A stretch of 64,000 bases of DNA from Thalassovita mediterranea. GTDB lineage: Bacteria; Pseudomonadota; Alphaproteobacteria; Caulobacterales; Hyphomonadaceae. Both the position numbers and the translations under genes were made by a program. Below are positions 1 to 64,000 of the stretch, one piece after another; positions within the stretch are counted from its first letter, which is position 1; every line of letters begins with the position of its first letter. The notes beneath the pieces were generated by a model that saw nothing but the letters and a program-made list of their open reading frames with translations, was not told where the DNA came from and did not search any database. The stretch is from NCBI GenBank assembly GCA_019448215.1, contig CP080408.1, positions 1,488,001-1,552,000 on the forward strand, read 5' to 3'.

Positions 1-354
1 AATGAGCGGATCCTGGCAGGCGTCTGTGGTGGTATCGGCGAACGCTACGGATGGGACCCGCTCGTGGTCCGTCTCGTCACCGTGGTGGCCTTCTTCTTCC
101 TCGCCGGACCGCTGATGCTTCTTGGCTATCTGCTCATGTGGATGATCGTGCCGAAAGCCCCAAAGTCCTATGGGCATCTCGCCCCTGAAGAAGAGGCTTT
201 CTGGCGCGGTGTCTCCGACCGTCCGAAAACGACCTATTCCGGTCTCAAATACACCTTCATGGACCTGGAGGACCGTCTCCAGAACCTCGAAGCCAGTGTC
301 ACCTCGGATGAATGGCGCCTGCGCCGTGAATTCCGCAACCTCGAAAAGAACTGA
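1..354 (+). CDS. PspC-domain membrane protein, 5' end cut by window edge
   Basis: The frame is open from the first base, and 117 residues are visible. They begin inside a PspC domain: a VCGG-type glycine turn (residues 8-11), then a tryptophan and a hydrophobic segment (about residues 25-50) ending in a MWMIVPK-like motif. PspC proteins are small inner-membrane proteins linked to the phage-shock envelope-stress response. The C-terminal part (about 55-117) is charged and probably forms a short coiled coil, as in many alphaproteobacterial PspC proteins. The true start lies before the window, so no start or operon partner upstream can be judged. Confidence 0.85.
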   Translation, partial: NERILAGVCGGIGERYGWDPLVVRLVTVVAFFFLAGPLMLLGYLLMWMIVPKAPKSYGHLAPEEEAFWRGVSDRPKTTYSGLKYTFMDLEDRLQNLEASVTSDEWRLRREFRNLEKN

Positions 355-443
355 ACATGTCGGCTCAACTCCTCTCCCTGCCAAACCGGTATCACTGGAT
401 AGAGCCGGCACCTCAACCGACTGAAGCCAAGGGGGCTCCTGAA

Positions 444-623
444 ATGACTCGCAATCTCCAGACCAGCGGATGGCTCGCACTTGCCGGTGCAACCTTCATC
501 CTGGCGTCTGCCGTCGCAGCCAGCATGCTCGGCGGACTGCACATCGAAGCTGGCGGTGTCCAGCTGACGCTCGAAGCTTCGGCAGAGCGCGGTCTGCAGC
601 TGATCTTCGCCGCCGCTACCTGA
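444..623 (+). CDS. Small single-span membrane protein, unknown function
   Basis: This is a 59-residue frame with one hydrophobic segment (about residues 11-32) and a short acidic tail. The ATG at 444 is preceded by a G-rich Shine-Dalgarno-like run about nine bases away, so I prefer it. The frame could also open at the ATG at 357, two bases after the PspC stop, which would add 29 residues of unremarkable composition. It follows the PspC gene closely and may be co-transcribed with it. I recognise no family, and it could still be a chance frame. Confidence 0.4.
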   Translation: MTRNLQTSGWLALAGATFILASAVAASMLGGLHIEAGGVQLTLEASAERGLQLIFAAAT

Positions 624-633
624 GGCGGGGTCG

Positions 634-2481
634 TCAGCCCCCGCGCTTCAGGGCGCGAAGAATGAGCCGCATCGGCGACACCGCCTCAAGGGCGGGCCTC
701 GTCGCCGGGGCGGGCTCGAGAAGGATCTGACCGGCCAGTATCTCGCCCGCCCAAGGGCCCCAGGTAAATCCGCGCGATCCAAATCCACCTGCCATGAACA
801 GGCCACCGACCAGCGGCGCGTCCACTTCGATGGCCTGACCATGTTTCACCCCATCGAAAATTGCTCGCGCAGCTGCCTCATCGGGCACCGCTCCGATCAG
901 CGGCAGGCGGTCTGGCGTTGTCGCGCGGACCCCGGCGCGGCTCTGAAGTTCTGCAGATTTGGCGGCCTGGCGCCAATACGGGTCCAGCTGTTCGAGGGCT
1001 GCCATATTCGTTTCCCGCGCCGCAGCAGATACGTCCGGCCCGGTGCCGTCCCAGGCTTCAAACGTTGCGCCCCATAGGCGGGTCTGGCCCAAGGCGAGGG
1101 CATAGTGGCCGCTGGCAATCGCCGAAGGCGGCGCATCAACGGCGACATCGGCAAACTCCACCTGCCCAAGACGCCCGGTCAGCGCCAGCCATGGCAATAG
1201 ATCCTGCGCCCCCTGACCGGCTGCGATAATGGTCAGTATGTCTGGATTAAGGCCTGAGAGATCCAGCGTCTCGTCAAACTTGGTCTCGGCCCCTTCGAGC
1301 AGGTGCGCGATCAGCTTTTCCGGCTCCAGTATCAGCGCCTTCTTGTGAAGCTGGCCGCTCGCTGCCGCCTCAAGGGTCTCAAGCCCCAGCGGCGGGTCAG
1401 CCAGTACTTTGGCAATCCGCTCTGCCTCGCGCTCATCCTTTGGGCGCTGAAGCACATCGGTCTCGGTAACGCCCGGCCGCCCCGCATAGAACTGGCGCGC
1501 ACGAAGATAGGCGTCGATCAGCAGCCGCGCCTGAACCGTATCGCCCGCATCAAGCCGCGGCATGACCAGCGCCAGCGGGTTGCCGCTCGCCTGCTGCGCC
1601 GGACCTCTCGCAGCGTCCATCACTTCGACCTCAAGGCCGCGATCAAGAAATGTCCGCGCCAGACACGCCCCGGCTATACCAGCCCCGATGATCCGGACTT
1701 TCGTTGGGCGACCATCGGGTGAGCGAAGGCCGTAGACATCCGGTGCAGGCTGCGGCGCCTCGTTGAGGCGCACTTCCAGCCGCTCGCGCTTGCGCCCGAA
1801 GCCCTCGACCTTGGCGACATCGAAGCCAGCTTCGGCAAGGCCGCGCCGCACGAAACCAGCCACCGTGAATGTACTGAGAGAAACACCGTCAGTGCACCGC
1901 TGCTGCACCATCGGCCAGAGGGATTTATCCCACATTTGCGGATTCTTTGCCGGGGAGAATCCATCAAGAAACCACGCATCGGCAGCAAAGCGGGAGGCGG
2001 GCAAAGTCTCGCTGATGTCCCCGGTATGAAGCGTCAGTGTGACGCCCTCAACCGGCCAGACGATCCGTTGGACACCTATCGCGCGCTCTGGCCATCGCTC
2101 GATCAGCTGGTCTGAGAACTCGCTGATCTCCGGCCATGCGGAAAGCGCGCGGGCGGCATCCTCCCGGTCGAGTGGAAACCCTTCGAAGGAAACAAAGTGC
2201 AGCCACGCTTTGTCCGAGGGACGTGTCTCACGCCAGAGCTGCCAGGTGCCAAGGAAATTGAGCCCTGTTCCAAAGCCAAGCTCGCCAATGGTGAAGCTGT
2301 CCTTGCCTTCCCAGCGCTCTGGCAGGCCGCACCCTTTCAGGAAAACAAGACGTGTTTCCTCCAGCCCGCTCTGGCGGGAGAAATAGATATCATCCACCCG
2401 CACATCCTGCGGCGTGCCATCATCTTTCCAGTCAAGTTCAGGGCGGGGCGGTAGTCGGCTCATTTGCGGCTCATCTAGCAC
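634..2481 (-). CDS. mnmC: Bifunctional tRNA wobble-uridine modification enzyme MnmC
   Basis: MnmC finishes mnm5s2U at U34 of some tRNAs. Its FAD domain removes the carboxymethyl group and its SAM domain methylates the product. The N-terminal methyltransferase domain (about 1-245) shows ELGFGTGLNFL at 67-77 and DAWFLDGFSPAKNP near 168-181. The C-terminal DAO-type oxidoreductase starts with a dinucleotide fold, GAGIAG at 266-271, and ends with a glycine-rich GGFGSRG stretch. At 615 residues it is close to the usual fused length. The frame opens at a GTG (2481); an in-frame ATG at 2463 would shorten it by six residues and is an equally possible start. It runs convergent to the small membrane gene, with a ten-base gap. 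Confidence 0.93.
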   Translation of the reverse strand: MLDEPQMSRLPPRPELDWKDDGTPQDVRVDDIYFSRQSGLEETRLVFLKGCGLPERWEGKDSFTIGELGFGTGLNFLGTWQLWRETRPSDKAWLHFVSFEGFPLDREDAARALSAWPEISEFSDQLIERWPERAIGVQRIVWPVEGVTLTLHTGDISETLPASRFAADAWFLDGFSPAKNPQMWDKSLWPMVQQRCTDGVSLSTFTVAGFVRRGLAEAGFDVAKVEGFGRKRERLEVRLNEAPQPAPDVYGLRSPDGRPTKVRIIGAGIAGACLARTFLDRGLEVEVMDAARGPAQQASGNPLALVMPRLDAGDTVQARLLIDAYLRARQFYAGRPGVTETDVLQRPKDEREAERIAKVLADPPLGLETLEAAASGQLHKKALILEPEKLIAHLLEGAETKFDETLDLSGLNPDILTIIAAGQGAQDLLPWLALTGRLGQVEFADVAVDAPPSAIASGHYALALGQTRLWGATFEAWDGTGPDVSAAARETNMAALEQLDPYWRQAAKSAELQSRAGVRATTPDRLPLIGAVPDEAAARAIFDGVKHGQAIEVDAPLVGGLFMAGGFGSRGFTWGPWAGEILAGQILLEPAPATRPALEAVSPMRLILRALKRGG

Positions 2482-2567
2482 GGGAATTTAATATTCCACC
2501 CCGGGAACGGCAGGGCCAGATCGCTTGTTATTATAGTGATCTACACACGCAAAAGGAGAAACCTTCC

Positions 2568-2759
2568 ATGGGAAAAGATCAAGCTGAAGGCCTTGGCAAG
2601 AAAGTCGCTGGCAAGGCAAAGGAAATCGCAGGTGTCGCCACCAATAACCGCAAGCTCGAAGCCGAAGGCAAGGCGCAACAGGTAGAAGGCAAAGGCCAGG
2701 AAATGGTCGGCGAAGCCAAGGATGCCCTGAAATCAGAAGAGAAAAAGAAGGCTGAATAG
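2568..2759 (+). CDS. CsbD-like stress protein
   Basis: This 63-residue, lysine- and glutamate-rich protein has the CsbD pattern of repeated GK.K...G.A and AEGKAQQ.EGK.Q..VG.AKDAL. CsbD-like proteins are abundant, probably disordered proteins induced by general stress; their biochemical role is not settled. The start at 2568 is fixed by a strong AAGGAG ribosome-binding site at 2553-2559, about nine bases upstream. It is divergent from mnmC and sits 48 bases before the photolyase-like gene, so it could share a stress-responsive transcript with it. Confidence 0.9.
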   Translation: MGKDQAEGLGKKVAGKAKEIAGVATNNRKLEAEGKAQQVEGKGQEMVGEAKDALKSEEKKKAE

Positions 2760-2807
2760 GCCTTCAATCTGCTTGGCAGGGGCCTTGCGGCGTCTAAATC
2801 CACTACA

Positions 2808-4052
2808 ATGATTTCGCACCATAAGACCCCTGCAAGGCGCGCAGGCCTTGAAAGATTGAATGAATTTGCGCCCCTGATGGGGGCGCACTATTCGCACCGG
2901 CGCAATATTGACCCGGGTGAAGATGGCCGCCCGAACGTTTCCCAGCTTTCCCCCTTTCTTCGTCACCGGCTGGTCAGCGAGGAAGAGGTCGCCTCCGCGG
3001 CCCTCACCGTGCATGGCGGCGAACAAGCCACGAAATTCATTCAGGAAATCTGTTGGCGGACATATTTCAAAGGCTGGCTGGAGCATCACCCGTCGGTCTG
3101 GTCAGACTATATTTCCGACCGTGATGCGCAATTTAATACCCTCGAAAAGGACAAGGGCCTACGCGCCGATTATGAGGCTGCAATTGAAGGCCGCGCCGGT
3201 ATCGAAGGCTTTGACCATTGGGCGAAAGAGCTCGCTGAAACCGGCTATCTCCACAACCACGCCCGCATGTCCTTTGCCTCGATCTGGCTCTTCACGCTGA
3301 AGTTGCCCTGGTCGCTCGGCGCAGACTTTTTCCTCCGCCACCTCCTCGACGGTGACCCCGCCTCCAACACATTGTCCTGGCGCTGGGTCGCTGGGCTTCA
3401 CACGCCGGGAAAGACCTATCTCGCCAAGAAGGAAGCCATTGAGACGTGCAGCGATGGAAGGTTCGCGCCGGGCAATCTCGCCCAGAGCGCCCGTCAGGTT
3501 CCGGGGCCAGAAAACCCCCAACCGCAACAGCTTCCGGCCCGCGACAGCCTGCCTGACGAGCGATTTGCGCTTCTTCTCACCGAGGATGATCTCAGCGTCG
3601 AAACATGGCTCAATGAGCATCTGGACATCGAGGCGATTGCCGGTTTGCATAGTGCAGAGAGCAGGTGCGCTGCAGACGTTTCGAAGAAGGCCATGTCCTT
3701 CACCAAAGGCGCCCTCGAAGATGGCCTTGCAAGGGCAGGCAGTCATTTCGGCGTTTCCACCCAAAGTCTCTCAGATGACAGCGACAAGCAATCCGCGCTG
3801 AAAGACTGGGCGAGCAGTCTTGAGACCCGGCACATTATTGTCCCCTACATCCCGGCCGGATGGACGCTCGATGCGCTGTCGCCGCTCCTGTCTGAGCTTC
3901 GGGCAGACGGGTTTCACATCCACCAGATCCGGCGTGACTGGGATGAGTGCTTCTGGCCGCACGCCAGGAAAGGTTTCTTCAAATTGCGCAAGCAGATCCC
4001 ATCTGTTCTGGACACGCTCGACATAGCAGAAGGTCTGAAGCTCGATGGCTGA
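2808..4052 (+). CDS. Photolyase/cryptochrome-like FAD protein without N-terminal antenna domain
   Basis: The first ~225 residues match the helical FAD-binding domain of the photolyase/cryptochrome family: SQLSPFLRHRLVS (45-57), EICWRTYFKGW (80-90), GYLHNHARM (146-154), and the DGDPASNTLSWRWVAG stretch (181-196) that lines the FAD pocket. Normal family members (about 450-500 residues) carry a Rossmann-like antenna domain before this. Here the protein starts directly with the FAD domain and instead has about 160 residues after it (about 255-414), with alternating strand/helix character (LLLTEDDLS, HIIVPYIPAGW). Light-driven repair or sensing is inferred from family only. The stop overlaps the next gene by eight bases, so translation is probably coupled. 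Confidence 0.82.
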   Translation: MISHHKTPARRAGLERLNEFAPLMGAHYSHRRNIDPGEDGRPNVSQLSPFLRHRLVSEEEVASAALTVHGGEQATKFIQEICWRTYFKGWLEHHPSVWSDYISDRDAQFNTLEKDKGLRADYEAAIEGRAGIEGFDHWAKELAETGYLHNHARMSFASIWLFTLKLPWSLGADFFLRHLLDGDPASNTLSWRWVAGLHTPGKTYLAKKEAIETCSDGRFAPGNLAQSARQVPGPENPQPQQLPARDSLPDERFALLLTEDDLSVETWLNEHLDIEAIAGLHSAESRCAADVSKKAMSFTKGALEDGLARAGSHFGVSTQSLSDDSDKQSALKDWASSLETRHIIVPYIPAGWTLDALSPLLSELRADGFHIHQIRRDWDECFWPHARKGFFKLRKQIPSVLDTLDIAEGLKLDG

Positions 4053-4332
4053 TCCTGAAATCAAGCACTCAGAAAGCGATAGCGGCGGGGTCTTCCACAC
4101 GACCATTGATGGCCACAAGGCCGAGATGACCTACTCCAAGGCAGGCACGACGGTCATGATCATTGATCATACGGGCGTGCCCGAAGCGCTCGGCGGTCAG
4201 GGCGTGGGTCTGAAGCTGGTTGAGGCGGGCATTGCCCTTGCGCGCGAGCGCGGGCTGAAAATCATGCCGCTCTGCCCCTTTGCCAAGGCGCAGTTCGAGA
4301 AGCACCCGGAATGGAAGGATGTTCTTCGATGA
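4045..4332 (+). CDS. Small GNAT-like N-acetyltransferase (YjdJ/NATD1 type), copy 1
   Basis: This 95-residue protein has the minimal GNAT fold of the COG2388/YjdJ group: a beta hairpin region (HKAEMTY), the VPEALGGQGVGLKLV acetyl-CoA loop (about 51-65), and a C-terminal LCPFAKAQFEKHPEW motif. Substrates of this group are not well established. It starts inside the photolyase-like gene and overlaps the next gene by four bases (ATGA). The neighbour at 4329 is a clear paralogue with the same G-loop and C-terminal motif, so this is a tandem duplication. Confidence 0.88.
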   Translation: MADPEIKHSESDSGGVFHTTIDGHKAEMTYSKAGTTVMIIDHTGVPEALGGQGVGLKLVEAGIALARERGLKIMPLCPFAKAQFEKHPEWKDVLR

Positions 4333-4604
4333 GCGACCTCACACTTCAAGATGATGGCAAGCAGCTGACAACGGATGTCGAAGGCCACGAACTTGTCATC
4401 CGCTATGGCTGGCAGGGCGATGACGTGATGCGCGTCGACTTTGTCGGTGTGCCATCGGCGCTCGGCGGACGCGGCCTCGGCACGAAGCTGGTCGGCAAGC
4501 TGGTTGAGAAAGCCCGAGCAGAGAATTTCAAGCTCGTGCCGGTCTGTGGTTTCGCCCGAACGCAGATCGACAGGCATCCGGACTGGAAGGATGTGCTCGC
4601 CTGA
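4329..4604 (+). CDS. Small GNAT-like N-acetyltransferase (YjdJ/NATD1 type), copy 2
   Basis: A 91-residue paralogue of the gene before it, sharing VPSALGGRGLGTKLV and the VCGFARTQIDRHPDWKDVL ending. I take the ATG at 4329, which overlaps the preceding stop as ATGA; an upstream in-frame ATG at 4311 lies inside copy 1 and is unlikely. Both copies keep the glycine-rich cofactor loop, so neither looks decayed. Their divergence (about half the residues differ) shows the duplication is not recent. Confidence 0.87.
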   Translation: MSDLTLQDDGKQLTTDVEGHELVIRYGWQGDDVMRVDFVGVPSALGGRGLGTKLVGKLVEKARAENFKLVPVCGFARTQIDRHPDWKDVLA

Positions 4605-4619
4605 TCCATTAAGTCAGGT

Positions 4620-5072
4620 ATGAGCAAGCCATTCTGGGAAACCAAAAGCCTGACAGAGATGACCCCGCAGGAGTGGGAGTCGCTTTGCGATGGCTGCGCG
4701 AAATGCTGCCTCATCAAACTCGAGGACGAAGATAGCGGCGACGTCGCCTATACGAGGCTGCACTGCAAACTGCTCGATGCCGACCTCTGCCGCTGCGCAG
4801 ACTATGAGAACCGTAAGGCCAAGGTGCCGGATTGCGTGATCCTGACGCCGAAATCGGTGTCAGAGCTGAGATGGATGCCGAAAAGCTGTGCCTATCGCCG
4901 CGTGCATGAGGGACGCGGACTGGAAGACTGGCATCATCTTGTCTGCGGTGATCGCCAGCGCATCCATGAGGTCGGCAAATCGATCATGGGCCAGACGGTG
5001 AGCGAAGAGACCGTCTTCGAGGAAGACCAGATTGACTGGATCATCGACTGGGACGGCAACCCGCCGGACTGA
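4620..5072 (+). CDS. YcgN-family cysteine-cluster protein (UPF0260)
   Basis: This 150-residue cytosolic protein has the family's CDGCAKCC cluster near residues 23-30, followed by further conserved cysteines (LHCKLLDADLCRCADY, PDCV, KSCAYR). The pattern suggests a bound metal or Fe-S centre; no activity is established for the family. It lies 15 bases after the second GNAT gene and probably ends the operon that begins with the photolyase-like gene. Its stop is followed after 36 bases by the convergent GumN-like gene. Confidence 0.9.
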   Translation: MSKPFWETKSLTEMTPQEWESLCDGCAKCCLIKLEDEDSGDVAYTRLHCKLLDADLCRCADYENRKAKVPDCVILTPKSVSELRWMPKSCAYRRVHEGRGLEDWHHLVCGDRQRIHEVGKSIMGQTVSEETVFEEDQIDWIIDWDGNPPD

Positions 5073-5108
5073 TCGCCAGTCCGGCAGATACCAGATTTCA
5101 AATGGGGC

Positions 5109-6158
5109 TTATGGCCCCTCGATCTCATAGCCCTTGTCGCGCAGCAGGGTGATGACGCTGTCAGGCCCTGCAAGATGGCCTGCGCCAACCGCAACAAAGA
5201 CGGTGCCTTCGACATCATCGAGGAAGCCTTCGATCTGCGGCACCCAGTTCTCGTTCCGCTCAACGAAGAGGGCGTCATAGATGCCGTCGCCGCCGCCCGT
5301 ATCCGGGTTCGCCACGAGCATGCCCAGACCTTCGACATCGCCGTCGCGCCACTCATCGACAACCTGATCGAGGGTGCGGCTGGTATCGCCCAGCGTGATG
5401 GAGGTCTCATAGAGGTAGGCGGCCTGCGTATCTTCGGGCAGTTCGTCAAAAATCGCGGCCTGGTCGGCGGCGGTTTCAAGGAAGGCGAATTCCTTTCCGG
5501 CCGCTTCTGCATCGGCGATCAGGATCTGCTCAATGCCGGCATTCGGGTCAAACCCATCAGACTGGAGCTGCAGAACGGAGAGGTTCACAGCCGCCATCCA
5601 TGGCTCCATCGGGTCGAAAGCCGAGACGGGCAGATTGAGGCCGGACAACGCCTCTTCAAAAGCGGTGAGGACCGGGTCTGGCAGCTCGTTGCTGAGCGTG
5701 CGCCCATCCCCATAGAAACCGCGAGACAGGAAATCACGGGCGACGGCCTGCTGACCTGCCTCGCTGACCATATCCAGTTCAAGGACGAGAACGTCAGCCG
5801 AATTGAATTTTTCGGTGAACTCATCGGTGCGCCAGTCTAGGTCCGGCCGCATCAGATGGACGGTGCCGAAGATATGGACCGTCGTGTCCTCGTCGGACAT
5901 GGTCCAGATCGCGGGTGAGCCGTCACCCTTCGTGGCCTGCGCCTGCTCCAGCGCCGCATCGAACTCAGCCATAAGCTCATCGCGCGAGCGATATTCGGCC
6001 GAGCCTTCAGGGCTCGTATCTTCGGCGCCCGTGCCGGTTTCGACGACGGCTGGCTCGTCGCTCGTGGCGGCCTCATCGCTGCCAGACGGGCTACAGGCTG
6101 CGAGCGCGGCAAAGGCAAGGGCACTCAGGCCTGAAACGAAATGGAAGCTGCGGCTCAT
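5109..6158 (-). CDS. TraB/GumN-family lipoprotein
   Basis: A 349-residue envelope protein. The chosen ATG at 6158 has a GAGGAG ribosome-binding site nine bases upstream and gives a clean lipoprotein signal ending in LAAC (about 19-22). The longer frame to 6191 would put residues before the signal. The mature part starts with an acidic, threonine-rich linker, then shows the TraB/GumN signatures HIFGTVHLM and, near the C terminus, VGAGHLAGPDSV. These motifs resemble the Tiki metalloprotease core, but activity in bacteria is not established. It is probably monocistronic. Confidence 0.88.
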   Translation of the reverse strand: MSRSFHFVSGLSALAFAALAACSPSGSDEAATSDEPAVVETGTGAEDTSPEGSAEYRSRDELMAEFDAALEQAQATKGDGSPAIWTMSDEDTTVHIFGTVHLMRPDLDWRTDEFTEKFNSADVLVLELDMVSEAGQQAVARDFLSRGFYGDGRTLSNELPDPVLTAFEEALSGLNLPVSAFDPMEPWMAAVNLSVLQLQSDGFDPNAGIEQILIADAEAAGKEFAFLETAADQAAIFDELPEDTQAAYLYETSITLGDTSRTLDQVVDEWRDGDVEGLGMLVANPDTGGGDGIYDALFVERNENWVPQIEGFLDDVEGTVFVAVGAGHLAGPDSVITLLRDKGYEIEGP

Positions 6159-6300
6159 ACGTGTAATCTCCTCAAGACGGGCGGCCTGCAATGCCGGCGA
6201 CAGGCTTTACTACATGCCAACGGACACTGGCACAAAGCTGATTTGGCGTGTTTCGCAAAGATTGCACCTGCCGCCCCATTCGCATAGAGGGATTGGCAAC

Positions 6301-6377
6301 GCACCTATAGCTCAGCTGGATAGAGCGCTGCCCTCCGAAGGCAGAGGTCACAGGTTCGAATCCTGTTAGGTGCGCCA
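6301..6377 (+). tRNA. tRNA-Arg (anticodon CCG)
   Basis: A 77-base cloverleaf. The seven-base acceptor stem (GCACCTA/TAGGTGC) is perfect, with discriminator G and an encoded CCA at 6375-6377. The anticodon loop CTCCGAA gives CCG, which reads arginine codon CGG. A normal TTCGAAT T-loop is present. Confidence 0.97.
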
Positions 6378-6395
6378 TTCCCTATTCAGACAAGA

Positions 6396-6920
6396 TTACC
6401 GCGTGACAGTGTCCCGCTTCATGGGCGCGAGTTTCGCAAGAAAGCGGTTCTGCATGCGGAACGGCACGCCTTCTTCATTCATGGCCGCCTGAAGGATTTC
6501 CACCACCGCAGCAAACTCGGCTGTGGTGACACCATGGTCGCGGTGGACCTCTTTCATGTCGCGGCCGGTATAGTCGCAGCCGCCGCCGAGAATATAGCAG
6601 AACTGCTCATTCAGCGTGCGCGTCAGGCGGACCCAGTCGGAGGCCGCAAAGATTTTTTCTGTGCGAGGATCCGTCCGCACGCCTTCGACGAAGCTGTCGA
6701 CAATACGCGCGATACCTTCGCGTCCATTGAATGCGGCGAGCACGCTCGGGTCCGAAATCGGGTCTGCGCCAGCATTTTTATTGGAGATTTCATAAGGGTC
6801 TACATGAAGCTCGCCCTCACGCATGTGCGCCGGCACTGCGTCTCCCTCATTGAGAGGCTGGGCGACTGCAGGACCAGCCAGGGCGATGATGAGTGCGATG
6901 GAGGCTGAGAAAATACGCAT
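6396..6920 (-). CDS. Exported group 1 truncated hemoglobin
   Basis: A 174-residue protein with a Sec signal peptide (about 1-20, cut after AVA) and a 40-residue leader before a truncated-globin domain (about 60-174). The family's proximal histidine fits H126 in the MKEVH motif, followed by the usual F/G/H-helix pattern (EFAAVVEILQ...GVPF...NRFLAKLAPMKRD). Group 1 truncated globins bind O2 or NO, or carry out electron transfer. Export to the periplasm is unusual for globins. It begins three bases after the DUF3034 stop, so the two are one transcript. Two extra cysteines (108 and 115) could form a disulfide. Confidence 0.87.
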   Translation of the reverse strand: MRIFSASIALIIALAGPAVAQPLNEGDAVPAHMREGELHVDPYEISNKNAGADPISDPSVLAAFNGREGIARIVDSFVEGVRTDPRTEKIFAASDWVRLTRTLNEQFCYILGGGCDYTGRDMKEVHRDHGVTTAEFAAVVEILQAAMNEEGVPFRMQNRFLAKLAPMKRDTVTR

Positions 6921-6923
6921 GGG

Positions 6924-7829
6924 CTAGAATCCCAGTTGGAGTGAAAGATAGAGGCCGCGCTGGTCTTCAAAAGTCGCGATCGACCCGAGGTCGGCATAGG
7001 CCGCTGTGAGGGTGACATTCCTGTTCAGCGCATAGGCTGCAAAGACATCGAACCAGTCTTCTTCCTGCGCGAAGGCGAGATTGTCCGGCTTCATCCGGTA
7101 TTCCCCGCCAATGACGAGACGCCGGGAAAGCATATAGGCCACAGAGACTTCAGGCTGGAGCTGATGGTCGTTTGTGCCGCCAAAGCCCAGAAGGCCGTTC
7201 TGGTTGGCGTCGGTATAACGAAGCGTCGCATTCAGAAGCAGGCTTTGCGCAAGCAAAAGCTTCGTCGCGCTGGCATAGACTTCGACGCCATCATCATCTT
7301 CAGCGCCGAGTGCATTGAGGAGCGGGCCGTGATCTGCGGACTTGTAGAAGGCGCCCACAGCAATCTGCGGCAGCCACTTGTCCTGGTCATAGACCGCATC
7401 GCCAGCAAGGCGTAGCTTTGCGCCGACGATGTCCTGATTGAATGTGAACCCGTCGCCGATGCCGAGCGCCGCGCCAGTGCTGCCCGTGTCGAATTCCTGA
7501 CGCGAATAGCTGATCTCGAACCGGTTATAGAAGCCAGCCGCAGCGCCATAGGACTCAAAAGTGTAATCTGGCAGGTCGAGATAGGTGTAATGGGCCGTGC
7601 CACCTATGCCGCGATCGGTCGAGTTGCCGGCGATGACCGCCCAGGGCGTGATGCCGCCGCCTGCCGCGCCGTCGACATCGGTCACGCCGCGGGTGAGCAG
7701 CAGTTTTCCGCCTGTCTCGAAATCCAGCATGTCAGCATGCGCTGCCGTGACCGGAGCCCCGATCAAAATACCCGCTGCCATAGCCGCCCGAAGCGGCATG
7801 ATTACGCTTCTGCGAAGTCGTGAAAGCAT
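6924..7829 (-). CDS. DUF3034-family outer-membrane barrel
   Basis: The start at 7829 is set by an AGGGGTG ribosome-binding site six bases upstream; the ATG at 7847 would place this site inside the gene. The signal peptide (about 1-33) is followed by the DUF3034 opening GGKLLLTRGVTDVDGAAGGG and then alternating amphipathic strands, ending in a phenylalanine (SLQLGF) as in outer-membrane barrels. The function of the family is unknown. It is the first gene of a two-gene operon with the truncated globin and is divergent from the cupredoxin gene, 89 bases away. Confidence 0.87.
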   Translation of the reverse strand: MLSRLRRSVIMPLRAAMAAGILIGAPVTAAHADMLDFETGGKLLLTRGVTDVDGAAGGGITPWAVIAGNSTDRGIGGTAHYTYLDLPDYTFESYGAAAGFYNRFEISYSRQEFDTGSTGAALGIGDGFTFNQDIVGAKLRLAGDAVYDQDKWLPQIAVGAFYKSADHGPLLNALGAEDDDGVEVYASATKLLLAQSLLLNATLRYTDANQNGLLGFGGTNDHQLQPEVSVAYMLSRRLVIGGEYRMKPDNLAFAQEEDWFDVFAAYALNRNVTLTAAYADLGSIATFEDQRGLYLSLQLGF

Positions 7830-7918
7830 AAAGTCACCCCTGATCATTTCTGGTCGGGGGCGAGAAATAGCGCGCGATAATTAATAGATGTGTAAATAAC
7901 ATTGTATAGAAAATAAGA
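7830..7918. promoter_or_regulatory. AT-rich divergent promoter region
   Basis: This 89-base gap between two divergent operons is much richer in A+T than its surroundings, notably around 7876-7918. It must hold both promoters. No -35/-10 pair stands out clearly enough to assign. Confidence 0.45.
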
Positions 7919-8524
7919 ATGAGACTATTTTCGCTTTTCCTGTTGCTGGTATCCGTTTCGCTGCCGGCCTTTGCGCGTCCGATTATTGTCGTCGACTCTT
8001 CCGGTGAGCCTGTGGCCAACGCCGTCGTCAGTTTTGATACGGGCGGCGCGGCGCCCTCTTCCTACGGCCAGCCGCTCGCACTCAGTCAGCAGGACATTCG
8101 CTTCAAGCCTTATGTACTGGCAGTTCCGACAGGCGCGGATGTGACCTTTCCAAACCTCGACCGTGTACGTCACCACGTTTACTCATTCTCGCGTGGCAAC
8201 AGGTTCGAGCTCGAACTTTATGGCCGCGAAGAGCAGCGTTTTGTCACCTTCGATACGCCCGGCACGGTTGCGATCGGCTGCAACATCCATGACCTCATGC
8301 TCGCCTATATCCACGTTACTGACGCCGCTTATGCCGGTGTCACCGACGCTGATGGGCGCGTCGAGATCGAAGGCCTCCCGGCTGATGCTGGCATCGCGCA
8401 GGTCTGGCAGCCCGACATGTCCGGCGGCCAGACGGTCGATGTGACGCCGGTGCTCGACGGCGAGACGATGAAGCTGGCGCTCCCTGCTCGCTATTCGCCG
8501 CCGCCACCAGGCGCTGCCGAATAG
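7919..8524 (+). CDS. Periplasmic cupredoxin-like protein (often labelled methylamine utilization protein)
   Basis: A 201-residue exported protein with signal peptide 1-19. It has a cupredoxin-like fold with all four possible type 1 copper ligands visible: His85/86 in RHHVYSF, Cys121 and His124 in GCNIHD, and Met127 in LMLAY. A C-terminal carboxypeptidase-regulatory-like beta domain (about 140-190) follows. The common database name links it to methylamine use, but no mau genes are nearby, so the name is probably misleading. It is ten bases upstream of the EAL-domain gene and is likely its periplasmic partner or signal source. The ribosome-binding site is weak. Confidence 0.85.
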   Translation: MRLFSLFLLLVSVSLPAFARPIIVVDSSGEPVANAVVSFDTGGAAPSSYGQPLALSQQDIRFKPYVLAVPTGADVTFPNLDRVRHHVYSFSRGNRFELELYGREEQRFVTFDTPGTVAIGCNIHDLMLAYIHVTDAAYAGVTDADGRVEIEGLPADAGIAQVWQPDMSGGQTVDVTPVLDGETMKLALPARYSPPPPGAAE

Positions 8525-8534
8525 GGCGCGGCGC

Positions 8535-10772
8535 ATGGCCTTCCGGCACCTAAAGACCAAACTTGTCGTTTCCTATGGCGGGCTTCTAGGACTGATCCTG
8601 GCGGTCATCGTGCTGGCGAGCTATTTCGCGATTGAGGCGGCGGCGCGCGAGAAAATCGACGACGAAATGGCCGCAACCGAAGCGGTCTCCAACCGTCTGT
8701 GGCAGATGCGGGCCGACAAGCTGGAGGAGGCTGCCAGCGTTGTCTCGCGCGATTTCGGTTTCCGCGAAGCGGTGGCCACCGATGATGTCGCCACCATGTC
8801 CTCGGCGCTCGAAAACTTCCTCAACAGGCTGGATGCCGAAGCCGCCTTCATCGTGACCTCTGACGGGCGAGGCCTCAGGGGCGGCGCGGTGGAGACCGAA
8901 ACGGTCGATGCAGAGCTTCTGGCGGCGCTGAACGCCAATGGGCAGGAAACAGGTGTGGCCGCGCTGGACGGGGCTGTGCACCAGATCGTTTCACGTCCGA
9001 TCATGGCCCCGACCCTTCTCGGCTGGGTGCTCTTTGCCGAAAGGCTCGATGAGGCAGAGCTGAGCGAACTTGAGACCCTGTCGGCCATTCCGCTGACCGC
9101 GCAAATCCTGATCGACGGGCAGTATGGAGACGATGCCGGAAACAAGCCCGGCTTTGTGACGCGCTCAAGCCCGATCAAGGGCTTTGGGCATTTGCCTGAT
9201 GCCGTCCTCAAGCTTGAATACCCGCTAGCTGGAGCCATGGCGCCTTTCAGGAGCATGCTGCTCATCATCGCGCTCATGGCTGCAGGCGGCATTGTCGCCT
9301 TGCTGGTCTGCACGTGGTTCATCTCTCGCACGGTGACCGGTCCGATCATGAAGCTGGATGCGGCGGCGCAGGCGATTGCAAGCGGGAAGAAGGCCGGCCT
9401 CGACGTGAAAGCCGATGATGAGATCGGCCGGCTCGCGAACAGCTTTTCCCACATGGTCAAAGAGGTGCAGGCGCGTGAGGAAAATATCCTCAAACTCTCC
9501 CTGACAGATCCGGAAACAGAGCTGCCGAACCGCCGGGCGATGGAGATGTTCCTCGCCGGAACGGACCGCGCGGATGTCTACTGCGCTGCGATTAGCCCCG
9601 ACAGGTTTGCGAATATCACTTCGGTTATTGGTCAGGCAGCGAGCAACGAACTGGTGGCCCTGCTTGGCCAGCGGCTTCAGGAGATGCCGGATGTCCTCGC
9701 ACTCGGCCGGCTTGGCGGAGAAGTCATCGGGGTTGCGATAGGCGCAGCCAGCCATGAAGAGGCGCGTATCCGCCTCAGCGCCATTCTGGAGGGGGCCGGT
9801 CGCCCGGTCCGGGTGCGCGGCGAGCTGGTTGATGTGCAGCTTTCGGCAGGTTTCGCGCCGCTCGGCTCAGACGGAAAGCTCGCACCGCTCGATGAGTCGG
9901 TTATCGGCCTCCATCAGGCCAGGCAGCGCCGCCTTCCTGTCTTTGCGTTCGACAAGGTCGCTTATGGTGATCCGAGTGGCACGCTCTCGCTGATGAGCGA
10001 GATGGTGGCAGGCATGGAGGATGGCAGTCTCTACCTGACCTACCAGCCAAAGGTGGACCTTCGCAGCCAGACGGTCTGCAGCGCGGAGGCCCTGCTTCGC
10101 TGGGAGCATCCAGAGCGCGGTTTCGTTTCGCCTGAGGACTTCGTCCGCGCCGCCGAAGAGACTGGCCACATTCGCCCCTTGAGCGAATGGGTGTTCAGGC
10201 AGGTCAGGGATGAGCGGGCCCGCTTCCTCGATGCGGGGCATGACATCAAGGTCGCCGTCAATCTTTCAGGTCGGCTTCTGACTGATACCGAATTCCTTCG
10301 CTGGAGCATTGGCTTCATCGGCGCAGAGGCAGATCGCTACTGCCTCGAAGTGACCGAAACGGCGGTCATCGATGACCCGAAACTGGCGCTTTCCAATATC
10401 CAGCTGCTGCGTGAAGCAGGCTTTGAGATATCCATCGACGATTATGGCTCAGGCCTGTCGTCGCTTTCCTATCTGAAACAGATCCCGGCGCATGAGCTCA
10501 AGATCGACAAGAGTTTCGTGCTCCCTCTGAAAGTTGGCTCCTCAGATGCGCTTCTGATCAAGTCGACGATCGATCTCGCGCACAGTCTCGGGATGAAGGT
10601 CACGGCTGAGGGCGTCGAGACGCGCGAGATCATGTCCATGCTGTCGGTCATGGGTGCCGACCGCGCTCAAGGCTACTACATCTCGCGCCCGGTCGGGTCT
10701 GACAGCATGATCAGCTTCCTCGACAGCTTCACAGTCGAAGCTGACGACGAGCAATCCTTGAAGGCGGGATGA
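8535..10772 (+). CDS. Membrane HAMP-degenerate GGDEF-EAL protein, predicted c-di-GMP phosphodiesterase
   Basis: 745 residues: membrane helix (about 14-34), a periplasmic sensor region (about 35-235), second helix (about 238-262), HAMP (about 263-312), GGDEF-like domain (about 320-460) and EAL domain (about 490-735). The catalytic GGDEF motif reads GGEVI (394-398), so cyclase activity is unlikely. The EAL domain keeps its active-site signatures: EAL at 518-520, the NLSGR asparagine, VTET, DDYGSG near 635, LKIDKSF, AEGVET and AQGYY. It should therefore hydrolyse c-di-GMP under control of its periplasmic domain. It is co-directional with the cupredoxin gene, which acts on the same side of the membrane as the sensor. 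Confidence 0.93.
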   Translation: MAFRHLKTKLVVSYGGLLGLILAVIVLASYFAIEAAAREKIDDEMAATEAVSNRLWQMRADKLEEAASVVSRDFGFREAVATDDVATMSSALENFLNRLDAEAAFIVTSDGRGLRGGAVETETVDAELLAALNANGQETGVAALDGAVHQIVSRPIMAPTLLGWVLFAERLDEAELSELETLSAIPLTAQILIDGQYGDDAGNKPGFVTRSSPIKGFGHLPDAVLKLEYPLAGAMAPFRSMLLIIALMAAGGIVALLVCTWFISRTVTGPIMKLDAAAQAIASGKKAGLDVKADDEIGRLANSFSHMVKEVQAREENILKLSLTDPETELPNRRAMEMFLAGTDRADVYCAAISPDRFANITSVIGQAASNELVALLGQRLQEMPDVLALGRLGGEVIGVAIGAASHEEARIRLSAILEGAGRPVRVRGELVDVQLSAGFAPLGSDGKLAPLDESVIGLHQARQRRLPVFAFDKVAYGDPSGTLSLMSEMVAGMEDGSLYLTYQPKVDLRSQTVCSAEALLRWEHPERGFVSPEDFVRAAEETGHIRPLSEWVFRQVRDERARFLDAGHDIKVAVNLSGRLLTDTEFLRWSIGFIGAEADRYCLEVTETAVIDDPKLALSNIQLLREAGFEISIDDYGSGLSSLSYLKQIPAHELKIDKSFVLPLKVGSSDALLIKSTIDLAHSLGMKVTAEGVETREIMSMLSVMGADRAQGYYISRPVGSDSMISFLDSFTVEADDEQSLKAG

Positions 10773-10780
10773 GGTTGGCC

Positions 10781-10854
10781 TGGAGCGGATAGCGGGAATC
10801 GAACCCGCATCCTCAGCTTGGAAGGCTGCTGCACTACCATTGTGCTATATCCGC
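10781..10854 (-). tRNA. tRNA-Gly (anticodon TCC)
   Basis: A 74-base cloverleaf on the minus strand. The acceptor stem GCGGATA/TATCCGC is perfect, with CCA encoded at 10781-10783. The anticodon loop CTTCCAA gives TCC. It is the downstream member of a Tyr-Gly tRNA pair, with 311 bases between the two. Confidence 0.96.
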
Positions 10855-11165
10855 GCGCCAGAGGGCCACGAGATACTTCGGGGCGCGGCGCGATGCAAGG
10901 GAAGAGGCACGCGGATGGCAGTGGGGATGATGGCGGCTCGAAGTGACTTCGTTGGCGACCGCTGACCCGCAGCCCTGAGCATGCTTCATGTGACGAGCGC
11001 AGCGAGGATACGGAAGCAAAGTAAAGCCAGGCAGCCCTGAGCGCGATCCATCGCGGAACGTAGTGGAGCGGGGATCAATCAAGAAAAGCCCCTGCCGGGG
11101 CATTTGCTTGCCTAAAATCAGTCCCCCGGACTGATTTTTTGAGCTGACGCTCAACCGGCAGCAAA
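10855..11165. other. Spacer between tRNA-Tyr and tRNA-Gly, no gene recognised
   Basis: The spacer holds a strong terminator-like hairpin at 11114-11138, a short palindrome (CGCGAT/ATCGCG, 11042-11055), a GC hairpin with the bases GCCCC/GGGGC near 11090-11101, and two copies of CAGCCCTGAGC (near 10973 and 11032). No frame in it has a ribosome-binding site or a recognisable product. The minus-strand frame through it begins inside tRNA-Tyr. Confidence 0.6.
11114..11138. terminator. Strong bidirectional terminator-like hairpin
   Basis: An 11-base perfect stem (AAAATCAGTCC/GGACTGATTTT) closes a three-base loop, followed on the plus strand by a total of six T. On the minus strand it lies 28 bases past the 3' end of tRNA-Tyr, with an A-run before and a T-run after, so it could end transcription of that tRNA. 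Confidence 0.8.
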
Positions 11166-11250
11166 TGGTGGAGGGGACAGGATTCGAACCTGTGTACGCT
11201 ATGCGGGCAGATTTACAGTCTGCTGCCTTTAACCACTCGGCCACCCCTCC
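11166..11250 (-). tRNA. tRNA-Tyr (anticodon GTA)
   Basis: An 85-base class II tRNA on the minus strand. The acceptor stem GGAGGGG/CCCCTCC is perfect, with discriminator A and encoded CCA at 11166-11168. The anticodon region ACTGTAAATC gives GTA, and the extra-long variable arm is present. Confidence 0.96.
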
Positions 11251-11348
11251 AGGGATTGCCTTGCAGCGTCGGTAATTGACGCTGCCACATCAGACCGCCA
11301 AAAGGCTGTCATCAACAACCCGGTCGCTCCGAAGCGCGCTTTATAGGG

Positions 11349-12119
11349 ATGAAGCCCATTCCACGCAACCATGAGAAACGGCGATTTGCAGCGCGATCTG
11401 CACCAGACCCGAATGAGCCGCTCTGGCTCTGGGGGCAGCATGCCGTCGAAGCCGCAATTTCCAACAAGAACAGGGTCATTCTGCGCTGGGTCGCAACAGA
11501 GAATGCGGCCAAGCGCACCGGCCTTGAGGGCTTTGAAGTCATGGACCAGAAGGCGCTCAGCAAGCTGCTGCCGCCTGGCGCGGTCCATCAGGGCATCGCC
11601 ATCAAGGTCGAGCCGGCCGAGCCGGCCGCACTGGAAGACGTGATCAACCGTCCTGATGCGCCGGACACGTTGTGCATTCTCGACCAGATTTCGGACCCGC
11701 ATAATCTCGGCGCCATCTTCCGCTCGGCTGCCGCATTCGGTGTCGGCGGCCTTGTTCTGCAGACGCGGCATACGCCGCCGCTGACGGGCGTGGTCGCCAA
11801 GTCTGCGGCAGGCGCCATCGAGACGGTGGAGGAAATCCGCGTCGTGAACATCGCCCGCGCGCTCGATGCGCTGGGGGCGGCGGGCTATCACACGGTGGGT
11901 CTTGCCGGTGAAGGACAGGAACATCTTTCTGATTCCGTCAGCGGCGCGCGCAAGATCGCCTTCGTGATGGGGGCTGAAGGATCAGGCCTTCGCCCGGCGG
12001 TCGCGAAGGCATGCGCAACGCTGGCGCGCATCCCGATGGTGCCCGGCATGGAAAGTCTCAACGTTTCCAACGCGGCAGCCATTGCCTTCTACGAAGCGAT
12101 GCGGTCAAAACGGCTTTGA
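11349..12119 (+). CDS. rlmB: 23S rRNA 2'-O-methyltransferase, RlmB/TrmH family
   Basis: A 256-residue SPOUT (trefoil-knot) methyltransferase. It has an N-terminal substrate-binding domain (WGQHAVEAAI, about 28-37) and the three family motifs in the C-terminal half: DQISDPHNLGAIFRSA, FVMGAEGSGLR and IPMVPGMESLNVSNAAAI. RlmB methylates the ribose of G2251 in the peptidyl-transferase centre of 23S rRNA. A related SPOUT 2'-O-methyltransferase with another rRNA or tRNA target cannot be excluded. The last base of its stop is shared with the next start. Confidence 0.9.
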   Translation: MKPIPRNHEKRRFAARSAPDPNEPLWLWGQHAVEAAISNKNRVILRWVATENAAKRTGLEGFEVMDQKALSKLLPPGAVHQGIAIKVEPAEPAALEDVINRPDAPDTLCILDQISDPHNLGAIFRSAAAFGVGGLVLQTRHTPPLTGVVAKSAAGAIETVEEIRVVNIARALDALGAAGYHTVGLAGEGQEHLSDSVSGARKIAFVMGAEGSGLRPAVAKACATLARIPMVPGMESLNVSNAAAIAFYEAMRSKRL

Positions 12120-12988
12120 TGACACTTCTCGGACCGACTTCGCACACCTATTTCTCGCAGCGCCTGAAGCTGCACTATGCCGACTGGGGCAATGAAGACG
12201 CGCCGCCGCTCCTTCTGGTGCATGGCGGGCGTGACCATTGCCGCAGCTGGGACTGGACGGCAGAGGCCCTTCGCAAGGACTGGCACGTCATTGCGCCAGA
12301 CCTTCGCGGCCATGGCGACAGCGCCTGGTCGCCTGAAGGCAATTACAACATGCAGGCGTATATCTACGACCTTGCCCAGCTGATCCACCAGCTGAAGCTT
12401 GCGCCTGTCACCATCGTGTCCCATTCGCTCGGCGGGAATATCTGCCTGCGCTATACCGGCCTCTATCCGGAGAATGTCCGCAAGATCGTCGCGATCGAAG
12501 GCCTCGGGCCAAGCCCGAGCCGCCTGGAAGAACGCCGCAAGACGCCGTGGCAGGATCACTTCCGCAAGATGATCGATGACAAGCGCGGTCTCGCTGGCCG
12601 CCAGCCCAAGCGGTACGAGTCGCTCGAGCAGGCCTATGCCCGCATGAAGGAAGAGAACAGCTTCCTGACGGCCGAGCAGGCACGCCACCTCACCATTAAT
12701 GGTATCGCCCGCAATGAGGACGGTACCTATTCTTGGAAGTTCGACAATTACCTCCGCGTCTGGGAGTCAGTCGACATCACACATGAGCAGGTGGCTGAGC
12801 TCTGGTCGAATATCAGCTGTCCGACCCTGCTGCTCTATGGCGAGAAAAGCTGGGCCTCGAACCCGGCCGAAGATGGCCGGATCAAGCATTTCAAACATGC
12901 CGACGTGAAGATGTTCCCCGAAGCGGGTCACTGGCTGCACCATGACCAGTTCGATCTCTTCATCGAGACGCTTCAGGATTTTCTCTGA
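12119..12988 (+). CDS. Alpha/beta hydrolase
   Basis: A 289-residue alpha/beta hydrolase. An HGG oxyanion loop (LLVHGGRDH) is followed by the nucleophile elbow SHSLGG, then a cap region, an LLLYGEKSW strand carrying the acid region, and the catalytic histidine in EAGHWLHHD. The substrate is not evident. The start at 12119 overlaps the rlmB stop by one base (TGATG), so the two are probably translationally coupled; longer starts lie inside rlmB. Its 3' end overlaps the convergent ABM gene by 29 bases. Confidence 0.88.
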   Translation: MTLLGPTSHTYFSQRLKLHYADWGNEDAPPLLLVHGGRDHCRSWDWTAEALRKDWHVIAPDLRGHGDSAWSPEGNYNMQAYIYDLAQLIHQLKLAPVTIVSHSLGGNICLRYTGLYPENVRKIVAIEGLGPSPSRLEERRKTPWQDHFRKMIDDKRGLAGRQPKRYESLEQAYARMKEENSFLTAEQARHLTINGIARNEDGTYSWKFDNYLRVWESVDITHEQVAELWSNISCPTLLLYGEKSWASNPAEDGRIKHFKHADVKMFPEAGHWLHHDQFDLFIETLQDFL

Positions 12989-13289
12989 TCTCTCCTGACC
13001 ACAAATAGGTGTCTAGCGTTAGTTCGCGCGCCGGAAGACGCTCTTCGACGCAGGCCCGCATTCTCTCCCAGACCTCTTCGGGGACAGGGTCCTTGCGGGT
13101 GCAATCGTCTCGCGCCTTGCTGGACGGCCAGCAGGCAATCGCGCACCAGATATTGTCCGCTTCGTGGAACAGGGAGGAGCCGTAGCTGCCGCACTGCGCC
13201 TTGATGATCCGCGTCGCCTCACCCCAGCTGTCGCGGAAGGTGTCTTCCTGGCCGGTCTTTAGCTTCCAGCGATATATAACCGTGAACAT
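12960..13289 (-). CDS. ABM-like (antibiotic biosynthesis monooxygenase fold) small protein
   Basis: A 109-residue protein with a dimeric alpha-beta barrel pattern: FTVIYRWKLKTGQEDTFRDSW at the N terminus, a central GSYGSSLFH strand, and a PVPEEVWERMRACVEERL helix. The ATG at 13289 follows the upstream esterase stop by eight bases. The longer frame to 13364 would overlap that gene and lacks support. Such domains may be monooxygenases or simply ligand-binding, so no substrate is claimed. Confidence 0.72.
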   Translation of the reverse strand: MFTVIYRWKLKTGQEDTFRDSWGEATRIIKAQCGSYGSSLFHEADNIWCAIACWPSSKARDDCTRKDPVPEEVWERMRACVEERLPARELTLDTYLWSGEIRENPEASR

Positions 13290-13297
13290 CGGCGCGG

Positions 13298-14335
13298 TCA
13301 GTTTGACACCTCTTTCAGGAACTGCGCGATGCTGGCCGCTGTCCGGCGGCTGATGTCGGGGCACATATGCGCGGCGATTTCAGTGCCGTGGCTGGTGCCC
13401 ATGACATTGCGGCATTGGGCAGGCTGTCCGGCGCGCAGCAGCAGGCGGTAGAACTCGATACCTTCATCGCGCAGCGGGTCGCACTCATTCACGCTGATCA
13501 TCACGGGCGGCAGGCCTTTTACGTCCTTCTCGCTGGCAAAGAGCGGCCAGGCGAGCGGATCCTTCGCTTCATAGGCGTCGATGCCGTAGGCGATTGCCGC
13601 GCCCATGCCTTCAAGATGGAGCAGGATGCCATTGTTCTCGGTGCTGGAGGGCAGGCGATCGTCAGGCCACTTGCCCGCGATGTAAGGGCAAAGCGCATAG
13701 AGGCCTTTGACGATGCTAACATCGCCATCCCGGTTGAGCTTGAGGCCCGTCGCAAGCGTAAGATTGCCGCCGCCGCTTTCGCCCGCGACGATGATCCGGT
13801 CCTTGTCGATGCCGAGCTTGCCGGCATTCTCGCTGACCCATCTGACGCCCGACACACAGTCATTGAGGCCAGCTGGAAAAGGCTCAATCTCTGGGGCCGA
13901 GGAGGGGCGCAGACTGTTGCGGAAATCGACCATGGCGATTGCCATGCCCTGATGCGCCAGCAGGCGGCCCCAGGTCCGGTACATCGCGTCGAAGCAGGAG
14001 AAGTCCTGCATGCCGCCGCCATGGATGTAATAGACGCAAGGCAGCTCTCCGGCGCCTTCCGGCTTGATGAGCTGGATCTTCACCGTGTTGCCATCGGGCT
14101 GCGAGGTGAACTCATGGGTTGAGATATCGAGGCCCTTCGTCGGCGCCAGCGGCTCAGTGTCGATCTGGGAGAAGAGCTTTTGCACCATAGCGGCGCGTTC
14201 GTTTGCTTCCGGCGAATTGGCGCGTGCGACCATTTCCTCGCGCGTCGTCGCCGGGTTCGGCGCTGGCTGCGGCATGGTTGTAAGCATTGCGCGAATGCGC
14301 GGGTCCAGTCTTGGATCGTCTGCGCCCTTTGCCAT
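13298..14335 (-). CDS. HSL-family (family IV) esterase/lipase
   Basis: A 345-residue alpha/beta hydrolase fold-3 enzyme. The HGGG oxyanion motif sits in YYIHGGGM (about 104-111), the nucleophile in GESGGGN (about 188-194), and the acid and histidine in ECDPLRDEG and TSHGTE near the C terminus. This layout is that of hormone-sensitive-lipase-like bacterial esterases acting on short acyl esters. It has no signal peptide, so it is cytosolic. It is the first gene of a pair with the ABM-like gene. Confidence 0.9.
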   Translation of the reverse strand: MAKGADDPRLDPRIRAMLTTMPQPAPNPATTREEMVARANSPEANERAAMVQKLFSQIDTEPLAPTKGLDISTHEFTSQPDGNTVKIQLIKPEGAGELPCVYYIHGGGMQDFSCFDAMYRTWGRLLAHQGMAIAMVDFRNSLRPSSAPEIEPFPAGLNDCVSGVRWVSENAGKLGIDKDRIIVAGESGGGNLTLATGLKLNRDGDVSIVKGLYALCPYIAGKWPDDRLPSSTENNGILLHLEGMGAAIAYGIDAYEAKDPLAWPLFASEKDVKGLPPVMISVNECDPLRDEGIEFYRLLLRAGQPAQCRNVMGTSHGTEIAAHMCPDISRRTAASIAQFLKEVSN

Positions 14336-14410
14336 TCTTATCCTCCCTTTGGCATTTCTTGTTGCTGTGCCTTAGCACGGGGAGGGCGGCTGAGGCAGGG
14401 GCTCGCGAGG

Positions 14411-15022
14411 TCAACCTTTAGCGCGCGGCAGCTTGATGCCGAAGATGATGGCCATCGCCCGGGAGATGAAGGCGGTCGCCATGCCTGCGGCAAAGGCGAT
14501 GGCTTCGGGCGCGCCAAGTGCAACCGCAGCGAAATAGACGCCGGACCCGGCCAGTGCGCAGGTCGCGTAAAGCTCACCCTCTTTCAGCACCAGCGGTTCT
14601 TCATTGGCGATCACATCGCGCAGCAGGCCGCCCGCGCTTGCCGTGATCGCGCCCATGATCACGACGACCAGAAAGCCATGGCCGAGCGACATGGCCTTGG
14701 CTGCGCCCGTGACAGCGAAGAGCGACATCCCCACCGCGTCTGGCCAGCGAAGGGCGCGGAACTGGCTGACATAGCGATAGAACAGGAAAGCGGTGAGCCC
14801 GCCTGCAATCGCCAGCACAAGTGTCAGCGTATCTGACAGCCAGAAGACGGGCGCGCCAAGCAGAAGGTCGCGCAGCGTGCCCCCGCCAATGGCAGGCAGG
14901 AAAGCGAGCACGATAACGCCGAGCAGGTCCATCTCCTTGCGCACAGCGAGCACGCCGCCCGAGATGGCAAAGACGAACACGCCGAACCTGTCGGCAAAGG
15001 CGATGAGAAGATCTGGGCTCAT
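14411..15022 (-). CDS. TRIC-type cation channel family protein (UPF0126, YicG-like)
   Basis: A 203-residue inner-membrane protein with about seven hydrophobic segments and the two internal repeats of the family: GGGTLRDLLLG (about 47-57) and GGLLRDVI (about 131-138). Prokaryotic TRIC homologues are homotrimeric monovalent-cation channels. It is separate from the esterase gene (75 bases) and divergent from ectD. Confidence 0.92.
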   Translation of the reverse strand: MSPDLLIAFADRFGVFVFAISGGVLAVRKEMDLLGVIVLAFLPAIGGGTLRDLLLGAPVFWLSDTLTLVLAIAGGLTAFLFYRYVSQFRALRWPDAVGMSLFAVTGAAKAMSLGHGFLVVVIMGAITASAGGLLRDVIANEEPLVLKEGELYATCALAGSGVYFAAVALGAPEAIAFAAGMATAFISRAMAIIFGIKLPRAKG

Positions 15023-15277
15023 GGGCAGCCTTGTGACTGAGAAGCATCAAAGCGTCCAGCGTTTCGCCTCGGTAGACCCACACCCCGCCCGGTTGCACGC
15101 CTCAACCGCGGCGTCTGCATAACCTCAATTAAGATAAGGACTATTCGTGGAATTCTCTTGCAACCTATAGGTGTGTCCCAGCGTAGGTGCGGCCAGATGG
15201 GCGGCTTGAGCTGCCATCATAATCAAGAACTGGCGCAGAAAGCGCCCGCGAAACCAAGAGGATCAGAACGATTAGCC

Positions 15278-16204
15278 ATGCAACAGTTGCAAGAGGACCG
15301 ATACACCACAAGGCTGAACACGAGACCTGAACAGATCGCCCGCCGCGACGATGTCGTGCACGCCCGCGGCGATACCACGCCGCCGATCGACCCGGAGCTC
15401 ATCCGGAATTTCGAACGCGACGGCTTCATGGTGCTGGAAGATGTTTTCTCACCTCAGGAGGTCGCCCGCATGCGCGGTACGGCGAATGAGATGCGCGACT
15501 ATCCAGACAGCCTCGCCGATGAAACCGTCATCTCAGAGCGCGATAGTGGAGCCGTCCGCTCCGTCTTTGCGATCCACCGCCAGACCAGCGACTTCGATGT
15601 TGTCGCGCGTGACCCACGACTGGCCGATGTCGCCCGGTACATCCTCGACGATGAGGTCTACATCCATCAGTCACGCCTGAACTATAAACCAGCCTTCAAG
15701 GGCAAGGAGTTCTACTGGCACTCCGACTTCGAGACATGGCACGCCGAAGATGGCATGCCGGATATGCGCGCCCTCTCCATGTCCGTGATGTTGACGGATA
15801 ATCACCCGCAGGCTGGCCCTGTCATGTTCGTCCCGGGCAGCCATGAGACCTTCATCTCCTGCGTCGGTGAAACGCCTGAAGACAATTACAAGTCGTCGCT
15901 CAAGCGTCAGGAAACCGGCATTCCGGATGCCGATTCCATCGCACAGCTTGTCGATGAAGGCGGCATTGTCGCCCCGGCTCCGAAGGCAGGTTCCGTCGTG
16001 ATCTTCGACTGCAACACGCTGCACGCCTCGAATGGCAATATAACCCCGTTCGAACGGATGAACGCCTTCTTCGTATTCAATGCGTGGTCCAACCGCCTGA
16101 AGGCCCCGTTCGCGGCGAATTCGCAGCGTCCTGAGCACATTGCTCACCGCCGGGTGGAAAAGCCGCTCGCACCGCTTTCGAAAGTGACGGGTAGACTGTC
16201 CTAG
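15278..16204 (+). CDS. ectD: Ectoine hydroxylase
   Basis: A 308-residue Fe(II)/2-oxoglutarate dioxygenase of the EctD group that converts ectoine to 5-hydroxyectoine. The iron triad is visible: His148 and Asp150 in the family signature FYWHSDFETWHAEDG, and His249 in NTLHASNGN. VPGSHE (185-190) and the C-terminal FNAWSN stretch also match EctD. I chose the ATG at 15278; the frame extends to 15158 but that part has no family similarity. No ectABC biosynthesis genes or ectoine transporter are in the window. A related phytanoyl-CoA-type dioxygenase is the alternative, but the signature is specific. Confidence 0.92.
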   Translation: MQQLQEDRYTTRLNTRPEQIARRDDVVHARGDTTPPIDPELIRNFERDGFMVLEDVFSPQEVARMRGTANEMRDYPDSLADETVISERDSGAVRSVFAIHRQTSDFDVVARDPRLADVARYILDDEVYIHQSRLNYKPAFKGKEFYWHSDFETWHAEDGMPDMRALSMSVMLTDNHPQAGPVMFVPGSHETFISCVGETPEDNYKSSLKRQETGIPDADSIAQLVDEGGIVAPAPKAGSVVIFDCNTLHASNGNITPFERMNAFFVFNAWSNRLKAPFAANSQRPEHIAHRRVEKPLAPLSKVTGRLS

Positions 16205-16244
16205 ACGGCAACACTGCAAAAACGGCCTGCCACGACAGGCAAAC

Positions 16245-17321
16245 TCAAGCCCGCAATGCCCCGGCCAGCATGACCCGGTGGTACTTGCGGGCAAGCTTTG
16301 CCGGCAAATCAAGCAGGGCGTTCTGGCCCTCGATCCGGGTCGTGACGCCGGTCAATGATGTCGCGATTTTTTGCGGCGCTCTAATGGCAAGCGAGCCCCC
16401 TTTGACCGGCGACATCCAGCTTCCCATACGGTGTTTGAACTCGACGTCGCCAAGTCCAAGGTGAATCTCCTGGATACCCTGCTCGGCGCTCCATTCGGCG
16501 AGGCTGAACAGGAGGACGAGACCAGGTCTCAGCTTTGAATGCTGCTCCTCATAAGCCGGGAACCAGTAGTGCAGGACGCGCTCTGAACGCATATTGAAGC
16601 ACACGGCGACGAGTTCGCCCTTGATGCGAAGCGTCGAGAGGACGCCGCGCGCATCGGGGGCGTTTGTCTCCTGCAGGGTCTCCAGCAAGCGACGTGGCCA
16701 TTCGAGTGAAAACAGCGGGAAGTGCCCAGACTGCCTGTAGGCGATCTGTTTAAGCTCCAGCAGCCGGTCAAAAGCTTCAGCGTCGACCAGATCATGCTCG
16801 ACCTGCGTGTCCGCATCGCTCAAGAGCTTCTCGGCCTTGCGGTATTCGCGCCGCAAGGTGGTCGAGGCTGCCTGCCTCTCCTCAAGCCAGGCCTCATAGC
16901 CGTCCGACAGGTCCATGATGTGATTGCCGTCGCCGACATGACCGATGAGGCCATGGCGCTGCTGATTGTTCGGCGTCGCTGTGAACGCGTAGCCGCCAAT
17001 GTGACGCGACACGGCCCGCTGGCTGAGATCGAGGACGGTATCTGGCGCTGCGACGATACCATGAAGGTCATCCATCGGCCCGCCGACAGGGCGGGCGGTG
17101 CCTAGAGGCCCCGGCCTGATGGGCCAATAGGCGACAGGTTTGCCTGCATGGCTGAACCGGATGATCTTGACGCCGGGCCGGGCGGCTTCGGCAGCAGCAA
17201 TATAGGAATAGGAGAAATAGGGGCTCCAGAGGCATGGATCGCTCGCCTGCAAGGTAGCCCAAGCTTCCCGGTCAGCCCCGGTCAGGTCAGAAAAATCAAT
17301 ATAGTCCGCGTGCGTGCCCAT
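16245..17321 (-). CDS. CelD/BcsL-like GNAT acetyltransferase
   Basis: A 358-residue protein with the two-lobed GNAT fold of the CelD/BioF2-like group. The N-terminal half carries WSPYFSYSYIAAA. The C-terminal half carries LRREYRKAEKLL, LKQIAYRQSGH and a typical hydrophobic strand/loop run (VLHYWFPAYEEQHSKLRPGLVLL, about 250-272), then IHLGLGDVEFKHRMGS. In cellulose and other polysaccharide loci such proteins are thought to add acyl groups to exported glycans. No cellulose genes are adjacent, so the substrate is open. Confidence 0.85.
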   Translation of the reverse strand: MGTHADYIDFSDLTGADREAWATLQASDPCLWSPYFSYSYIAAAEAARPGVKIIRFSHAGKPVAYWPIRPGPLGTARPVGGPMDDLHGIVAAPDTVLDLSQRAVSRHIGGYAFTATPNNQQRHGLIGHVGDGNHIMDLSDGYEAWLEERQAASTTLRREYRKAEKLLSDADTQVEHDLVDAEAFDRLLELKQIAYRQSGHFPLFSLEWPRRLLETLQETNAPDARGVLSTLRIKGELVAVCFNMRSERVLHYWFPAYEEQHSKLRPGLVLLFSLAEWSAEQGIQEIHLGLGDVEFKHRMGSWMSPVKGGSLAIRAPQKIATSLTGVTTRIEGQNALLDLPAKLARKYHRVMLAGALRA

Positions 17322-17415
17322 GCGGGATGCTTAACAGAAAACCGGTTAAGGCGATCAAAACCGAAGCGAGGAATTTGCCACATCGGGAGACTATTCAGCT
17401 GGAAGATGAGGCGGC

Positions 17416-17489
17416 TGGAGCGGGTGAAGGGAATCGAACCCTCGTCTTAAGCTTGGGAAGCTTCTGCTCTACCATTGAGCTACACCCGC
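17416..17489 (-). tRNA. tRNA-Gly (anticodon CCC)
   Basis: A 74-base cloverleaf on the minus strand. The acceptor stem GCGGGTG/CACCCGC is perfect, with CCA encoded at 17416-17418. The anticodon loop TTCCCAA gives CCC. It differs from the tRNA-Gly at 10781, whose anticodon is TCC. Confidence 0.95.
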
Positions 17490-17626
17490 GCGCCGGCCGG
17501 TCTGGCTGAATAGCTTTTCTGGCGGGAAACGCCAGCGATTTGTCAGCCCGGGCCCTCAGTTGGGACGCGTTCACATCTGCGCGAGTGCATGAAAACGGCT
17601 GCTTGTCATGCTGGTGTGCAAGACTA

Positions 17627-18586
17627 ATGTCCGGGCCCATGGCGCATACGACATTGATCGAACAGAAGTTTCGCGACCCTTTCGTCACGGCGAAGGGGGA
17701 GACCCGTGGGTCAGTGGACTGGCGCGGCCTCAAAACGCTGTGGCTGAATACCGGCACGCTCTGTAATATTGAGTGCCGCAACTGCTACATCAAAAGCTCT
17801 CCGACCAATGATGACCTCGTCTATCTGACGCTTGGCGACGTGGTGCCGTTTCTTGATGAGATCGACGCCCTGGCTGAGGGCACAAAGGAGATCGGCATTA
17901 CCGGCGGTGAACCCTTCATGTGCCCGGATATCCTGGCAATCATGGAAGAGGTGCTGACCCGCGGTCACACGCTGCTTGTCCTGACCAATGCAATGCGCCC
18001 GATGATGCGTCCGAAAATCCGCGAGGGCCTGCTCGCGCTCAATGAGCGGTTTGGCGACAGGATCACGATGCGTGTGTCGATGGATCACCATTCGCAGCCA
18101 CTTCACGATGCTGAGCGCGGCGCCGGCAGTTTCGAGATTGCCGGTGAAGGCCTCGCCTGGCTCGCCTCGAATGGTTTCTCAGTCGCCATCGCCGGGCGGC
18201 AGGACTTGGCTGAGAGCGAGGCGGAAGCCCGCCTTGGCTATGGGGCGCTTATCGAAAGGCTCGGGCTACGCATCGATCCGGCTGATACAAAGGCGCTCGT
18301 CCTGTTTCCTGAAATGATCGAGGGCGATAGCCCGCCAGAAATCACCACGGCCTGCTGGGGCATTCTCGATGTCGATCCGGGCGACATGATGTGCGCCAGT
18401 CAGCGCATGGTCATCCGGCGCAAAGGCGCAGGCCGCGCCACAGTGACGGCCTGCACCCTGCTGGCTTATGCGCCGGAGTTTGAACTTGGCGACACGCTGG
18501 CCGCCGCGACTGAAGACCCGGTCCAGCTGAACCACCCCTGGTGCGCGACCTTCTGCGTGCTGGGCGGAGCAAGCTGTTCAGCCTGA
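17627..18586 (+). CDS. Radical SAM protein of unknown substrate
   Basis: A 319-residue radical SAM enzyme. The CxxxCxxC cluster motif is CNIECRNC (46-53), followed by the GGEP-type motif ITGGEPF. The C-terminal part has more cysteines (CWGILDVDPGDMMC, VTACTLL, and HPWCATFCVLGGASC at the very end) that could bind an auxiliary cluster. I chose ATG 17627; ATG 17639 is as plausible, and both are weakly supported by ribosome-binding sites. No precursor peptide or tailoring gene is beside it, so nothing points to a RiPP. Confidence 0.85.
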   Translation: MSGPMAHTTLIEQKFRDPFVTAKGETRGSVDWRGLKTLWLNTGTLCNIECRNCYIKSSPTNDDLVYLTLGDVVPFLDEIDALAEGTKEIGITGGEPFMCPDILAIMEEVLTRGHTLLVLTNAMRPMMRPKIREGLLALNERFGDRITMRVSMDHHSQPLHDAERGAGSFEIAGEGLAWLASNGFSVAIAGRQDLAESEAEARLGYGALIERLGLRIDPADTKALVLFPEMIEGDSPPEITTACWGILDVDPGDMMCASQRMVIRRKGAGRATVTACTLLAYAPEFELGDTLAAATEDPVQLNHPWCATFCVLGGASCSA

Positions 18587-18591
18587 GCGGC

Positions 18592-18822
18592 CTATTCCGC
18601 AGCCTTCACGGCTGGTGCGGCCGGGTCCTGAAAGACTTCCTCAATCGACTTGCCGAACAGGCGGGCAATGGCAAAGGCCAGCGGTAGGGACGGGTCGTAC
18701 TTGCCCGTCTCGATGGCGTTTACTGACTGGCGTGACACGTCGAGCTGTTCGGCCAGTGCGGCTTGGCTCCAGCCCTGCTCGGCGCGAAGGGTGCGGATGA
18801 TATTCTCCATGAAGCGCCCCAT
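18592..18822 (-). CDS. XRE-family transcriptional regulator
   Basis: A 76-residue single-domain Cro/CI-type repressor. Its helix-turn-helix is LRAEQGWSQAALAEQL followed by SRQSVNAIETGKYDPSLPLAFAIA, as in the small YgzD-like group. The start at 18822 shares a base with the stop of the membrane gene before it (TGATG); an ATG at 18810 is possible. It is the last gene of a three-gene minus-strand set whose promoter region (19720-19777) is full of inverted half-sites, so it probably represses its own operon. Confidence 0.9.
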   Translation of the reverse strand: MGRFMENIIRTLRAEQGWSQAALAEQLDVSRQSVNAIETGKYDPSLPLAFAIARLFGKSIEEVFQDPAAPAVKAAE

Positions 18823-19232
18823 CAGACCGTCTTGCCGGTCATGCTGTCCCAGCAGTAGGTCAGCCCATAGGCGAGGAAAAAGAAAGGCCCGAACCAGAAG
18901 ACGTTGAGGCCGGGTATCACGTCCCAGAGCTGGAAGCTCCCAACGACCCAGATGGCACTCATCGTGATGGCACCGCCCTTTGCAAAGGCCTGAAGCTGGC
19001 GCATCCTTGTATACTCATCGGTCTCATCTGAGTGGCGCAGCATGAGCCACATGATGAAGACGAGCGGCGCACTCGTCAGGATGGACAAGGCGCCCGTCAT
19101 CCAGACCGGCGACGTGTCCTTGTCCACCAGTATCGCGCCGCCGATACAGGCCGCCACATATGCGATCACGGCGGGCCAATAGAGGCGCTTATATCTCTTG
19201 CGGGCGGTGTTGAATCCAAGTTGCTGGGCCAT
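18822..19232 (-). CDS. Four-helix integral membrane protein paired with XRE regulator
   Basis: A 136-residue protein with four predicted membrane helices (about 18-36, 45-62, 86-102 and 112-128) and a cytosolic charged loop, RHSDETDEYTRMRQLQAFAKGG, between helices two and three. That loop resembles the RRGDEFDRAIDRVTSVQAG loop of the 144-residue protein encoded at 19272-19706, so the two are distant paralogues. Function unknown. It is translationally coupled to the XRE gene. Confidence 0.75.
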   Translation of the reverse strand: MAQQLGFNTARKRYKRLYWPAVIAYVAACIGGAILVDKDTSPVWMTGALSILTSAPLVFIMWLMLRHSDETDEYTRMRQLQAFAKGGAITMSAIWVVGSFQLWDVIPGLNVFWFGPFFFLAYGLTYCWDSMTGKTV

Positions 19233-19271
19233 ATGCGGCCTCCAATTCTAGTCAGTGTTGTGTGTGAGTGA

Positions 19272-19706
19272 TCAGGCGCGAAGCGCGAGAATACCGGCAG
19301 AGTCCTTGCCTTCGGCGAGTGAGGCGCGAAGCATCTGCGCCGTCATCGTCTTGTAGAGGATGAAGAAGCCCGGCATCGCGTAGACAGGGATCGCCTCGGA
19401 CGGGATCCAGCCCATCTGTGCGATCAGGTTCTGGAAAATGATCATGCCGATGGTGAAAAGACCGGCCTGAACGCTCGTTACCCTGTCGATGGCTCTGTCG
19501 AACTCATCGCCGCGGCGGTATTTCATGAGCATGAATGAGAAGGCGACAAGCGTGCCAGAGAGCATGCCGACGCCGCCCCATTGCACGGTGAGTGTTTCGC
19601 TTTCGATCGCTCGTGCGGCGATGGCGCCCGTGGCGCACAGGCCCAGCCCGCCAAAGATGCGTGCCCAGAATTTTCCGAGCTCGAGATCCTGTTTTTCTTC
19701 CTGCAT
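19272..19706 (-). CDS. Four-helix integral membrane protein, first gene of XRE operon
   Basis: A 144-residue protein with four predicted membrane helices (about 15-31, 43-61, 83-99 and 107-122) and the same charged central loop as the protein from 18822-19232. I recognise no named family. The ATG at 19706 lies about 30 bases after a well-formed minus-strand promoter (19737-19765). The arrangement of two small membrane paralogues plus a tiny repressor recurs in other bacteria, where its role is also unknown. Confidence 0.75.
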   Translation of the reverse strand: MQEEKQDLELGKFWARIFGGLGLCATGAIAARAIESETLTVQWGGVGMLSGTLVAFSFMLMKYRRGDEFDRAIDRVTSVQAGLFTIGMIIFQNLIAQMGWIPSEAIPVYAMPGFFILYKTMTAQMLRASLAEGKDSAGILALRA

Positions 19707-19719
19707 TTCAAGTTCCAGT

Positions 19720-19777
19720 CTTGTCGTGTTTCCTTGACATTATGACAAGGAAACTTGTCAGTCAAGCGTCCTTGACA
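19720..19777 (-). promoter_or_regulatory. Promoter with a cluster of six CTTGWC operator half-sites
   Basis: The minus strand has a -35 box TTGACT (19765-19760), a 17-base spacer and a -10 box TAATGT (19742-19737). The spacer is filled by a perfect palindrome, GACAAG-4-CTTGTC (19744-19759). Four more half-sites of the form CTTGTC/CTTGAC, in either orientation, lie at 19720, 19733, 19761 and 19771. A repressor bound there would block RNA polymerase; the XRE protein of the same operon is the obvious candidate. No matching promoter for the MFS gene on the plus strand was found. Confidence 0.75.
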
Positions 19778-19825
19778 AAATTCGTGCTTTCCCACTGCCG
19801 ACGCAGGGTATAGGACAGCCCACCC

Positions 19826-21133
19826 ATGGCGCTTGCTCCTTCCCTTCACGTCTTCAGGCACCGCGCATACCTGCATTTCTGGCTGATGCGGGTGTCGATC
19901 GCGGCGGCGCGCCAGATGGAAGCCATCACAATCGGCTATCAGGTCTATGACCTCGCCCGCAGGCCCGCAGAAACGGGCGGGCTTGGCTGGAGCATTGAGG
20001 AATCGGCCTTCCTGCTGGGCCTTGTCGGCCTCGCGCAATTCGTGCCCGTGCTCCTGCTCTCGCTTGTCGGGGGACAGGCCGCAGACCGGCTTAACAGGAA
20101 GATGATCCTGATCGTGTCGAACACGGTGCGGGTGCTGCTCTCCTTCGGCCTTCTGGCTTCGGTCTTCCTGCCCGCATCGAATGCGCTGCCGATTATTTTT
20201 GGCGTTGCGATCATGCTCGGCTGCGTCAACGCGTTTACGCCCGCCGCCGCCAATTCGCTTTTCCCGCGTCTCGTCCCGCGAAAGGAGCTGCCAAACGCGA
20301 TCGCTTGGAATTCACTCGGCTTCCAGACGGCCGTGATCGTGGGCCCTGCTGTCGGCGGGCTGATTTATGGCTTCTTTGGTGCGGCCACGGTGTACACGGT
20401 GGCCATCATCCTCGCCTCCTTCGCCATTCTCGCCATCGCGACGGCAAAGACGCCGCCGCATGAGAAAGTCCTGAATGTGCGTGGTTGGTCCATGGTGTTT
20501 GAAGGGCTTGGCTATATCCGCCGCAACAAGATCGTCCTCGGCGCCATCTCTCTGGACCTGGTCGTTGTCTTTTTTGGCGGGGCCAAGGCGCTGCTACCAG
20601 TCTTTGCGCGCGACATCCTGCATGTCGGGCAGGAAGGCCTCGGCATTCTTGCTGCATCGCCCGCAATCGGGGCGGCCACAGTGGCCTTCATCCTCGCGAC
20701 ACGCCCGCTTACCCGCCACACCGGCCCATGGATGATGTGGGCGGTCGGCATCTATGGCGTCGCGACTCTGGTCTTTGGCCTGTCGCCTTACTTCTTCCTC
20801 TCCATGGCAGCGCTGATCGTGACGGGCGCGGCCGATGAGATTTCCGTCTATGTCCGCGCCTCGCTGATCCAGCTCGCGACGCCCGATGAGATGAAGGGCC
20901 GTGTGTCTTCGGTCTCCTTCATCTTTATCTCCGCTTCCAATGAGCTTGGAGAGTTCGAGAGCGGTGTCGCCGCTAGGCTGCTTGGCCCTGTCGGCGCGGT
21001 CGTATTTGGCGGCTGCGCAGCGATCACAACTGCGCTTCTGTGGACGCGGCTTTTCCCCGACCTCGCCCGCGCGGACCGGTTCGAGAATATCGAGGAACAG
21101 GCCGTCAGCGAAAAGCCGCCAGCTAGCACCTGA
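19826..21133 (+). CDS. MFS transporter, EntS-like (MFS_3 group)
   Basis: A 435-residue inner-membrane transporter with about twelve hydrophobic segments. It has an early HFWLMR region, the loop-2/3 motif GGQAADRLNRK (about 86-96), and a second-half start at RRNKIVLGAISLD. This is the layout of the EntS (enterobactin exporter)-like MFS_3 group, which exports siderophores or other small molecules; no siderophore genes are here. It is divergent from the XRE operon and could be co-regulated by the shared operator region. It ends three bases before the convergent amidohydrolase. Confidence 0.88.
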   Translation: MALAPSLHVFRHRAYLHFWLMRVSIAAARQMEAITIGYQVYDLARRPAETGGLGWSIEESAFLLGLVGLAQFVPVLLLSLVGGQAADRLNRKMILIVSNTVRVLLSFGLLASVFLPASNALPIIFGVAIMLGCVNAFTPAAANSLFPRLVPRKELPNAIAWNSLGFQTAVIVGPAVGGLIYGFFGAATVYTVAIILASFAILAIATAKTPPHEKVLNVRGWSMVFEGLGYIRRNKIVLGAISLDLVVVFFGGAKALLPVFARDILHVGQEGLGILAASPAIGAATVAFILATRPLTRHTGPWMMWAVGIYGVATLVFGLSPYFFLSMAALIVTGAADEISVYVRASLIQLATPDEMKGRVSSVSFIFISASNELGEFESGVAARLLGPVGAVVFGGCAAITTALLWTRLFPDLARADRFENIEEQAVSEKPPAST

Positions 21134-21136
21134 CGT

Positions 21137-22876
21137 CTATTCTGCCGCGACCTTTGCCTGCGCCGGGACGCTTTGCGCGCCGCGCACTAGCCGCCCCGGC
21201 TTTGCCCCCGTCGGGTCACCGTCGCGATAGATCGTCTGGCCCGCCACGATGGTCGCGGTATAGCCGCTGGCCCGCTGCATGAGGCGGCGGCCATTTGCCG
21301 GCAGGTCCCGCAGGATGACGGGACGGTGCAGGGTCAGACTGCCATAATCGATGACATTCAGGTCTGCGCGATAGCCCGGCGCGATTAGCCCGCGATCATG
21401 CAGGCCGATCCAGTGGGCGGTGTCCGCCGTCTGGCGTTTGACCGTCCATTCCAGTGAGAATTTCGGCCCACGTGAGCGGTCACGCGTCCAATGGGTCAGC
21501 ATGCTGGTCGGGAAAGAGCCGTCGCAGATCATGCCGACATGGGCCCCACCATCTGACAGCCCCGGAATGGTCGCCTTGCTGCTCAGCATTTCATAGGACG
21601 GGTCGAGCGAGCCGTTCGCATAGTTGAGGAAGGGCAAGTACAGCATGCCTCGCCCGTCATCCTCGAGCAGGATATCGAGCGCGGCTTCCTCATTGGTGAC
21701 GCCGCGCGCCTTGGCGATGGCCTCGACGGTGCGGTCGGCTTCCGGCTCATAGTCCGGCACGGCATCGAGGGTGAATAGCTTGCCGAAATTGCGCAGCAGG
21801 CTTTTCACGAATGGATTGTTCGGGTCCGGCCTGGATGAGAGCAGCCGCGCGCGGAAGTCAGGATCGCGCAGGGCAGCGACCTTCTCCTGAAGCGTCTTGT
21901 CCTTGATCTCCTGATAGACCGGATGGGCTGTGAACGGGTTCATGGTGAGGTCGAGGCCGAGAAGCACGCCGACCGGTCGGCCGCAGACCTGTGCCCGCAT
22001 TGGCAGGCCGTCATCGACCGCATCTTCAATGGCACCGAGCAGCACACGCCAGCCTTCCGGCGCGACATCGGACTGGGCCAGCGAGACAGACAGCGGGCGG
22101 CCCGTCCGCTCCACGATCCGGCGCAGCATGGCCGCTTCCTTTTTCGGGTCATCAAAGTCCGACACGAATTGCAGAACGCCTTTGCCGGCTTCCTTCAGCG
22201 CCATGCCGATACCGGTCAGCTCTTCTTCGCTGGCGGTCAGCGTCGGGGTGGGCTGGCCGTCAGAGGTGCGATGGTTCAGCGTGCGGGAGGTCGAAAAGCC
22301 GAGTGCGCCAGACTCAACCGCTTCGCGGGCGAGCTTTGCCATGGCGGCGATATCGTCGGCAGTCGCTTCCTCGCGATTGGCCCCGCGCTCACCCATCACG
22401 AAGACGCGTAGTGCCGCATGAGGCAGCTGCGCCCCGAAGTCGATGTCGAAATTCTTGTCCGACAGGCTTTCGAGATATTGCGGGAAGCTCTCCCAATCCC
22501 ACGGAAGGCCGGTCGAGAGGACGGGGAACGGAATATCCTCAACGCCTTCCATGAGGCGGATGAGCCGGTCGTGATCCTGTTCGCGGCAAGGGGCAAACCC
22601 GACGCCGCAATTGCCCATGATGGCTGTGGTGACGCCGTGGATCGAGGATGGCGTCAGCGTGTCGCCCCAGGTGACCTGCCCGTCATAGTGCGTGTGCACA
22701 TCGACAAAGCCGGGGGTGACGATTTCGCCCTTTGCGTCGATCTCTTCGCGGCCCTTGGTGGGGACGTTTCCGACGCTGGTGATCCGGCCACCATCGATGG
22801 CAATATCGGCTTCCCGGCCGGGCGCTCCTGTTCCGTCGACGACGAAACCATTGCGAATGACGAGATCATGGGTCAT
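21137..22876 (-). CDS. N-acyl-D-amino-acid deacylase (D-aminoacylase) family amidohydrolase
   Basis: A 579-residue metal-dependent amidohydrolase. The start of the barrel is GFVDVHTHYDGQVTWGD (about 55-71), with the HTH metal pair, then GNCGVGFAPC and SVSLAQSD. SDGGAHVGMICDG carries the conserved aspartate, and the C-terminal GYRADLNVIDY closes the beta sandwich. This is the D-aminoacylase (AmdA/DAN) family, often annotated only broadly. The size fits. It appears to be a single gene. Confidence 0.88.
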   Translation of the reverse strand: MTHDLVIRNGFVVDGTGAPGREADIAIDGGRITSVGNVPTKGREEIDAKGEIVTPGFVDVHTHYDGQVTWGDTLTPSSIHGVTTAIMGNCGVGFAPCREQDHDRLIRLMEGVEDIPFPVLSTGLPWDWESFPQYLESLSDKNFDIDFGAQLPHAALRVFVMGERGANREEATADDIAAMAKLAREAVESGALGFSTSRTLNHRTSDGQPTPTLTASEEELTGIGMALKEAGKGVLQFVSDFDDPKKEAAMLRRIVERTGRPLSVSLAQSDVAPEGWRVLLGAIEDAVDDGLPMRAQVCGRPVGVLLGLDLTMNPFTAHPVYQEIKDKTLQEKVAALRDPDFRARLLSSRPDPNNPFVKSLLRNFGKLFTLDAVPDYEPEADRTVEAIAKARGVTNEEAALDILLEDDGRGMLYLPFLNYANGSLDPSYEMLSSKATIPGLSDGGAHVGMICDGSFPTSMLTHWTRDRSRGPKFSLEWTVKRQTADTAHWIGLHDRGLIAPGYRADLNVIDYGSLTLHRPVILRDLPANGRRLMQRASGYTATIVAGQTIYRDGDPTGAKPGRLVRGAQSVPAQAKVAAE

Positions 22877-22980
22877 GGGCGTTCCTCCGTTCGGCCTGCT
22901 CTTATGGCAGGCCTGTCTGGCTAGAGAGAAACGCCCCTGACGTTTGGTAAGTCAATCGGAACCGCAGTCCCGAAAACCGC

Positions 22981-23487
22981 CTAAGCAGCCGGGCAGGTGC
23001 CTGTGTCTTCCATGCTGTTATCGATGCGGTCGATCACGTCACCAATCATGCGGACGCCAGCCATGGTGCCCTGCGCTGCTTCGCCTTCCGCGTCGGTCAT
23101 GGCGGCGCTCATCATGCGGCTGACGACATCTTCGGCGCCTTCACCGCTGGCTTCCATGCCGTCGGTCACTTCTTCAAGCGTGATGAGCATCTGCGCACGC
23201 TCGTCTTCCGGGCTATTGTCGATGACGTCCACGAAGCACGCGCAGAAGCCTTCCGTGTCGGTGCCCATGTCGACGAAGCTTTCCTGCGCTTCCGGGTCGC
23301 TTGCGAGGATCAGGCAGTCGGCTTCCAGCGCGGCCACGTCATCGACTTCTGGCGCTTGAGCTTCCTCGGCCGCCTCGATCACGGTTTCGTCTGCGGTTTC
23401 AGCGCTTTCGACCGGGTCGGTTTCGCCGCCGCCGCAAGCTGCAAGCGCGAGACCGGCAACGGCCGCGCTAAGGATTTGGAATTTCAT
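22981..23487 (-). CDS. Acidic lipoprotein of unknown function
   Basis: A 168-residue lipoprotein. The signal ends in the lipobox LAAC (about 15-18), followed by a glycine turn and a long acidic linker (about 20-50). The folded part holds four cysteines (ADCLILAS, FCACFVD, GTCPA), which could form two disulfides. No family is recognised. The GC-rich bias at third codon positions supports it as a real gene. Confidence 0.75.
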   Translation of the reverse strand: MKFQILSAAVAGLALAACGGGETDPVESAETADETVIEAAEEAQAPEVDDVAALEADCLILASDPEAQESFVDMGTDTEGFCACFVDVIDNSPEDERAQMLITLEEVTDGMEASGEGAEDVVSRMMSAAMTDAEGEAAQGTMAGVRMIGDVIDRIDNSMEDTGTCPAA

Positions 23488-23563
23488 GGCTTAAGCCCCC
23501 AAAGTTGCAAGGATGCGGCAATCCAAAAGGCTGCCGGATACATTGTCCAGCGATTTCAGGCTC

Positions 23564-24580
23564 TCAGGCAAAATGCTTGGACAGTTTGAGCCGCTGGCCC
23601 TGATAATTGCTCGACTTGCCGCCATAGAGCGCGGCCGGCTCGCCTGCCATGTCCTCATAGACGAGCTTTGCAACCGGCTGGCCGTGCTCGAGGATGAAGG
23701 GCACATCGCGTGAGCGAACCTCCAGAACGGCGCGCGAGCCGCCTGCATTCGTCCCGAAGCCCGGATCGAAGAAGCCAGCATAATGCGCACGAAACTCACC
23801 CAGTTCCGGCGCGACCGGGGCCATTTCGGCGGCCTGGCCGGGGGCGACGCTGACGCTTTCACGTGAAGCGAGGATATAGAAATCCTCAGGATTGAGCACG
23901 ACTCGCCCCTTATGCGGGAAAAGCGGCTCCCAATAGTCAGCCACCTCATGGCCGCCAATAGCGCGAAGGTCGATCAGTCCGGCATGATGCTTGGCGCGCC
24001 AGCCAACTGGTTTGCCATCTGCGGCCTCCATGTCGATGGAGACGATCAGGTCGCTGACATTCTGCGGCTTGCCGCGGCGAAGACGCAGCTGGGCGAGCCG
24101 ATCACCGGGCCGCGCGAGGATGGAATAGGTCCGCGGACTGATTTCCAGCCAGAGTGGGCCGTCATAGCCTTCCTGAATGTCGTCGAATGCATTGGCGCGG
24201 TCGGTGACGAGCCGGGTGAAAACATCGATCCGCCCGGTAGAACTTTTTGGGTTCGCGCGCCCTGAAATGCCGTCCGGCAGGCGTACGGTTTCCATCAGCG
24301 GGACGAGATAGACGCAGCCTGTTTCCAGCACGGCGCCTGCATCGGTCAGCGGGATTTCATGCAGCGCAAGGCCCGGCTCTTCCAGAACGTCGGTGACCCG
24401 GCGGCGATCGCCCGGCAGGAAGCTTGCCCGGATGCGATAGGCGACAGTGCCTAGACGAAGATCGAGGCTGGCAGGCTGGATCTGATCGGCGTCCAGCGGC
24501 CGGTCAGCCCTGATCGAGCCTTTCCCGAACAGCTCTTTCAATTCCCCGTCGGGCAGGACGCCCTGTCTTGGCTCAACCAT
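23564..24580 (-). CDS. dcd: 2'-deoxycytidine 5'-triphosphate deaminase, two-domain alphaproteobacterial form
   Basis: A 338-residue protein of the Dcd/dUTPase superfamily that makes dUTP for thymidylate synthesis. The short form is about 190 residues; here two related halves follow each other. The first half has SLDLRLG (about 36-42) and ANPKSSTGRIDVFTR (about 107-121), and the second has YAGFFDPGFGTNAGG (about 277-291) and a C-terminal QPVAKLVYE. I take the ATG at 24580; the frame stays open another 2.2 kb upstream, but that part is antisense to metZ, apaG and the EamA gene. It is divergent from metZ with a 63-base gap. Confidence 0.87.
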   Translation of the reverse strand: MVEPRQGVLPDGELKELFGKGSIRADRPLDADQIQPASLDLRLGTVAYRIRASFLPGDRRRVTDVLEEPGLALHEIPLTDAGAVLETGCVYLVPLMETVRLPDGISGRANPKSSTGRIDVFTRLVTDRANAFDDIQEGYDGPLWLEISPRTYSILARPGDRLAQLRLRRGKPQNVSDLIVSIDMEAADGKPVGWRAKHHAGLIDLRAIGGHEVADYWEPLFPHKGRVVLNPEDFYILASRESVSVAPGQAAEMAPVAPELGEFRAHYAGFFDPGFGTNAGGSRAVLEVRSRDVPFILEHGQPVAKLVYEDMAGEPAALYGGKSSNYQGQRLKLSKHFA

Positions 24581-24643
24581 GCCTTGATCCTTTTCCGTCA
24601 AGAGGCTTAAGACGGACCGCTCATGTTTGGAAGGATGAAGTCC

Positions 24644-25840
24644 ATGGCGGCTGAAGATGGCAAGGACTGGAAACCAGCGACGAAACTCGTGCGCGGTGGC
24701 ACGATGCGGTCCGAGTTCGGGGAGACCTCCGAAGCGATCTACCTGACCTCTGGCTATGCGTATGACAGCGCTGAGCAGGCGGCCCGCCGCATGTCCGGCG
24801 AAGAGGAAGGCTATGTCTATTCGCGCTATGCCAACCCGACGGTCCGTATGCTGGAAAACCGGCTCGCCATGCTGGAAGGCGCAGAGACAGCCCGCGTGAC
24901 CTCGTCGGGCATGGGCGCCATCTCGACCGCGCTGATCGCACCTGTTGGTCAGGGTGACCGTGTCGTAGCGGCAAGCGCGCTTTTTGGCTCCTGCCGGGTC
25001 ATCTGCCAGACGATCCTTCCGCGTTATGGCGTGGAGACCGAATTCGTTCAGGGCTCTGACCTCGATGCCTGGAAGAAGGCACTGTCGCGCCCGGCCAATT
25101 ATGTTCTCATCGAATCGCCGTCCAATCCGCTTCTCGAAGCCGTGGACATCGCCGCCGTGGCAGAGCTCGCCCACAAGGCTGGCGCCAAGCTGATCGTCGA
25201 CAACGTGTTTGCCACGCCGATCCTCCAGCGCCCGATGGAGCTTGGCGCGGACATCTCGGTCTATTCGGCGACCAAGCACATGGACGGCCAAGGCCGCGTT
25301 CTGGCCGGCGCGATCCTCGGTCCTACGGACTGGATGGAGGAGTTCATCGACCCATGGCTGCGCCATACCGGACCTGCCGCTTCTCCATTTAATGCATGGG
25401 TTGTCCTGAAGGGGCTGGAGACGCTGGACCTTCGCGTGCGTCAGGCCAGCAAGAACGCCGCGCGGCTCGCTGATGCCATCGCGGGGCATGAGAATGTTGC
25501 CGCCGTCCGCTATCCGGGGCGCAGCGACCATCCGCACTACGCGGTCCACGCAAAGCAGATGGAAGAGGGGGGCACGCTGATCGCCTTTTCGGTCAAGGGC
25601 GGACGCCCTGAAGCCTTCCGCGTGCTGAATGCGCTGAAGCTCGTTGATATCTCGAACAATCTTGGCGACACCAAGTCGCTCGCCTGTCATCCGGCCTCGA
25701 CCACGCACCGCGCCCTCAATGAGGAAGAGCGCGCGTCGATGGGGCTTGATGAGAGCTGGATCCGTATCTCGGTCGGCCTTGAAGACGCGGGCGACCTCGA
25801 AGCCGATCTTCTCGCGGCGCTCTCGGCGATGAACGGCTAG
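24644..25840 (+). CDS. metZ: O-succinylhomoserine sulfhydrylase
   Basis: A 398-residue PLP enzyme of the Cys/Met metabolism family that makes homocysteine from O-succinylhomoserine and sulfide. Visible are YVYSRYANPT, the SSGMGA phosphate loop, the PSNPLLEAVD strand, VDNVFATP, and the PLP lysine in YSATKHMDGQGR (K211). The GQGR after the lysine favours MetZ over cystathionine enzymes. GGAAGGA lies eight bases before the ATG at 24644, so I prefer this start to 24623 or 24635. apaG follows within 18 bases. Confidence 0.9.
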   Translation: MAAEDGKDWKPATKLVRGGTMRSEFGETSEAIYLTSGYAYDSAEQAARRMSGEEEGYVYSRYANPTVRMLENRLAMLEGAETARVTSSGMGAISTALIAPVGQGDRVVAASALFGSCRVICQTILPRYGVETEFVQGSDLDAWKKALSRPANYVLIESPSNPLLEAVDIAAVAELAHKAGAKLIVDNVFATPILQRPMELGADISVYSATKHMDGQGRVLAGAILGPTDWMEEFIDPWLRHTGPAASPFNAWVVLKGLETLDLRVRQASKNAARLADAIAGHENVAAVRYPGRSDHPHYAVHAKQMEEGGTLIAFSVKGGRPEAFRVLNALKLVDISNNLGDTKSLACHPASTTHRALNEEERASMGLDESWIRISVGLEDAGDLEADLLAALSAMNG

Positions 25841-25858
25841 GCTGGGGGCCCGACGCAT

Positions 25859-26275
25859 ATGGCATCGTCTCGAAAGGCCCTTCGCTATGAAGCGGTGACG
25901 GACGGCATGAAGATCGCCGTCACGCCGAAATTCCTCGATGAGGAATCGCTTCCGGCAAAGGGCCGCTATGTCTGGGCCTATACGATCGAGATGGAAAACA
26001 GCTCCGACACGACGTGGACGCTGACGCTTCGCCACTGGGACATCATCGACAGCTTCGGCAGGCGCCAGACGGTTGATGGCGAAGGTGTGGTTGGCCAGAC
26101 CCCGCGTCTCGAGCCCGGTGACACCTTCCGCTATTCGTCCGGCGCGCCGCTGGCCGCACCGTCCGGCATGATGAGTGGCAGCTATACGTTCGTGTCGGAT
26201 GACGGGGCTGAGTTTGTCGCACGCGTGCCAGCTTTCTCGCTCGACAGTCCCTACGACCAGAACCTTCCGAGCTAG
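25859..26275 (+). CDS. apaG: ApaG-domain protein
   Basis: A 138-residue single-domain ApaG protein with a fibronectin-III-like beta fold. Clear signatures are VWAYTIEMEN, LRHWDIID, GRRQTVDGEGVVGQ, PRLEPGDTFRYSSG and MMSGSYTFV. In E. coli ApaG affects Co2+ resistance and Mg2+ efflux; the direct activity is unknown. Its place 18 bases after metZ suggests one transcript. Confidence 0.93.
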   Translation: MASSRKALRYEAVTDGMKIAVTPKFLDEESLPAKGRYVWAYTIEMENSSDTTWTLTLRHWDIIDSFGRRQTVDGEGVVGQTPRLEPGDTFRYSSGAPLAAPSGMMSGSYTFVSDDGAEFVARVPAFSLDSPYDQNLPS

Positions 26276-26333
26276 CCCTTTCCCCGCCGAAAACCGGTGA
26301 CGCGGGCGCAGAAACACTGCTAGAGCGCCAGTC

Positions 26334-27233
26334 ATGGGTTTCCGCGATTTCCTGCTTCTCTTTGCCGTCTGCTTTGTCTGGGGGCTGAACCTCGTTGTGA
26401 CCCGTTGGGTCGTCGCAGACGCCGCCGTGCCGCCTGTCTTCTTTGCGGCCGTCCGCTTTGCGGGTATCGCGCTCGTTCTCATTCCCTTCCTGTTTCCGGC
26501 GCCAAAACAGATGCTGACCCTGTTCGGCATTTCCATGTGTATGGGCGCGGTGCATTTCGCGCTGCTTTTCATGGGGCTTGCCAATGCTGAAGCGAGCGCG
26601 GTGTCCGTCACGGGCCAGCTTGGCGTGCCGTTCGCAACGCTGATGAGCATGGCGTTCCTTGGTGAGAAGGTCGGCTGGCGGCGCGGGCTCGGCATCATGC
26701 TGGCCTTTGCGGGGGTGACCCTGATCGCCTTCGACCCGGACAGTTTCTCGGTCAGCTTTGGCCTCATCTATGTGATTATCTCGGCCTTCATCGGCGCCTC
26801 TGGCGGCATCATGATGAAGAAGATGGCGCCGATCAGCGCGCTGCAGCTTCAGGCATGGCTCGGTCTTTTCAGCTTCGGCCCGCTCCTGATTTTCTCCTTC
26901 CTGACAGAAGGCGGACAGGTTGAGGCCTTTGTCGGCGGCGGCTGGCTGGTCTGGACCGCGACCGTGTTCGCTGTGCTTGGCGTCAGCGTCTTTGGTCATG
27001 GCGCCTATTATTACCTCATCAAGAAGTACGACATCTCGCTCCTCTCGCCGCTGACGCTGATGACGCCGCTCTGGGGCGTGGTCCTCGCGGTCAGCCTGCT
27101 TGGCGAACCGCTGACATCGCGCCTCGTGGTCGGTGCGGCAATTTCCCTGAGCGGGGTATTTGTCATTGCCCTGCGCCGGAACAAATCCCTTCCGGAAGCA
27201 GCCATTCCTGAAAAAGCCCGTGTGGTGAAATGA
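26334..27233 (+). CDS. EamA/DMT-family transporter
   Basis: A 299-residue inner-membrane protein with about ten hydrophobic segments arranged as two EamA repeats (about 5-138 and 142-287). Typical features are WGLNLVVTRW near the N terminus, the end of the first repeat at LGEKVGWRRGLGIMLAFAGV, and SPLTLMTPLWGVVLAVSLLGEP in the second. Drug/metabolite family members export small metabolites such as amino acids; the substrate cannot be told. Its stop overlaps the next start as ATGA. Confidence 0.92.
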   Translation: MGFRDFLLLFAVCFVWGLNLVVTRWVVADAAVPPVFFAAVRFAGIALVLIPFLFPAPKQMLTLFGISMCMGAVHFALLFMGLANAEASAVSVTGQLGVPFATLMSMAFLGEKVGWRRGLGIMLAFAGVTLIAFDPDSFSVSFGLIYVIISAFIGASGGIMMKKMAPISALQLQAWLGLFSFGPLLIFSFLTEGGQVEAFVGGGWLVWTATVFAVLGVSVFGHGAYYYLIKKYDISLLSPLTLMTPLWGVVLAVSLLGEPLTSRLVVGAAISLSGVFVIALRRNKSLPEAAIPEKARVVK

Positions 27234-27913
27234 AGATTACGCGCCTCTCCAGCCCGAACTTCAATGACCGCCAGTTCCCGCTCGATATGCTGGTGCTGCA
27301 CTATACCGGCATGGAAACGGGCGATGCGGCGATTGAGCGGCTCACCGACAAGGAGGCCGGTGTCTCCGCCCACTATGTCGTGCGCGAGACCGGCGAAATC
27401 CTGCAGCTGGTCGATGAGGACAAACGGGCATGGCATGCGGGCGTTTCCAGCTGGCAGGGCGATGAGGACCTCAACTCCCGCTCTGTCGGGATCGAGATCG
27501 TGAATGGCGGACATGACTGGCGCGCCCCCGATGGCACCCTGCCGGACTATCCGGACGCGCAGATCGAGGCGGTCGTTTCCTTGTCGAAAGCGATCATAGC
27601 CCGCTGGAATATCCCGGCGGACCGTGTCGTCGGTCACAGCGATATTGCGCCAGCCCGCAAGGCGGATCCAGGCGAGCATTTCCCTTGGCAACGCCTTTCC
27701 GAAGCGGGCATCGGGCTCTGGCCTTCGGTCAGCGCCGGGGCGGACCAGCCCGCCGAGATATCACTGCGCGCCATTGGGTATGACGTCAGCGACCTGACAG
27801 CGGCCATCACCGCATTCCAACGCCGCTGGATGCCAGACCGCGTTGACGGTCTGGACGACGCCGATCTGCGCGCCAGAGCTGCCGCGGTCGCTGCCGCCTA
27901 TTCTGCAGGCTGA
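27230..27913 (+). CDS. N-acetylmuramoyl-L-alanine amidase, AmiD-like
   Basis: A 227-residue Zn amidase of the Amidase_2 fold. Ligand-bearing motifs are LVLHYTGM (histidine, about residue 24), SVGIEIVN and VVGHSDIAPARKADPG near residues 130-145. The C-terminal ~60 residues (YDVSDLTAAITAFQRRW) look like a peptidoglycan-binding helix bundle. No signal peptide is seen, so the protein may act on cytosolic recycled muropeptides (as AmpD does) rather than in the periplasm. Its end overlaps the convergent BrkB-type gene by 16 bases. Confidence 0.9.
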   Translation: MKITRLSSPNFNDRQFPLDMLVLHYTGMETGDAAIERLTDKEAGVSAHYVVRETGEILQLVDEDKRAWHAGVSSWQGDEDLNSRSVGIEIVNGGHDWRAPDGTLPDYPDAQIEAVVSLSKAIIARWNIPADRVVGHSDIAPARKADPGEHFPWQRLSEAGIGLWPSVSAGADQPAEISLRAIGYDVSDLTAAITAFQRRWMPDRVDGLDDADLRARAAAVAAAYSAG

Positions 27914-28836
27914 TCTGGCGCGTCTTTCAGGACGCCGGTCGCTTCATCTTCCTCCGGTGACTTGTCAGAGAGGAGCCTCGACCATTCTACGGTCAGCGCG
28001 GCGCCCAGCAGCAGCGACGAGACCGAAACGACCAGCCAGATGAAGCCGAGAATGACGGACGCCAGTGCCCCATAGAAGGTGTCGAGCACCGAAATCCGAA
28101 GGTAAAGATGATAGGCCCAGGTCGCGACGCTCCAGCTGAAAGCGCCAGCGGCAGCCCCCATGGTCATCGACCGCGCAGAATTGATGCGTCCATAAAGCGA
28201 CAGCGAGATGATCAGGTAGAAGATCACAAAGCAGGCGATGAATTTGCCCAGCCAGAGCTGGGCTGCAAAATCTGAAATGTCGCGCGCCAGAGAGAAAGCG
28301 ACGAAGCCTTCGCGCTCGGTAGCAAAGGACATCAGAAGCTGCAGCGCGCCAAGCAACCAGACGATGAGGATGAGCATCGTCGTCATCAGCAGGGAGACGC
28401 CCTGGAAGCGGATAATGTTTGAGCGCCGCTCACTGCCGGCGACCATGCGGATGCCGGTAATGGCGGCCTTGGCTCCGGATGTCGCGGTGTAGAGCACGAC
28501 CAGAACGGCGCCGACGGCCCGGATCGTCAAGCCTTGCGGGGTGGAATCCCGGATGGTGGCAAGATCAGCCTGCTGGAGCGGAGCAACGGCAGAAGTCAGC
28601 ACCTGGTCGACCGTATTCGACAGCGCATCGGAAATGTCATGCGGCAGCAGCGAAAAGAGCAGGGTCAGCGTCAGATAGATTAGCGGGAAAATGGAGAAGA
28701 GCGCGTAGAAGCTGATCCCGCCTGTCACGATCCTCACTTCCGGGCGCGATAGCCGGACAATGGCGCGCCATAGCGGAAGGACGATCCAGCCTCGCAGGAA
28801 TTGCGGCATTGGCAGTTTTGTCAGCCAGGCTTCCAA
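27898..28836 (-). CDS. YihY/BrkB-family membrane protein with predicted TTG start
   Basis: A 312-residue inner-membrane protein with about six hydrophobic segments and the family's GGISFYALFSIFPL opening, TLRAVG-like middle and GAxxWxxATxxFxxY-type loop (GAFSWSVATWAYHLY). The family was once called ribonuclease BN by mistake; its role is unknown. I place the start at TTG 28836, because AGGAGA at 28842-28847 sits five bases upstream and the next ATG (28809) has no such site. The longer frame up to 28905 encodes a cysteine-rich stretch with no family similarity. Confidence 0.85.
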   Translation of the reverse strand: MEAWLTKLPMPQFLRGWIVLPLWRAIVRLSRPEVRIVTGGISFYALFSIFPLIYLTLTLLFSLLPHDISDALSNTVDQVLTSAVAPLQQADLATIRDSTPQGLTIRAVGAVLVVLYTATSGAKAAITGIRMVAGSERRSNIIRFQGVSLLMTTMLILIVWLLGALQLLMSFATEREGFVAFSLARDISDFAAQLWLGKFIACFVIFYLIISLSLYGRINSARSMTMGAAAGAFSWSVATWAYHLYLRISVLDTFYGALASVILGFIWLVVSVSSLLLGAALTVEWSRLLSDKSPEEDEATGVLKDAPDQPAE

Positions 28837-29049
28837 TGAATTCTCCTGCGGCTCTCCGGGCCCACAACAACAAGCGCATGCCCGGCGATCATGTGAAGCT
28901 AACACTAGTCGGCAAAGCCGTCCTCATTCGAGTTGCTCCAAATCGGGGCGCGCCGGACCGGAAAACCCTCAACAGGGCCTACTTTCGGTTGAATTGAAGT
29001 CATGGACCGGTAAAGAATAATCCCTGTACCAAGCGTGGGGGAAGTTTTG

Positions 29050-29577
29050 ATGCGTTTATTCCTGGTTCTTTCAGTCATAGCGAGCTTCGGATTGCCATTG
29101 CACTCAGCCTCTGCCGAGGGCTGGAAAATGCAGCGGGTCATGGCAAGCATGGACGTGAAGGGAAGTGCCACGGAGGATGTCACTTATACTTCGAGCAAGC
29201 TCTGGACGACCGACATGAGCAAGCCGGAAATCCGCTTTAGTTGCAGCAATCATTACGGCCTCAAGGTCACCATTTCTTTTGAACCGGCGGAAAATCCGGT
29301 TGGTAGGGTCGGCGTTGCCAGCATGGATGCCCGTAGTGTTCCTGTCTGGTTTGAGAATGGCGAAAAATCTACAGCAGCCTGGACCGTCGTTCGCCGTCTT
29401 CGCCGTATACAAACCCGTAGTAGCGGAACGGCGATCAGCATCTACAATGCCGTGGTGCGCGGAGAAACTTTTGATATCGACGAACCCTTCGGTGATCGGG
29501 TGACATTCACGCCGCCTCCGCCAAACCAGGAATTCGCTGACTTTGCCAGTGCGTGCTCTGTCACAAATGGTGGCTAG
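29050..29577 (+). CDS. Small exported protein, unknown family
   Basis: A 175-residue protein with a Sec signal peptide (1-22, cut after ASA) and no membrane segment after it. Two cysteines (SCSNHYG and the C-terminal SACSV) may pair. The ATG at 29050 has a GGGGGAAG ribosome-binding site six bases upstream; the frame begins at 29035 but that start is unsupported. Codon use is less GC-rich than the flanking genes. No family recognised. Confidence 0.7.
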   Translation: MRLFLVLSVIASFGLPLHSASAEGWKMQRVMASMDVKGSATEDVTYTSSKLWTTDMSKPEIRFSCSNHYGLKVTISFEPAENPVGRVGVASMDARSVPVWFENGEKSTAAWTVVRRLRRIQTRSSGTAISIYNAVVRGETFDIDEPFGDRVTFTPPPPNQEFADFASACSVTNGG

Positions 29578-29712
29578 GATCACGCCATAGCTTCCTGCCG
29601 CCAGATTTGATTTCCTTGCTTTCTGCCGAGGCTAAGGATATGAGCCCGCCCCAGAAGTCTCCCTCGTATTGCCGCGGCTGCTGACCCGACCGGCAAAACA
29701 CTGAGGAAGACA

Positions 29713-30255
29713 ATGTCCCACCCCAACTCGCGTGCCGAGCGCCGCGCCCTTGCGCGCAAGCTCGATGGACGCATCAATCATCGCGACCAGTCCTCCCGCC
29801 GCTATGGCATCGAGAAGGACTGGAAGAAAATCTACTGGCGCAAGAACAAGCTTCACCGCGCGCGGCAGATCGGCAAGATCTGGCACCATAATGAATGGGA
29901 AAAGATCATGGCGGATGCTGAGCCTGTGCGAGTTTTATTCGTGTGCTCGAAGAATCAGTGGAGAAGCCCGACAGGCGAGGCCGTGTTCCGCCATGTGGAA
30001 GGCGTGGACACGCGCTCTGCCGGCACTGCCCGGTCTGCCCGACGCCAGCTGTCTATAGCCGACATCCGCTGGGCCGATATCATTTTGGTGATGGAGGACA
30101 AGCACGCCGCACGCATCCGTGCCGACTTCCGCAATGAGACGCGTTACAAGCCCCTGCACGTTCTCGACATTCCCGATGAATACGGCTTCATGAACGAGGA
30201 GTTGGTCGAGCTGATCCGTGCAAAGGCGCAACCGTTGATCTTTAACAAAGAGTAA
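29713..30255 (+). CDS. LMW protein-tyrosine-phosphatase-like protein with basic N-terminal extension
   Basis: 180 residues in two parts. Residues 1-65 are very basic (about 20 Arg/Lys) and helical. Residues 70-180 match the small LMW-phosphatase-like group: FVCSKNQWRSPTGEAVF (the P-loop CxxxxxRS), SAGTA, WADIILVMEDKHAARI and VLDIPDEYGFMNEELVEL. The P-loop keeps Cys and Arg, so activity is possible; whether the substrate is a phosphotyrosine is unclear. Homologues are normally about 105 residues, so the basic part is an extra domain. An internal ATG at 29908 would give the short form alone, and a mixed start cannot be ruled out. Confidence 0.82.
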   Translation: MSHPNSRAERRALARKLDGRINHRDQSSRRYGIEKDWKKIYWRKNKLHRARQIGKIWHHNEWEKIMADAEPVRVLFVCSKNQWRSPTGEAVFRHVEGVDTRSAGTARSARRQLSIADIRWADIILVMEDKHAARIRADFRNETRYKPLHVLDIPDEYGFMNEELVELIRAKAQPLIFNKE

Positions 30256-30264
30256 GAGATCGAA

Positions 30265-30810
30265 ATGGAGTTCTGGCTACGACCCATTCTAACAATCGTA
30301 TTCACGGTCGGCGTCTACTGGATTATCACCCTTGATCACCGACGAAATCGTCAACCAAACGAAGTATATGCACCAGTTGGCCTGACCCTCTTTTTGGGTC
30401 TTATCGGACTATCAACAGCTATAGGACTTGGCTGGGGAATGCTCCTGCCCGCGACTTGGCAAAGGGATGACGCTTTGGCATTCCCCGTCCTGTTTCTATT
30501 TGGGGTTGTGGCCACAATTACCGCCGCGGATCTCGATGCCAAGAAGATTATTTGGGATGGCGAGCGAATTTTAATTAGAAAGCTGTTTCGCTCGCAGCGT
30601 TCATACCGCTGGCAGGATGTCGAACGGGCAGACAATATGGTCTTTTCTGAAGCGTGGCGGCTCTGGTTCAGAGACGGATACCGGGTAGGGGTCCCCCACC
30701 GGATGGTTGGCGTTCCCGCACTTCTTTCAGAGGTGGCTGGTCGACCGCATATCGAACTTAGCTCCGAGGAACTGCGCCAAATCAGGCGTGATATGAACGA
30801 GGGCAAGTGA
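30265..30810 (+). CDS. Membrane protein with C-terminal PH-like domain, low-GC codon use
   Basis: A 181-residue protein with three membrane helices (about 5-22, 38-62 and 72-90), then a soluble domain (about 92-181) of alternating strands (KKIIWDGERILIRKLFRSQRSYRWQDVERA) that resembles bacterial PH domains. Its codons use more A/T at third positions than any neighbour, which suggests transfer. It starts nine bases after the phosphatase-like gene, so they may be one unit. Function unknown. Confidence 0.75.
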   Translation: MEFWLRPILTIVFTVGVYWIITLDHRRNRQPNEVYAPVGLTLFLGLIGLSTAIGLGWGMLLPATWQRDDALAFPVLFLFGVVATITAADLDAKKIIWDGERILIRKLFRSQRSYRWQDVERADNMVFSEAWRLWFRDGYRVGVPHRMVGVPALLSEVAGRPHIELSSEELRQIRRDMNEGK

Positions 30811-30814
30811 TCCT

Positions 30815-31414
30815 TTAAGGCCCGCAGACCCATTCGCCGTCGAAGGTACGAGTCGCACCATCTGCGCGGTTGACCGTCATGGTGGCGGCCTGGCTGGTCT
30901 GCTCGGTCTGCGAGCCATCAAGCGTGGCGTCGCCCAGCTCAACCACGATCACCATACCTTCACCGGCAAAGGTGCCACCATCTTCCTCAAGCCCGCTGAA
31001 ACCGCCAAGCTGCTCGCCATAAAGCTGCAGGTCAGCGCCATCATTATTGATGGCTGCGGTGGCGCGCCCATCAGGATCGACGTCGGCGGCGGCTATGAGC
31101 AGCGGTTCGCCGCTATCTGCTGTCTGGAACGAACAACGCAGCTCTCCATCCAGCATGTCCGCGCCCTGCATCGAGATCGGCTGAAGCGAGGTCAGTGTCG
31201 CGTCGCTGCCCGTGACGCCGAGATCTGCCTCAGCGGTATCGTCTGGCAACATGCTGTCAGAGGTCGTGACCTCGTCGCTGTCCTGCGCATTTACGATGGG
31301 CGCCTTGCCGATGCGCGTGCTGGCATCGGTGTCTGTCTCATTGTTATCAGGCGAACAGGCCACCAGCAGCAGTCCGGTAGAGAGGGCGGCGAAGGATGTG
31401 AGTGTCTTTTTCAT
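30815..31414 (-). CDS. Lipoprotein of unknown function
   Basis: A 199-residue lipoprotein with a clear lipobox (LLVAC, about 16-20) and a long acidic, serine/threonine-rich linker (21-75). A predicted beta-rich domain has a cysteine pair (ELRCSF and the C-terminal EWVCGP) that could close it. No family recognised. It is convergent to the membrane gene on the plus strand, four bases apart. Confidence 0.75.
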   Translation of the reverse strand: MKKTLTSFAALSTGLLLVACSPDNNETDTDASTRIGKAPIVNAQDSDEVTTSDSMLPDDTAEADLGVTGSDATLTSLQPISMQGADMLDGELRCSFQTADSGEPLLIAAADVDPDGRATAAINNDGADLQLYGEQLGGFSGLEEDGGTFAGEGMVIVVELGDATLDGSQTEQTSQAATMTVNRADGATRTFDGEWVCGP

Positions 31415-31513
31415 GCCTCTGCCAACGATTGCTCACCCTGAATGTTCCTCGACTTCAGCGCGATCATAATGGTGATCTGGTGGGGGAGGACATTCTGGCG
31501 TATAGGGGCGCCC

Positions 31514-31890
31514 TGACCAGACGGCCGGGCAGTCGCTGGCATGGCTCACAAGGCCATGCTGGAGGAAAGTCCGGGCTCCATGGAAACAGGGCGGCGGATA
31601 ATGTCCGCCCGGCGTGAGCCGAGGGAAAGTGCCACAGAGAGCAGACCGCCCCAGATCTGATCTGGGGTAAGGGTGAAAGGGTGGGGTAAGAGCCCACCGC
31701 GGGGGCGGTAACGTCCCTGGCATGGTAAACCCCGCCCGGAGCAAGACCGAATAGGGGGTGCGCATGGGCCGTTTCCAGCCCGCGCCCCGGGTGTGTCGCG
31801 TGAGGGTCCTGGCGACAGGGCTCCCAGAGGAATGACTGCACAGGCGCCGCAAGGCGCTGGACAGAACCCGGCTTACAGGCCGTCTGGTCA
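31514..31890 (+). ncRNA. rnpB: RNase P RNA, bacterial A type
   Basis: This is the catalytic RNA of RNase P, which trims tRNA 5' ends. The ends pair perfectly over 13 bases (TGACCAGACGGCC at 31514-31526 and its complement at 31878-31890), forming P1. The universally conserved GAGGAAAGTCCGGGCTCC block is at 31563-31580, and ACAGAACCCGGCTTAC near 31861-31876 is the conserved 3' half of P4. At about 377 bases it is a normal alphaproteobacterial length. It runs convergent to the DUF2721 gene with a two-base gap, leaving no room for a separate terminator. Confidence 0.96.
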
Positions 31891-31892
31891 GC

Positions 31893-32390
31893 CTATTTCC
31901 AGCGTTTCCAGAAGCGCACCTTCGGGCGCGTGACCGGCCGCGCCCGCTGCAGCACATCGGTCCGCACACGGATCATGGCTGCGGCGAGGTGAATCTCCCA
32001 TAAGAAGCTGCCCGTCGCAGTGATGAGCGCGCCCATCGTCATGATGAACAGGATGGACACGGGAATCCCGACATCCAGCCGGAAGAGCTGGCCGGTAAAC
32101 AGCGTCACGATAACGAGACAGATCAGCAGCATCGCAAGTGTTGAGAGGACAATGGCGCGGTTGATCCACGAGATGCGCTGGTCCAGCAGGATTATCTCGG
32201 AGCGCCAGCGCGGATGGTTCTCCATCGCGCCTTCGACCATCAGCTCCATCTCCAGCGAGCGGGAGCGGTCAACCGTGCGGCCAAGCCGGTTGGTCAGCAC
32301 GGTGAGGAGTGCGCCGATACCCGCAATCAGGAAGACCGGCGCAACGGCCAGTTCGATGCTGTGAACGATATCAACGTCGACGGTTTCCAT
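31893..32390 (-). CDS. DUF2721-family membrane protein
   Basis: A 165-residue inner-membrane protein with three hydrophobic segments (about 15-33, 76-95 and 103-124). The DUF2721 pattern VAPVFLIAGIGALLTVLTNRLGR opens it. I place the start at ATG 32390, because the longer frame (to 32489) has a basic, non-family N terminus that overlaps the upstream gene. Function unknown. Its stop abuts rnpB. Confidence 0.85.
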   Translation of the reverse strand: METVDVDIVHSIELAVAPVFLIAGIGALLTVLTNRLGRTVDRSRSLEMELMVEGAMENHPRWRSEIILLDQRISWINRAIVLSTLAMLLICLVIVTLFTGQLFRLDVGIPVSILFIMTMGALITATGSFLWEIHLAAAMIRVRTDVLQRARPVTRPKVRFWKRWK

Positions 32391-32424
32391 GACGAGCCTG
32401 AGATGGGCCGCGCGCGGCCGATTG

Positions 32425-33393
32425 CTAGATGTAGCCTTCTTCCAGAAGGTCCTTTGTGTGAATGATCCCGACCGGTGTGCCGTCCTCAAGGACGAAACCG
32501 TTCGAAATACGAAGCTTGGTCATCACGTCGACCACGAGCGCGATGCGGTCGCCCTTTGCAAAGGTCTTGCCGCCGCGCGTCATCATTTCGCGCGCTGTGC
32601 CGGCTTCGCGCCCTTCCTGCATATAGCGGCGAAGATCGCCATCCGTGACGATGCCGATATAGCGCCCGTCCGCATCGACGACAGCGACGCAGCCCTGACG
32701 CCCTTCGGCGATCGCTTGAATGACGTCTCGCAGGCCTGCGTCCTGGCCGACTACGGGCGGGCTCGCATCGCGTGACATGAGGTAATCGGCCACCGTGTGA
32801 AGCGCCTTGCCGAGCTTTCCACCCGGATGCCGCGCGCCGAAATCCTCACGGCTGAAGCCGCGCCGCGCCATGAGGGCGACCGCCAGCGCATCGCCCATGA
32901 CAAGTGTCATCGTGGTGGAGGAGGTTGGCGCCAGACCGTTCGGGCAGGCTTCTTCGTGCTCAGGCAGTGCAAGCAGGATATCCGCATTGCGTCCAAGGAG
33001 GCTGTCAGCCGAGCGCGTCATCGCAATCAGCTTCACATTGTGAGAGCGGCAATAGCGCAGAAGGTCGATCAGCTCGCGCGTCTCGCCGGAATAGGAGATG
33101 GCGAGGACGACGCTGTCAGGGCGCACCATGCCAAGGTCGCCATGGCTCGCCTCGGTCGGGTGAAGGAAGAAGGATGGCGTGCCGGTAGAGGCCATGGTCG
33201 CGGCGATCTTCTGGCCGATATGGCCGGATTTGCCGACGCCGGCGACGATGAGATAACCAGCACAGCCGACAATCGCATCGACGGCGGCAGAGAAGTTCGC
33301 ATCAAGGCTGCTGGAGAGCGCGTCCAGCGCCTCGCGCTCAATCTGCACCACGCGGCGGGCCGTTTCGAGGTCGTTTTCCGGTCCAGATGACAT
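32425..33393 (-). CDS. kdsD: D-arabinose-5-phosphate isomerase
   Basis: A 322-residue protein with an N-terminal SIS domain (about 35-175) and two CBS domains (about 200-320), the KdsD/KpsF layout. It interconverts ribulose-5-P and arabinose-5-P, the first step of Kdo synthesis. Signatures are GVGKSGHIGQKIAATMASTGTPSFFLHP (about 52-79), SYSGET, and ARHPGGKLGK before the CBS pair. The start at 33393 has GGAGAG seven bases upstream; ATG 33408 does not. With kdsB at 46479 it shows that this genome makes Kdo for its surface glycans. Several isomerase copies are common, and this one might serve capsule rather than lipid A core. Confidence 0.93.
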   Translation of the reverse strand: MSSGPENDLETARRVVQIEREALDALSSSLDANFSAAVDAIVGCAGYLIVAGVGKSGHIGQKIAATMASTGTPSFFLHPTEASHGDLGMVRPDSVVLAISYSGETRELIDLLRYCRSHNVKLIAMTRSADSLLGRNADILLALPEHEEACPNGLAPTSSTTMTLVMGDALAVALMARRGFSREDFGARHPGGKLGKALHTVADYLMSRDASPPVVGQDAGLRDVIQAIAEGRQGCVAVVDADGRYIGIVTDGDLRRYMQEGREAGTAREMMTRGGKTFAKGDRIALVVDVMTKLRISNGFVLEDGTPVGIIHTKDLLEEGYI

Positions 33394-33441
33394 GTGCCGT
33401 CTCTCCAACTTTTGCGCGGCCCTCTTGGTCAGGGCCTGCGC

Positions 33442-33792
33442 CTATTCCGGTTCAGCGAAGCCCCAGCCATCCGGCTTGTATCCACGGGCCAGCGCCATCT
33501 TGGTGGTGCGTTCCTCATGCAGCCAGATGTCCTGGGGTGTAAAGGGGATTGGCCCGATTGAGGCGGCAACCTCATTCTCGTTCTCCGCTTCGCCCGGCTG
33601 GTAGCCGAAGGTTTCGAGCGCCTTTTCAAACGCCTCGCGCCGGGCCTCTTCGCCCTCGATCGGCACGAAGAAGAGGTCCAGCATGATCTCACTATGGGGT
33701 TTGACGCCCTTGGTGTCGCGCAGCTGCTCGCACGTATAGACCGTCTCGGCCTGCTGCTCGGTGAAGTTCCAGTCTGCTTCGTCCATATTCAT
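33442..33792 (-). CDS. rraB: RraB-family ribonuclease E regulator
   Basis: A 116-residue acidic protein with the RraB fold pattern: DLFFVPIEGEEARREAFEKALETFGYQ, then a C-terminal DIWLHEERTTKMALARGYKPDGW. RraB of E. coli binds the C-terminal region of RNase E and reduces its activity. Alphaproteobacterial members are assigned by fold only, so the symbol is a homology label. It lies 48 bases upstream of kdsD on the same strand. Confidence 0.8.
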   Translation of the reverse strand: MNMDEADWNFTEQQAETVYTCEQLRDTKGVKPHSEIMLDLFFVPIEGEEARREAFEKALETFGYQPGEAENENEVAASIGPIPFTPQDIWLHEERTTKMALARGYKPDGWGFAEPE

Positions 33793-33935
33793 ACCCTCGA
33801 AATTCTTGCGCGCCTTATGACAGAAACGGGCCGTGCAGCGAAGCCGGGCAACCCAGCGGCGACAGCTGCGTTACTGGATGGCGAAGGCAATCGCCACCAA
33901 GAAGCAGAAGGTTCAAAGACGGGGACGCCGCAGAC

Positions 33936-35402
33936 ATGGCTGTTGAGAATTTGCTGGTCCCCGGAGAAACCTGCCAACGTATCGAAACCGCCGACAAGCT
34001 GCGCATCATTCTGGAAGGCCGGGACTATTTCCGGGCTGTGAAAGAAGCGATGCTGAATGCCGAAAAGACGATCATGATGATCGGCTGGGATTTCGACACC
34101 CGTATTGAGTTTGAGCCAGACGAACAGACGCTGGATGGCCCCAACCAGCTGGGCGAATTTCTCTCCTGGATTACGAACGAACGCGAGCTGCTTCAGCTTT
34201 ACATGCTGAAATGGAATGTTGGCGCCATGCAGTCCATCCTGCGGGGTATGGTGCCGATTGGCATTCGCCCGATGCGGTTCAACAGCAACTTTCATTTCCA
34301 TCTCGACTCGACCCATCCGGTCGGCGCGGCGCACCATTCCAAGATCATCGTCATTGACGACCAGATGGCTTTCTGCGGCGGCATCGACATGACCGCAGGG
34401 CGCTGGGACACGTGCGACCATCTCGATGACCAGCCCTGCCGGACGCTGCCCGGCGAAAGCGAGATGCCGAAGCCCTGGCATGACGCGACTGTGGCCGTCT
34501 CCGGCGACATTGCCTGCGCGCTTGGAGATGTTGCCCGTGAGCGGTGGCTTCGGGCCACGGGTGAGAAACTGCCGCCACCGCAATGCGACAATGACCCGGT
34601 CTGGCCAGACCTCGACCTCACCTGGAGCAATGTGCCTGTTGCGCTGGCGCGCACCTTTCCGGGCTTTTCCGACTTTGATGAAGTCCGCGAGATCGAGGCG
34701 CTCTATCTTGAAGCTATCGCGCGGGCAAAGGACACGCTCTATATCGAAAGCCAGTATCTCGCCTCTGCCAAGCTGGTGCACGCCATGGCAGAACGCCTGC
34801 AGGAAAGGGATGGGCCGGAAATTATCCTCATCCTGCCGCGAAACGCCGAAGGGTGGCTGCGCCAGAAGGCGATGGACGGGGCGCGCGTGCGGATGCTCGA
34901 ACATCTCTGGGCGCATGACCCCTATAACCGGTTTGCCGCCTATTATCCGGTGACGGAGAGCGAATCCCCGATCTATGTCCACGCCAAGATCCTGATCCTC
35001 GATGATGAGATGATCCGCGTTGGCTCCTCCAATCTGAACAACCGCTCCATGGGTTTCGACACCGAGACCGACTTGGCCGTTGAGGCGGTCCAATGCGGCG
35101 ACCCCGATCAGATGCGCGCCGATATCAGCGACCTTCGCGCGAGCCTTGTCAGCGAGCACCTCGGTGTCAGCAAAACTGAACTCGCCGATGCGCTGACCGC
35201 GTCTCGCAGATCGCTCATTGGCGCAATCACCGCGCTCAAGGGGGACGGTCGCTCGCTTCGCCTTTTCGAGGAAGCCGATGTAAACGGCGAAGCGAACATC
35301 CTCGCGGAGAATGAATTCGCCGACCCTGAAGAAGTGGGCGACGGGCTCGCTGAACGACTGGTCCATGGTGTGCGCGACCTTGTGGGGAACGTTTCGGCGT
35401 AG
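33936..35402 (+). CDS. Phospholipase D-like protein with two HKD motifs
   Basis: A 488-residue PLD-superfamily protein. HKD motif 1 is HHSKIIVIDD (about 133) and motif 2 is HAKILILDD (about 349), followed by GSSNLNNRSMG. Two motifs in one chain make a full active site. No signal peptide or membrane helix is evident. The length and single-chain layout fit phospholipase D rather than nuclease; cardiolipin-synthase-like activity is possible. Its start is preceded by only a weak G-rich site. Confidence 0.88.
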   Translation: MAVENLLVPGETCQRIETADKLRIILEGRDYFRAVKEAMLNAEKTIMMIGWDFDTRIEFEPDEQTLDGPNQLGEFLSWITNERELLQLYMLKWNVGAMQSILRGMVPIGIRPMRFNSNFHFHLDSTHPVGAAHHSKIIVIDDQMAFCGGIDMTAGRWDTCDHLDDQPCRTLPGESEMPKPWHDATVAVSGDIACALGDVARERWLRATGEKLPPPQCDNDPVWPDLDLTWSNVPVALARTFPGFSDFDEVREIEALYLEAIARAKDTLYIESQYLASAKLVHAMAERLQERDGPEIILILPRNAEGWLRQKAMDGARVRMLEHLWAHDPYNRFAAYYPVTESESPIYVHAKILILDDEMIRVGSSNLNNRSMGFDTETDLAVEAVQCGDPDQMRADISDLRASLVSEHLGVSKTELADALTASRRSLIGAITALKGDGRSLRLFEEADVNGEANILAENEFADPEEVGDGLAERLVHGVRDLVGNVSA

Positions 35403-35474
35403 GGCTCTCTTTTCGGTTGCTCCCGTGTCGGCGCTGGCGCGCCGCACATGGAGCGGGCTCAGGGCTGCACTTCT

Positions 35475-35496
35475 CCCTTCTCCCTCGGGAGAAGGG
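35475..35496. repeat. Palindromic repeat family A, copy 1
   Basis: A perfect 10-base stem, CCCTTCTCCC/GGGAGAAGGG, with a two-base loop, followed by a conserved GGCCGGGGATGAGGGG tail. It is the mirror-image partner of 35611-35632. Stem bases that differ between the copies differ in pairs. Confidence 0.85.
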
Positions 35497-35610
35497 CCGG
35501 GGATGAGGGGAAACGACCTCTCAACAGATGCCAAGCTTTGCAGTGATCATCTGAAGCGTATCACTGCCACTGCTTCATGGTGCCTCGGCGAAGCTCCCCC
35601 TCACCCCTGG

Positions 35611-35632
35611 CCCCTCTCCCAAGGGAGAGGGG
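35611..35632. repeat. Palindromic repeat family A, copy 2 (inverted)
   Basis: A perfect 10-base stem, CCCCTCTCCC/GGGAGAGGGG, with a two-base AA loop, preceded by CCCCTCACCCCTGG. It is the same element as copy 1 but reversed. The T-A pair of copy 1 is a C-G pair here. A separate 8-base inverted repeat, GCAGTGAT/ATCACTGC (35540-35547 and 35560-35567), lies between the copies. Confidence 0.85.
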
Positions 35633-36154
35633 AATAGGTCCACAAACACCAATATCGCCACGCGGGGTTTCCCGCTGGCGGTGCGCTTTTACTCTCGCCC
35701 TGAAGTGACAGGGCCGGGCGCGTCCAGGGTGGACGCTATAGGTAATGCCAGCCTTTCGGCGTGGCTGTAGAGCGTGCGCCATGGACGCGCCCTTGCGAAG
35801 GGTGTCGGCCGTTCGGATGTCTCACTCCCGGCCCGTCTCGGAAACATTTTCGTACGCAGGACAGCCTGCGCAGCACTGATTACCCCACATGACGCCGACC
35901 ACATGGCAGGGACGTTACACCCCGCCGGCAGCACCGGTCACCTTCGCAATCCCCGCCGCATGGCTCTCAAGCGAGCCGCTGCCGCGGCCTTCTCCGCTTT
36001 CAATCGATCCACCGGATCGATTGATCTGCCCGAGGGCAGACCAGCTTCGAAGCCACCTCCACCCGGTCGGTCCGGACCGCCCTGTCTGGTGATGGGAGGC
36101 GTGCAGTATGGGTTGAGTTTGTGAGGGTGGGGATGGATTTGTTTGTCCCACACG

Positions 36155-36190
36155 TTCCGAAGATACCTGCGAAGGCAGGTATCCATCATG
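36155..36190. repeat. Palindromic repeat family B, copy 1
   Basis: It carries a perfect hairpin, ATACCTGC-GAAG-GCAGGTAT, flanked by TTCCGAAG and CCATC. It forms an inverted pair with 36228-36263. This CCTGCGNAGGCAGG core is a type common in alphaproteobacterial intergenic regions. Confidence 0.85.
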
Positions 36191-36227
36191 ATCCCTAAAA
36201 CCGGCAACTGACGTTTCAAGTGAAGCA

Positions 36228-36263
36228 CCATGGACCCCTGCCTGCGCAGGGGTCTTCGGAAGG
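36228..36263. repeat. Palindromic repeat family B, copy 2 (inverted)
   Basis: Read on the minus strand it matches copy 1 over TTCCGAAGA..CCTGCG.AGGCAGG..TCCAT. The two bases that differ in each stem arm (TA against CC, and TA against GG) keep perfect pairing, so selection appears to act on the hairpin. Confidence 0.85.
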
Positions 36264-36270
36264 GTAGAGT

Positions 36271-36422
36271 GAGACCTTAAAGCCGGGCGTCACGCTCGAC
36301 CGCGGGACGCGGTCTGAGCGTCCATCTTCTGACTTGAGATGATGAGCACGGCGGTGGTGGCAGGAGATGGACCCTCAGACGGGCTATCGCCCGTCGAGTG
36401 TGACGCCTGCCGTAAGGTTTCG
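36271..36422. repeat. 152-base inverted-repeat element with ~30-base arms
   Basis: The left arm (36271-36300) and the reverse complement of the right arm (36393-36422) agree at 24 of 29 aligned bases, sharing ACCTTA and GGCGTCAC.CTCGAC. The enclosed ~92 bases contain further hairpins (36301-36321 region and 36378-36395). It lies 24 bases past the mcd stop codon in the direction of mcd transcription, so it would be in that transcript's 3' end. It could be a MITE, or a structured terminator or mRNA stabiliser. Confidence 0.75.
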
Positions 36423-36445
36423 TTCTCTAGATAGACAAACGCGCC

Positions 36446-38131
36446 TTAATTCCCACCCTCAACCAGCCTGCGCGCGATCACCATGGCCTGCACTTCGCCG
36501 GCGCCCTCGAAGATGTTGAGGATGCGGGCGTCCTGGAGGACGCGGCTGACAGGGTATTCGAGCGCGAAGCCGTTGCCGCCGTGGATCTGGACGGCGTTGT
36601 CGGCGGCGGCCCAGGCGACGCGGGCGCCGAGGAGCTTGGCCATGCCGGCTTCGAGGTCGCAGCGTTTGCCTGAGTCTTTCTGGCGGGCCGAATAATAGGT
36701 GAGCTGGCGCACACCGATCAGTTCAGCGGCCATCATGACGAGCTTGTTGGCGACGCGTGGGAATTCGAAGATTGCGCGGCCGAACTGTTCGCGGTCGAGC
36801 GCGTATTTGAGGCCAAGCTCAAACGCGTTCTGGCCAACGCCGATAGCGCGGGCGGCGGTCTGGATGCGGGCGCTTTCGAAGGTTGCCATCAGGTGGCGGA
36901 AGCCCATGCCCTCTGTCTCACCGAGGAGGTTGGCGGCTGGCACTTCGAAGCCGTCAAAGCTGATCTCATACTCTTTCATGCCGCGATAGCCGAGCACCTC
37001 GATCTCACCGCCGGACATGCCGTCTGCCGGGAATGGGGTCTCGTCGTCGCCGCGCGGCTTCTCAGCCAGGAACATGGAGAGGCCGGAGAAATTATTGGTC
37101 GCCGGGTCGGTACGGGCGAGGACGGTCATCATGTCGGCGCGGACCGGGTGGGTGATCCAGGTCTTGTTGCCGGTGATCCTGTAGGTGTCGCCGTCTTTTA
37201 CCGCGCGCGTCTTGAGCGCGCCGAGGTCAGACCCGGTGTTGGGTTCAGTAAAGACTGCCGTTGGCAGGATCTCGCCAGAGGAAATGGCCGGAAGGTATTT
37301 TTCCTTCTGCGCGTCGGTGCCGCCGATCAGGATCAGCTCTGCGGCGATTTCAGACCGGGTGCCGAGTGAGCCGGTGCCGATATAGCCGCGGCTGAGCTCT
37401 TCGGAGACCACGCACATGGAGGTCTTGCCGAGGCCCAGGCCGCCATACTCTTCCGGAATGGTGAGGCCGAAGACGCCAAGCTCTGCCATCTCTTCGACGA
37501 CTGGCATCGGGATGTAGGCGTTTTCGAGGTGCCATTCATGGGCGTGCGGCATGATCCGTTCGGTCGCAAAGCGGCGGAACTGGTCCCGGATCATGGTGAG
37601 GGTTTCGTCGAGGCCGGTTTCTTCCACCGTTGCCCGTGACAGCGCATCCGGCAGGTGCTTTGCAGCAGCGGCCATGGTCTCGGTCGTCTTGCCTTCGGTG
37701 AGGAAGCGCTGGACGGCTGGCTCAAACAGGCGTTGCATGCCTTCCTTGGAGACGCCGATATCTGCCGGGCGGATGATTTCGCCCTGGTTCATCGGGATGC
37801 CGCCAATCAGCTGGGCGCAATATTCCGAGAAGAGGATCTGCGAGAGGAGCTGTTCGATCTCACCGAATTTGCCTTCTGCCGTCATGCGGTCGGCCCAGTC
37901 GGCCGTCTCGCGCAGCGTTTCGACATAGGTGATGACCCAGGCAAGACCGTGGGCGGAATGCTGGTGATGGTCGAGCAGCTTGCGGTCGATCTTGCCTTCA
38001 GGGGCGAGGCGGGCGCGCATCGCGGCCTTTGCGTCCTCACCAAAGGCTTCGAGGCTGACCACCGCTTCCTTCATCGCAGGAAGCAGGCCGTCCATCACAG
38101 GTGAAATCTTGTCTGCGGCTGTACCGTCCAT
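36446..38131 (-). CDS. mcd: (2S)-Methylsuccinyl-CoA dehydrogenase
   Basis: A 561-residue acyl-CoA dehydrogenase with the extra ~150-residue N-terminal domain that marks Mcd. The main fold (about 165-555) shows FTEPNTGSDLGALKTRAV, TGNKTWITHPVRADMMT, MSGGEIEVLGYRGMKEYEISFDGFEVP and QIHGGNGFALEYPVSR. Mcd oxidises methylsuccinyl-CoA to mesaconyl-CoA in the ethylmalonyl-CoA pathway, which replaces the glyoxylate shunt for growth on acetate or C1 units. Other genes of that pathway (ccr, ecm, mch) are not in the window. It is probably monocistronic, with the 152-base hairpin at its 3' end. Confidence 0.92.
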   Translation of the reverse strand: MDGTAADKISPVMDGLLPAMKEAVVSLEAFGEDAKAAMRARLAPEGKIDRKLLDHHQHSAHGLAWVITYVETLRETADWADRMTAEGKFGEIEQLLSQILFSEYCAQLIGGIPMNQGEIIRPADIGVSKEGMQRLFEPAVQRFLTEGKTTETMAAAAKHLPDALSRATVEETGLDETLTMIRDQFRRFATERIMPHAHEWHLENAYIPMPVVEEMAELGVFGLTIPEEYGGLGLGKTSMCVVSEELSRGYIGTGSLGTRSEIAAELILIGGTDAQKEKYLPAISSGEILPTAVFTEPNTGSDLGALKTRAVKDGDTYRITGNKTWITHPVRADMMTVLARTDPATNNFSGLSMFLAEKPRGDDETPFPADGMSGGEIEVLGYRGMKEYEISFDGFEVPAANLLGETEGMGFRHLMATFESARIQTAARAIGVGQNAFELGLKYALDREQFGRAIFEFPRVANKLVMMAAELIGVRQLTYYSARQKDSGKRCDLEAGMAKLLGARVAWAAADNAVQIHGGNGFALEYPVSRVLQDARILNIFEGAGEVQAMVIARRLVEGGN

Positions 38132-38234
38132 TTTATCCCTCCGGGCGTCTCTTGCGCCATGTATCTATCGCACCGGGGCGCATTTGACACAAATTTTGCT
38201 GCGGCGCAGCGACATTTATTGCCGCAGGGGCAGC

Positions 38235-39668
38235 TTATGCCTTTTGGGCGGGAGGTTCAAAAGTGATGTCGAGGGCCTCGCGGGCCGCGTCGATGTCCTC
38301 GAGCGTCTGCTCAAACGGGCTCCAGTCATCTTGCTCTGCGATCGGGGCCCAGATCGCCTCGACCTCATCATAGAGGAGAGAGACCGGTTTCTCTCGCTGC
38401 CAGTAGGCGTGTGACAGGCGTTCGGGGCGATCGGCTGTGCGGGCAAAGAGGCCTTCCTTCACAGGGGCGAAGCCTGCCTCCTTATACATGGCCGCGATCG
38501 GGCTGTTTGCAGCGCGGGACTCACTCTCCTTGCCGCAAAACCAGTCGAAGAAGACCTGCGGCCACGGGGCGCGCGTTTCCGACATCCAGGTGTAGAGCGC
38601 CTGCAGCCAGACGAGGTCGTCATGTAGCTCGCCTGAGGACTGCAGCCCGAAGAGTTTGAGGTTATGGCTGGCAAGCGCGGCCTGATAGGCTGGCTCATAG
38701 GCCTGAAGCGCTTCGCCGAGCGGGTCCGTGTCGCAGACGGGCGTCATGGCGACGGCTAATTGTTGCAGCGCCCAGAGGCCCTGCGTTGGCTGGCGGCCGA
38801 ACCGGTAGAGACCCTGCTGGTCGAAATAGGCGGCGGTGAAGTTCGGGTCGGATTCCGGCAAGAAGCGCCACGGGCCGTAATCGAAGCTTTCACCGGTGAT
38901 ATTGAAATTGTCGGTGTTCATCACGCCGTGGACAAAGCCGGTCGCCATCCATTGCGCGACCATGCGGGCGGTCTGCTCTGTAATCCGATGCAGGAGGGCA
39001 GGCGCCATGACGGAGATGTCCTCGTCGAGGGCGTCCGGATAGTAGACTTCGCAGCAATAGCGGATGAGGCGGGCGAGGTTTTCCGTCTCGCCCATGGAGG
39101 CGGCGCGCTGGAAAGTGCCGAAGCGGATATGGCTGTGCGAGAGCCGGGTGAGCACGGCGCTGCGGGCAGGCGATGGCTCATCATTGCGGGCAAGCTCCTC
39201 GCCCGTCTCGATCAGGCTAAAGGGCTTGGACGTCTTCACGCCATGCGCTTCAAGGTATTGCGCGGCGAGGACTTCGCGCACGCCGCCCTTGAGCGTCAGG
39301 CGGCCATCGCCCTGGCGCGACCAGCGTGTCTGGCCAGAGCCCTTTGTGCCAAGGTCGAGCAGGCGGCCCTGATCATCTCGCAGCTGCGCAAACAGGAAGC
39401 CGCGGCCATCGCCAAGCTCCGGATTGTAAACGCCAAACTGGTGGCCATGATAGCGCATGGCGAGCGGCGTCTGCAGATTTCCCTCAAGAGGCGAAAATGT
39501 TGCGAAGTGGCGAAGCCATTCAAGAGAATCGAGCTGCCCTAATCCGACGCGCTCATCCCATCTAGTGTTGCGAAATCGCAACACGGACATGCGAAAATGC
39601 GCAGGTTCTGCTGCGTCTGCGAAGGCGTCAGCCAAGGCGAGAAATTCGGGCGCGGGCTGATAGTTCAT
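38235..39668 (-). CDS. selO: SelO/YdiU-family protein AMPylator
   Basis: A 477-residue pseudokinase-fold enzyme. SelO-family members transfer AMP from ATP to Ser/Thr/Tyr of target proteins, with a role in redox stress. Signatures are GHQFGVYNPELGDGRG, LDLGTKGSGQTRWSRQGDG, ATGFVHGVMNTDNFNITGE and SFDYGPWRF, which place the nucleotide-binding and metal sites. I take ATG 39668; a TTG at 39716 would add 16 residues with no family match. A C-terminal selenocysteine/cysteine of some SelO proteins is not apparent; the chain ends in PPAQKA. Confidence 0.92.
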   Translation of the reverse strand: MNYQPAPEFLALADAFADAAEPAHFRMSVLRFRNTRWDERVGLGQLDSLEWLRHFATFSPLEGNLQTPLAMRYHGHQFGVYNPELGDGRGFLFAQLRDDQGRLLDLGTKGSGQTRWSRQGDGRLTLKGGVREVLAAQYLEAHGVKTSKPFSLIETGEELARNDEPSPARSAVLTRLSHSHIRFGTFQRAASMGETENLARLIRYCCEVYYPDALDEDISVMAPALLHRITEQTARMVAQWMATGFVHGVMNTDNFNITGESFDYGPWRFLPESDPNFTAAYFDQQGLYRFGRQPTQGLWALQQLAVAMTPVCDTDPLGEALQAYEPAYQAALASHNLKLFGLQSSGELHDDLVWLQALYTWMSETRAPWPQVFFDWFCGKESESRAANSPIAAMYKEAGFAPVKEGLFARTADRPERLSHAYWQREKPVSLLYDEVEAIWAPIAEQDDWSPFEQTLEDIDAAREALDITFEPPAQKA

Positions 39669-39779
39669 TACGGTCTGATGACAGTTTTTCGCGGTAGCAG
39701 CAACAAGGACAGGCAAAAAATGCCCCTAGGGAAGGCAATTGCCGGAACGTAAGTCCTGACACCCTCAGGCAAGTAGAAC

Positions 39780-39795
39780 CTATTGGTTTCAATAG
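39780..39795. promoter_or_regulatory. Inverted repeat upstream of TonB receptor
   Basis: A perfect CTATTG-4-CAATAG palindrome lies in the 262-base region before the receptor gene. Another palindrome, GAATTCGAATTC, lies near 39849-39860. Either could be an operator, but no regulator is known here. Confidence 0.35.
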
Positions 39796-39930
39796 CTATC
39801 AATGCACTCAGGTTTTTATGGTGCGGCGCAGCACGTAATTGCGATTGAATTCGAATTCCAAATCAGCAGACATCGACGGGAGTCCGCCGCCTAAAGAGCG
39901 GATCGTCTAGTATTTGGGAGGAAACACTTC

Positions 39931-42837
39931 ATGAGAAATGGAAATAAGTGGCTGCTTGCATCATCGGTACTTGCGCTTTGCGCAACCGGTGCGGCGCATG
40001 CCCAGAACGACGATGGCGATGATACGCTACGTCAGCAGACGGTGACCGTTACCGGTTCTGCGATCGCCGGTACGCCGGAAGATGCAGCCCTGCCTGTCGA
40101 CGTTCTGTCAGCAGCCGACCTGCAGCTGGAAGGCAACCCGTCAATCACCGAGCTGATCCGTAACCTCGGCGTGTCGACCGGTGTCGACGGCCAGACGAAC
40201 CAGTTCTCCTCGAACGGCCTCGAAGGTACGTCGAACATCAACCTGCGGGGCCTTGGCCCAGGCCGGACGCTGGTCCTCCTGAATGGCAAGCGCCAGACAT
40301 TTGCGCCTTATGGTGTGGGTGAGCAGGCACAGCTCTTCGTTGATACGAATGTCATTCCATCCGCCGCCATCGGCCGGATCGAAGTGCTGAAAGACGGCGC
40401 CGCAGCCGTTTACGGGTCTGACGCGATCGCAGGCGTGGTGAACTTCATCACGCGCGATGATCTGGAAGGCTTTGAAATTTCTGCCCAGTACGAAACCTTT
40501 GAGGGCAGCGACGGCGAGTATGACATCTCTGCCGCCTACGGCCTCCAGGGCGAGAACTGGAACTGGGTCACGTCTGCTGGCTACCAGTTCCGCAGTGAAG
40601 TCGGCCTGATCGAAAAAGACTGGGCTATCCGTCCATACAATGAAAACCCGGTCGGCGGCTGGTCGTCGCTCTCCAATCCGGGTCGCTATGTGCCACTTGG
40701 TGTCGTCGGCGGCGCGGTGCGTCCGCTCGCGGCCAACGTGAACGATGTCGGCTGTGATGATGTCGGCGGCTTCCAGAACCCGAACGTGGCCGCTGTGAAC
40801 CAGTGCTACTTCCAGTTCACCCAGTTCGATAATCTGGTGGAAGAAGAAGAGCGCTATCAGATCTTCTCCGAATATAACCACACCTTCGGAAATGGCGTGA
40901 ACTTCCACCTGGAAGGCCTCTACGCCCACACTGATGTGCCTGAGTGGAAGACCTCTCCGTCCTATCCACCACAGGAAGTGGCCAACCAGGTCATTCCGGG
41001 CAACAGCCCAGGCTTCCTGACCTATCGTGCCAACAATCCAGGCCTCTTCCCGGCCAATACGATTGCCGCGCTCTTCATTGGCCGGTCTTTCGGCTGGGGC
41101 GGCTTCCCGGTCACGGGCGGCGCACAGGAAGGCTACCGGACCTATGACAGCTATCGTCTCGCCGGCAGCTTTGACGGTGAATTCGAGAATGGCGTGACCT
41201 GGAATGCAGGCCTCACCTTCCATGAAACCGAAGGCGAGCGCATCACGAACGATACCTATATCCGTGGCTTTACTGCTGCGCTGAACGGTTTCGGCGTCTG
41301 TGTGGACCCAGCAACGGGTCTGGACCCTGCAACTGGTACCCAGCCATGGGGCAACCCGGCCTATGCGGGTAACCTCGTCCAGGGTCAGGGAGGCTGTGAA
41401 TGGTACAACCCATTCTCCAATGCCATCCCGGCCAATGCCATTACCGGACAGGCCAACCCGACCTATGTGCCGGGGCTTGAGAACTCCGTCACGCTGGCTG
41501 ACTGGCTGACCGAAGGCGTCGGTACGGTTGTGACCTCCAACCTGCTCGTTTTCGATGCAGCCCTTAGCGGTCAGAGCAACGTCGTCGCACAAGGTGGTCC
41601 GGTTAGCTGGGCTCTCGGTGCACAGGTTCGCCGCGAAGGTTATGAAGTCGAGCCGAACGATGTGACTGATCTTGCCAAGAGCCCGGGACCGGGCGGCACG
41701 GGTCCGTTCTCCTTCCTCGCCGGCACGAATGCGTCCGATCGCGACCAGACGATCTACGCAATCTTCGGCGAACTCCAGATCCCGCTCTATGATAACCTCA
41801 ACGTGCAGGTTGCGACCCGCTATGAGGATTATGGCGGCGAGATCGGCTCCACATTCGACCCGAAAGTGGCTGTGAAGTGGCAGGCGACCGACAACTTCGC
41901 CCTGCGCGGTTCGGCTCAGACCTCATTCAAGGGGCCAACGCTGAACCAGGTCGATGGTCAGGTCACCACGCTGCAATTCGTCGCTCCGGCGTCTGCCTTC
42001 AAGGCGGTCGACCAGTTCGGTAACCCGGACCTCAATCCAGAGTCGGCGTTCAGCTTCAACATTGGTGCGCTGTTCGACAACAATAACGGCTTCACGGCAT
42101 CGGTCGATTACTACAATTTCGACTTCACGGATCCGATCATTGTTGAAGACCAGTCGGAAATCGTGCCGGCAGCACTCGCTGCTCTGGCAGCAGGCAACAA
42201 TGATGCAGCGATCCTGTCGCGCATCACGTTCACCGATGCCAACAATGACGGCATCAACCAGGCGAACGAAGTTGCCCGCGTGCGGACGAACGTCGTCAAC
42301 GGTCCGGATATCAAGACCTCTGGCGTCGACTTCCGTGCCGAGCAGGTCTGGGATCTTGGCGCGAACGAGTTCTCGCTGGGTCTCGAAGCCACCTATATCA
42401 TCGAGTATGATGTAGACGACTTCGCAGTCGAGGATGTGATCATCCCAGGCGGTGACCGCGTGGGTCAGTTCAACCGTTCGAACTTCTCCCGCTCACTGCC
42501 GCAGTGGAAAGCCAACTTCTCGGCGAACTACGCCTTCGGCAATCACAACCTGCGCGGTGTGGTCCGTCACGTAGACTCCTATGACGACGAGCGTGGCACG
42601 CCGAACCTGCAGGGCGCCTTCGTTGGTGGTCCGTCGGAGATCGACTCCATGACGACGGTGGACGCCTTCTACACCTGGCGCTCTGACTATGACCTCGATC
42701 TCGGCCTGTCGGTCGTGAACGTGTTCGACGAAGATCCGCCGCTGGCCTTCTTCGATGTCAGCTACGACCCGTACACGCACAATCCGTTTGGCCGGACCTT
42801 CAAGGTCAGCCTCACGAAGCGTTTCGGCGGCAACTAG
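39931..42837 (+). CDS. TonB-dependent outer-membrane receptor
   Basis: A 968-residue receptor with signal peptide (1-24, cut after AHA) and a TonB-box-like QTVTVTGSAI segment. The plug domain (about 50-170) has the family's LNGKRQ, IGRIEVLKDGAAAVYGSDAIAGVVNFITR motif. A long beta-barrel (about 200-968) ends in VSLTKRFGGN with aromatic-rich strands. Receptors of this length in marine alphaproteobacteria often take up oligosaccharides or other large substrates, but siderophore use is also possible and the substrate cannot be told. A GGGAGG site lies before the ATG and a terminator follows the stop. Confidence 0.93.
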   Translation: MRNGNKWLLASSVLALCATGAAHAQNDDGDDTLRQQTVTVTGSAIAGTPEDAALPVDVLSAADLQLEGNPSITELIRNLGVSTGVDGQTNQFSSNGLEGTSNINLRGLGPGRTLVLLNGKRQTFAPYGVGEQAQLFVDTNVIPSAAIGRIEVLKDGAAAVYGSDAIAGVVNFITRDDLEGFEISAQYETFEGSDGEYDISAAYGLQGENWNWVTSAGYQFRSEVGLIEKDWAIRPYNENPVGGWSSLSNPGRYVPLGVVGGAVRPLAANVNDVGCDDVGGFQNPNVAAVNQCYFQFTQFDNLVEEEERYQIFSEYNHTFGNGVNFHLEGLYAHTDVPEWKTSPSYPPQEVANQVIPGNSPGFLTYRANNPGLFPANTIAALFIGRSFGWGGFPVTGGAQEGYRTYDSYRLAGSFDGEFENGVTWNAGLTFHETEGERITNDTYIRGFTAALNGFGVCVDPATGLDPATGTQPWGNPAYAGNLVQGQGGCEWYNPFSNAIPANAITGQANPTYVPGLENSVTLADWLTEGVGTVVTSNLLVFDAALSGQSNVVAQGGPVSWALGAQVRREGYEVEPNDVTDLAKSPGPGGTGPFSFLAGTNASDRDQTIYAIFGELQIPLYDNLNVQVATRYEDYGGEIGSTFDPKVAVKWQATDNFALRGSAQTSFKGPTLNQVDGQVTTLQFVAPASAFKAVDQFGNPDLNPESAFSFNIGALFDNNNGFTASVDYYNFDFTDPIIVEDQSEIVPAALAALAAGNNDAAILSRITFTDANNDGINQANEVARVRTNVVNGPDIKTSGVDFRAEQVWDLGANEFSLGLEATYIIEYDVDDFAVEDVIIPGGDRVGQFNRSNFSRSLPQWKANFSANYAFGNHNLRGVVRHVDSYDDERGTPNLQGAFVGGPSEIDSMTTVDAFYTWRSDYDLDLGLSVVNVFDEDPPLAFFDVSYDPYTHNPFGRTFKVSLTKRFGGN

Positions 42838-42867
42838 GCCAGGTTTCGAAACCAGATGAAAAATGGG

Positions 42868-42894
42868 AAGGCGGCGCTTCGGTGCCGCCTTTTC
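42868..42894 (+). terminator. Rho-independent terminator of TonB receptor gene
   Basis: An eight-base GC-rich stem, AAGGCGGC/GCCGCCTT, with an eight-base loop and a following TTT-rich run, 31 bases after the receptor stop. Confidence 0.85.
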
Positions 42895-42979
42895 TGCATT
42901 CGGGTTTGAGGTTTGAATTCCGTGTGAGAGACGCTAGGCCTTCTGTCGAGACTGGCGTTCAGGCGAAGGGGCTGCGAGA

Positions 42980-43975
42980 ATGACAAAAACCGTGCTCGTG
43001 ACGGGCGGGGCTGGATATGTCGGCAGCCATAGCTGCAAGGCGTTTGCAGATGCTGGCTGGAATATCGTGGTCTATGACAACCTGTCGCGCGGCTGGCGGG
43101 ATTTTGTCCGCTGGGGTGACCTGATCGAAGGGGACCTGCACGATACGGCAAAGCTGACCCAGACGCTGAAAGACGTGAAGCCTGACGCGGTCGCGCATTT
43201 CGCGGCCTTCGCTTACGTCGCCGAGTCGATGAAGCAGCCGGAAATCTACTATCAGAACAATGTGGCAGGCACGCTGAGCCTGCTTGAGGCGATGCGCGCC
43301 GCTGATGTGCGCAGGCTCGTCTTCTCATCGTCCTGCGCGACCTATGGCGTGCATGAAGAGCTAATCACCGAAGAGACGCCGCAGGCACCGATCAACCCCT
43401 ATGGCGCGTCCAAGATGATCGCTGAGCGCATGATCCAGGACTTTGGCATGGCGCATGGGCTGAAATCGGTGATCCTACGCTACTTCAATGCAGGCGGTGC
43501 AGACCCGGCAGGTGAGATTGGCGAGCGTCACGATCCCGAACCGCACGTCATTCCGCTGGCGATCATGGGCGCCATGGACGGCACCTTCACCTTCACGATC
43601 AATGGGACGGATTTCGACACGCGCGATGGCACGCCAGTGCGCGACTATGTCCATGTCAGCGACCTTGCTGACGCGCATTGGCGCGCGCTCGACTATCTCG
43701 ATGCGGGCGGCGAGAGTGATGTCTTCAATCTCGGGACGGGTCGGGGTGTTTCGGTCAGCGAGCTGGCCGATGCAGTTTCGCGCGTAGCTGGCAAGCCTGT
43801 GCCGCGTCAGTCAGGCGCGCGGCGTCCGGGTGACCCGCCATCGCTCGTCGCCTCAGCCGCGAAGGCTGAGCGCGTGCTGGGCTGGCGCCCGCAGCATTCA
43901 GATATCGATACGATCCTCGAGACCGCCTGGGCCTGGCACCAGAAGGACAATCACAAGTCCCGCCCTGACAATTAG
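42980..43975 (+). CDS. galE: UDP-glucose 4-epimerase
   Basis: A 331-residue extended short-chain dehydrogenase that interconverts UDP-Glc and UDP-Gal. The NAD site is TGGAGYVGSH (8-17). The active-site Tyr and Lys are in NPYGASKM, and RYFNAGGADP and RDYVHVSDLA match GalE. It is the first gene of the surface-sugar stretch on the plus strand and may supply UDP-galactose (or GalNAc) for it. Its 3' end overlaps the convergent cysQ by four bases. Confidence 0.93.
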   Translation: MTKTVLVTGGAGYVGSHSCKAFADAGWNIVVYDNLSRGWRDFVRWGDLIEGDLHDTAKLTQTLKDVKPDAVAHFAAFAYVAESMKQPEIYYQNNVAGTLSLLEAMRAADVRRLVFSSSCATYGVHEELITEETPQAPINPYGASKMIAERMIQDFGMAHGLKSVILRYFNAGGADPAGEIGERHDPEPHVIPLAIMGAMDGTFTFTINGTDFDTRDGTPVRDYVHVSDLADAHWRALDYLDAGGESDVFNLGTGRGVSVSELADAVSRVAGKPVPRQSGARRPGDPPSLVASAAKAERVLGWRPQHSDIDTILETAWAWHQKDNHKSRPDN

Positions 43976-44775
43976 GCGGTGACCGGCGACACGTCCCCAT
44001 AAACGATGAAATGTGGATTGTCATAGCCACGCTCGCGCTTGCCATAGCGCAGCGGCGCGCCGTCTTCGGTGAGAACGACAGCGCCTGCGGCCTCGGCAAC
44101 AGCCTGACCGGCGGCGGTGTCCCACTCCATGGTGCGGCCCATGCGCGGGTAGAGGTCTGCCTCGCCTGCGCCCAGCAGGCAGAATTTCAGCGATGAGCCC
44201 GCCGAGATGATCTCATCGACCTTGAATTTCTTCAGGAAGGCATCGGTCTCTGGTGAGCGGTGGGACTTGGACGCGATGGCGGTGACGCCAGCGTCCGGGC
44301 ATTTGCGGATATGCAGTGGGCGGCGCGCATCGTCTGACGGGACGGGCGCGCCCGGTTTCACATCCGCCTGCCAGGCACTGTCTGGCCCGTCAGCAACGAA
44401 CAGACGGTTCAGCGCCGGGGCATAGACGACGCCCATGACAGGCTTGCCATGCTCGATGATGCCAATGTTCACAGTGAACTGGCCATTGCGATTGATGAAT
44501 TCGCGCGTGCCATCCAGCGGATCAACGAGGGCGAAGCGGTGGCCATGCTCAGGGATCTTGCCGGCCGAGACGGCCTCCTCGGCGATGACCTTGAGGTCCG
44601 GTTCTGCCGCTTTCAGCCCGTCAAGGATCAGGATTTCAGCCTTGGCGTCGGCTTCGGTGACAGGGGAGGCGTCATCCTTTCGTTCGACATCGAAGTCGGT
44701 GGAATAGATGTCCATCACCAGCTTGCCTGCGTCGAGTGCGATGCGTGCCAGCTGTTCGCCTGTAATCGTCGTCAT
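43972..44775 (-). CDS. cysQ: 3'(2'),5'-bisphosphate nucleotidase
   Basis: A 267-residue Li+-sensitive phosphatase of the FIG superfamily. It removes the 3'-phosphate from PAP, the waste product of PAPS-using sulfotransferases and reductases. Metal-binding motifs are EEA, DPLDGTREFI and EWDTAAGQAV. ATG 44775 has an AGGAGA site seven bases upstream; the longer frame lacks one. Together with cysD and cysNC nearby, its job may be to keep PAP low while activated sulfate is used. Confidence 0.92.
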   Translation of the reverse strand: MTTITGEQLARIALDAGKLVMDIYSTDFDVERKDDASPVTEADAKAEILILDGLKAAEPDLKVIAEEAVSAGKIPEHGHRFALVDPLDGTREFINRNGQFTVNIGIIEHGKPVMGVVYAPALNRLFVADGPDSAWQADVKPGAPVPSDDARRPLHIRKCPDAGVTAIASKSHRSPETDAFLKKFKVDEIISAGSSLKFCLLGAGEADLYPRMGRTMEWDTAAGQAVAEAAGAVVLTEDGAPLRYGKRERGYDNPHFIVYGDVSPVTA

Positions 44776-44813
44776 GCCGTCTCCTATAGGGCGGGATCTT
44801 CGGTCAGCGGCGC

Positions 44814-45776
44814 TTATGCCCACGTTTCTGTGGCGGCGCAAATGCGCTGGGCGATGTTCATCGCGTCGAAGGCGTTACGGCTTGTGCCATGACGCAGGGG
44901 CGCCTTGCCGGACACGGCTTCGATGAATTCGGCAAGTTCCTGCTCGGCGAACTCGACGCGCTCATACTCGGTCACGGTCTCGTCCGGGTTCGGCACGTTC
45001 CGCCCGCTCTCATCCTGCATGAGCTGGGCATGAATCAGCATTTCCGGGCCATAGTCCTCCAGTCCGGGAAGGTGCCCGTCCAGCCATACATAGCCGCGCT
45101 CATAACCGAGCTCGAGACGGAAGGTCTGGCGCCATGAGGTCGCCGAGGCGTGAAGCTGCGCGATCGCGCCATTGCCCGACTTCAGCATCGCGAAGAGGTT
45201 CGCATTTCCGCCGCGCCCTTCAGGGCACATGGCTTTCACGCTTTCGAACGGGCCGAAGAAGACGTGCAGGAGGTCCAGCATATGGATGCCATGCCCCAGC
45301 AGGACGCCGTGCTTTTCGGCGTCAGGGCCGGGATAGCCAGCGTGGCCGTAGACGGCGCGGGCGGTCAGCAGCTCACCATAGGGCTGCGTGCGCACAAGGT
45401 CTTCAGCGGCGCGAACGCTGCCATGATAGCGCAGCGAGCAGCCAAATTTCAGGATGGCGTTACTCTTCGTCTCTGCCTCGCGCAGATTGATGATGTCCTC
45501 GACCGTTAGGCCGCCCGGAAGCTCGCTGAGGACATGGATGCCGGCAAGGAGCGCGCGCCTTGCAGCATCGGCTGCCTGCTCTGCCGGAAGGGCGAGGATC
45601 AGGGCATCGACCTGTTTGCGATTGAGCAGGCCTGACCAGTCGGCGTCCGCAAAGCGGGCGACCTGTGCGGCAGAAAAGCTGCGCACAATGCGCGAATTCT
45701 CGCTGGCTTCGACCGCCTTCAGACGTTCGACGGCGAGGGGGGTTTTTCCGAGGATTGCAAAACGCAGCGCTTTCAT
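44814..45776 (-). CDS. Gfo/Idh/MocA-family oxidoreductase
   Basis: A 320-residue oxidoreductase of the NAD(P)-dependent Gfo/Idh/MocA type. The nucleotide-binding half includes LRFAILGKTPLAVERLKAVE and DALILALPAEQAADAARRALLAGIHVLSELP. The substrate half has the KFGCSLRYH motif with a hydrophobic GHGIHMLDLLHVFFGP segment. The Gly-rich first loop is not typical GxGxxG, so cofactor binding is inferred. Such enzymes often modify nucleotide or free sugars. I chose ATG 45776 over 45920, whose extra part is proline-rich and unlike the family. Ribosome-binding site weak. Confidence 0.8.
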   Translation of the reverse strand: MKALRFAILGKTPLAVERLKAVEASENSRIVRSFSAAQVARFADADWSGLLNRKQVDALILALPAEQAADAARRALLAGIHVLSELPGGLTVEDIINLREAETKSNAILKFGCSLRYHGSVRAAEDLVRTQPYGELLTARAVYGHAGYPGPDAEKHGVLLGHGIHMLDLLHVFFGPFESVKAMCPEGRGGNANLFAMLKSGNGAIAQLHASATSWRQTFRLELGYERGYVWLDGHLPGLEDYGPEMLIHAQLMQDESGRNVPNPDETVTEYERVEFAEQELAEFIEAVSGKAPLRHGTSRNAFDAMNIAQRICAATETWA

Positions 45777-45855
45777 CAGCGGGGACTCTGGACCGGCAGA
45801 AACAGGCTTCTCGGGTAACCAGTCCGCAGGCGCGCGGCAACTCTCCGTCTGCGGC

Positions 45856-46479
45856 TCAGGGGCGGATATTCCAGTCGGTGAGGGAGAGGTCGCCTGCTTC
45901 ATCGAGACTAAAGACGCCATAGGCGCCCGTCTTCAGTTTCAGATTCTCATGCTGGCTGCTGTCCGGCTTTAGCCCGGCGGCGGTCAGGGCAAAGCGGGCG
46001 ATGCCATTGCTTGTCACGATCAGGACTGGGCCGTCGGCTGCGGATTTGGCGAGCTTGGCGAACAGGCTTTGCCACTGGCCTTCGATAGCGGCCGGGTCGA
46101 AGCGCCAGCCTGGCGGGGGGACGGCATCCCGCTCCCACGCATCGAGTGCGTCCTGACCTATACGGGCGATGACGGCGTCCTCGGGCTGGTTCTCATCCGG
46201 GCCGTAATCAATCTCACGCAGGAAGTTACCGATTTCCAGCTCTGGCGGGTTTGCCTGCGCCGAGAGGATGGCGTCAGCGGTCTGGCGTGTGCGCTTCAAG
46301 GGGCCAGCGATGGCTTGGGCGAATGCTATGCCTTTTTCGGCGAAATGCGTGCCGAGTGCGGCGGCCTGCGCCTCTCCCGACGTAGAAAGCGCCAGATCGG
46401 TGCGGGCGCCAACGCGGGTGATGGTGTCGCCCTTGTCGAACGTATTGCCGTGGCGAACGATATAGAGCGTGCGGGTCAT
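45856..46479 (-). CDS. Histidine phosphatase family protein
   Basis: A 207-residue histidine phosphatase. The catalytic RHG is in YIVRHGNTF (7-15), a second arginine/acid pair is in GPLKRTRQTAD and EIDYGPDE, and the late catalytic histidine of the family appears replaced: the motif VTSNGIARF stands where SHGG-type motifs usually are. Activity may therefore be altered. The kdsB stop overlaps its start by one base, so they are coupled. Confidence 0.85.
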   Translation of the reverse strand: MTRTLYIVRHGNTFDKGDTITRVGARTDLALSTSGEAQAAALGTHFAEKGIAFAQAIAGPLKRTRQTADAILSAQANPPELEIGNFLREIDYGPDENQPEDAVIARIGQDALDAWERDAVPPPGWRFDPAAIEGQWQSLFAKLAKSAADGPVLIVTSNGIARFALTAAGLKPDSSQHENLKLKTGAYGVFSLDEAGDLSLTDWNIRP

Positions 46480-47294
46480 TAGCGGGGCGCCTCCATCGGG
46501 TCGCCGCTCTCAGCAATGAGGCCTTCTGCGAAGCGGGCATCCTCAGGCGTATCAATGCCCCACATCGCGTTCGCGCCGGGCTCGACGGCGACCGTCATGA
46601 TGCTCATGCCGTTTTCGAGGAAGCGAAGCTGTTCGAGGCCTTCCAGCTCTTCATAGTAGCCGACAGGCAGGCTTGCGAAACGCTCAAGCGCGGCCATGCG
46701 GAAACCATAGAGCCCGATATGGCGGAAGACAGGCGAGAGCGGCCCGGCGGCGCGCAGCTTCTCCTCCTTACGGATCGCCGGGATAATCTGTTTGGAAAAC
46801 CAGAGCGCCATGCCGTCGCTGCGCCTTATGCAGCTCGTCCCGCTGAACGGTTCGCGGGTCTTCTGCTCACGGATCGTGTCGAACGCGGCCCAGTCGAGCT
46901 GGACGACAGGAGTTACGACATCGGCGGTCGTCGTGGCGGCGGCCTCGATCAGCGCACTCAGATAGGCAGGCGGTGTGAAGGGCGCGTCGCCCTGAAGGTT
47001 CAGAATGAAGTCTGGCGCCGCGTCCTGCGCGCGGGCGGCGGCGAGGGCCCGGTCTGTGCCGGATGGCAGGTGCGGGTCCGTCATTACTGCGGGCGCACCA
47101 ATCTCTGCGGCATGGTCCATGATGGCACGGTCGTCGGTCGCGATGACATAGGATGTGTCTGAGCGCGCCGCAGCGACGCGCGCGGCGACATCGGCGACGC
47201 GGGAAACCAGCGAGTGGCCTGCGATCTGGTGCAGCGGCTTTGCTGGAAACCGGGTCGACCCGATCCGCGCGGGGATGACAATTAGTGTCTTCAT
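46479..47294 (-). CDS. kdsB: CMP-Kdo synthetase
   Basis: A 271-residue 3-deoxy-manno-octulosonate cytidylyltransferase that activates Kdo with CTP. The nucleotide-binding N terminus is IPARIGSTRFPAKPL (about 7-21), and QGDAPFTPP, HIGLYGFR and EGLEQLRFLENG follow as in KdsB. Other genomes have one housekeeping copy near lipid A genes; this one sits beside sugar genes and could serve the capsule instead. It is divergent from cysD. Confidence 0.9.
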   Translation of the reverse strand: MKTLIVIPARIGSTRFPAKPLHQIAGHSLVSRVADVAARVAAARSDTSYVIATDDRAIMDHAAEIGAPAVMTDPHLPSGTDRALAAARAQDAAPDFILNLQGDAPFTPPAYLSALIEAAATTTADVVTPVVQLDWAAFDTIREQKTREPFSGTSCIRRSDGMALWFSKQIIPAIRKEEKLRAAGPLSPVFRHIGLYGFRMAALERFASLPVGYYEELEGLEQLRFLENGMSIMTVAVEPGANAMWGIDTPEDARFAEGLIAESGDPMEAPR

Positions 47295-47480
47295 TGGCTT
47301 GTCCGTCTATCAAACGCCTGTGGGCGGTCTGCGCGTGAGAGGGCGTTTCGTCAAGCTCGGGACCCTGCCCAGAAACGGTGCAAGTTTAGCAAACGCTGTG
47401 TCTGACTTGACCGTCCCTGTATTGTTGGCTTGAGACGTGCTTGTTACCTAGCCGCGACCTGGCCACAAACCGGACTAATC

Positions 47481-48383
47481 ATGACGACACTGACCCATCT
47501 CGACCGGCTCGAAGCCGAGAGCATCCACATCCTGCGCGAAGTGGCGGCCTCGATGCAGAATCCGGTGATGATGTATTCCATCGGCAAGGACAGCTCTGTC
47601 CTGCTGCACCTCGCGCGCAAGGCGTTCTATCCGGGGCCTATTCCGTTCCCGCTGCTACATGTCGATACGACATGGAAGTTCCGCGAGATGATCGCGTTTC
47701 GCGATGCGCTCAAGGACGATCCGAACATCGATCTTCTGGTCCATATCAATGAGGAAGGCGTCGAGCAGGGCGTTGGCCCATTCAGCCACGGGTCTGCGGT
47801 CCACACTGACATCATGAAGACGCAGGCGCTGAAACAGGCGCTGACCAAGTACAAGTTCGACGCCGCGATTGGCGGCGCGCGCCGCGACGAGGAAAAGTCC
47901 CGCGCCAAGGAGCGCATCTTCTCGTTCCGCTCAGCCCAGCACCGCTGGGACCCGAAGAACCAGCGCCCGGAGCTCTGGTCGCTCTATAATGCGCGCATCA
48001 AGCCGGGTGAGAGCGTACGCGTATTCCCGATCTCGAACTGGACCGAGCTCGATATCTGGCAGTACATCTATCAGGAGAATATCGACATCGTGCCGCTCTA
48101 TTTTGCTGATGAGCGCCCTGTGGTCGAGCGCGACGGCATCATGGTCATGGTTGATGATGACCGCCTGCCGCTGGAGCCGGGCGAAAAGCCTGAAATGAAG
48201 AAGGTGCGCTTCCGCACGCTTGGCTGCTATCCGCTGACCGGCGCTGTCGAGTCCGAAGCGTCCACCATAACCGAGATCATCGAGGAAATGCTGCGTACGA
48301 CCACGTCTGAGCGCGAGGGCCGCGCGATCGACAAGGATGCGCCCGCCTCCATGGAAATGAAAAAGCAGGAGGGCTATTTCTGA
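47481..48383 (+). CDS. cysD: Sulfate adenylyltransferase small subunit
   Basis: A 300-residue ATP sulfurylase subunit that, with CysN, makes APS from sulfate and ATP. Visible motifs are [20 protein letters not shown] (PP-loop, about 30-49), the [20 protein letters not shown] segment and the C-terminal [17 protein letters not shown] chose ATG 47481; the frame opens at 47430 but that part has no family match. The stop shares its last base with the next start. Confidence 0.95.
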
Positions 48384-50287
48384 TGGACGGATACGCAGCC
48401 CCTGATTTCGCGAATATCGAGGAATATCTCGACAGCCAGCTGAAGAAGTCGCTCCTGCGCTTCATCACCTGCGGCTCTGTCGATGACGGCAAGTCGACGC
48501 TGATCGGCCGACTTCTCTACGAGTCGAAGATGATCTTCGATGACCAGCTCGCTTCGCTGAAGAATGAGTCCAAGAAGTTCGGCACGCAGGGCGAGGAGAT
48601 CGACTTCGCGCTGCTGGTCGACGGTCTTGCCGCAGAGCGCGAGCAGGGCATCACAATTGATGTCGCCTATCGCTTCTTCTCGACCGACAGGCGCAAATTC
48701 ATCGTCGCCGACACGCCGGGCCATGAGCAATATACGCGCAACATGGCAACGGGCGCCTCGACGGCGGACCTTGCCATTGTGATGATCGATGCGCGTAAGG
48801 GCGTGCTGATGCAGACGCGCCGTCACAGCTTCATCGTATCCCTTCTGGGTATCCGCAACGTCGTCCTCTGCATCAACAAGATGGACCTTGTCGGCTATGA
48901 CCAGGACGTCTTCGATGAGATCGAAGCGGACTATCGCGAGTTCGCCGCTGACTTCGGGTTCGAGCACATTCAGGCCATCCCTGTGTCCGCCCTCGCTGGC
49001 GACAATGTCGTCGTGGGCAGCGAGAATACGCCCTGGTATGACGGCCCGCCGCTGATGGAGTATCTCGATACGGTCGAGATTGCTTCGGACGCGCAGGAGC
49101 AGCCATTCCGCATGCCGGTCCAGTGGGTGAACCGCCCGAACCTCGATTTTCGCGGCTTTGCCGGTCAGGTCGTGTCCGGCACGATCAAGCCAGGCGACGG
49201 CGTGCGGGCGCTGCCATCTGGTAAGACCAGCAAGGTGGCGCGCGTCGTCACCATGGGCGCTGACCTTAATGAGGCCGTTGAAGGCCAATCGGTGACGCTG
49301 ACGCTGGAAGACGAGATCGATATTTCGCGCGGTGACGTCATCTGCGCGGACAAGTCGCCTGCAGAGGTCTCCGACCAGTTCCAGACCACCATGATCTGGA
49401 TGTCGGACAGCCCGATGCTGCCCGGCCGCTCCTATGTGATGAAGATCGGTGCTCGCGAATGCCAGATGCAGGTGACCGAGCAGCGCCACCGCATCGATGT
49501 GAATACGCGCGCGCACGAAGCGGCCAAGACGCTCGGCCTCAATGAGATCGGCGTCGTCAATGTCGCGCTCGATCGCGAAGTCGCGTTCGACCCCTACAAG
49601 GCGAACCGCCGCATGGGCGGGTTCATCGTCATTGACCGGATGACGAATGAGACGGTCGGCCTTGGCCTTATCAATTTTGCGCTGCGCCGTGCCTCCAACA
49701 TCCACCGCCAGTCGCTGGATGTGAGCAAGGAGCTGCGGGCCTCGATGAAGGGCCAGAAGCCGGTCATGCTCTGGTTCACGGGGCTGTCTGGCGCGGGCAA
49801 GTCAACGGTCGCGAACCTCGTAGAGAAGCGCCTCGCGGCGATGGGCAAGCATACCTACACGCTCGACGGCGACAATGTCCGCCACGGCCTCAACAATGAC
49901 CTTGGCTTTACCGATGCCGACCGGGTGGAGAATATCCGCCGCGTGGGCGAGGTCTCCAAACTGATGCTGGATGCGGGCCTCATCGTGCTCGTCTCCTTCA
50001 TTTCACCGTTCCGGGCCGAGCGGCGTATCGTGCGTCAGATGGTCGAGGATGGTGAGTTCTGGGAAGTCTTTGTCGATGTGCCGCTGGATGTCGCCGAAAG
50101 CCGCGATGTGAAGGGCCTCTACAAGAAGGCACGGGCCGGTGAGATCAAGAACTTCACCGGTATCGACAGCCCGTATGAAGCGCCGACCGATCCGGAAATC
50201 CATGTCGACGCCAACAAGCTGGCCCCGGAAGAGGCTGCAGAGCTGATTATCTCACGGCTGGAGCAAGCAGGCCTGATCGGGGGCTAG
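48383..50287 (+). CDS. cysNC: Bifunctional sulfate adenylyltransferase large subunit / APS kinase
   Basis: A 634-residue fusion like NodQ. The CysN part (about 1-440) is a GTPase: [14 protein letters not shown] (about 32-45), [18 protein letters not shown] and CINKMD. The CysC part (about 450-634) has a Walker [17 protein letters not shown] (about 464-479) and phosphorylates APS to PAPS. One operon with cysD therefore supplies PAPS for sulfotransferases or for sulfate reduction; no reductase gene (cysH, cysI) is in the window. Confidence 0.95.
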
Positions 50288-50311
50288 ACGCCCCCCGGTC
50301 ATGGCCTTGTT

Positions 50312-51352
50312 TCACGCATCGCCTGAAAGGCTGGTGCCCGGCGCTGGATAGCGGCGGGCGCGCCAGACATGCGGGCGACGGCGGCTGAGCGTGATCGGGC
50401 TCCAGTGCATGGCGCGCGAAATCTGCCAGCTGGACAGCTGCTTTTCCCGCTGCACCTTGCGGCGCGCCTTCATCGTGTCGCCGAACCGCCCGAACGCTTC
50501 GGACAGGCCGCGCCGGATCGACTTTGCGCGCGGCTTTCCGATGGCTGAGACGTAGAGATATAGCGTCAGCAGGATGTGCCCCGGCATGCTCGCTATGAGC
50601 AGAAGGAGCGGCGTGTTCTTCAGATAGGTGGTCAGCCGGTTGCGCGTGCCCTGGCGAACAGTGAAATCACTGCGAAGGCCCGTAATGGCGCTGCCATGAT
50701 GGCGGACGATTGCGCGCGGCACGAAGATGCAGCGCTCGCCCGCCAAGCGCAGGCGATAGCCAAGATCGACATCCTCACAATAGCAGAAGAAGCTTTCATC
50801 GAAGCCGTCGGCGCCGAGGAAGATGTCCTTGCGGATCATCGCGGTCGCGCCGCAGGGAGAAAAACATTCGCCTTCTTCTGGAAGGTCGCTCGCCTTCGCG
50901 CCAAACCCGCCGCGCCACGGGAAGCCAAAGACTGAATAGCAATCGCCCGTCCCGTCGAGGCGGTTCGGATCTTCAGCATCGAACTGGGCGCTCGCAAACT
51001 GGGTGACATCCGGATAGCGCTGCGCGGCATCAGCCAGCGTCTCGATCCAGTCGGCATGCGGTTCTGTATCGGGATTGAGCAGGATGAGCCAGTCGCCGGT
51101 CGCCACCTTCGCGGCGACATTGTTGCCGCCCGCAAAGCCGAGATTGTCATCCATGCGCATGAGGCGCGCGCCATCGAGGCCGGAGAGATCCAGCCGGTCA
51201 GCAGAGCCATCTGTCGAGGCATTGTCTACCACCAGCACTTCGAGCGGCTTCAGCGTCTGTGCTTTCAGGTGATCGATGGCGGACTGGATAAGGTCGCCGC
51301 CATTATAGTTCACGATGATGACGCTGGCGCGGAAAGGCGATGCGGCAACCAA
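50312..51352 (-). CDS. Family 2 glycosyltransferase
   Basis: A 346-residue GT2 enzyme, WcaA/rhamnosyltransferase-like. The nucleotide-sugar fold begins VIIVNYNGGDLIQSAIDHL; the DNASTDGS, NPDTEP (DxD-like) and GFDESFFCYCEDVDLGYRL motifs mark donor and acceptor sites. A C-terminal segment (about 260-275) is hydrophobic. It is the last gene of the seven-gene minus-strand operon and may transfer the sugar that the operon makes. Confidence 0.92.
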   Translation of the reverse strand: MVAASPFRASVIIVNYNGGDLIQSAIDHLKAQTLKPLEVLVVDNASTDGSADRLDLSGLDGARLMRMDDNLGFAGGNNVAAKVATGDWLILLNPDTEPHADWIETLADAAQRYPDVTQFASAQFDAEDPNRLDGTGDCYSVFGFPWRGGFGAKASDLPEEGECFSPCGATAMIRKDIFLGADGFDESFFCYCEDVDLGYRLRLAGERCIFVPRAIVRHHGSAITGLRSDFTVRQGTRNRLTTYLKNTPLLLLIASMPGHILLTLYLYVSAIGKPRAKSIRRGLSEAFGRFGDTMKARRKVQREKQLSSWQISRAMHWSPITLSRRRPHVWRARRYPAPGTSLSGDA

Positions 51353-51453
51353 GGTCTGCTACTCCAGTCAGGCAAGCCAGATCATGGTTTGCGGGAAGCC
51401 GGACGTCCAGCCGGTCTCACGCGTGGAGCCCGGCTGGAGGTCATCAGAGATAC

Positions 51454-53367
51454 CTAAAGTGCGGCTTTCACCGCTGCGGCGATGGTTTCCTCGTCGAGGC
51501 CAACCGCCTTCAGCACCTGGTCATTGGTGCCCGATGGCGGGGTAAGGTCGAGGCCGAGGCGCACGAACTTGCAGCCTGACAGGGCACCTGCTTCTGCCAG
51601 TGCGGTCGCAACGGCATCACCCTGACCATAGCGGCGATAGTGGTTGTCGATGGTCGCGATAAGCTTTGCGCCGCCGATCGTCTTCGCCAGCCACTCGCCA
51701 TCGATGATGTTGAGGAAGGGCAAGGAGATGACTGTGGCATCGACGCCTTCACCAGAGAGGCGGTCTGCGGCCTTGAGAGCCTGCGCCGTGCCGACGAGGC
51801 CGGATGCGATGAGGACAGCGCTGCCATCACCCTTGCGTGCAACGCGGCCTTGGCCGGCAGCCGGGGTCCAGCTAGCATCTGCTTCATAGGCCGTCTCATA
51901 AGGAATGGAGACGAGGCGCAGGAAGGATGGGCCGTCATGGGTGTTGAGGCACCAGTCGAGAAGCGGGGCAACCTCATCCGGGTGGGCCGGTTCGACCATC
52001 GCCATCTTCGGGATGGAGCCGAGGGCTGAAATCTCACGCACAGACTGGTGCGAGTGGCCCGGGCCGCCCGGCAGCGCACCTGACAGACCGCCGACATAGA
52101 CGATCTTCGTATGCTCTGTGGCGTTGTTGTAGATCTGCTCGTTCGGACGGGTCGACAGGAAGCAGGAGAAGGAGTGAACGATCGGAAGCAGACCCTTCAG
52201 CGCCATGCCGCCTGCCTGGCTAACCATGTCCATCTCTGCGATGCCACATTCGACGAAGCGGTCAGGATGGGTGTCGCGGAATGGCTCGAGGCCCATGTCG
52301 AGGACAAGGTCTGCGTCCAGCGCGACGATCTTGTCATTGCGCTTTGCCTGATCGAGCAGCGCGGCCGTGTAGGACGGGAAGAGCTTGACCGGGTTGCCGC
52401 CTTGCGGGGCCGCCGGGCGTTCAACGGTCTCGAACTCAGGCTCTGGCAGGCCAGCAGCCTTGTGGCCGTCGAGGATGCGGGAGATGAGCTCCTGCGCGCC
52501 GCGGGTATAGTCTTCGGCCTGCGGGGCACCGGAGTGGAACTGGAAGCGCTCGACATCGCTGTCGACGGAGACGCCTTCCATGAAGCTCACGCCCTTGCCC
52601 TTGATGGTGTTCGCGATGATCACGCTCGGGCGCTTTTCGTCCTGACGGGCCGCGTTCAGCGCGTCGCGCATGGCGTCAATGTCGTGGCCGTCGATGCTCT
52701 GCGTGTGCCAGCCGAAAGACTCGAACTTGGCTTCGAGGTCGCCGAGACTGGAGGTGCGCTCCACTGAATAGTCCGACTGGATCTTGTTGTGGTCGACGAT
52801 GACCGTGACTTCGGCAACGCCGTGATTGGCCGCCGAGATCAGCGATTCCCAGATCTGGCCTTCCTGCAGCTCGCCGTCGCCCGTCATCACATAGATGCGC
52901 GCAGGCTTGTCCAGCATGCGGTTGGCAAACGCCATGCCTTTGGCTTTGGAGATACCCATGCCGAGCGAGCCGGTATTGGTGACCATGCCCGCAACGCCGA
53001 CATCCGGGTGGCCCGGCAGGCCGTCAATCTTGCGCAACTTGTGGATCTTGTCGAAAGGCAGGACGTCGAGCGCGGTGAGCACGGCATAGAGACCCGGCGC
53101 GTCATGGCCCTTGGAGGAGAAATAGAGATCCTCGCCCTTCATTTCATTGAGATAGAGCCAAGCGACCACATCCATGCTCGAAAAGCTTGAGCCGATATGG
53201 CCGGAGCCTGCATTGGCGATCATGTAGAGCGTGTTGAGGCGCGCCATGTCTGCGAACAGGCTGGTGCGCTGCTCTGCAGAGGCATTGCATTCCTGCACGC
53301 GGGTAAAGGCAGGCTTGTCGAGATAGTAGAGTGTGCCGGAGACGGCTTCGGTAATCAGGTCACCCAT
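51454..53367 (-). CDS. Transketolase-like thiamine diphosphate enzyme in surface-sugar operon
   Basis: A 637-residue complete transketolase-type protein with N- and C-terminal halves fused. The ThDP-binding NAGSGHIGSSFSSMDV (about 52-67), the GDGELQEGQIWES plus VDHNKIQSDY motif (about 164-200) and the ECGIAEMDM transketolase motif (about 367-375) are intact. The sequence is nearer to the split or short form used in sugar pathways than to the housekeeping enzyme, and it lies in the glycan operon. It may add a two-carbon unit to a sugar precursor there. The CMP-sugar synthetase gene precedes it by 25 bases. Confidence 0.87.
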   Translation of the reverse strand: MGDLITEAVSGTLYYLDKPAFTRVQECNASAEQRTSLFADMARLNTLYMIANAGSGHIGSSFSSMDVVAWLYLNEMKGEDLYFSSKGHDAPGLYAVLTALDVLPFDKIHKLRKIDGLPGHPDVGVAGMVTNTGSLGMGISKAKGMAFANRMLDKPARIYVMTGDGELQEGQIWESLISAANHGVAEVTVIVDHNKIQSDYSVERTSSLGDLEAKFESFGWHTQSIDGHDIDAMRDALNAARQDEKRPSVIIANTIKGKGVSFMEGVSVDSDVERFQFHSGAPQAEDYTRGAQELISRILDGHKAAGLPEPEFETVERPAAPQGGNPVKLFPSYTAALLDQAKRNDKIVALDADLVLDMGLEPFRDTHPDRFVECGIAEMDMVSQAGGMALKGLLPIVHSFSCFLSTRPNEQIYNNATEHTKIVYVGGLSGALPGGPGHSHQSVREISALGSIPKMAMVEPAHPDEVAPLLDWCLNTHDGPSFLRLVSIPYETAYEADASWTPAAGQGRVARKGDGSAVLIASGLVGTAQALKAADRLSGEGVDATVISLPFLNIIDGEWLAKTIGGAKLIATIDNHYRRYGQGDAVATALAEAGALSGCKFVRLGLDLTPPSGTNDQVLKAVGLDEETIAAAVKAAL

Positions 53368-53392
53368 GGGGTCGTATCCTCAGATTTTGGGT

Positions 53393-54160
53393 TCAGTCGC
53401 CTTTCCAGGCGGGTTGTTCGATTTTCGGCAGCTCGGCTTCGCCATCCTCGACCATCATTTCGAGGAGGCGCCAGTCGCGCGGGGAGTTCACATCAAGGCC
53501 TTCAGAGCCTGACGTCAGGAAAGGGGTCAGCACTTCGCCAGCGATGGTGCCCGCTTCCAGCGCGACGCGCGACCAGGCGATCTCAAGGCTCGCATTCTGG
53601 GCATAGACGCGCGGCAGGCCCGGATACTGGGTCGAATGGTAAGGCGTGATCTCTTCGGGCTGCATCGGCATGAGCGGGTGCATCCGCTCACCGCGCACCA
53701 CCCACATCTTGCCGGGGTGCTGGGCGCAGGGTTCGACCGCGCGAAGGCTGTCGACGCCTTCCTGCCGGGTGAACTGGTCCCAGGCCCGCTGGATGGTGGA
53801 GGGCAGGCGGCAGGGGCTGGTCGGGCGCAGCAGGGCGAAGGCGTCATAGGCCTCTCCCTTGTCGGCAAACCAGCGCAGCGCATGCTGGATCCAGTCAATG
53901 TCCGGGGACTTGTCGCCAGAGAATTCCGGCGGGCGCATGAAAGGCGTCTCCGCGCCATAGTGGCGGGCGACCTTCGCATAGTCGTGGGAGTCGGTTGAGA
54001 CGATGACGCGCCCGAAAATGCCGGACTGCTTGGCCGCCGCGATCGTATAGGCGATCAGCGGGTGGCCCATGAGCGGCGCGATGTTCTTGTGCGGCACGCG
54101 CTTGGAGCCAGAGCGGGCCGGGATGAGCGCGATACAGCTGGGTGAAGACGCCGTTGCCAT
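53393..54160 (-). CDS. Acylneuraminate cytidylyltransferase family protein (CMP-sugar synthetase)
   Basis: A 255-residue NeuA-like enzyme. The N terminus is IALIPARSGSKRVPHKNI (about 10-27), followed by VIVSTDSHDYAKVARHYGAE and LLRPTSPCR. It should activate a 2-keto-3-deoxy acid such as a nonulosonate with CTP. It is distinct from KdsB. No nonulosonate synthase (NeuB/PseI) gene is in the window, so the substrate may be unusual or made elsewhere. It lies 4 bases from the aldehyde dehydrogenase. Confidence 0.88.
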   Translation of the reverse strand: MATASSPSCIALIPARSGSKRVPHKNIAPLMGHPLIAYTIAAAKQSGIFGRVIVSTDSHDYAKVARHYGAETPFMRPPEFSGDKSPDIDWIQHALRWFADKGEAYDAFALLRPTSPCRLPSTIQRAWDQFTRQEGVDSLRAVEPCAQHPGKMWVVRGERMHPLMPMQPEEITPYHSTQYPGLPRVYAQNASLEIAWSRVALEAGTIAGEVLTPFLTSGSEGLDVNSPRDWRLLEMMVEDGEAELPKIEQPAWKGD

Positions 54161-54164
54161 GAGC

Positions 54165-55628
54165 CTAGAGCCGTCCCGGTTCGGTGATGAGGTAGATGTC
54201 TTTCAGCTCTGTGTAGACATCCAGCGCTTCGGTGCCCGGCTCGCGCGTGCCATTGCCAGAGGCGCGAAGGCCGCCGAACGGCATGTGCGGCTCTGAACCG
54301 AACGTGCCCGCATTGACGACAGCGACGCCGGTGCTGAGCTCTTTCGTGAACGTCCAGGCGCGGTCCCAGCTGGTCGTGTGGATCGTCCCGGTGAGGCCGT
54401 ATGGGCTGTCATTGGCGAGCGCGACGGCCTCTTCAAAACTGCTGACCTTGTAGATGGCGCCGACCGGGCCGAAGAGCTCTGTCGTTGAGAGGTGAGAGTC
54501 TGCCGGGGAGCCTTCGATCAGCGTGGCCTGCAGATAGAAGCCGCCTGAAAGGTCACCGCCGATGCGTTCACCGCCGCAAAGCACCTTGGCGCCTTCGCCC
54601 TTGGCGCGCTCGATGGCGCTCAGCATGTTGTTCAGCTGGCGCTCATTGATGACAGGGCCGAGCTCACAATCGTCGCCGACACCGGCCTTGAGGGAGTTTG
54701 CCTTGGCGACGAAGGCATCGACGAACTCGTCATAGACCGCGTCCATGACGATGAAGCGGCTGCCTGACGCGCAGCGCTGGCCAGCATTCGAGAAGGCAGA
54801 GAGCGAGGCCCAGTGGACCGCCTTTTCGATGTCGGCATCGTCGCAGACGATGAAAGCGTTCTTGCCGCCAAGCTCCAGCGAGACCTTCTTGAGGTCCGCG
54901 CCTGCCTTACCAGCGATCTCGCGGCCAACACGGGTCGAGCCGGTGAAGGAGATGACGTCGACATCCTTGTGGGCGGTCAGCGGCGGGCCGACTTCCTGGC
55001 CGAGGCCCTGAACGACGTTCATCACGCCTGCAGGCACGCCAGCTTCGATAAGCGCGCGGGCCATCCAGTCCGCCGAAAGCGGGGTGTCTTCTGCAGGCTT
55101 CAGCACGACGGCATTGCCGCAGATGAGGGCCGGGAAGACCTTCCAGGCAAAGTTCGGGGCGGGGGTGTTGGCGGCGGCGATCAGGGCCGCGACGCCGCAA
55201 GGCTGGCGGACCGTCATGCAGGACTTGTTCGGCGCGCCGGATGGCATGGTGCGCCCGAAAAGGCGCTGGCCTTCGCCGGCATAGAAGCGGCCGCACATGA
55301 CAGAGCCGGTCGTCTCACCCATCGCAGCAGAGAGCGGCTTGCCGGCTTCTTCAGCGACGATCTTTGAAAGCTCTTCGGCCCGCGCTTCGATCAGATTGCA
55401 GGCGGCGTGCAGGATCTGTCCACGCTGGACAGCAGGCGTATCAGCCCAGGCCTTCTGCGCAGCCTTGGCAGCGGCGATGGCCTTCTCGACCTCGTCGGCG
55501 CCGCCATGGTGCAGCTTGGCAATCGGCTTGCCGCTATGGGGGCTGAGGATGTCAGACGTAGTCTGACTGGAAACGGCCTCTCCATTGATCAGGGATTTCA
55601 CGTTCTGCGGATCGAATGTGTCCAGCAA
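54165..55628 (-). CDS. Aldehyde dehydrogenase
   Basis: A 487-residue NAD(P)-dependent aldehyde dehydrogenase. The catalytic Glu is in LELGGKNAF and the nucleophile Cys in NAGQRCASGS (about 285); FTGSTRVG binds the cofactor. The aldehyde is not predictable. Its place between a CMP-sugar synthetase and a predicted hydrolase suggests it oxidises a sugar aldehyde to an acid for this pathway. It begins 82 bases after the preceding gene. Confidence 0.93.
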   Translation of the reverse strand: MLDTFDPQNVKSLINGEAVSSQTTSDILSPHSGKPIAKLHHGGADEVEKAIAAAKAAQKAWADTPAVQRGQILHAACNLIEARAEELSKIVAEEAGKPLSAAMGETTGSVMCGRFYAGEGQRLFGRTMPSGAPNKSCMTVRQPCGVAALIAAANTPAPNFAWKVFPALICGNAVVLKPAEDTPLSADWMARALIEAGVPAGVMNVVQGLGQEVGPPLTAHKDVDVISFTGSTRVGREIAGKAGADLKKVSLELGGKNAFIVCDDADIEKAVHWASLSAFSNAGQRCASGSRFIVMDAVYDEFVDAFVAKANSLKAGVGDDCELGPVINERQLNNMLSAIERAKGEGAKVLCGGERIGGDLSGGFYLQATLIEGSPADSHLSTTELFGPVGAIYKVSSFEEAVALANDSPYGLTGTIHTTSWDRAWTFTKELSTGVAVVNAGTFGSEPHMPFGGLRASGNGTREPGTEALDVYTELKDIYLITEPGRL

Positions 55629-55710
55629 TGACAGCTCCTGTGATCGTCTTTACTCGCGCGGCGGCTGCGCGCGTCCCGGTGCTAGCCGATTAAAGCCAGC
55701 CCGGGCAAGG

Positions 55711-57249
55711 TCAATTGGTGGCTGCGCCGCCTTCAATTGCCGCAAGCTCGTCCTTCATGACGATCTTGCCGGACAGGGGCTCCAGCGTGATGGCCGGGAT
55801 TGGCTGCGAGAGCTCCCCCTCGACCACGGACGGGTCGAGCTCGACCGCATCCAGCGTGTTGTTGACGAAGACGAAGGCGTTCTCGAACTCCCGCATGTGC
55901 ACATGTTTGGAATAACGCACCCGCTTGGTGAGGTCCGGGCCGATCGGCTTCGACCAGATGTCGAAATAGGCTTCGCTCGTATAGATGTCGAAATGCTCGG
56001 TCGGGTGGGTGTGGAAAAGCGTGTCGTAATGCCGGTTCGCATACAGCATGAAGAAGCAGGTCAGATACTCTGCCAGATGACGCTCAATCCCTTCATCGGT
56101 CATCTTGAACCGTGTGGTCCAGCCCGCGATCACGTCCTCGGTGCCGTGGAACCGGTAGGTGCCGGATTTGACGATGAGCTGTTTCTTCATCCGGTGTGAG
56201 TTGTCGAAGAATTCCTGCAGCCGGTCATAATAGTCGACGCCGTCGCGTTCATAGTTGCGCCATTCCCAGCGGAAGGGCTGCTCCCAGAACATGCCATCTG
56301 ACGCCTTGAGGTACTGGCGGACCAGTTGCGGCTCTGTCACGAGGATACTGTCGAGCATGGTACCGTTCAGGAAGAGTGTTTTCCCGTTAGCCTTGAGCAG
56401 ACCGTGAAGCTCGGTGAACATCTTGAACTGGTTTTCCTGGAAGCTCGGGAACCAGTCCTTCGGCAGGTCGAAGATCAGGCCGGGCGCGCCGAAGCCATAA
56501 CGCCGAACAGCGTAATCGATCAGGACAGCGTCAACTTCGTTCGAAACCATGATTTCGAGAACGCGGTTGCAGAGCGCCGTGCGCACCTCTGGCTTGCGGA
56601 TATCGAAGACGTAGCCATGGGCAACGAGCGCCTCGCCCTCGACAAACTTCAGGCGGTCTTCAGGATTGGGGCTGCGTTCGGGCTGGTGAACATAATGATC
56701 CTCCGGGAGGCCTGAATTCTTCCCGAACAGGTAGGTGTCGTCATAGTTCATGACGGCATAGCCGATAAAGCGCTTGGCGAGGCCCTTGCGCTTATAGGTT
56801 TCCCGCATCTCTTCGAATGCGGGCATGTTCATCGTCAGCTTACAGACGCTTTCGTCATAGTGGTAATTGCGCGTGGAATAGCCTGAATAGCGCGTATAGG
56901 CGTGCGTGACCTCTGGAGTGCCGCGCAGCGGTATGCCGAGCTTGCCGACCTTGGTGTTCAGGAACCCGACAAGCGATCCCGTCATCGTCGGAATGAACTT
57001 GTTGTGGGCCTCACGCGACAGCCATGGATCGCCGAACGGGTTGAGCAGCTGTTCCTGTTCGCTCTTTTCATCGCCGCGATAGAGGGTGACGCCGTTGCTG
57101 AACCTCGACAGTTTCAGCATCTCGGCGGAGCAGGACTCGCTTTCCACGCCGTCGCGAGGTTCAAACCCTCGCTTTGGCAGGCGCCGGCGGACGTATCGTA
57201 TCGCCCGGTGAAGTAATGAACTTGCCTTCAGGCCTAGATTAGATGGCAT
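55711..57249 (-). CDS. Predicted TIM-barrel glycoside-hydrolase-like protein
   Basis: A 512-residue cytosolic-looking protein without a signal peptide. The central part shows barrel-type strands, for example DAVLIDYAVRRYGFG (about 240-254), WFPSFQENQFKMF and GKTLFLNGTM, which resemble the putative glycoside hydrolase group GHL15-like. I identify it by pattern only. ATG 57249 with an AGGA site is preferred to 57267. It overlaps the upstream gene by 11 bases. It might trim or transfer sugars, or be a glycosyltransferase-associated protein. Confidence 0.6.
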   Translation of the reverse strand: MPSNLGLKASSLLHRAIRYVRRRLPKRGFEPRDGVESESCSAEMLKLSRFSNGVTLYRGDEKSEQEQLLNPFGDPWLSREAHNKFIPTMTGSLVGFLNTKVGKLGIPLRGTPEVTHAYTRYSGYSTRNYHYDESVCKLTMNMPAFEEMRETYKRKGLAKRFIGYAVMNYDDTYLFGKNSGLPEDHYVHQPERSPNPEDRLKFVEGEALVAHGYVFDIRKPEVRTALCNRVLEIMVSNEVDAVLIDYAVRRYGFGAPGLIFDLPKDWFPSFQENQFKMFTELHGLLKANGKTLFLNGTMLDSILVTEPQLVRQYLKASDGMFWEQPFRWEWRNYERDGVDYYDRLQEFFDNSHRMKKQLIVKSGTYRFHGTEDVIAGWTTRFKMTDEGIERHLAEYLTCFFMLYANRHYDTLFHTHPTEHFDIYTSEAYFDIWSKPIGPDLTKRVRYSKHVHMREFENAFVFVNNTLDAVELDPSVVEGELSQPIPAITLEPLSGKIVMKDELAAIEGGAATN

Positions 57250-58921
57250 CCTGGTGCTCTGCCTCAAAAACGAAGGGGGCGCCGGTCAGGATGCCCTGGG
57301 TGATGGTGTCGAGTCCCGGCCACTTGCCGGGGGCGAGATCGTCTACGCTCGGTACGTCGATGTCGAACATGGCGCCCGTCCCGTTTGGCTGCAGGAAAGG
57401 CAGCGGGATCATGCGGCGGAAGAAGAAGTGGTAGGCGTAACGAAGGGCCCGCTCACGGTCAGGTGCCCATTGTCCGGGGGCGGCAGGCAGCTGGTCGAGC
57501 AGTTTGAAATAATGCGGCTTGTCGCTCGCATCCTGCGTGACGCCCTTGTTGCGGATCCACGCTTCGCCGGCAACGATGACAGGCTTGCCGAGCGGGGTCA
57601 GCTCTGTGCCCATCTTGGTGCCATAGATGATGACCGCGTTGGAGGCGTGCGCCAGCGCGTAGGTGCTCGCATCCTCATCGGGTTCGATGATGTGGATATG
57701 GCGGGGCAGTTCCGGAAAAGACTTCTTCACTTCATCGACGACGCGCTGGCGTGACGGGATCGCGCCGCGCACTTCGGCGGGGTGGACGCGGATGACGACT
57801 TCAAGCTCTGGCCGGTCAATGAAATAGCGGATGGAGTCGATGATCCAGTCCTTCATCCCCGGAAAGGCGTTGGCTGGATAATGCAGCTGGGCGTCCCACA
57901 TAACATTGGTCAGCATGGAGACGACAGGCTTTGAAAGGTCGATACCTTTCTTCTCGGCGAAGGATTTGAAGTCCGAATCCGGCTCTTCGTGGAAGTAGAT
58001 CCAGTCCTTGCCGCCGCTGGCACGGCTTTCGAGATAGGCGCGGACTTCATCGCGTACCGCTTCTGACATGTCGAGCTCTTCCCATGTCTCGACCGGCTCA
58101 CTCATCATGGTGTGATGGTAGGTGTCGTCATGGCTGAAGATGAAGCAGTTCTTCCGGTAGGCCACGACCCAGGTCACGACACGCACGCCTGCCTTGCGGC
58201 AGACATCGGCGGCGATGCCCTGCGGGCTGTAGATGCCATGATGGAGGACGCAGACTTCAGGCTTCCAGGCGGCAATGATGCGCTCATAGACGCGCTTGGT
58301 CAGGATCGCGCCCTCAAGGTAGCGGCGCTGGACCTCTTCCGCGCGCGGCTGGCCTTCCAGGTCGCCTGTCGCATAGTAGCGGAGCGCGCCAGCCAGCGCG
58401 TGTTCGCCGACCGCGATGCCGTCGAGTTTCCAGTCCGAGATCGAAGCAAGATCGACGCTGGCCGCAAGCGATTGCGCCTCGCTGAAGTCTTCCTGTTTCA
58501 GATGGTCTGAATAGCGAAACTCCGGCAGGCCCATTGGCCGGTGATTGTTCGTGCCGCGATTGAAGCACGCCTTGCAGAGACGGTTCACGAGGCCGAACTC
58601 AGCGATCATGTCGGGCGGTGTCGCCTCGCTATAGGTCGGCATCAGGCAGGCGGGCATGGAGCCGTCACAGAAAACGCGGCCGACTTGCGCCCCGGCTTTG
58701 GTGAGACCTGCGGCCAGTACGCCGTCCAGATTGGTCACGGCGCCGTGCATGCCCGTATTCGACCCGATCAGGACGCGCGGACCTGTGGCTGATTTTACAT
58801 CCGCTTCCCACTGGCCTTTCGATGCGGCGATCAGGTCCGGCCACGATGAGAAGCCCTTCTCGGGCGTGAAAGGCTTGGTCGCGCCTTTGAAGCGTGGCGG
58901 CATTTTCAGTTTCGAGGACAT
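57239..58921 (-). CDS. Capsule-biosynthesis GT-B-like protein
   Basis: A 560-residue protein with a two-lobed GT-B layout. The N-terminal lobe has VLIGSNTGMHGAVTNLDGVLAAGL, and the C-terminal lobe has VVIRVHPAEVRGAIPSRQ and an NAVIIYGTKMGTELTPLGKPVI motif typical of KpsS/LipB-type and CDP-glycerol/Kdo-transferase-like capsule proteins. An LCKACFNRGTN motif (cysteines about 121 and 124) is unusual and could bind metal. It likely builds the linker or main chain of the polysaccharide. Confidence 0.7.
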   Translation of the reverse strand: MSSKLKMPPRFKGATKPFTPEKGFSSWPDLIAASKGQWEADVKSATGPRVLIGSNTGMHGAVTNLDGVLAAGLTKAGAQVGRVFCDGSMPACLMPTYSEATPPDMIAEFGLVNRLCKACFNRGTNNHRPMGLPEFRYSDHLKQEDFSEAQSLAASVDLASISDWKLDGIAVGEHALAGALRYYATGDLEGQPRAEEVQRRYLEGAILTKRVYERIIAAWKPEVCVLHHGIYSPQGIAADVCRKAGVRVVTWVVAYRKNCFIFSHDDTYHHTMMSEPVETWEELDMSEAVRDEVRAYLESRASGGKDWIYFHEEPDSDFKSFAEKKGIDLSKPVVSMLTNVMWDAQLHYPANAFPGMKDWIIDSIRYFIDRPELEVVIRVHPAEVRGAIPSRQRVVDEVKKSFPELPRHIHIIEPDEDASTYALAHASNAVIIYGTKMGTELTPLGKPVIVAGEAWIRNKGVTQDASDKPHYFKLLDQLPAAPGQWAPDRERALRYAYHFFFRRMIPLPFLQPNGTGAMFDIDVPSVDDLAPGKWPGLDTITQGILTGAPFVFEAEHQDAI

Positions 58922-59005
58922 AAGCGCTTGGTTACTTCCGTTCTTCGTTATCGGCCGGTTGCGAGGGTCGTTCTGCGGGCGCCGATCAAATTTCGATTGT
59001 CAGGT

Positions 59006-59707
59006 TCAGCCGCCAGGTGGACTTGGTGTGGGGCGCCGCTCTTCTGGTCTGAGTTCGCGAACCACCTTTGCCGGGTTGCCAGCCGCCACGACACCTGCCG
59101 GCAGGTCGCTGGTGACAACGGACTGCGCCGCCACGACCGTATCGTCGCCGATGGTCACGCCTTTCATCACAGCGCTTCGCAGGCCGATCCAGCACCGGCT
59201 GCCGATGACGATCGGCGCTGAGCGGATTTCGAGGGGCATGGCGAGGCGCTTGTCGCCCAGCATGCGGCGGAACTGGATTTCGCGCTGGTCGGCATGGGTG
59301 GGGTGGGAGTCATTGTCGAACAGCTGGACACCATGCGCCAGCAGGGTCGCCTGCCCAATGGTGATGGATTGCGACGCTGACAGGATCGTGTCGTCGCCGA
59401 CATAGGTGTACTTGCCGATCCGGATGGTGGCGTCCCCTTCAGCCTTCAGGATCCCGCGTATCGCGGTCGGGCCGTGAATGCGGACATTTTCCGGCGCCCC
59501 GCCATTGATGAGACGCGCTTTCACGCCGAGCTTCACGTCGTCATCGACGACAGCGCCCTTCGAGAAACGGGTCCACACATCAAGAAGACGTTGGGCCTCG
59601 GTCTCATTGTCGGGGATTTGGGCTGCAGCTTCGGAGAGGGAAGCTACTCTGGGATAGACAAGCCCTTCCGCGAACGCGTGATCGTCCGGGTACAGTGCGC
59701 CGCGCAT
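59006..59707 (-). CDS. Left-handed beta-helix acyltransferase
   Basis: A 233-residue hexapeptide-repeat acetyltransferase (maa/NodL/WbbJ type). Repeats such as IRIGKYTYVGDDTIL, ITIGQATLLAHGV and VIGSRCWIGLRSAVMKGVTIGDDTVVAAQSVV form the helix (about 75-215). The catalytic histidine is likely in DNDSHPTH. It would O-acetylate or N-acetylate a sugar of the glycan. It is the first gene of the minus-strand operon; the divergent glycosyltransferase starts 176 bases away. Confidence 0.88.
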   Translation of the reverse strand: MRGALYPDDHAFAEGLVYPRVASLSEAAAQIPDNETEAQRLLDVWTRFSKGAVVDDDVKLGVKARLINGGAPENVRIHGPTAIRGILKAEGDATIRIGKYTYVGDDTILSASQSITIGQATLLAHGVQLFDNDSHPTHADQREIQFRRMLGDKRLAMPLEIRSAPIVIGSRCWIGLRSAVMKGVTIGDDTVVAAQSVVTSDLPAGVVAAGNPAKVVRELRPEERRPTPSPPGG

Positions 59708-59883
59708 GTGGTACTCTCCCTCACCAGCTTGGACAGCGTTAGTTTTCTATTTGCCGTGGATCAAGTCCAGCGCTCAGCGTATCTTGGATTGGAGCGGGGC
59801 TGCAACTTGAGCAAATGGCTTTACGCATCTAACGAGCGTTGATAACGCCTCGCGCCGTACGCGAAACAAGCTCAGGAGCTCCC

Positions 59884-61395
59884 ATGAGAATTGGGCTGCG
59901 CATATTCTACAATCCGGCCTGGATGGGTGGTGTGAACTATGTTCTCAACATCGCCCGCATGCTGGGCACGCTGCCTGAGGGCGAGCGCCCGCACATCACC
60001 TTCCTGACCAGCACGCCGCAGGCTGAAGAGATTGCTGCAGAACACGCAGGGCTTGCCGACGAGATTGCGCCCTTCGCAAACGCCGCGTCTCTGAACCTCG
60101 ATTTCGTCTATCCGGCGACGCAGCTGCCTGAAGCGCCCTTCGGCGCGCCCTGGGCTGGCTGGATCCCTGACTGGCAATGCCAGCACTATCCTGAGCTATT
60201 CCCGCCAGAAGAACAGGCTCGCCGCTTCCTTCAGTATAGGGAGCTTGCGCGCGGCCCGGCGGCCTGCGTCTTCTCAAGCCAGCAGGCGATCGAGGACACG
60301 GCGAAACTGTTTCCAGATTTCGAGAAGGATCACTGGAAGATCTTCCACTTCCCGGCGGTCTTCGATGAGGGCTTCTGGCAGGAAGGGAGTGGCGGTACCG
60401 ATGCGGTCCGCGCCCGCTTCAATGTGCCAGATGACTATCTCATCGTTTGCAACCAGTTCTGGCGCCACAAGAACCACCTCCAGATTGTCGAGGCGCTGGC
60501 CGCCCGGCCTGAGCTTGATGTCCACGTCGTGATGACTGGCGCCATCGAGGATACGCGCTGGCCGGACTATGCCGCCAGCATCCGGGAGCTTCTGGCGCGC
60601 GAAGATGTGGCCCGCCGCGTCACCATCACCGACCGGATCAGCCGCGACGAACAGCTTGCCCTTCTCAAGGGTGCACGGGGTTTTGTGCAGCCAAGCCTGT
60701 TTGAAGGCTGGAGCACCTTCGTTGAGGAGTCCCGCGCGCTCGGCCTGCCGGGGCTTCTCTCCGACATTCCGGTGCACCGCGAACAGTCGCCAGCAGGCTC
60801 GGTCTTCTTCGACCCCAATGATGTGAACTCGCTGGCGAATGCGCTCGAGAGTTTCTGCGCGGGCCTCCCGCCGCGCCCGAGCCTTGCTGAGGCTGGCGCG
60901 CGTCATGCAGGCTATGTCGCAGACCGCGCACGCACCTTTATGGAGATCGCCCGATTTACCGCCCAGCGCTTTGATCCAGCGCGCCATGATGCAGGCGCCG
61001 TGATCGCGAAGGCTGCGCCCGCTCTCTTTGATGAGATCGGCAAGCACCGCCACGTCACGCAGGAAGCGTTTGATCGCTGGCTCGGCAATACGCGCCTGTC
61101 GCTACGCGAGAATCCGGAAGACCTTGCGCGCATTGGCGGCATGATCGCTGAAGGCAATTCGGCCTTCGCGGCCAAGAGCGACAAGTTGCTGGTGCAGGCG
61201 ACGCTCGCCAAGGCGCCGCCAGAGATGCGTCAGCGCTTTGTTGATTACGATCCTGTCAGTGATGAGGCAGAGCGCCGCGAACGCATCGCTAGGGTGCAGT
61301 CAGCCATTGATTCTCCACGCGCGCGCGCGCAACTTGCGTCGCAGAATTTCCTGTTCCGGCTGAAAGACTTCATCCGCCGGAAGCTGCGGAGCTAG
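59884..61395 (+). CDS. GT4-type glycosyltransferase
   Basis: A 503-residue GT-B glycosyltransferase. The acceptor half starts MRIGLRIFYNPAWMGGVNYVL. The donor half has VCNQFWRHKNHLQIVEAL, then LLKGARGFVQPSLFEGWSTFVEESRALGLPGLLSDIPVHREQ (about 260-301) with the EX7E-like pattern. ATG 59884 has AGGAG five bases upstream, so I prefer it to 59839. An extra C-terminal ~120 residues are helical and basic. It heads the plus-strand export cluster. Confidence 0.88.
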   Translation: MRIGLRIFYNPAWMGGVNYVLNIARMLGTLPEGERPHITFLTSTPQAEEIAAEHAGLADEIAPFANAASLNLDFVYPATQLPEAPFGAPWAGWIPDWQCQHYPELFPPEEQARRFLQYRELARGPAACVFSSQQAIEDTAKLFPDFEKDHWKIFHFPAVFDEGFWQEGSGGTDAVRARFNVPDDYLIVCNQFWRHKNHLQIVEALAARPELDVHVVMTGAIEDTRWPDYAASIRELLAREDVARRVTITDRISRDEQLALLKGARGFVQPSLFEGWSTFVEESRALGLPGLLSDIPVHREQSPAGSVFFDPNDVNSLANALESFCAGLPPRPSLAEAGARHAGYVADRARTFMEIARFTAQRFDPARHDAGAVIAKAAPALFDEIGKHRHVTQEAFDRWLGNTRLSLRENPEDLARIGGMIAEGNSAFAAKSDKLLVQATLAKAPPEMRQRFVDYDPVSDEAERRERIARVQSAIDSPRARAQLASQNFLFRLKDFIRRKLRS

Positions 61396-61405
61396 ACCTT
61401 CCGAT

Positions 61406-62242
61406 ATGTCCACGCCGTCCAACCAGCCCGTGATCCATATCAGGCCGCAACGCCCTGTTGGCATTTTGAGCCTGACGGAGATCTGGAAGTTCCGAGTTCT
61501 GCTGGCGCAGATGATCAACCGGAATATCCGCTCGCGGATCCTGAACTCGCCGGTCAGCATCGTGTGGGGCTTTATCCGCCCAGCCATCATGGCGCTCGCG
61601 CTCGTCTTTATCCGTCATATGTCCGCGGCCAATCTGGGCGCGCAGATCCCTTATCCGCTGTTTATCTTCAGCGGTCTCTGTTTCTGGTTCCTCTGGGCAG
61701 AAATGGTGATCCAGTCGGCAGGGTCCCTCCGGCTTGATTCGGGGATTTCGAAGAAGGTCTACTTCCCGCTCATCTTGAGCCCGATCGCCGTCGTCGCGTC
61801 GCGCTGGGTCGACATCTTCATTATTTCCGCAGCCGTGATCGCGTTTCAGCTCTATCTCGGTGTGCCCATGTCATGGGAGATCCTTGCCATGGTGCCGGTG
61901 ACGGCGGTCATGTTCCTGCTCGCCTTCGGGATCGGGGTCCTGTTCTCGGCGCTCTACCTTATCCACCAGGACAATTCGAAATTCCTTGAGACGGCCGTCT
62001 ATCTCGGTCTCTTCCTTTCGCCGGTTCTGTTCTCGAAAGAGATCCTGCCAGAGGTGATCCAGACCTATTACAATCTCAATCCAATGGTGGGCGTTCTGAC
62101 AGGCCTGCGCGGCGCTCTTTTTGCGCCTGAGCATGTCGACTGGGTGTCGCTCGGTATTTCGGCGATCATTGCCGTTGGCTTTACCATTGTTGGGTTATTG
62201 CTTCTCGACCGGATGGCCAAAAGTTACGCTGAGCGAGTGTGA
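61406..62242 (+). CDS. wzm: Polysaccharide ABC exporter, permease subunit (Wzm/KpsM type)
   Basis: A 278-residue permease with six hydrophobic segments. It has the ABC-2 pattern LLAQMINRNIRSRILNSPVSIVWGFIRPAIMALALVFI (about 32-70), and DSGISKKVYFPLILSPIAVVASRWVD. Such proteins export capsule or O-antigen chains across the inner membrane. Its stop overlaps the ATPase gene start by four bases (ATGA). The start is 11 bases after the glycosyltransferase stop. Confidence 0.9.
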   Translation: MSTPSNQPVIHIRPQRPVGILSLTEIWKFRVLLAQMINRNIRSRILNSPVSIVWGFIRPAIMALALVFIRHMSAANLGAQIPYPLFIFSGLCFWFLWAEMVIQSAGSLRLDSGISKKVYFPLILSPIAVVASRWVDIFIISAAVIAFQLYLGVPMSWEILAMVPVTAVMFLLAFGIGVLFSALYLIHQDNSKFLETAVYLGLFLSPVLFSKEILPEVIQTYYNLNPMVGVLTGLRGALFAPEHVDWVSLGISAIIAVGFTIVGLLLLDRMAKSYAERV

Positions 62243-63597
62243 TGCCTGATACGCTACCCCAATCTGCGCCCGAAGCGGCGGCCGGCGATGATGAGCGCAA
62301 GCTCGTCATGGATGTGCGCGGCCTGTCGAAGCGCTACAGGATGACGTCGCCTGTGACGCGGACAGACAAGGACGGTCACAGCTTCAAGGACAATTATTAT
62401 CAGGCGCTCAAGGATGTGAGCTTCAAGGTCTGGTCAGGCGACCGTGTCGGCATCATGGGCCATAATGGTGCGGGCAAGTCGACCTTGTTGAAGATCCTGT
62501 CCCGCGTGCTCAATCCGAGTGATGGCGAAGCCTTCATTTATGGGCGGGCGACCTCGCTCCTGGAGGTCGGTACAGGCTTCAATCCGAAGATGACCGGTCG
62601 CCAGAACGTCTATCTCAACGCTGCGCTGCATGGCCTGACCCGCAAGGAAATCGACCAGCGCCTCGATGAGATCGTCGCCTTCTCCGAAATTGGCCGCTTC
62701 ATTGAGGAACCGGTTGAAACCTATTCGACAGGTATGCGGGCCCGGCTCGGCTTTTCGGTTGCGGCCCACCTCGACCCGGACATCCTGATGCTGGACGAAG
62801 TTCTCTCGGTTGGCGACGCGGCCTTCCAGAAGAAATGCCTGGAACGGATGGACGAGATCACCGGCCATGACCGCACACTCATCTTCGTGTCTCACTCCAC
62901 CGGGGCAATCCGGCGCTTCTGCGATCGCTGCATCTGGCTCGATCATGGCGAAGTCGTCATGGACGACGATGTGATGGCCGTGACGGAGGCCTATGAGGCG
63001 CAGATGATGAATATCGCTGCGACGTATCAGGCGCCCGAGAAGAGCGACCCGAAAGCGGGCGACGAGAAAAAGAAGGGCGCCAAAGCCAAGAAGCCGGAGA
63101 CGGCTACTGTGCTGGAAGCCGACGCGGACGATGGCTCTGTCGCTGAACTCGTTACCGCGCGTGTTCTCGATGATACGGGCCAGGTTGCCCGCTCGGTGAA
63201 GATCGACACGCCAAGCGCCATCGAGATCGTCTTCGATGTGCATCAAGCGGACATGCGTGTTGAACCTGCGCTCCACGTCAAGAACGAGATCGGCGACCTG
63301 ATGTTCGTCGTCGCCTTCACCGATGGCGATTATCCAGGGGCCATCAACAAACCTGGCCGGTACAAGTGCCGCGCGCGCATTCCGGCCAACTTGCTGAATG
63401 AAGGCCTGCACTATGTGACCGTGGTGATGGTCACGGCTGATCCGCTGACGCGTCACCAGAATGTCGATAATGCCGTCGCGTTCTCGGTGTATGAGCCGCA
63501 AGGCGATGATCTTCAGCGGGCGCGCGGGCGCTATTCGCGCAACTTCCCCGGCGGTCTCAGGCCGCGCCTCGACTGGTCCACGGAGCGCGAAGGATGA
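62239..63597 (+). CDS. wzt: Polysaccharide ABC exporter, ATPase with C-terminal substrate-binding domain (Wzt type)
   Basis: A 452-residue ATPase. Walker A GHNGAGKST (about 74-82), the signature region YSTGMRARLGF (about 164-174) and Walker B ILMLDEVLSVGD (about 181-192) are normal. After residue 265 a lysine/alanine-rich linker (about 262-290) leads to a beta-sandwich Wzt C-terminal domain (about 295-440) that, in known systems, recognises the modified non-reducing end of the glycan. That points to a chain end-capped by a specific group; a methyltransferase gene follows directly. Confidence 0.92.
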   Translation: MMPDTLPQSAPEAAAGDDERKLVMDVRGLSKRYRMTSPVTRTDKDGHSFKDNYYQALKDVSFKVWSGDRVGIMGHNGAGKSTLLKILSRVLNPSDGEAFIYGRATSLLEVGTGFNPKMTGRQNVYLNAALHGLTRKEIDQRLDEIVAFSEIGRFIEEPVETYSTGMRARLGFSVAAHLDPDILMLDEVLSVGDAAFQKKCLERMDEITGHDRTLIFVSHSTGAIRRFCDRCIWLDHGEVVMDDDVMAVTEAYEAQMMNIAATYQAPEKSDPKAGDEKKKGAKAKKPETATVLEADADDGSVAELVTARVLDDTGQVARSVKIDTPSAIEIVFDVHQADMRVEPALHVKNEIGDLMFVVAFTDGDYPGAINKPGRYKCRARIPANLLNEGLHYVTVVMVTADPLTRHQNVDNAVAFSVYEPQGDDLQRARGRYSRNFPGGLRPRLDWSTEREG

Positions 63598-64000
63598 CGC
63601 AAGCGCCAACCACGGCCCTGTTCGATGCCGACAATTATATCGCCATCAATGAGGCGCGCTGGACGATCGCGGACAAGGTCCTCAAAGCCCTGCGCAATTC
63701 CGGCATGACGCTGGAAACGGCCTATGATTTCGGTGCCGGGCCGGGCTGGTTCGCGCGTCGGCTTCACCATTCGAAGCTGGATGTTGTCGCCCTCGAAGGG
63801 CGCCATGATGTGGCGGAAGAAGGCCGCAAGAGAGCGCCTGATTGCAAATTCGATGTGCTTGATTTTGATAATTGCGCGACGTCAGACGCGCTTGCACCGC
63901 GCGACTTCGCTCTGTCTTTCGGAATTCTCTATCACCTCGAAAACCCGTTGCGTGCGCTGCGGATGATGGGTGCGATGACCGGTAAGGCTATGCTGCTTGA
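63594..64000 (+). CDS. SAM-dependent methyltransferase, 3' end cut by window edge
   Basis: 135 residues are visible. The SAM-binding motif I is YDFGAGPGWFARRL (about 40-53), followed by an acidic residue (VVALEG), then LSFGILYHLENPLRAL, typical of class I methyltransferases. The start overlaps the wzt stop as ATGA. A methyltransferase next to a Wzt-type exporter often caps the growing glycan; this is an inference. Confidence 0.85.
   Translation, partial: MTQAPTTALFDADNYIAINEARWTIADKVLKALRNSGMTLETAYDFGAGPGWFARRLHHSKLDVVALEGRHDVAEEGRKRAPDCKFDVLDFDNCATSDALAPRDFALSFGILYHLENPLRALRMMGAMTGKAMLL

Follow-up and report, generated by a model that had tools for sequence, protein, structure and literature searches.

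A linked cupredoxin, sensor-EAL, DUF3034 and globin locus in Thalassovita mediterranea that looks like an envelope signalling cassette

The window analysed here is the whole 64,000 nt stretch of Thalassovita mediterranea DNA (GCA_019448215.1, contig CP080408.1, 1,488,001-1,552,000, forward strand). Between two tRNA genes it carries four genes in two divergent pairs (Table 1; gene starts were assigned mechanically). An earlier sequence-only reading had described this divergent arrangement and had placed all four products in the cell envelope; the arrangement is confirmed, and the common location is supported. Inspection by eye of the intergenic regions of 10 divergent and 26 other loci recognised no shared operator motif, and no FNR-like match was reported for the same regions.

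Table 1. Features of the four-gene locus, in window positions.
Feature	Position	Strand	Basis or remark
tRNA-Arg(CCG), left cassette border	6301..6377	+	ARAGORN
Exported group-1 truncated globin, 174 aa	6396..6920	-	
Globin His126 (proximal His F8)	6543-6545	-	
Globin Cys115	6576-6578	-	
Globin Cys108	6597-6599	-	
DUF3034 protein, 307 aa, probable outer-membrane beta-barrel	6924..7847	-	PF11231, 6.6e-101
Divergent intergenic region, 71 bp	7848..7918		Both promoters presumed here, from gene layout
CUP, exported cupredoxin-like protein, 201 aa	7919..8524	+	Model, cupredoxin matches, ligand conservation
CUP putative copper ligands His85; Cys121; His124; Met127	8171-8173; 8279-8281; 8288-8290; 8297-8299	+	
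Membrane protein, 745 aa: dCache_3/CHASE4-like periplasmic sensor, HAMP, degenerate GGDEF, intact EAL	8535..10772	+	Pfam
Residues 30-238 of the EAL protein, its periplasmic sensor domain; motif DFGF..AVA...T..S.L	8622..9248	+	Alignment A4
tRNA-Gly(TCC), right cassette border	10781..10854	-	ARAGORN

The predicted model of the cupredoxin-like protein (CUP; pLDDT 90.7) and its cupredoxin matches both give a cupredoxin fold. The cupredoxin domain covers approximately residues 48-135 and is set within a second beta domain, which bears a weak similarity to CarboxypepD_reg. The four possible copper ligands pointed out earlier form a site that is intact by sequence: all four type-1 ligands (His, Cys, His, Met) occur in 38 of 38 aligned CUP sequences and in 30 of 30 further homologues, proteins longer than 260 aa being excluded from the alignments and length limits being used in one further step. 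The histidine of a 'WHP' motif, present in 33 of the 38 aligned sequences, is replaced by Gln164 in the window. CUP shares its fold and its ligand loop (His, Cys-x2-His-x2-Met) with amicyanin and plastocyanin, and its loop spacing is like that of amicyanin; it differs from both proteins in its extra beta domain and in sitting with a sensor rather than with a dehydrogenase. These features point to a type-1 blue-copper-type protein, presumably binding copper.

In the membrane protein encoded downstream, the EAL residues E518, L520, R522, N576, E605, E608, D635, D636, K656, E692 and Q712 are each conserved in 35 of 35 sequences and A519 in 34 of 35; the 35 include one locus (L048) whose EAL protein lies about 1.7 kb off on the other strand (451 bits) and which was excluded from the sensor alignment A4. 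The catalytic site for cyclic di-GMP hydrolysis is intact by sequence, and phosphodiesterase activity is predicted. The GGDEF motif of the window reads GGEVI, which is not that of a diguanylate cyclase; in relatives the motif is mostly kept (D in 24, E in 27 and F in 22 of 35). Pfam places dCache_3 above its cut-off on the sensor domain, with CHASE4 (2.3e-5, 25.0 bits) falling below its cut-off of 26.2. The profile built from A4 returned no convincing solved relative of the domain, and at E values up to 1 its matches included no CHASE4 structure. Across the 34 sequences of A4, D44, G46, A50, T58, S61 and R69 (numbered along the aligned segment) are invariant. No His, Cys or Met is conserved throughout, a pattern that speaks for a metal borne by a partner protein.

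The globin has a 2-on-2 fold closest to group 1, and its closest solved relatives are of the trHbN type. The proximal histidine is present in 41 of 41 globins, an invariant cysteine pair accompanies it, and many relatives are predicted lipoproteins; the protein probably binds heme. The distal pocket, at positions B10, E7 and E11, is hydrophobic (B10 L/V/I/M in 40 of 41, E11 L/F/I in 41 of 41, E7 hydrophobic in 41 of 41), unlike the polar pocket of trHbN with its Tyr B10 and Gln E11. Judged from these residues, the pocket separates the cassette globin from trHbN, not from the fold family. The DUF3034 protein is probably an outer-membrane beta-barrel, as suggested by an N-terminal hydrophobic stretch and by the C-terminal residue, which is F in 27, Y in 3, W in 2 and L in 6 of 38 relatives. 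Sequence searches gave no convincing solved relative for it, and Ika8/Ika4, considered as homologues, were set aside as two weak matches over 39 residues only.

DUF3034 was found in 38 of 398 Pseudomonadota genomes surveyed. In all 38 it adjoins an exported group-1 truncated globin, a class present in only 2 of the 360 genomes without DUF3034; CUP lies near DUF3034 in 32 of the 38, a dCache-HAMP-GGDEF-EAL protein in 30, and the complete set in 29, these genome comparisons not being independent of phylogeny. The complete sets of the survey follow the order CUP-EAL-DUF3034-GLB in 22 cases, the divergent order in 6 and DUF3034-GLB-CUP-EAL in 1; the 45 loci examined give 22, 9 and 2. L037 was left out as lying on the same contig as L080. 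Linkage thus survives rearrangement into three different orders, and the four families recur in alpha-, beta- and gamma-type lineages. Pairwise distances of the four proteins correlate with r of 0.68-0.82 against a shuffled maximum of 0.23 (33 loci; species tree ignored). The survey counts, with the globin in 38 of 38 genomes, the full set in 29 and three orders, rule out chance clustering, and the linkage put forward in the earlier reading proves to be far beyond chance. Nine DUF3034 genomes have no local four-gene set, and five of these have DUF3034 and the globin only, which indicates that this pair can manage without a local EAL protein. At one locus (L039) DUF3034 and the globin are accompanied by a histidine kinase and by a plastocyanin-type protein of shorter length; the kinase shows no dCache domain, and we therefore take the locus as a lead only.

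The four genes appear to be gained or lost as a block. In Henriciella-type relatives the cassette is cleanly missing between the same tRNA-Arg and tRNA-Gly genes, which form the left and right borders of the empty site; in five relatives tRNA-Arg is the left border of that empty site. The two tRNA genes are separated by 26 bp in G401, G411 and G309, where the left flanks share 95%, 86% and 90% identity with the window, respectively. The Henriciella-type G417 and G407 keep the EAL gene but have no CUP in that site, and other relatives carry different genes between the tRNA genes. The 3' end of tRNA-Arg, examined in G416 as an attachment site, was not convincing.

It is the periplasmic sensor domain, and not EAL in itself, that goes together with CUP. 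In a test that took 43 of the 51 CUP genomes (8 were left out), the sensor subfamily was present in 41 of the 43 against 1 of 37 other genomes, 7 of these 37 'without CUP' having weak CUP-like matches of 23-42 bits. Of the 43, 20 gave no sequence to the profile, and 18 of these 20 have the sensor. In 5 of the 41 genomes with both, the sensor is placed away from CUP, so linkage alone does not account for the co-occurrence. Beside a CUP, the same sensor occurs once on a nucleotide cyclase (176.6 bits) and once, as a weak match of 37.6 bits, on a Ser/Thr kinase. A chemotaxis receptor (L114) was not counted as a third output, its CUP-like matches being weak (51 and 58 bits), and at L084 the contig ends inside the sensor gene, before the output domain can be read. 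Away from DUF3034, 14 of 25 CUP places pair CUP with a second, different barrel-like family (proteins of about 415 aa) that can take the place of DUF3034 and the globin, and 8 of the 25 have no adjoining sensor protein (1 of the 8 at a contig end); in G119 the sensor is present but no strong CUP is. The sequence-only reading, in which the set was a single fixed module, was incomplete: the survey resolves it into two nested pairs, DUF3034 with the globin and CUP with the sensor, and the second pair also occurs with another barrel-like family and other output domains.

On balance we favour the view that the four genes form one envelope-spanning signalling cassette, dependent on copper and heme and controlling cyclic di-GMP hydrolysis. 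Its observed basis is gene identity, linkage, presence or absence as a block, invariant residues at the metal and catalytic sites, and the joint occurrence of CUP and the sensor subfamily; what we infer is that metal and heme are bound, that CUP touches the sensor directly, what the signal is and which way phosphodiesterase activity changes. Counting against it are the nine DUF3034 genomes without a complete local set, the 8 CUP places with no adjoining sensor protein, the site without CUP in G417 and G407, the sensor of G119, and Gln164 of the window CUP. The dCache-type sensor domain would have CUP as its dedicated partner, and the copper loading or copper redox state of CUP would be passed to the sensor and through HAMP to the EAL phosphodiesterase, changing cyclic di-GMP breakdown either up or down. 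The other pair, DUF3034 and the globin, would supply the signal or set the conditions for it. That signal would most likely be a diatomic gas (NO, for instance), a shift in redox state, or copper access to the periplasm. A wider reading, which we hold tentatively and consider somewhat short of an even chance, is that of 'cupredoxin-coupled sensors', a general class in which a periplasmic blue-copper protein serves as an interchangeable signal-reading subunit of dCache-HAMP transmembrane sensors. Such sensors would be able to exchange their outputs, namely cyclic di-GMP phosphodiesterase, nucleotide cyclase and protein kinase, and also their outer-membrane partners, either DUF3034 together with an exported globin of the disulfide type or another barrel. 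In the window version, copper and heme in one compartment would together sense NO, O2 or redox state and so set cyclic di-GMP.

A rival reading is metal or heme acquisition: DUF3034 would be an uptake channel in the outer membrane, the globin would carry heme or gas, CUP would chaperone or store copper, and the EAL protein would do no more than report nutrient state. Uptake systems commonly combine an outer-membrane protein with a metal protein in the periplasm, and the pairing of CUP with a second barrel-like family fits it; we nevertheless consider acquisition unlikely, as gene lists read by eye at 11 and 33 loci contain no recurrent inner-membrane transporter beside the sets, and DUF3034 matched no TonB-dependent receptor family in Pfam. 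Still less probable is detoxification of NO or O2 in the envelope, in which the exported globin would work as NO dioxygenase or peroxidase, CUP would donate the electrons and the phosphodiesterase would promote escape. Mycobacterial trHbN is an NO dioxygenase, the closest solved relatives are of its type, and both copper and heme serve as redox cofactors; against this, the hydrophobic B10, E7 and E11 leave the cassette globin without the residues by which trHbN stabilises bound O2, and CUP is found without the globin too.

Neighbourhood through inheritance or shared mobility, without joint function, would agree with the patchy distribution and with the different genes held by the inter-tRNA site in relatives, and is made very improbable by the three four-gene orders, the recurrence in alpha-, beta- and gamma-type lineages, and the co-occurrence of CUP and sensor even where they lie apart. 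We give scarcely any credence to methylamine oxidation or maturation, the role implied by the database name of CUP. The copper loop is amicyanin-like and 8 of 20 plasmid matches are annotated 'methylamine utilization protein', but the genome distribution of the methylamine dehydrogenase light chain contradicts such a role: the gene occurs in 12 of the 398 genomes surveyed, in none of the 38 with DUF3034, and in 1 of the 51 with CUP (G288), on contigs other than that of its CUP. The earlier doubt about the name was thus well founded.

The signalling cassette favoured here has partial parallels. YfiBNR has a similar layout of an outer-membrane or lipoprotein part, a periplasmic adaptor and an inner-membrane cyclic di-GMP enzyme; its enzyme is a cyclase, and YfiR and YfiB are neither cupredoxin nor globin. 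HmsC, a periplasmic protein with cysteine pairs that acts with the membrane cyclase HmsD, likewise joins a redox-sensitive periplasmic protein to a membrane cyclic di-GMP enzyme; it differs in relying on cysteine pairs and a cyclase, with no copper protein, globin or barrel described (PMC8846402). Globin-coupled sensors of the DosC/DgcO type also connect a globin with cyclic di-GMP (PMC8846402), but theirs is fused and cytoplasmic, while that of the cassette is separate, exported and truncated. The Pseudomonas aeruginosa CHASE4 proteins PA2072/IsmP, PA14_37690 and PA14_53310 share with the cassette a GGDEF-EAL membrane protein whose periplasmic sensor is of the CHASE4/dCache type; their reported ligands are iron, heme or copper, and the sensor itself is reported to bind them (PMC13277305), in contrast to the cassette sensor, which lacks an invariant metal ligand and has a dedicated putative copper protein alongside.

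The cassette looks like an unstudied envelope sensor, and no description of it was found in the literature searched. To our knowledge, the signals of most periplasmic cyclic di-GMP sensors are not known; the linked protein set described here suggests that a signal carried by copper or heme is read outside the cytoplasm, and it offers a testable role for DUF3034, a family of unknown function, and for a mis-named cupredoxin. If the swapping of outputs holds true, one copper protein family would serve several second-messenger and phosphorylation systems, and this would be a new way of coupling the redox or copper state of the envelope to behaviour.

The sequence-only reading had described four adjacent genes, for an exported truncated globin, a DUF3034 (PF11231) protein, an exported cupredoxin-like protein (CUP) and a membrane EAL protein, and all four are present in the window where it had placed them. 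This cassette is bordered by tRNA-Arg on one side and tRNA-Gly on the other, and its DUF3034 protein is 93% identical to that on the nearest contig, from Henriciella sp. UWMA-0297. Elsewhere in the window, two adjacent small ORFs (4045-4332 and 4311-4604) are alike in sequence, seemingly a tandem duplicate.

Cassette genes of the window and an example of the second barrel-like family (L, loci fetched from surveyed genomes, with their own coordinates)
Feature	Position	Strand	Basis or setting
Globin	6396-6920	-	Pfam match; structure model
DUF3034	6924-7847	-	Pfam match
CUP	7919-8524	+	cupredoxin by structure model; Pfam only sub-threshold
EAL protein	8535-10772	+	Pfam dCache_3-HAMP-GGDEF-EAL
Barrel-2 example	L091:9458-10696		family across L082-L106; beside CUP or CUP-EAL

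The same reading had named the four families as neighbours in other proteobacteria, and a count across 398 Pseudomonadota genomes of 212 genera bears this out. DUF3034 occurs in 38 genomes and 27 genera; 29 of these genomes carry the four genes together, three have the set without EAL, one has it without CUP and five have DUF3034 and globin alone. The special globin class (at least 141 bits; next score 95) occupies 41 places in 40 genomes, among them all 38 with DUF3034 (Fisher p 4e-51, a value that ignores phylogeny). An intact globin adjoins DUF3034 in 44 of 45 loci, the exception being a second copy in genome G078 that is broken into pieces and adjoins a globin match with one stop. The gene order is CUP-EAL-DUF3034-globin in 22 of the 45 loci, divergent like the window in nine and DUF3034-globin-CUP-EAL in two. 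Pairwise distances of the four proteins correlate with r of 0.68-0.82 (33 loci; species tree ignored). CUP is also present in 12 of 13 plasmid records with DUF3034, and both records inspected hold all four genes, named DUF3034 family protein, group 1 truncated hemoglobin, EAL domain-containing protein and, for CUP, methylamine utilization protein (or carboxypeptidase regulatory-like). Of the four genes, only those for CUP and EAL occur on a Comamonas plasmid. At L107:6058-6654 and L108:6249-6695, globins of this class that have the Cys pair and carry a lipobox lie in genomes lacking DUF3034. A single run at L039:7974-11713 combines DUF3034 and globin with a short plastocyanin-type protein (Copper-bind, 3e-5) and a HAMP-PAS-histidine kinase.

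CUP (at least 137.9 bits; next score 119.6) has 57 places across 51 genomes; DUF3034 adjoins it at 32. At the 25 places away from DUF3034, CUP adjoins a strong EAL relative in 14, a dCache_3-HAMP-nucleotide cyclase in one (L088:1079-3849, genome G064), a dCache_3-HAMP-Ser/Thr protein kinase in one (L095:3529-7558, G154) and a sensor protein truncated where the contig stops in one (L084); the remaining eight, one at a contig end, have no sensor protein beside CUP. With the profile of the periplasmic sensor domain, the cyclase protein reaches 176.6 bits and the kinase 37.6 bits; the cyclase would represent an output swap. Among 80 genomes the sensor subfamily is found in 41 of 43 with CUP against 1 of 37 without (Fisher p 3e-19); since the profile derives from proteins linked to CUP, the fair count takes only those CUP genomes that are not represented in it, 18 of 20 (p 1e-11). 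In G142, G158, G375, G015 and G126 the sensor is located apart from CUP. CUP goes with the sensor, not only with EAL. Tandem EAL genes were seen at L042 (1555-3987 and 4765-7200), L043 and L049, where CUP is flanked on its other side by another EAL relative with the same overall architecture.

A second family of barrel-like proteins, about 415 aa long (barrel-2), was recognised among ORFs in the fetched stretches; it has a member near CUP at 14 of the 25 places away from DUF3034, and no DUF3034 locus has one. Three members scanned against Pfam gave sub-threshold Porin_4 as best match in two and nothing in the third. On well-supported branches of the CUP tree the barrel-2 label must change two or more times, so the outer-membrane partner of CUP has probably changed more than once.

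The cassette comes and goes within the genus, where CUP is present in 3 of 25 genomes. The matching site was fetched from 14 genus genomes, and in five it is empty, tRNA-Arg being followed directly by tRNA-Gly: the gap is 26 bp in G401, G411 and G309 (whose left flanks match the window at 95%, 86% and 90% identity), 61 bp in G409 and 32 bp in G432. Other genes occupy the site in G402 and G415, an EAL relative alone in G417, and G406 has a complete cassette without tRNA-Arg to its left. In the fetched stretches of the remaining five, tRNA-Arg was not found; one of these, G407, has an EAL relative farther away. The interval is an insertion-prone site. Its gene content differs between relatives (window 6301-10854; matching sites L120, L124), and relatives of the cassette EAL protein occur in two genus members without CUP (L126:7071-9347, L121:1815-4064), one at the same tRNA-Arg-tRNA-Gly site.

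The structure model of CUP (pLDDT 90.7) is that of a cupredoxin, and its putative copper ligands, His85, Cys121, His124 and Met127, are invariant in 38/38 aligned sequences and in 30/30 further homologues from other settings. CUP-like proteins also occur with hybrid PAS kinases (L109:2221-6829, L110:3850-10175), at L109 along with a protein that carries two CxxCH motifs and by eye resembles a di-heme peroxidase. The globin model (pLDDT 89.5) is that of a group-1 truncated hemoglobin, and C108, C115, Y117, G119, M122 and H126 are invariant in 41/41. Aligned with trHbN, the globin has a hydrophobic residue at distal position B10 in 40 of 41 sequences and at E7 and E11 in all 41. Such an apolar pocket argues against trHbN-type O2 storage or NO dioxygenation; the globin would be left to sense NO or CO, to handle heme, or to carry out redox chemistry via the Cys pair. 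A lipobox pattern in 21 of 41, absent from the window's globin, suggests that the globin is probably a lipoprotein in many relatives, and 32 of the 38 DUF3034 proteins have an aromatic last residue (F, Y or W), which hints at an outer-membrane barrel. The catalytic EAL columns are intact in 35/35, with the exception of the Ala of EAL (34/35), and the GGDEF site of the window's protein is degenerate. The sensor alignment shows the motif DFGF..AVA, and no position in it is invariantly His, Cys or Met.

The layout of the cassette suggests a signal chain that would start with DUF3034 and the globin at the outer membrane, pass through CUP in the periplasm and reach the inner-membrane sensor with its EAL output. 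As the putative copper site of CUP has no obvious catalytic company and the sensor has no metal ligands of its own, CUP may be the subunit that reads a ligand or redox state.

No description of the four-gene set was found in the open-licence full-text literature, and subscription or unpublished work may exist. Neither 'cupredoxin' with 'EAL domain' nor 'methylamine utilization protein' with 'c-di-GMP' gave a match in these texts; 'DUF3034' appears in two papers, one on retrons, which has it in the legend to a figure and elsewhere writes DUF3037, and one with an actinobacterial gene list. The available portions of PMC13380032 and PMC3770913 add nothing on the set. The nearest precedents are CHASE4 sensors binding heme or copper (PMC13277305) and HmsCD (PMC8846402). 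The cassette is a real, conserved envelope signalling set, undescribed as far as searched, with putative copper, heme and signal roles, and would be a variant of periplasm-fed c-di-GMP control.
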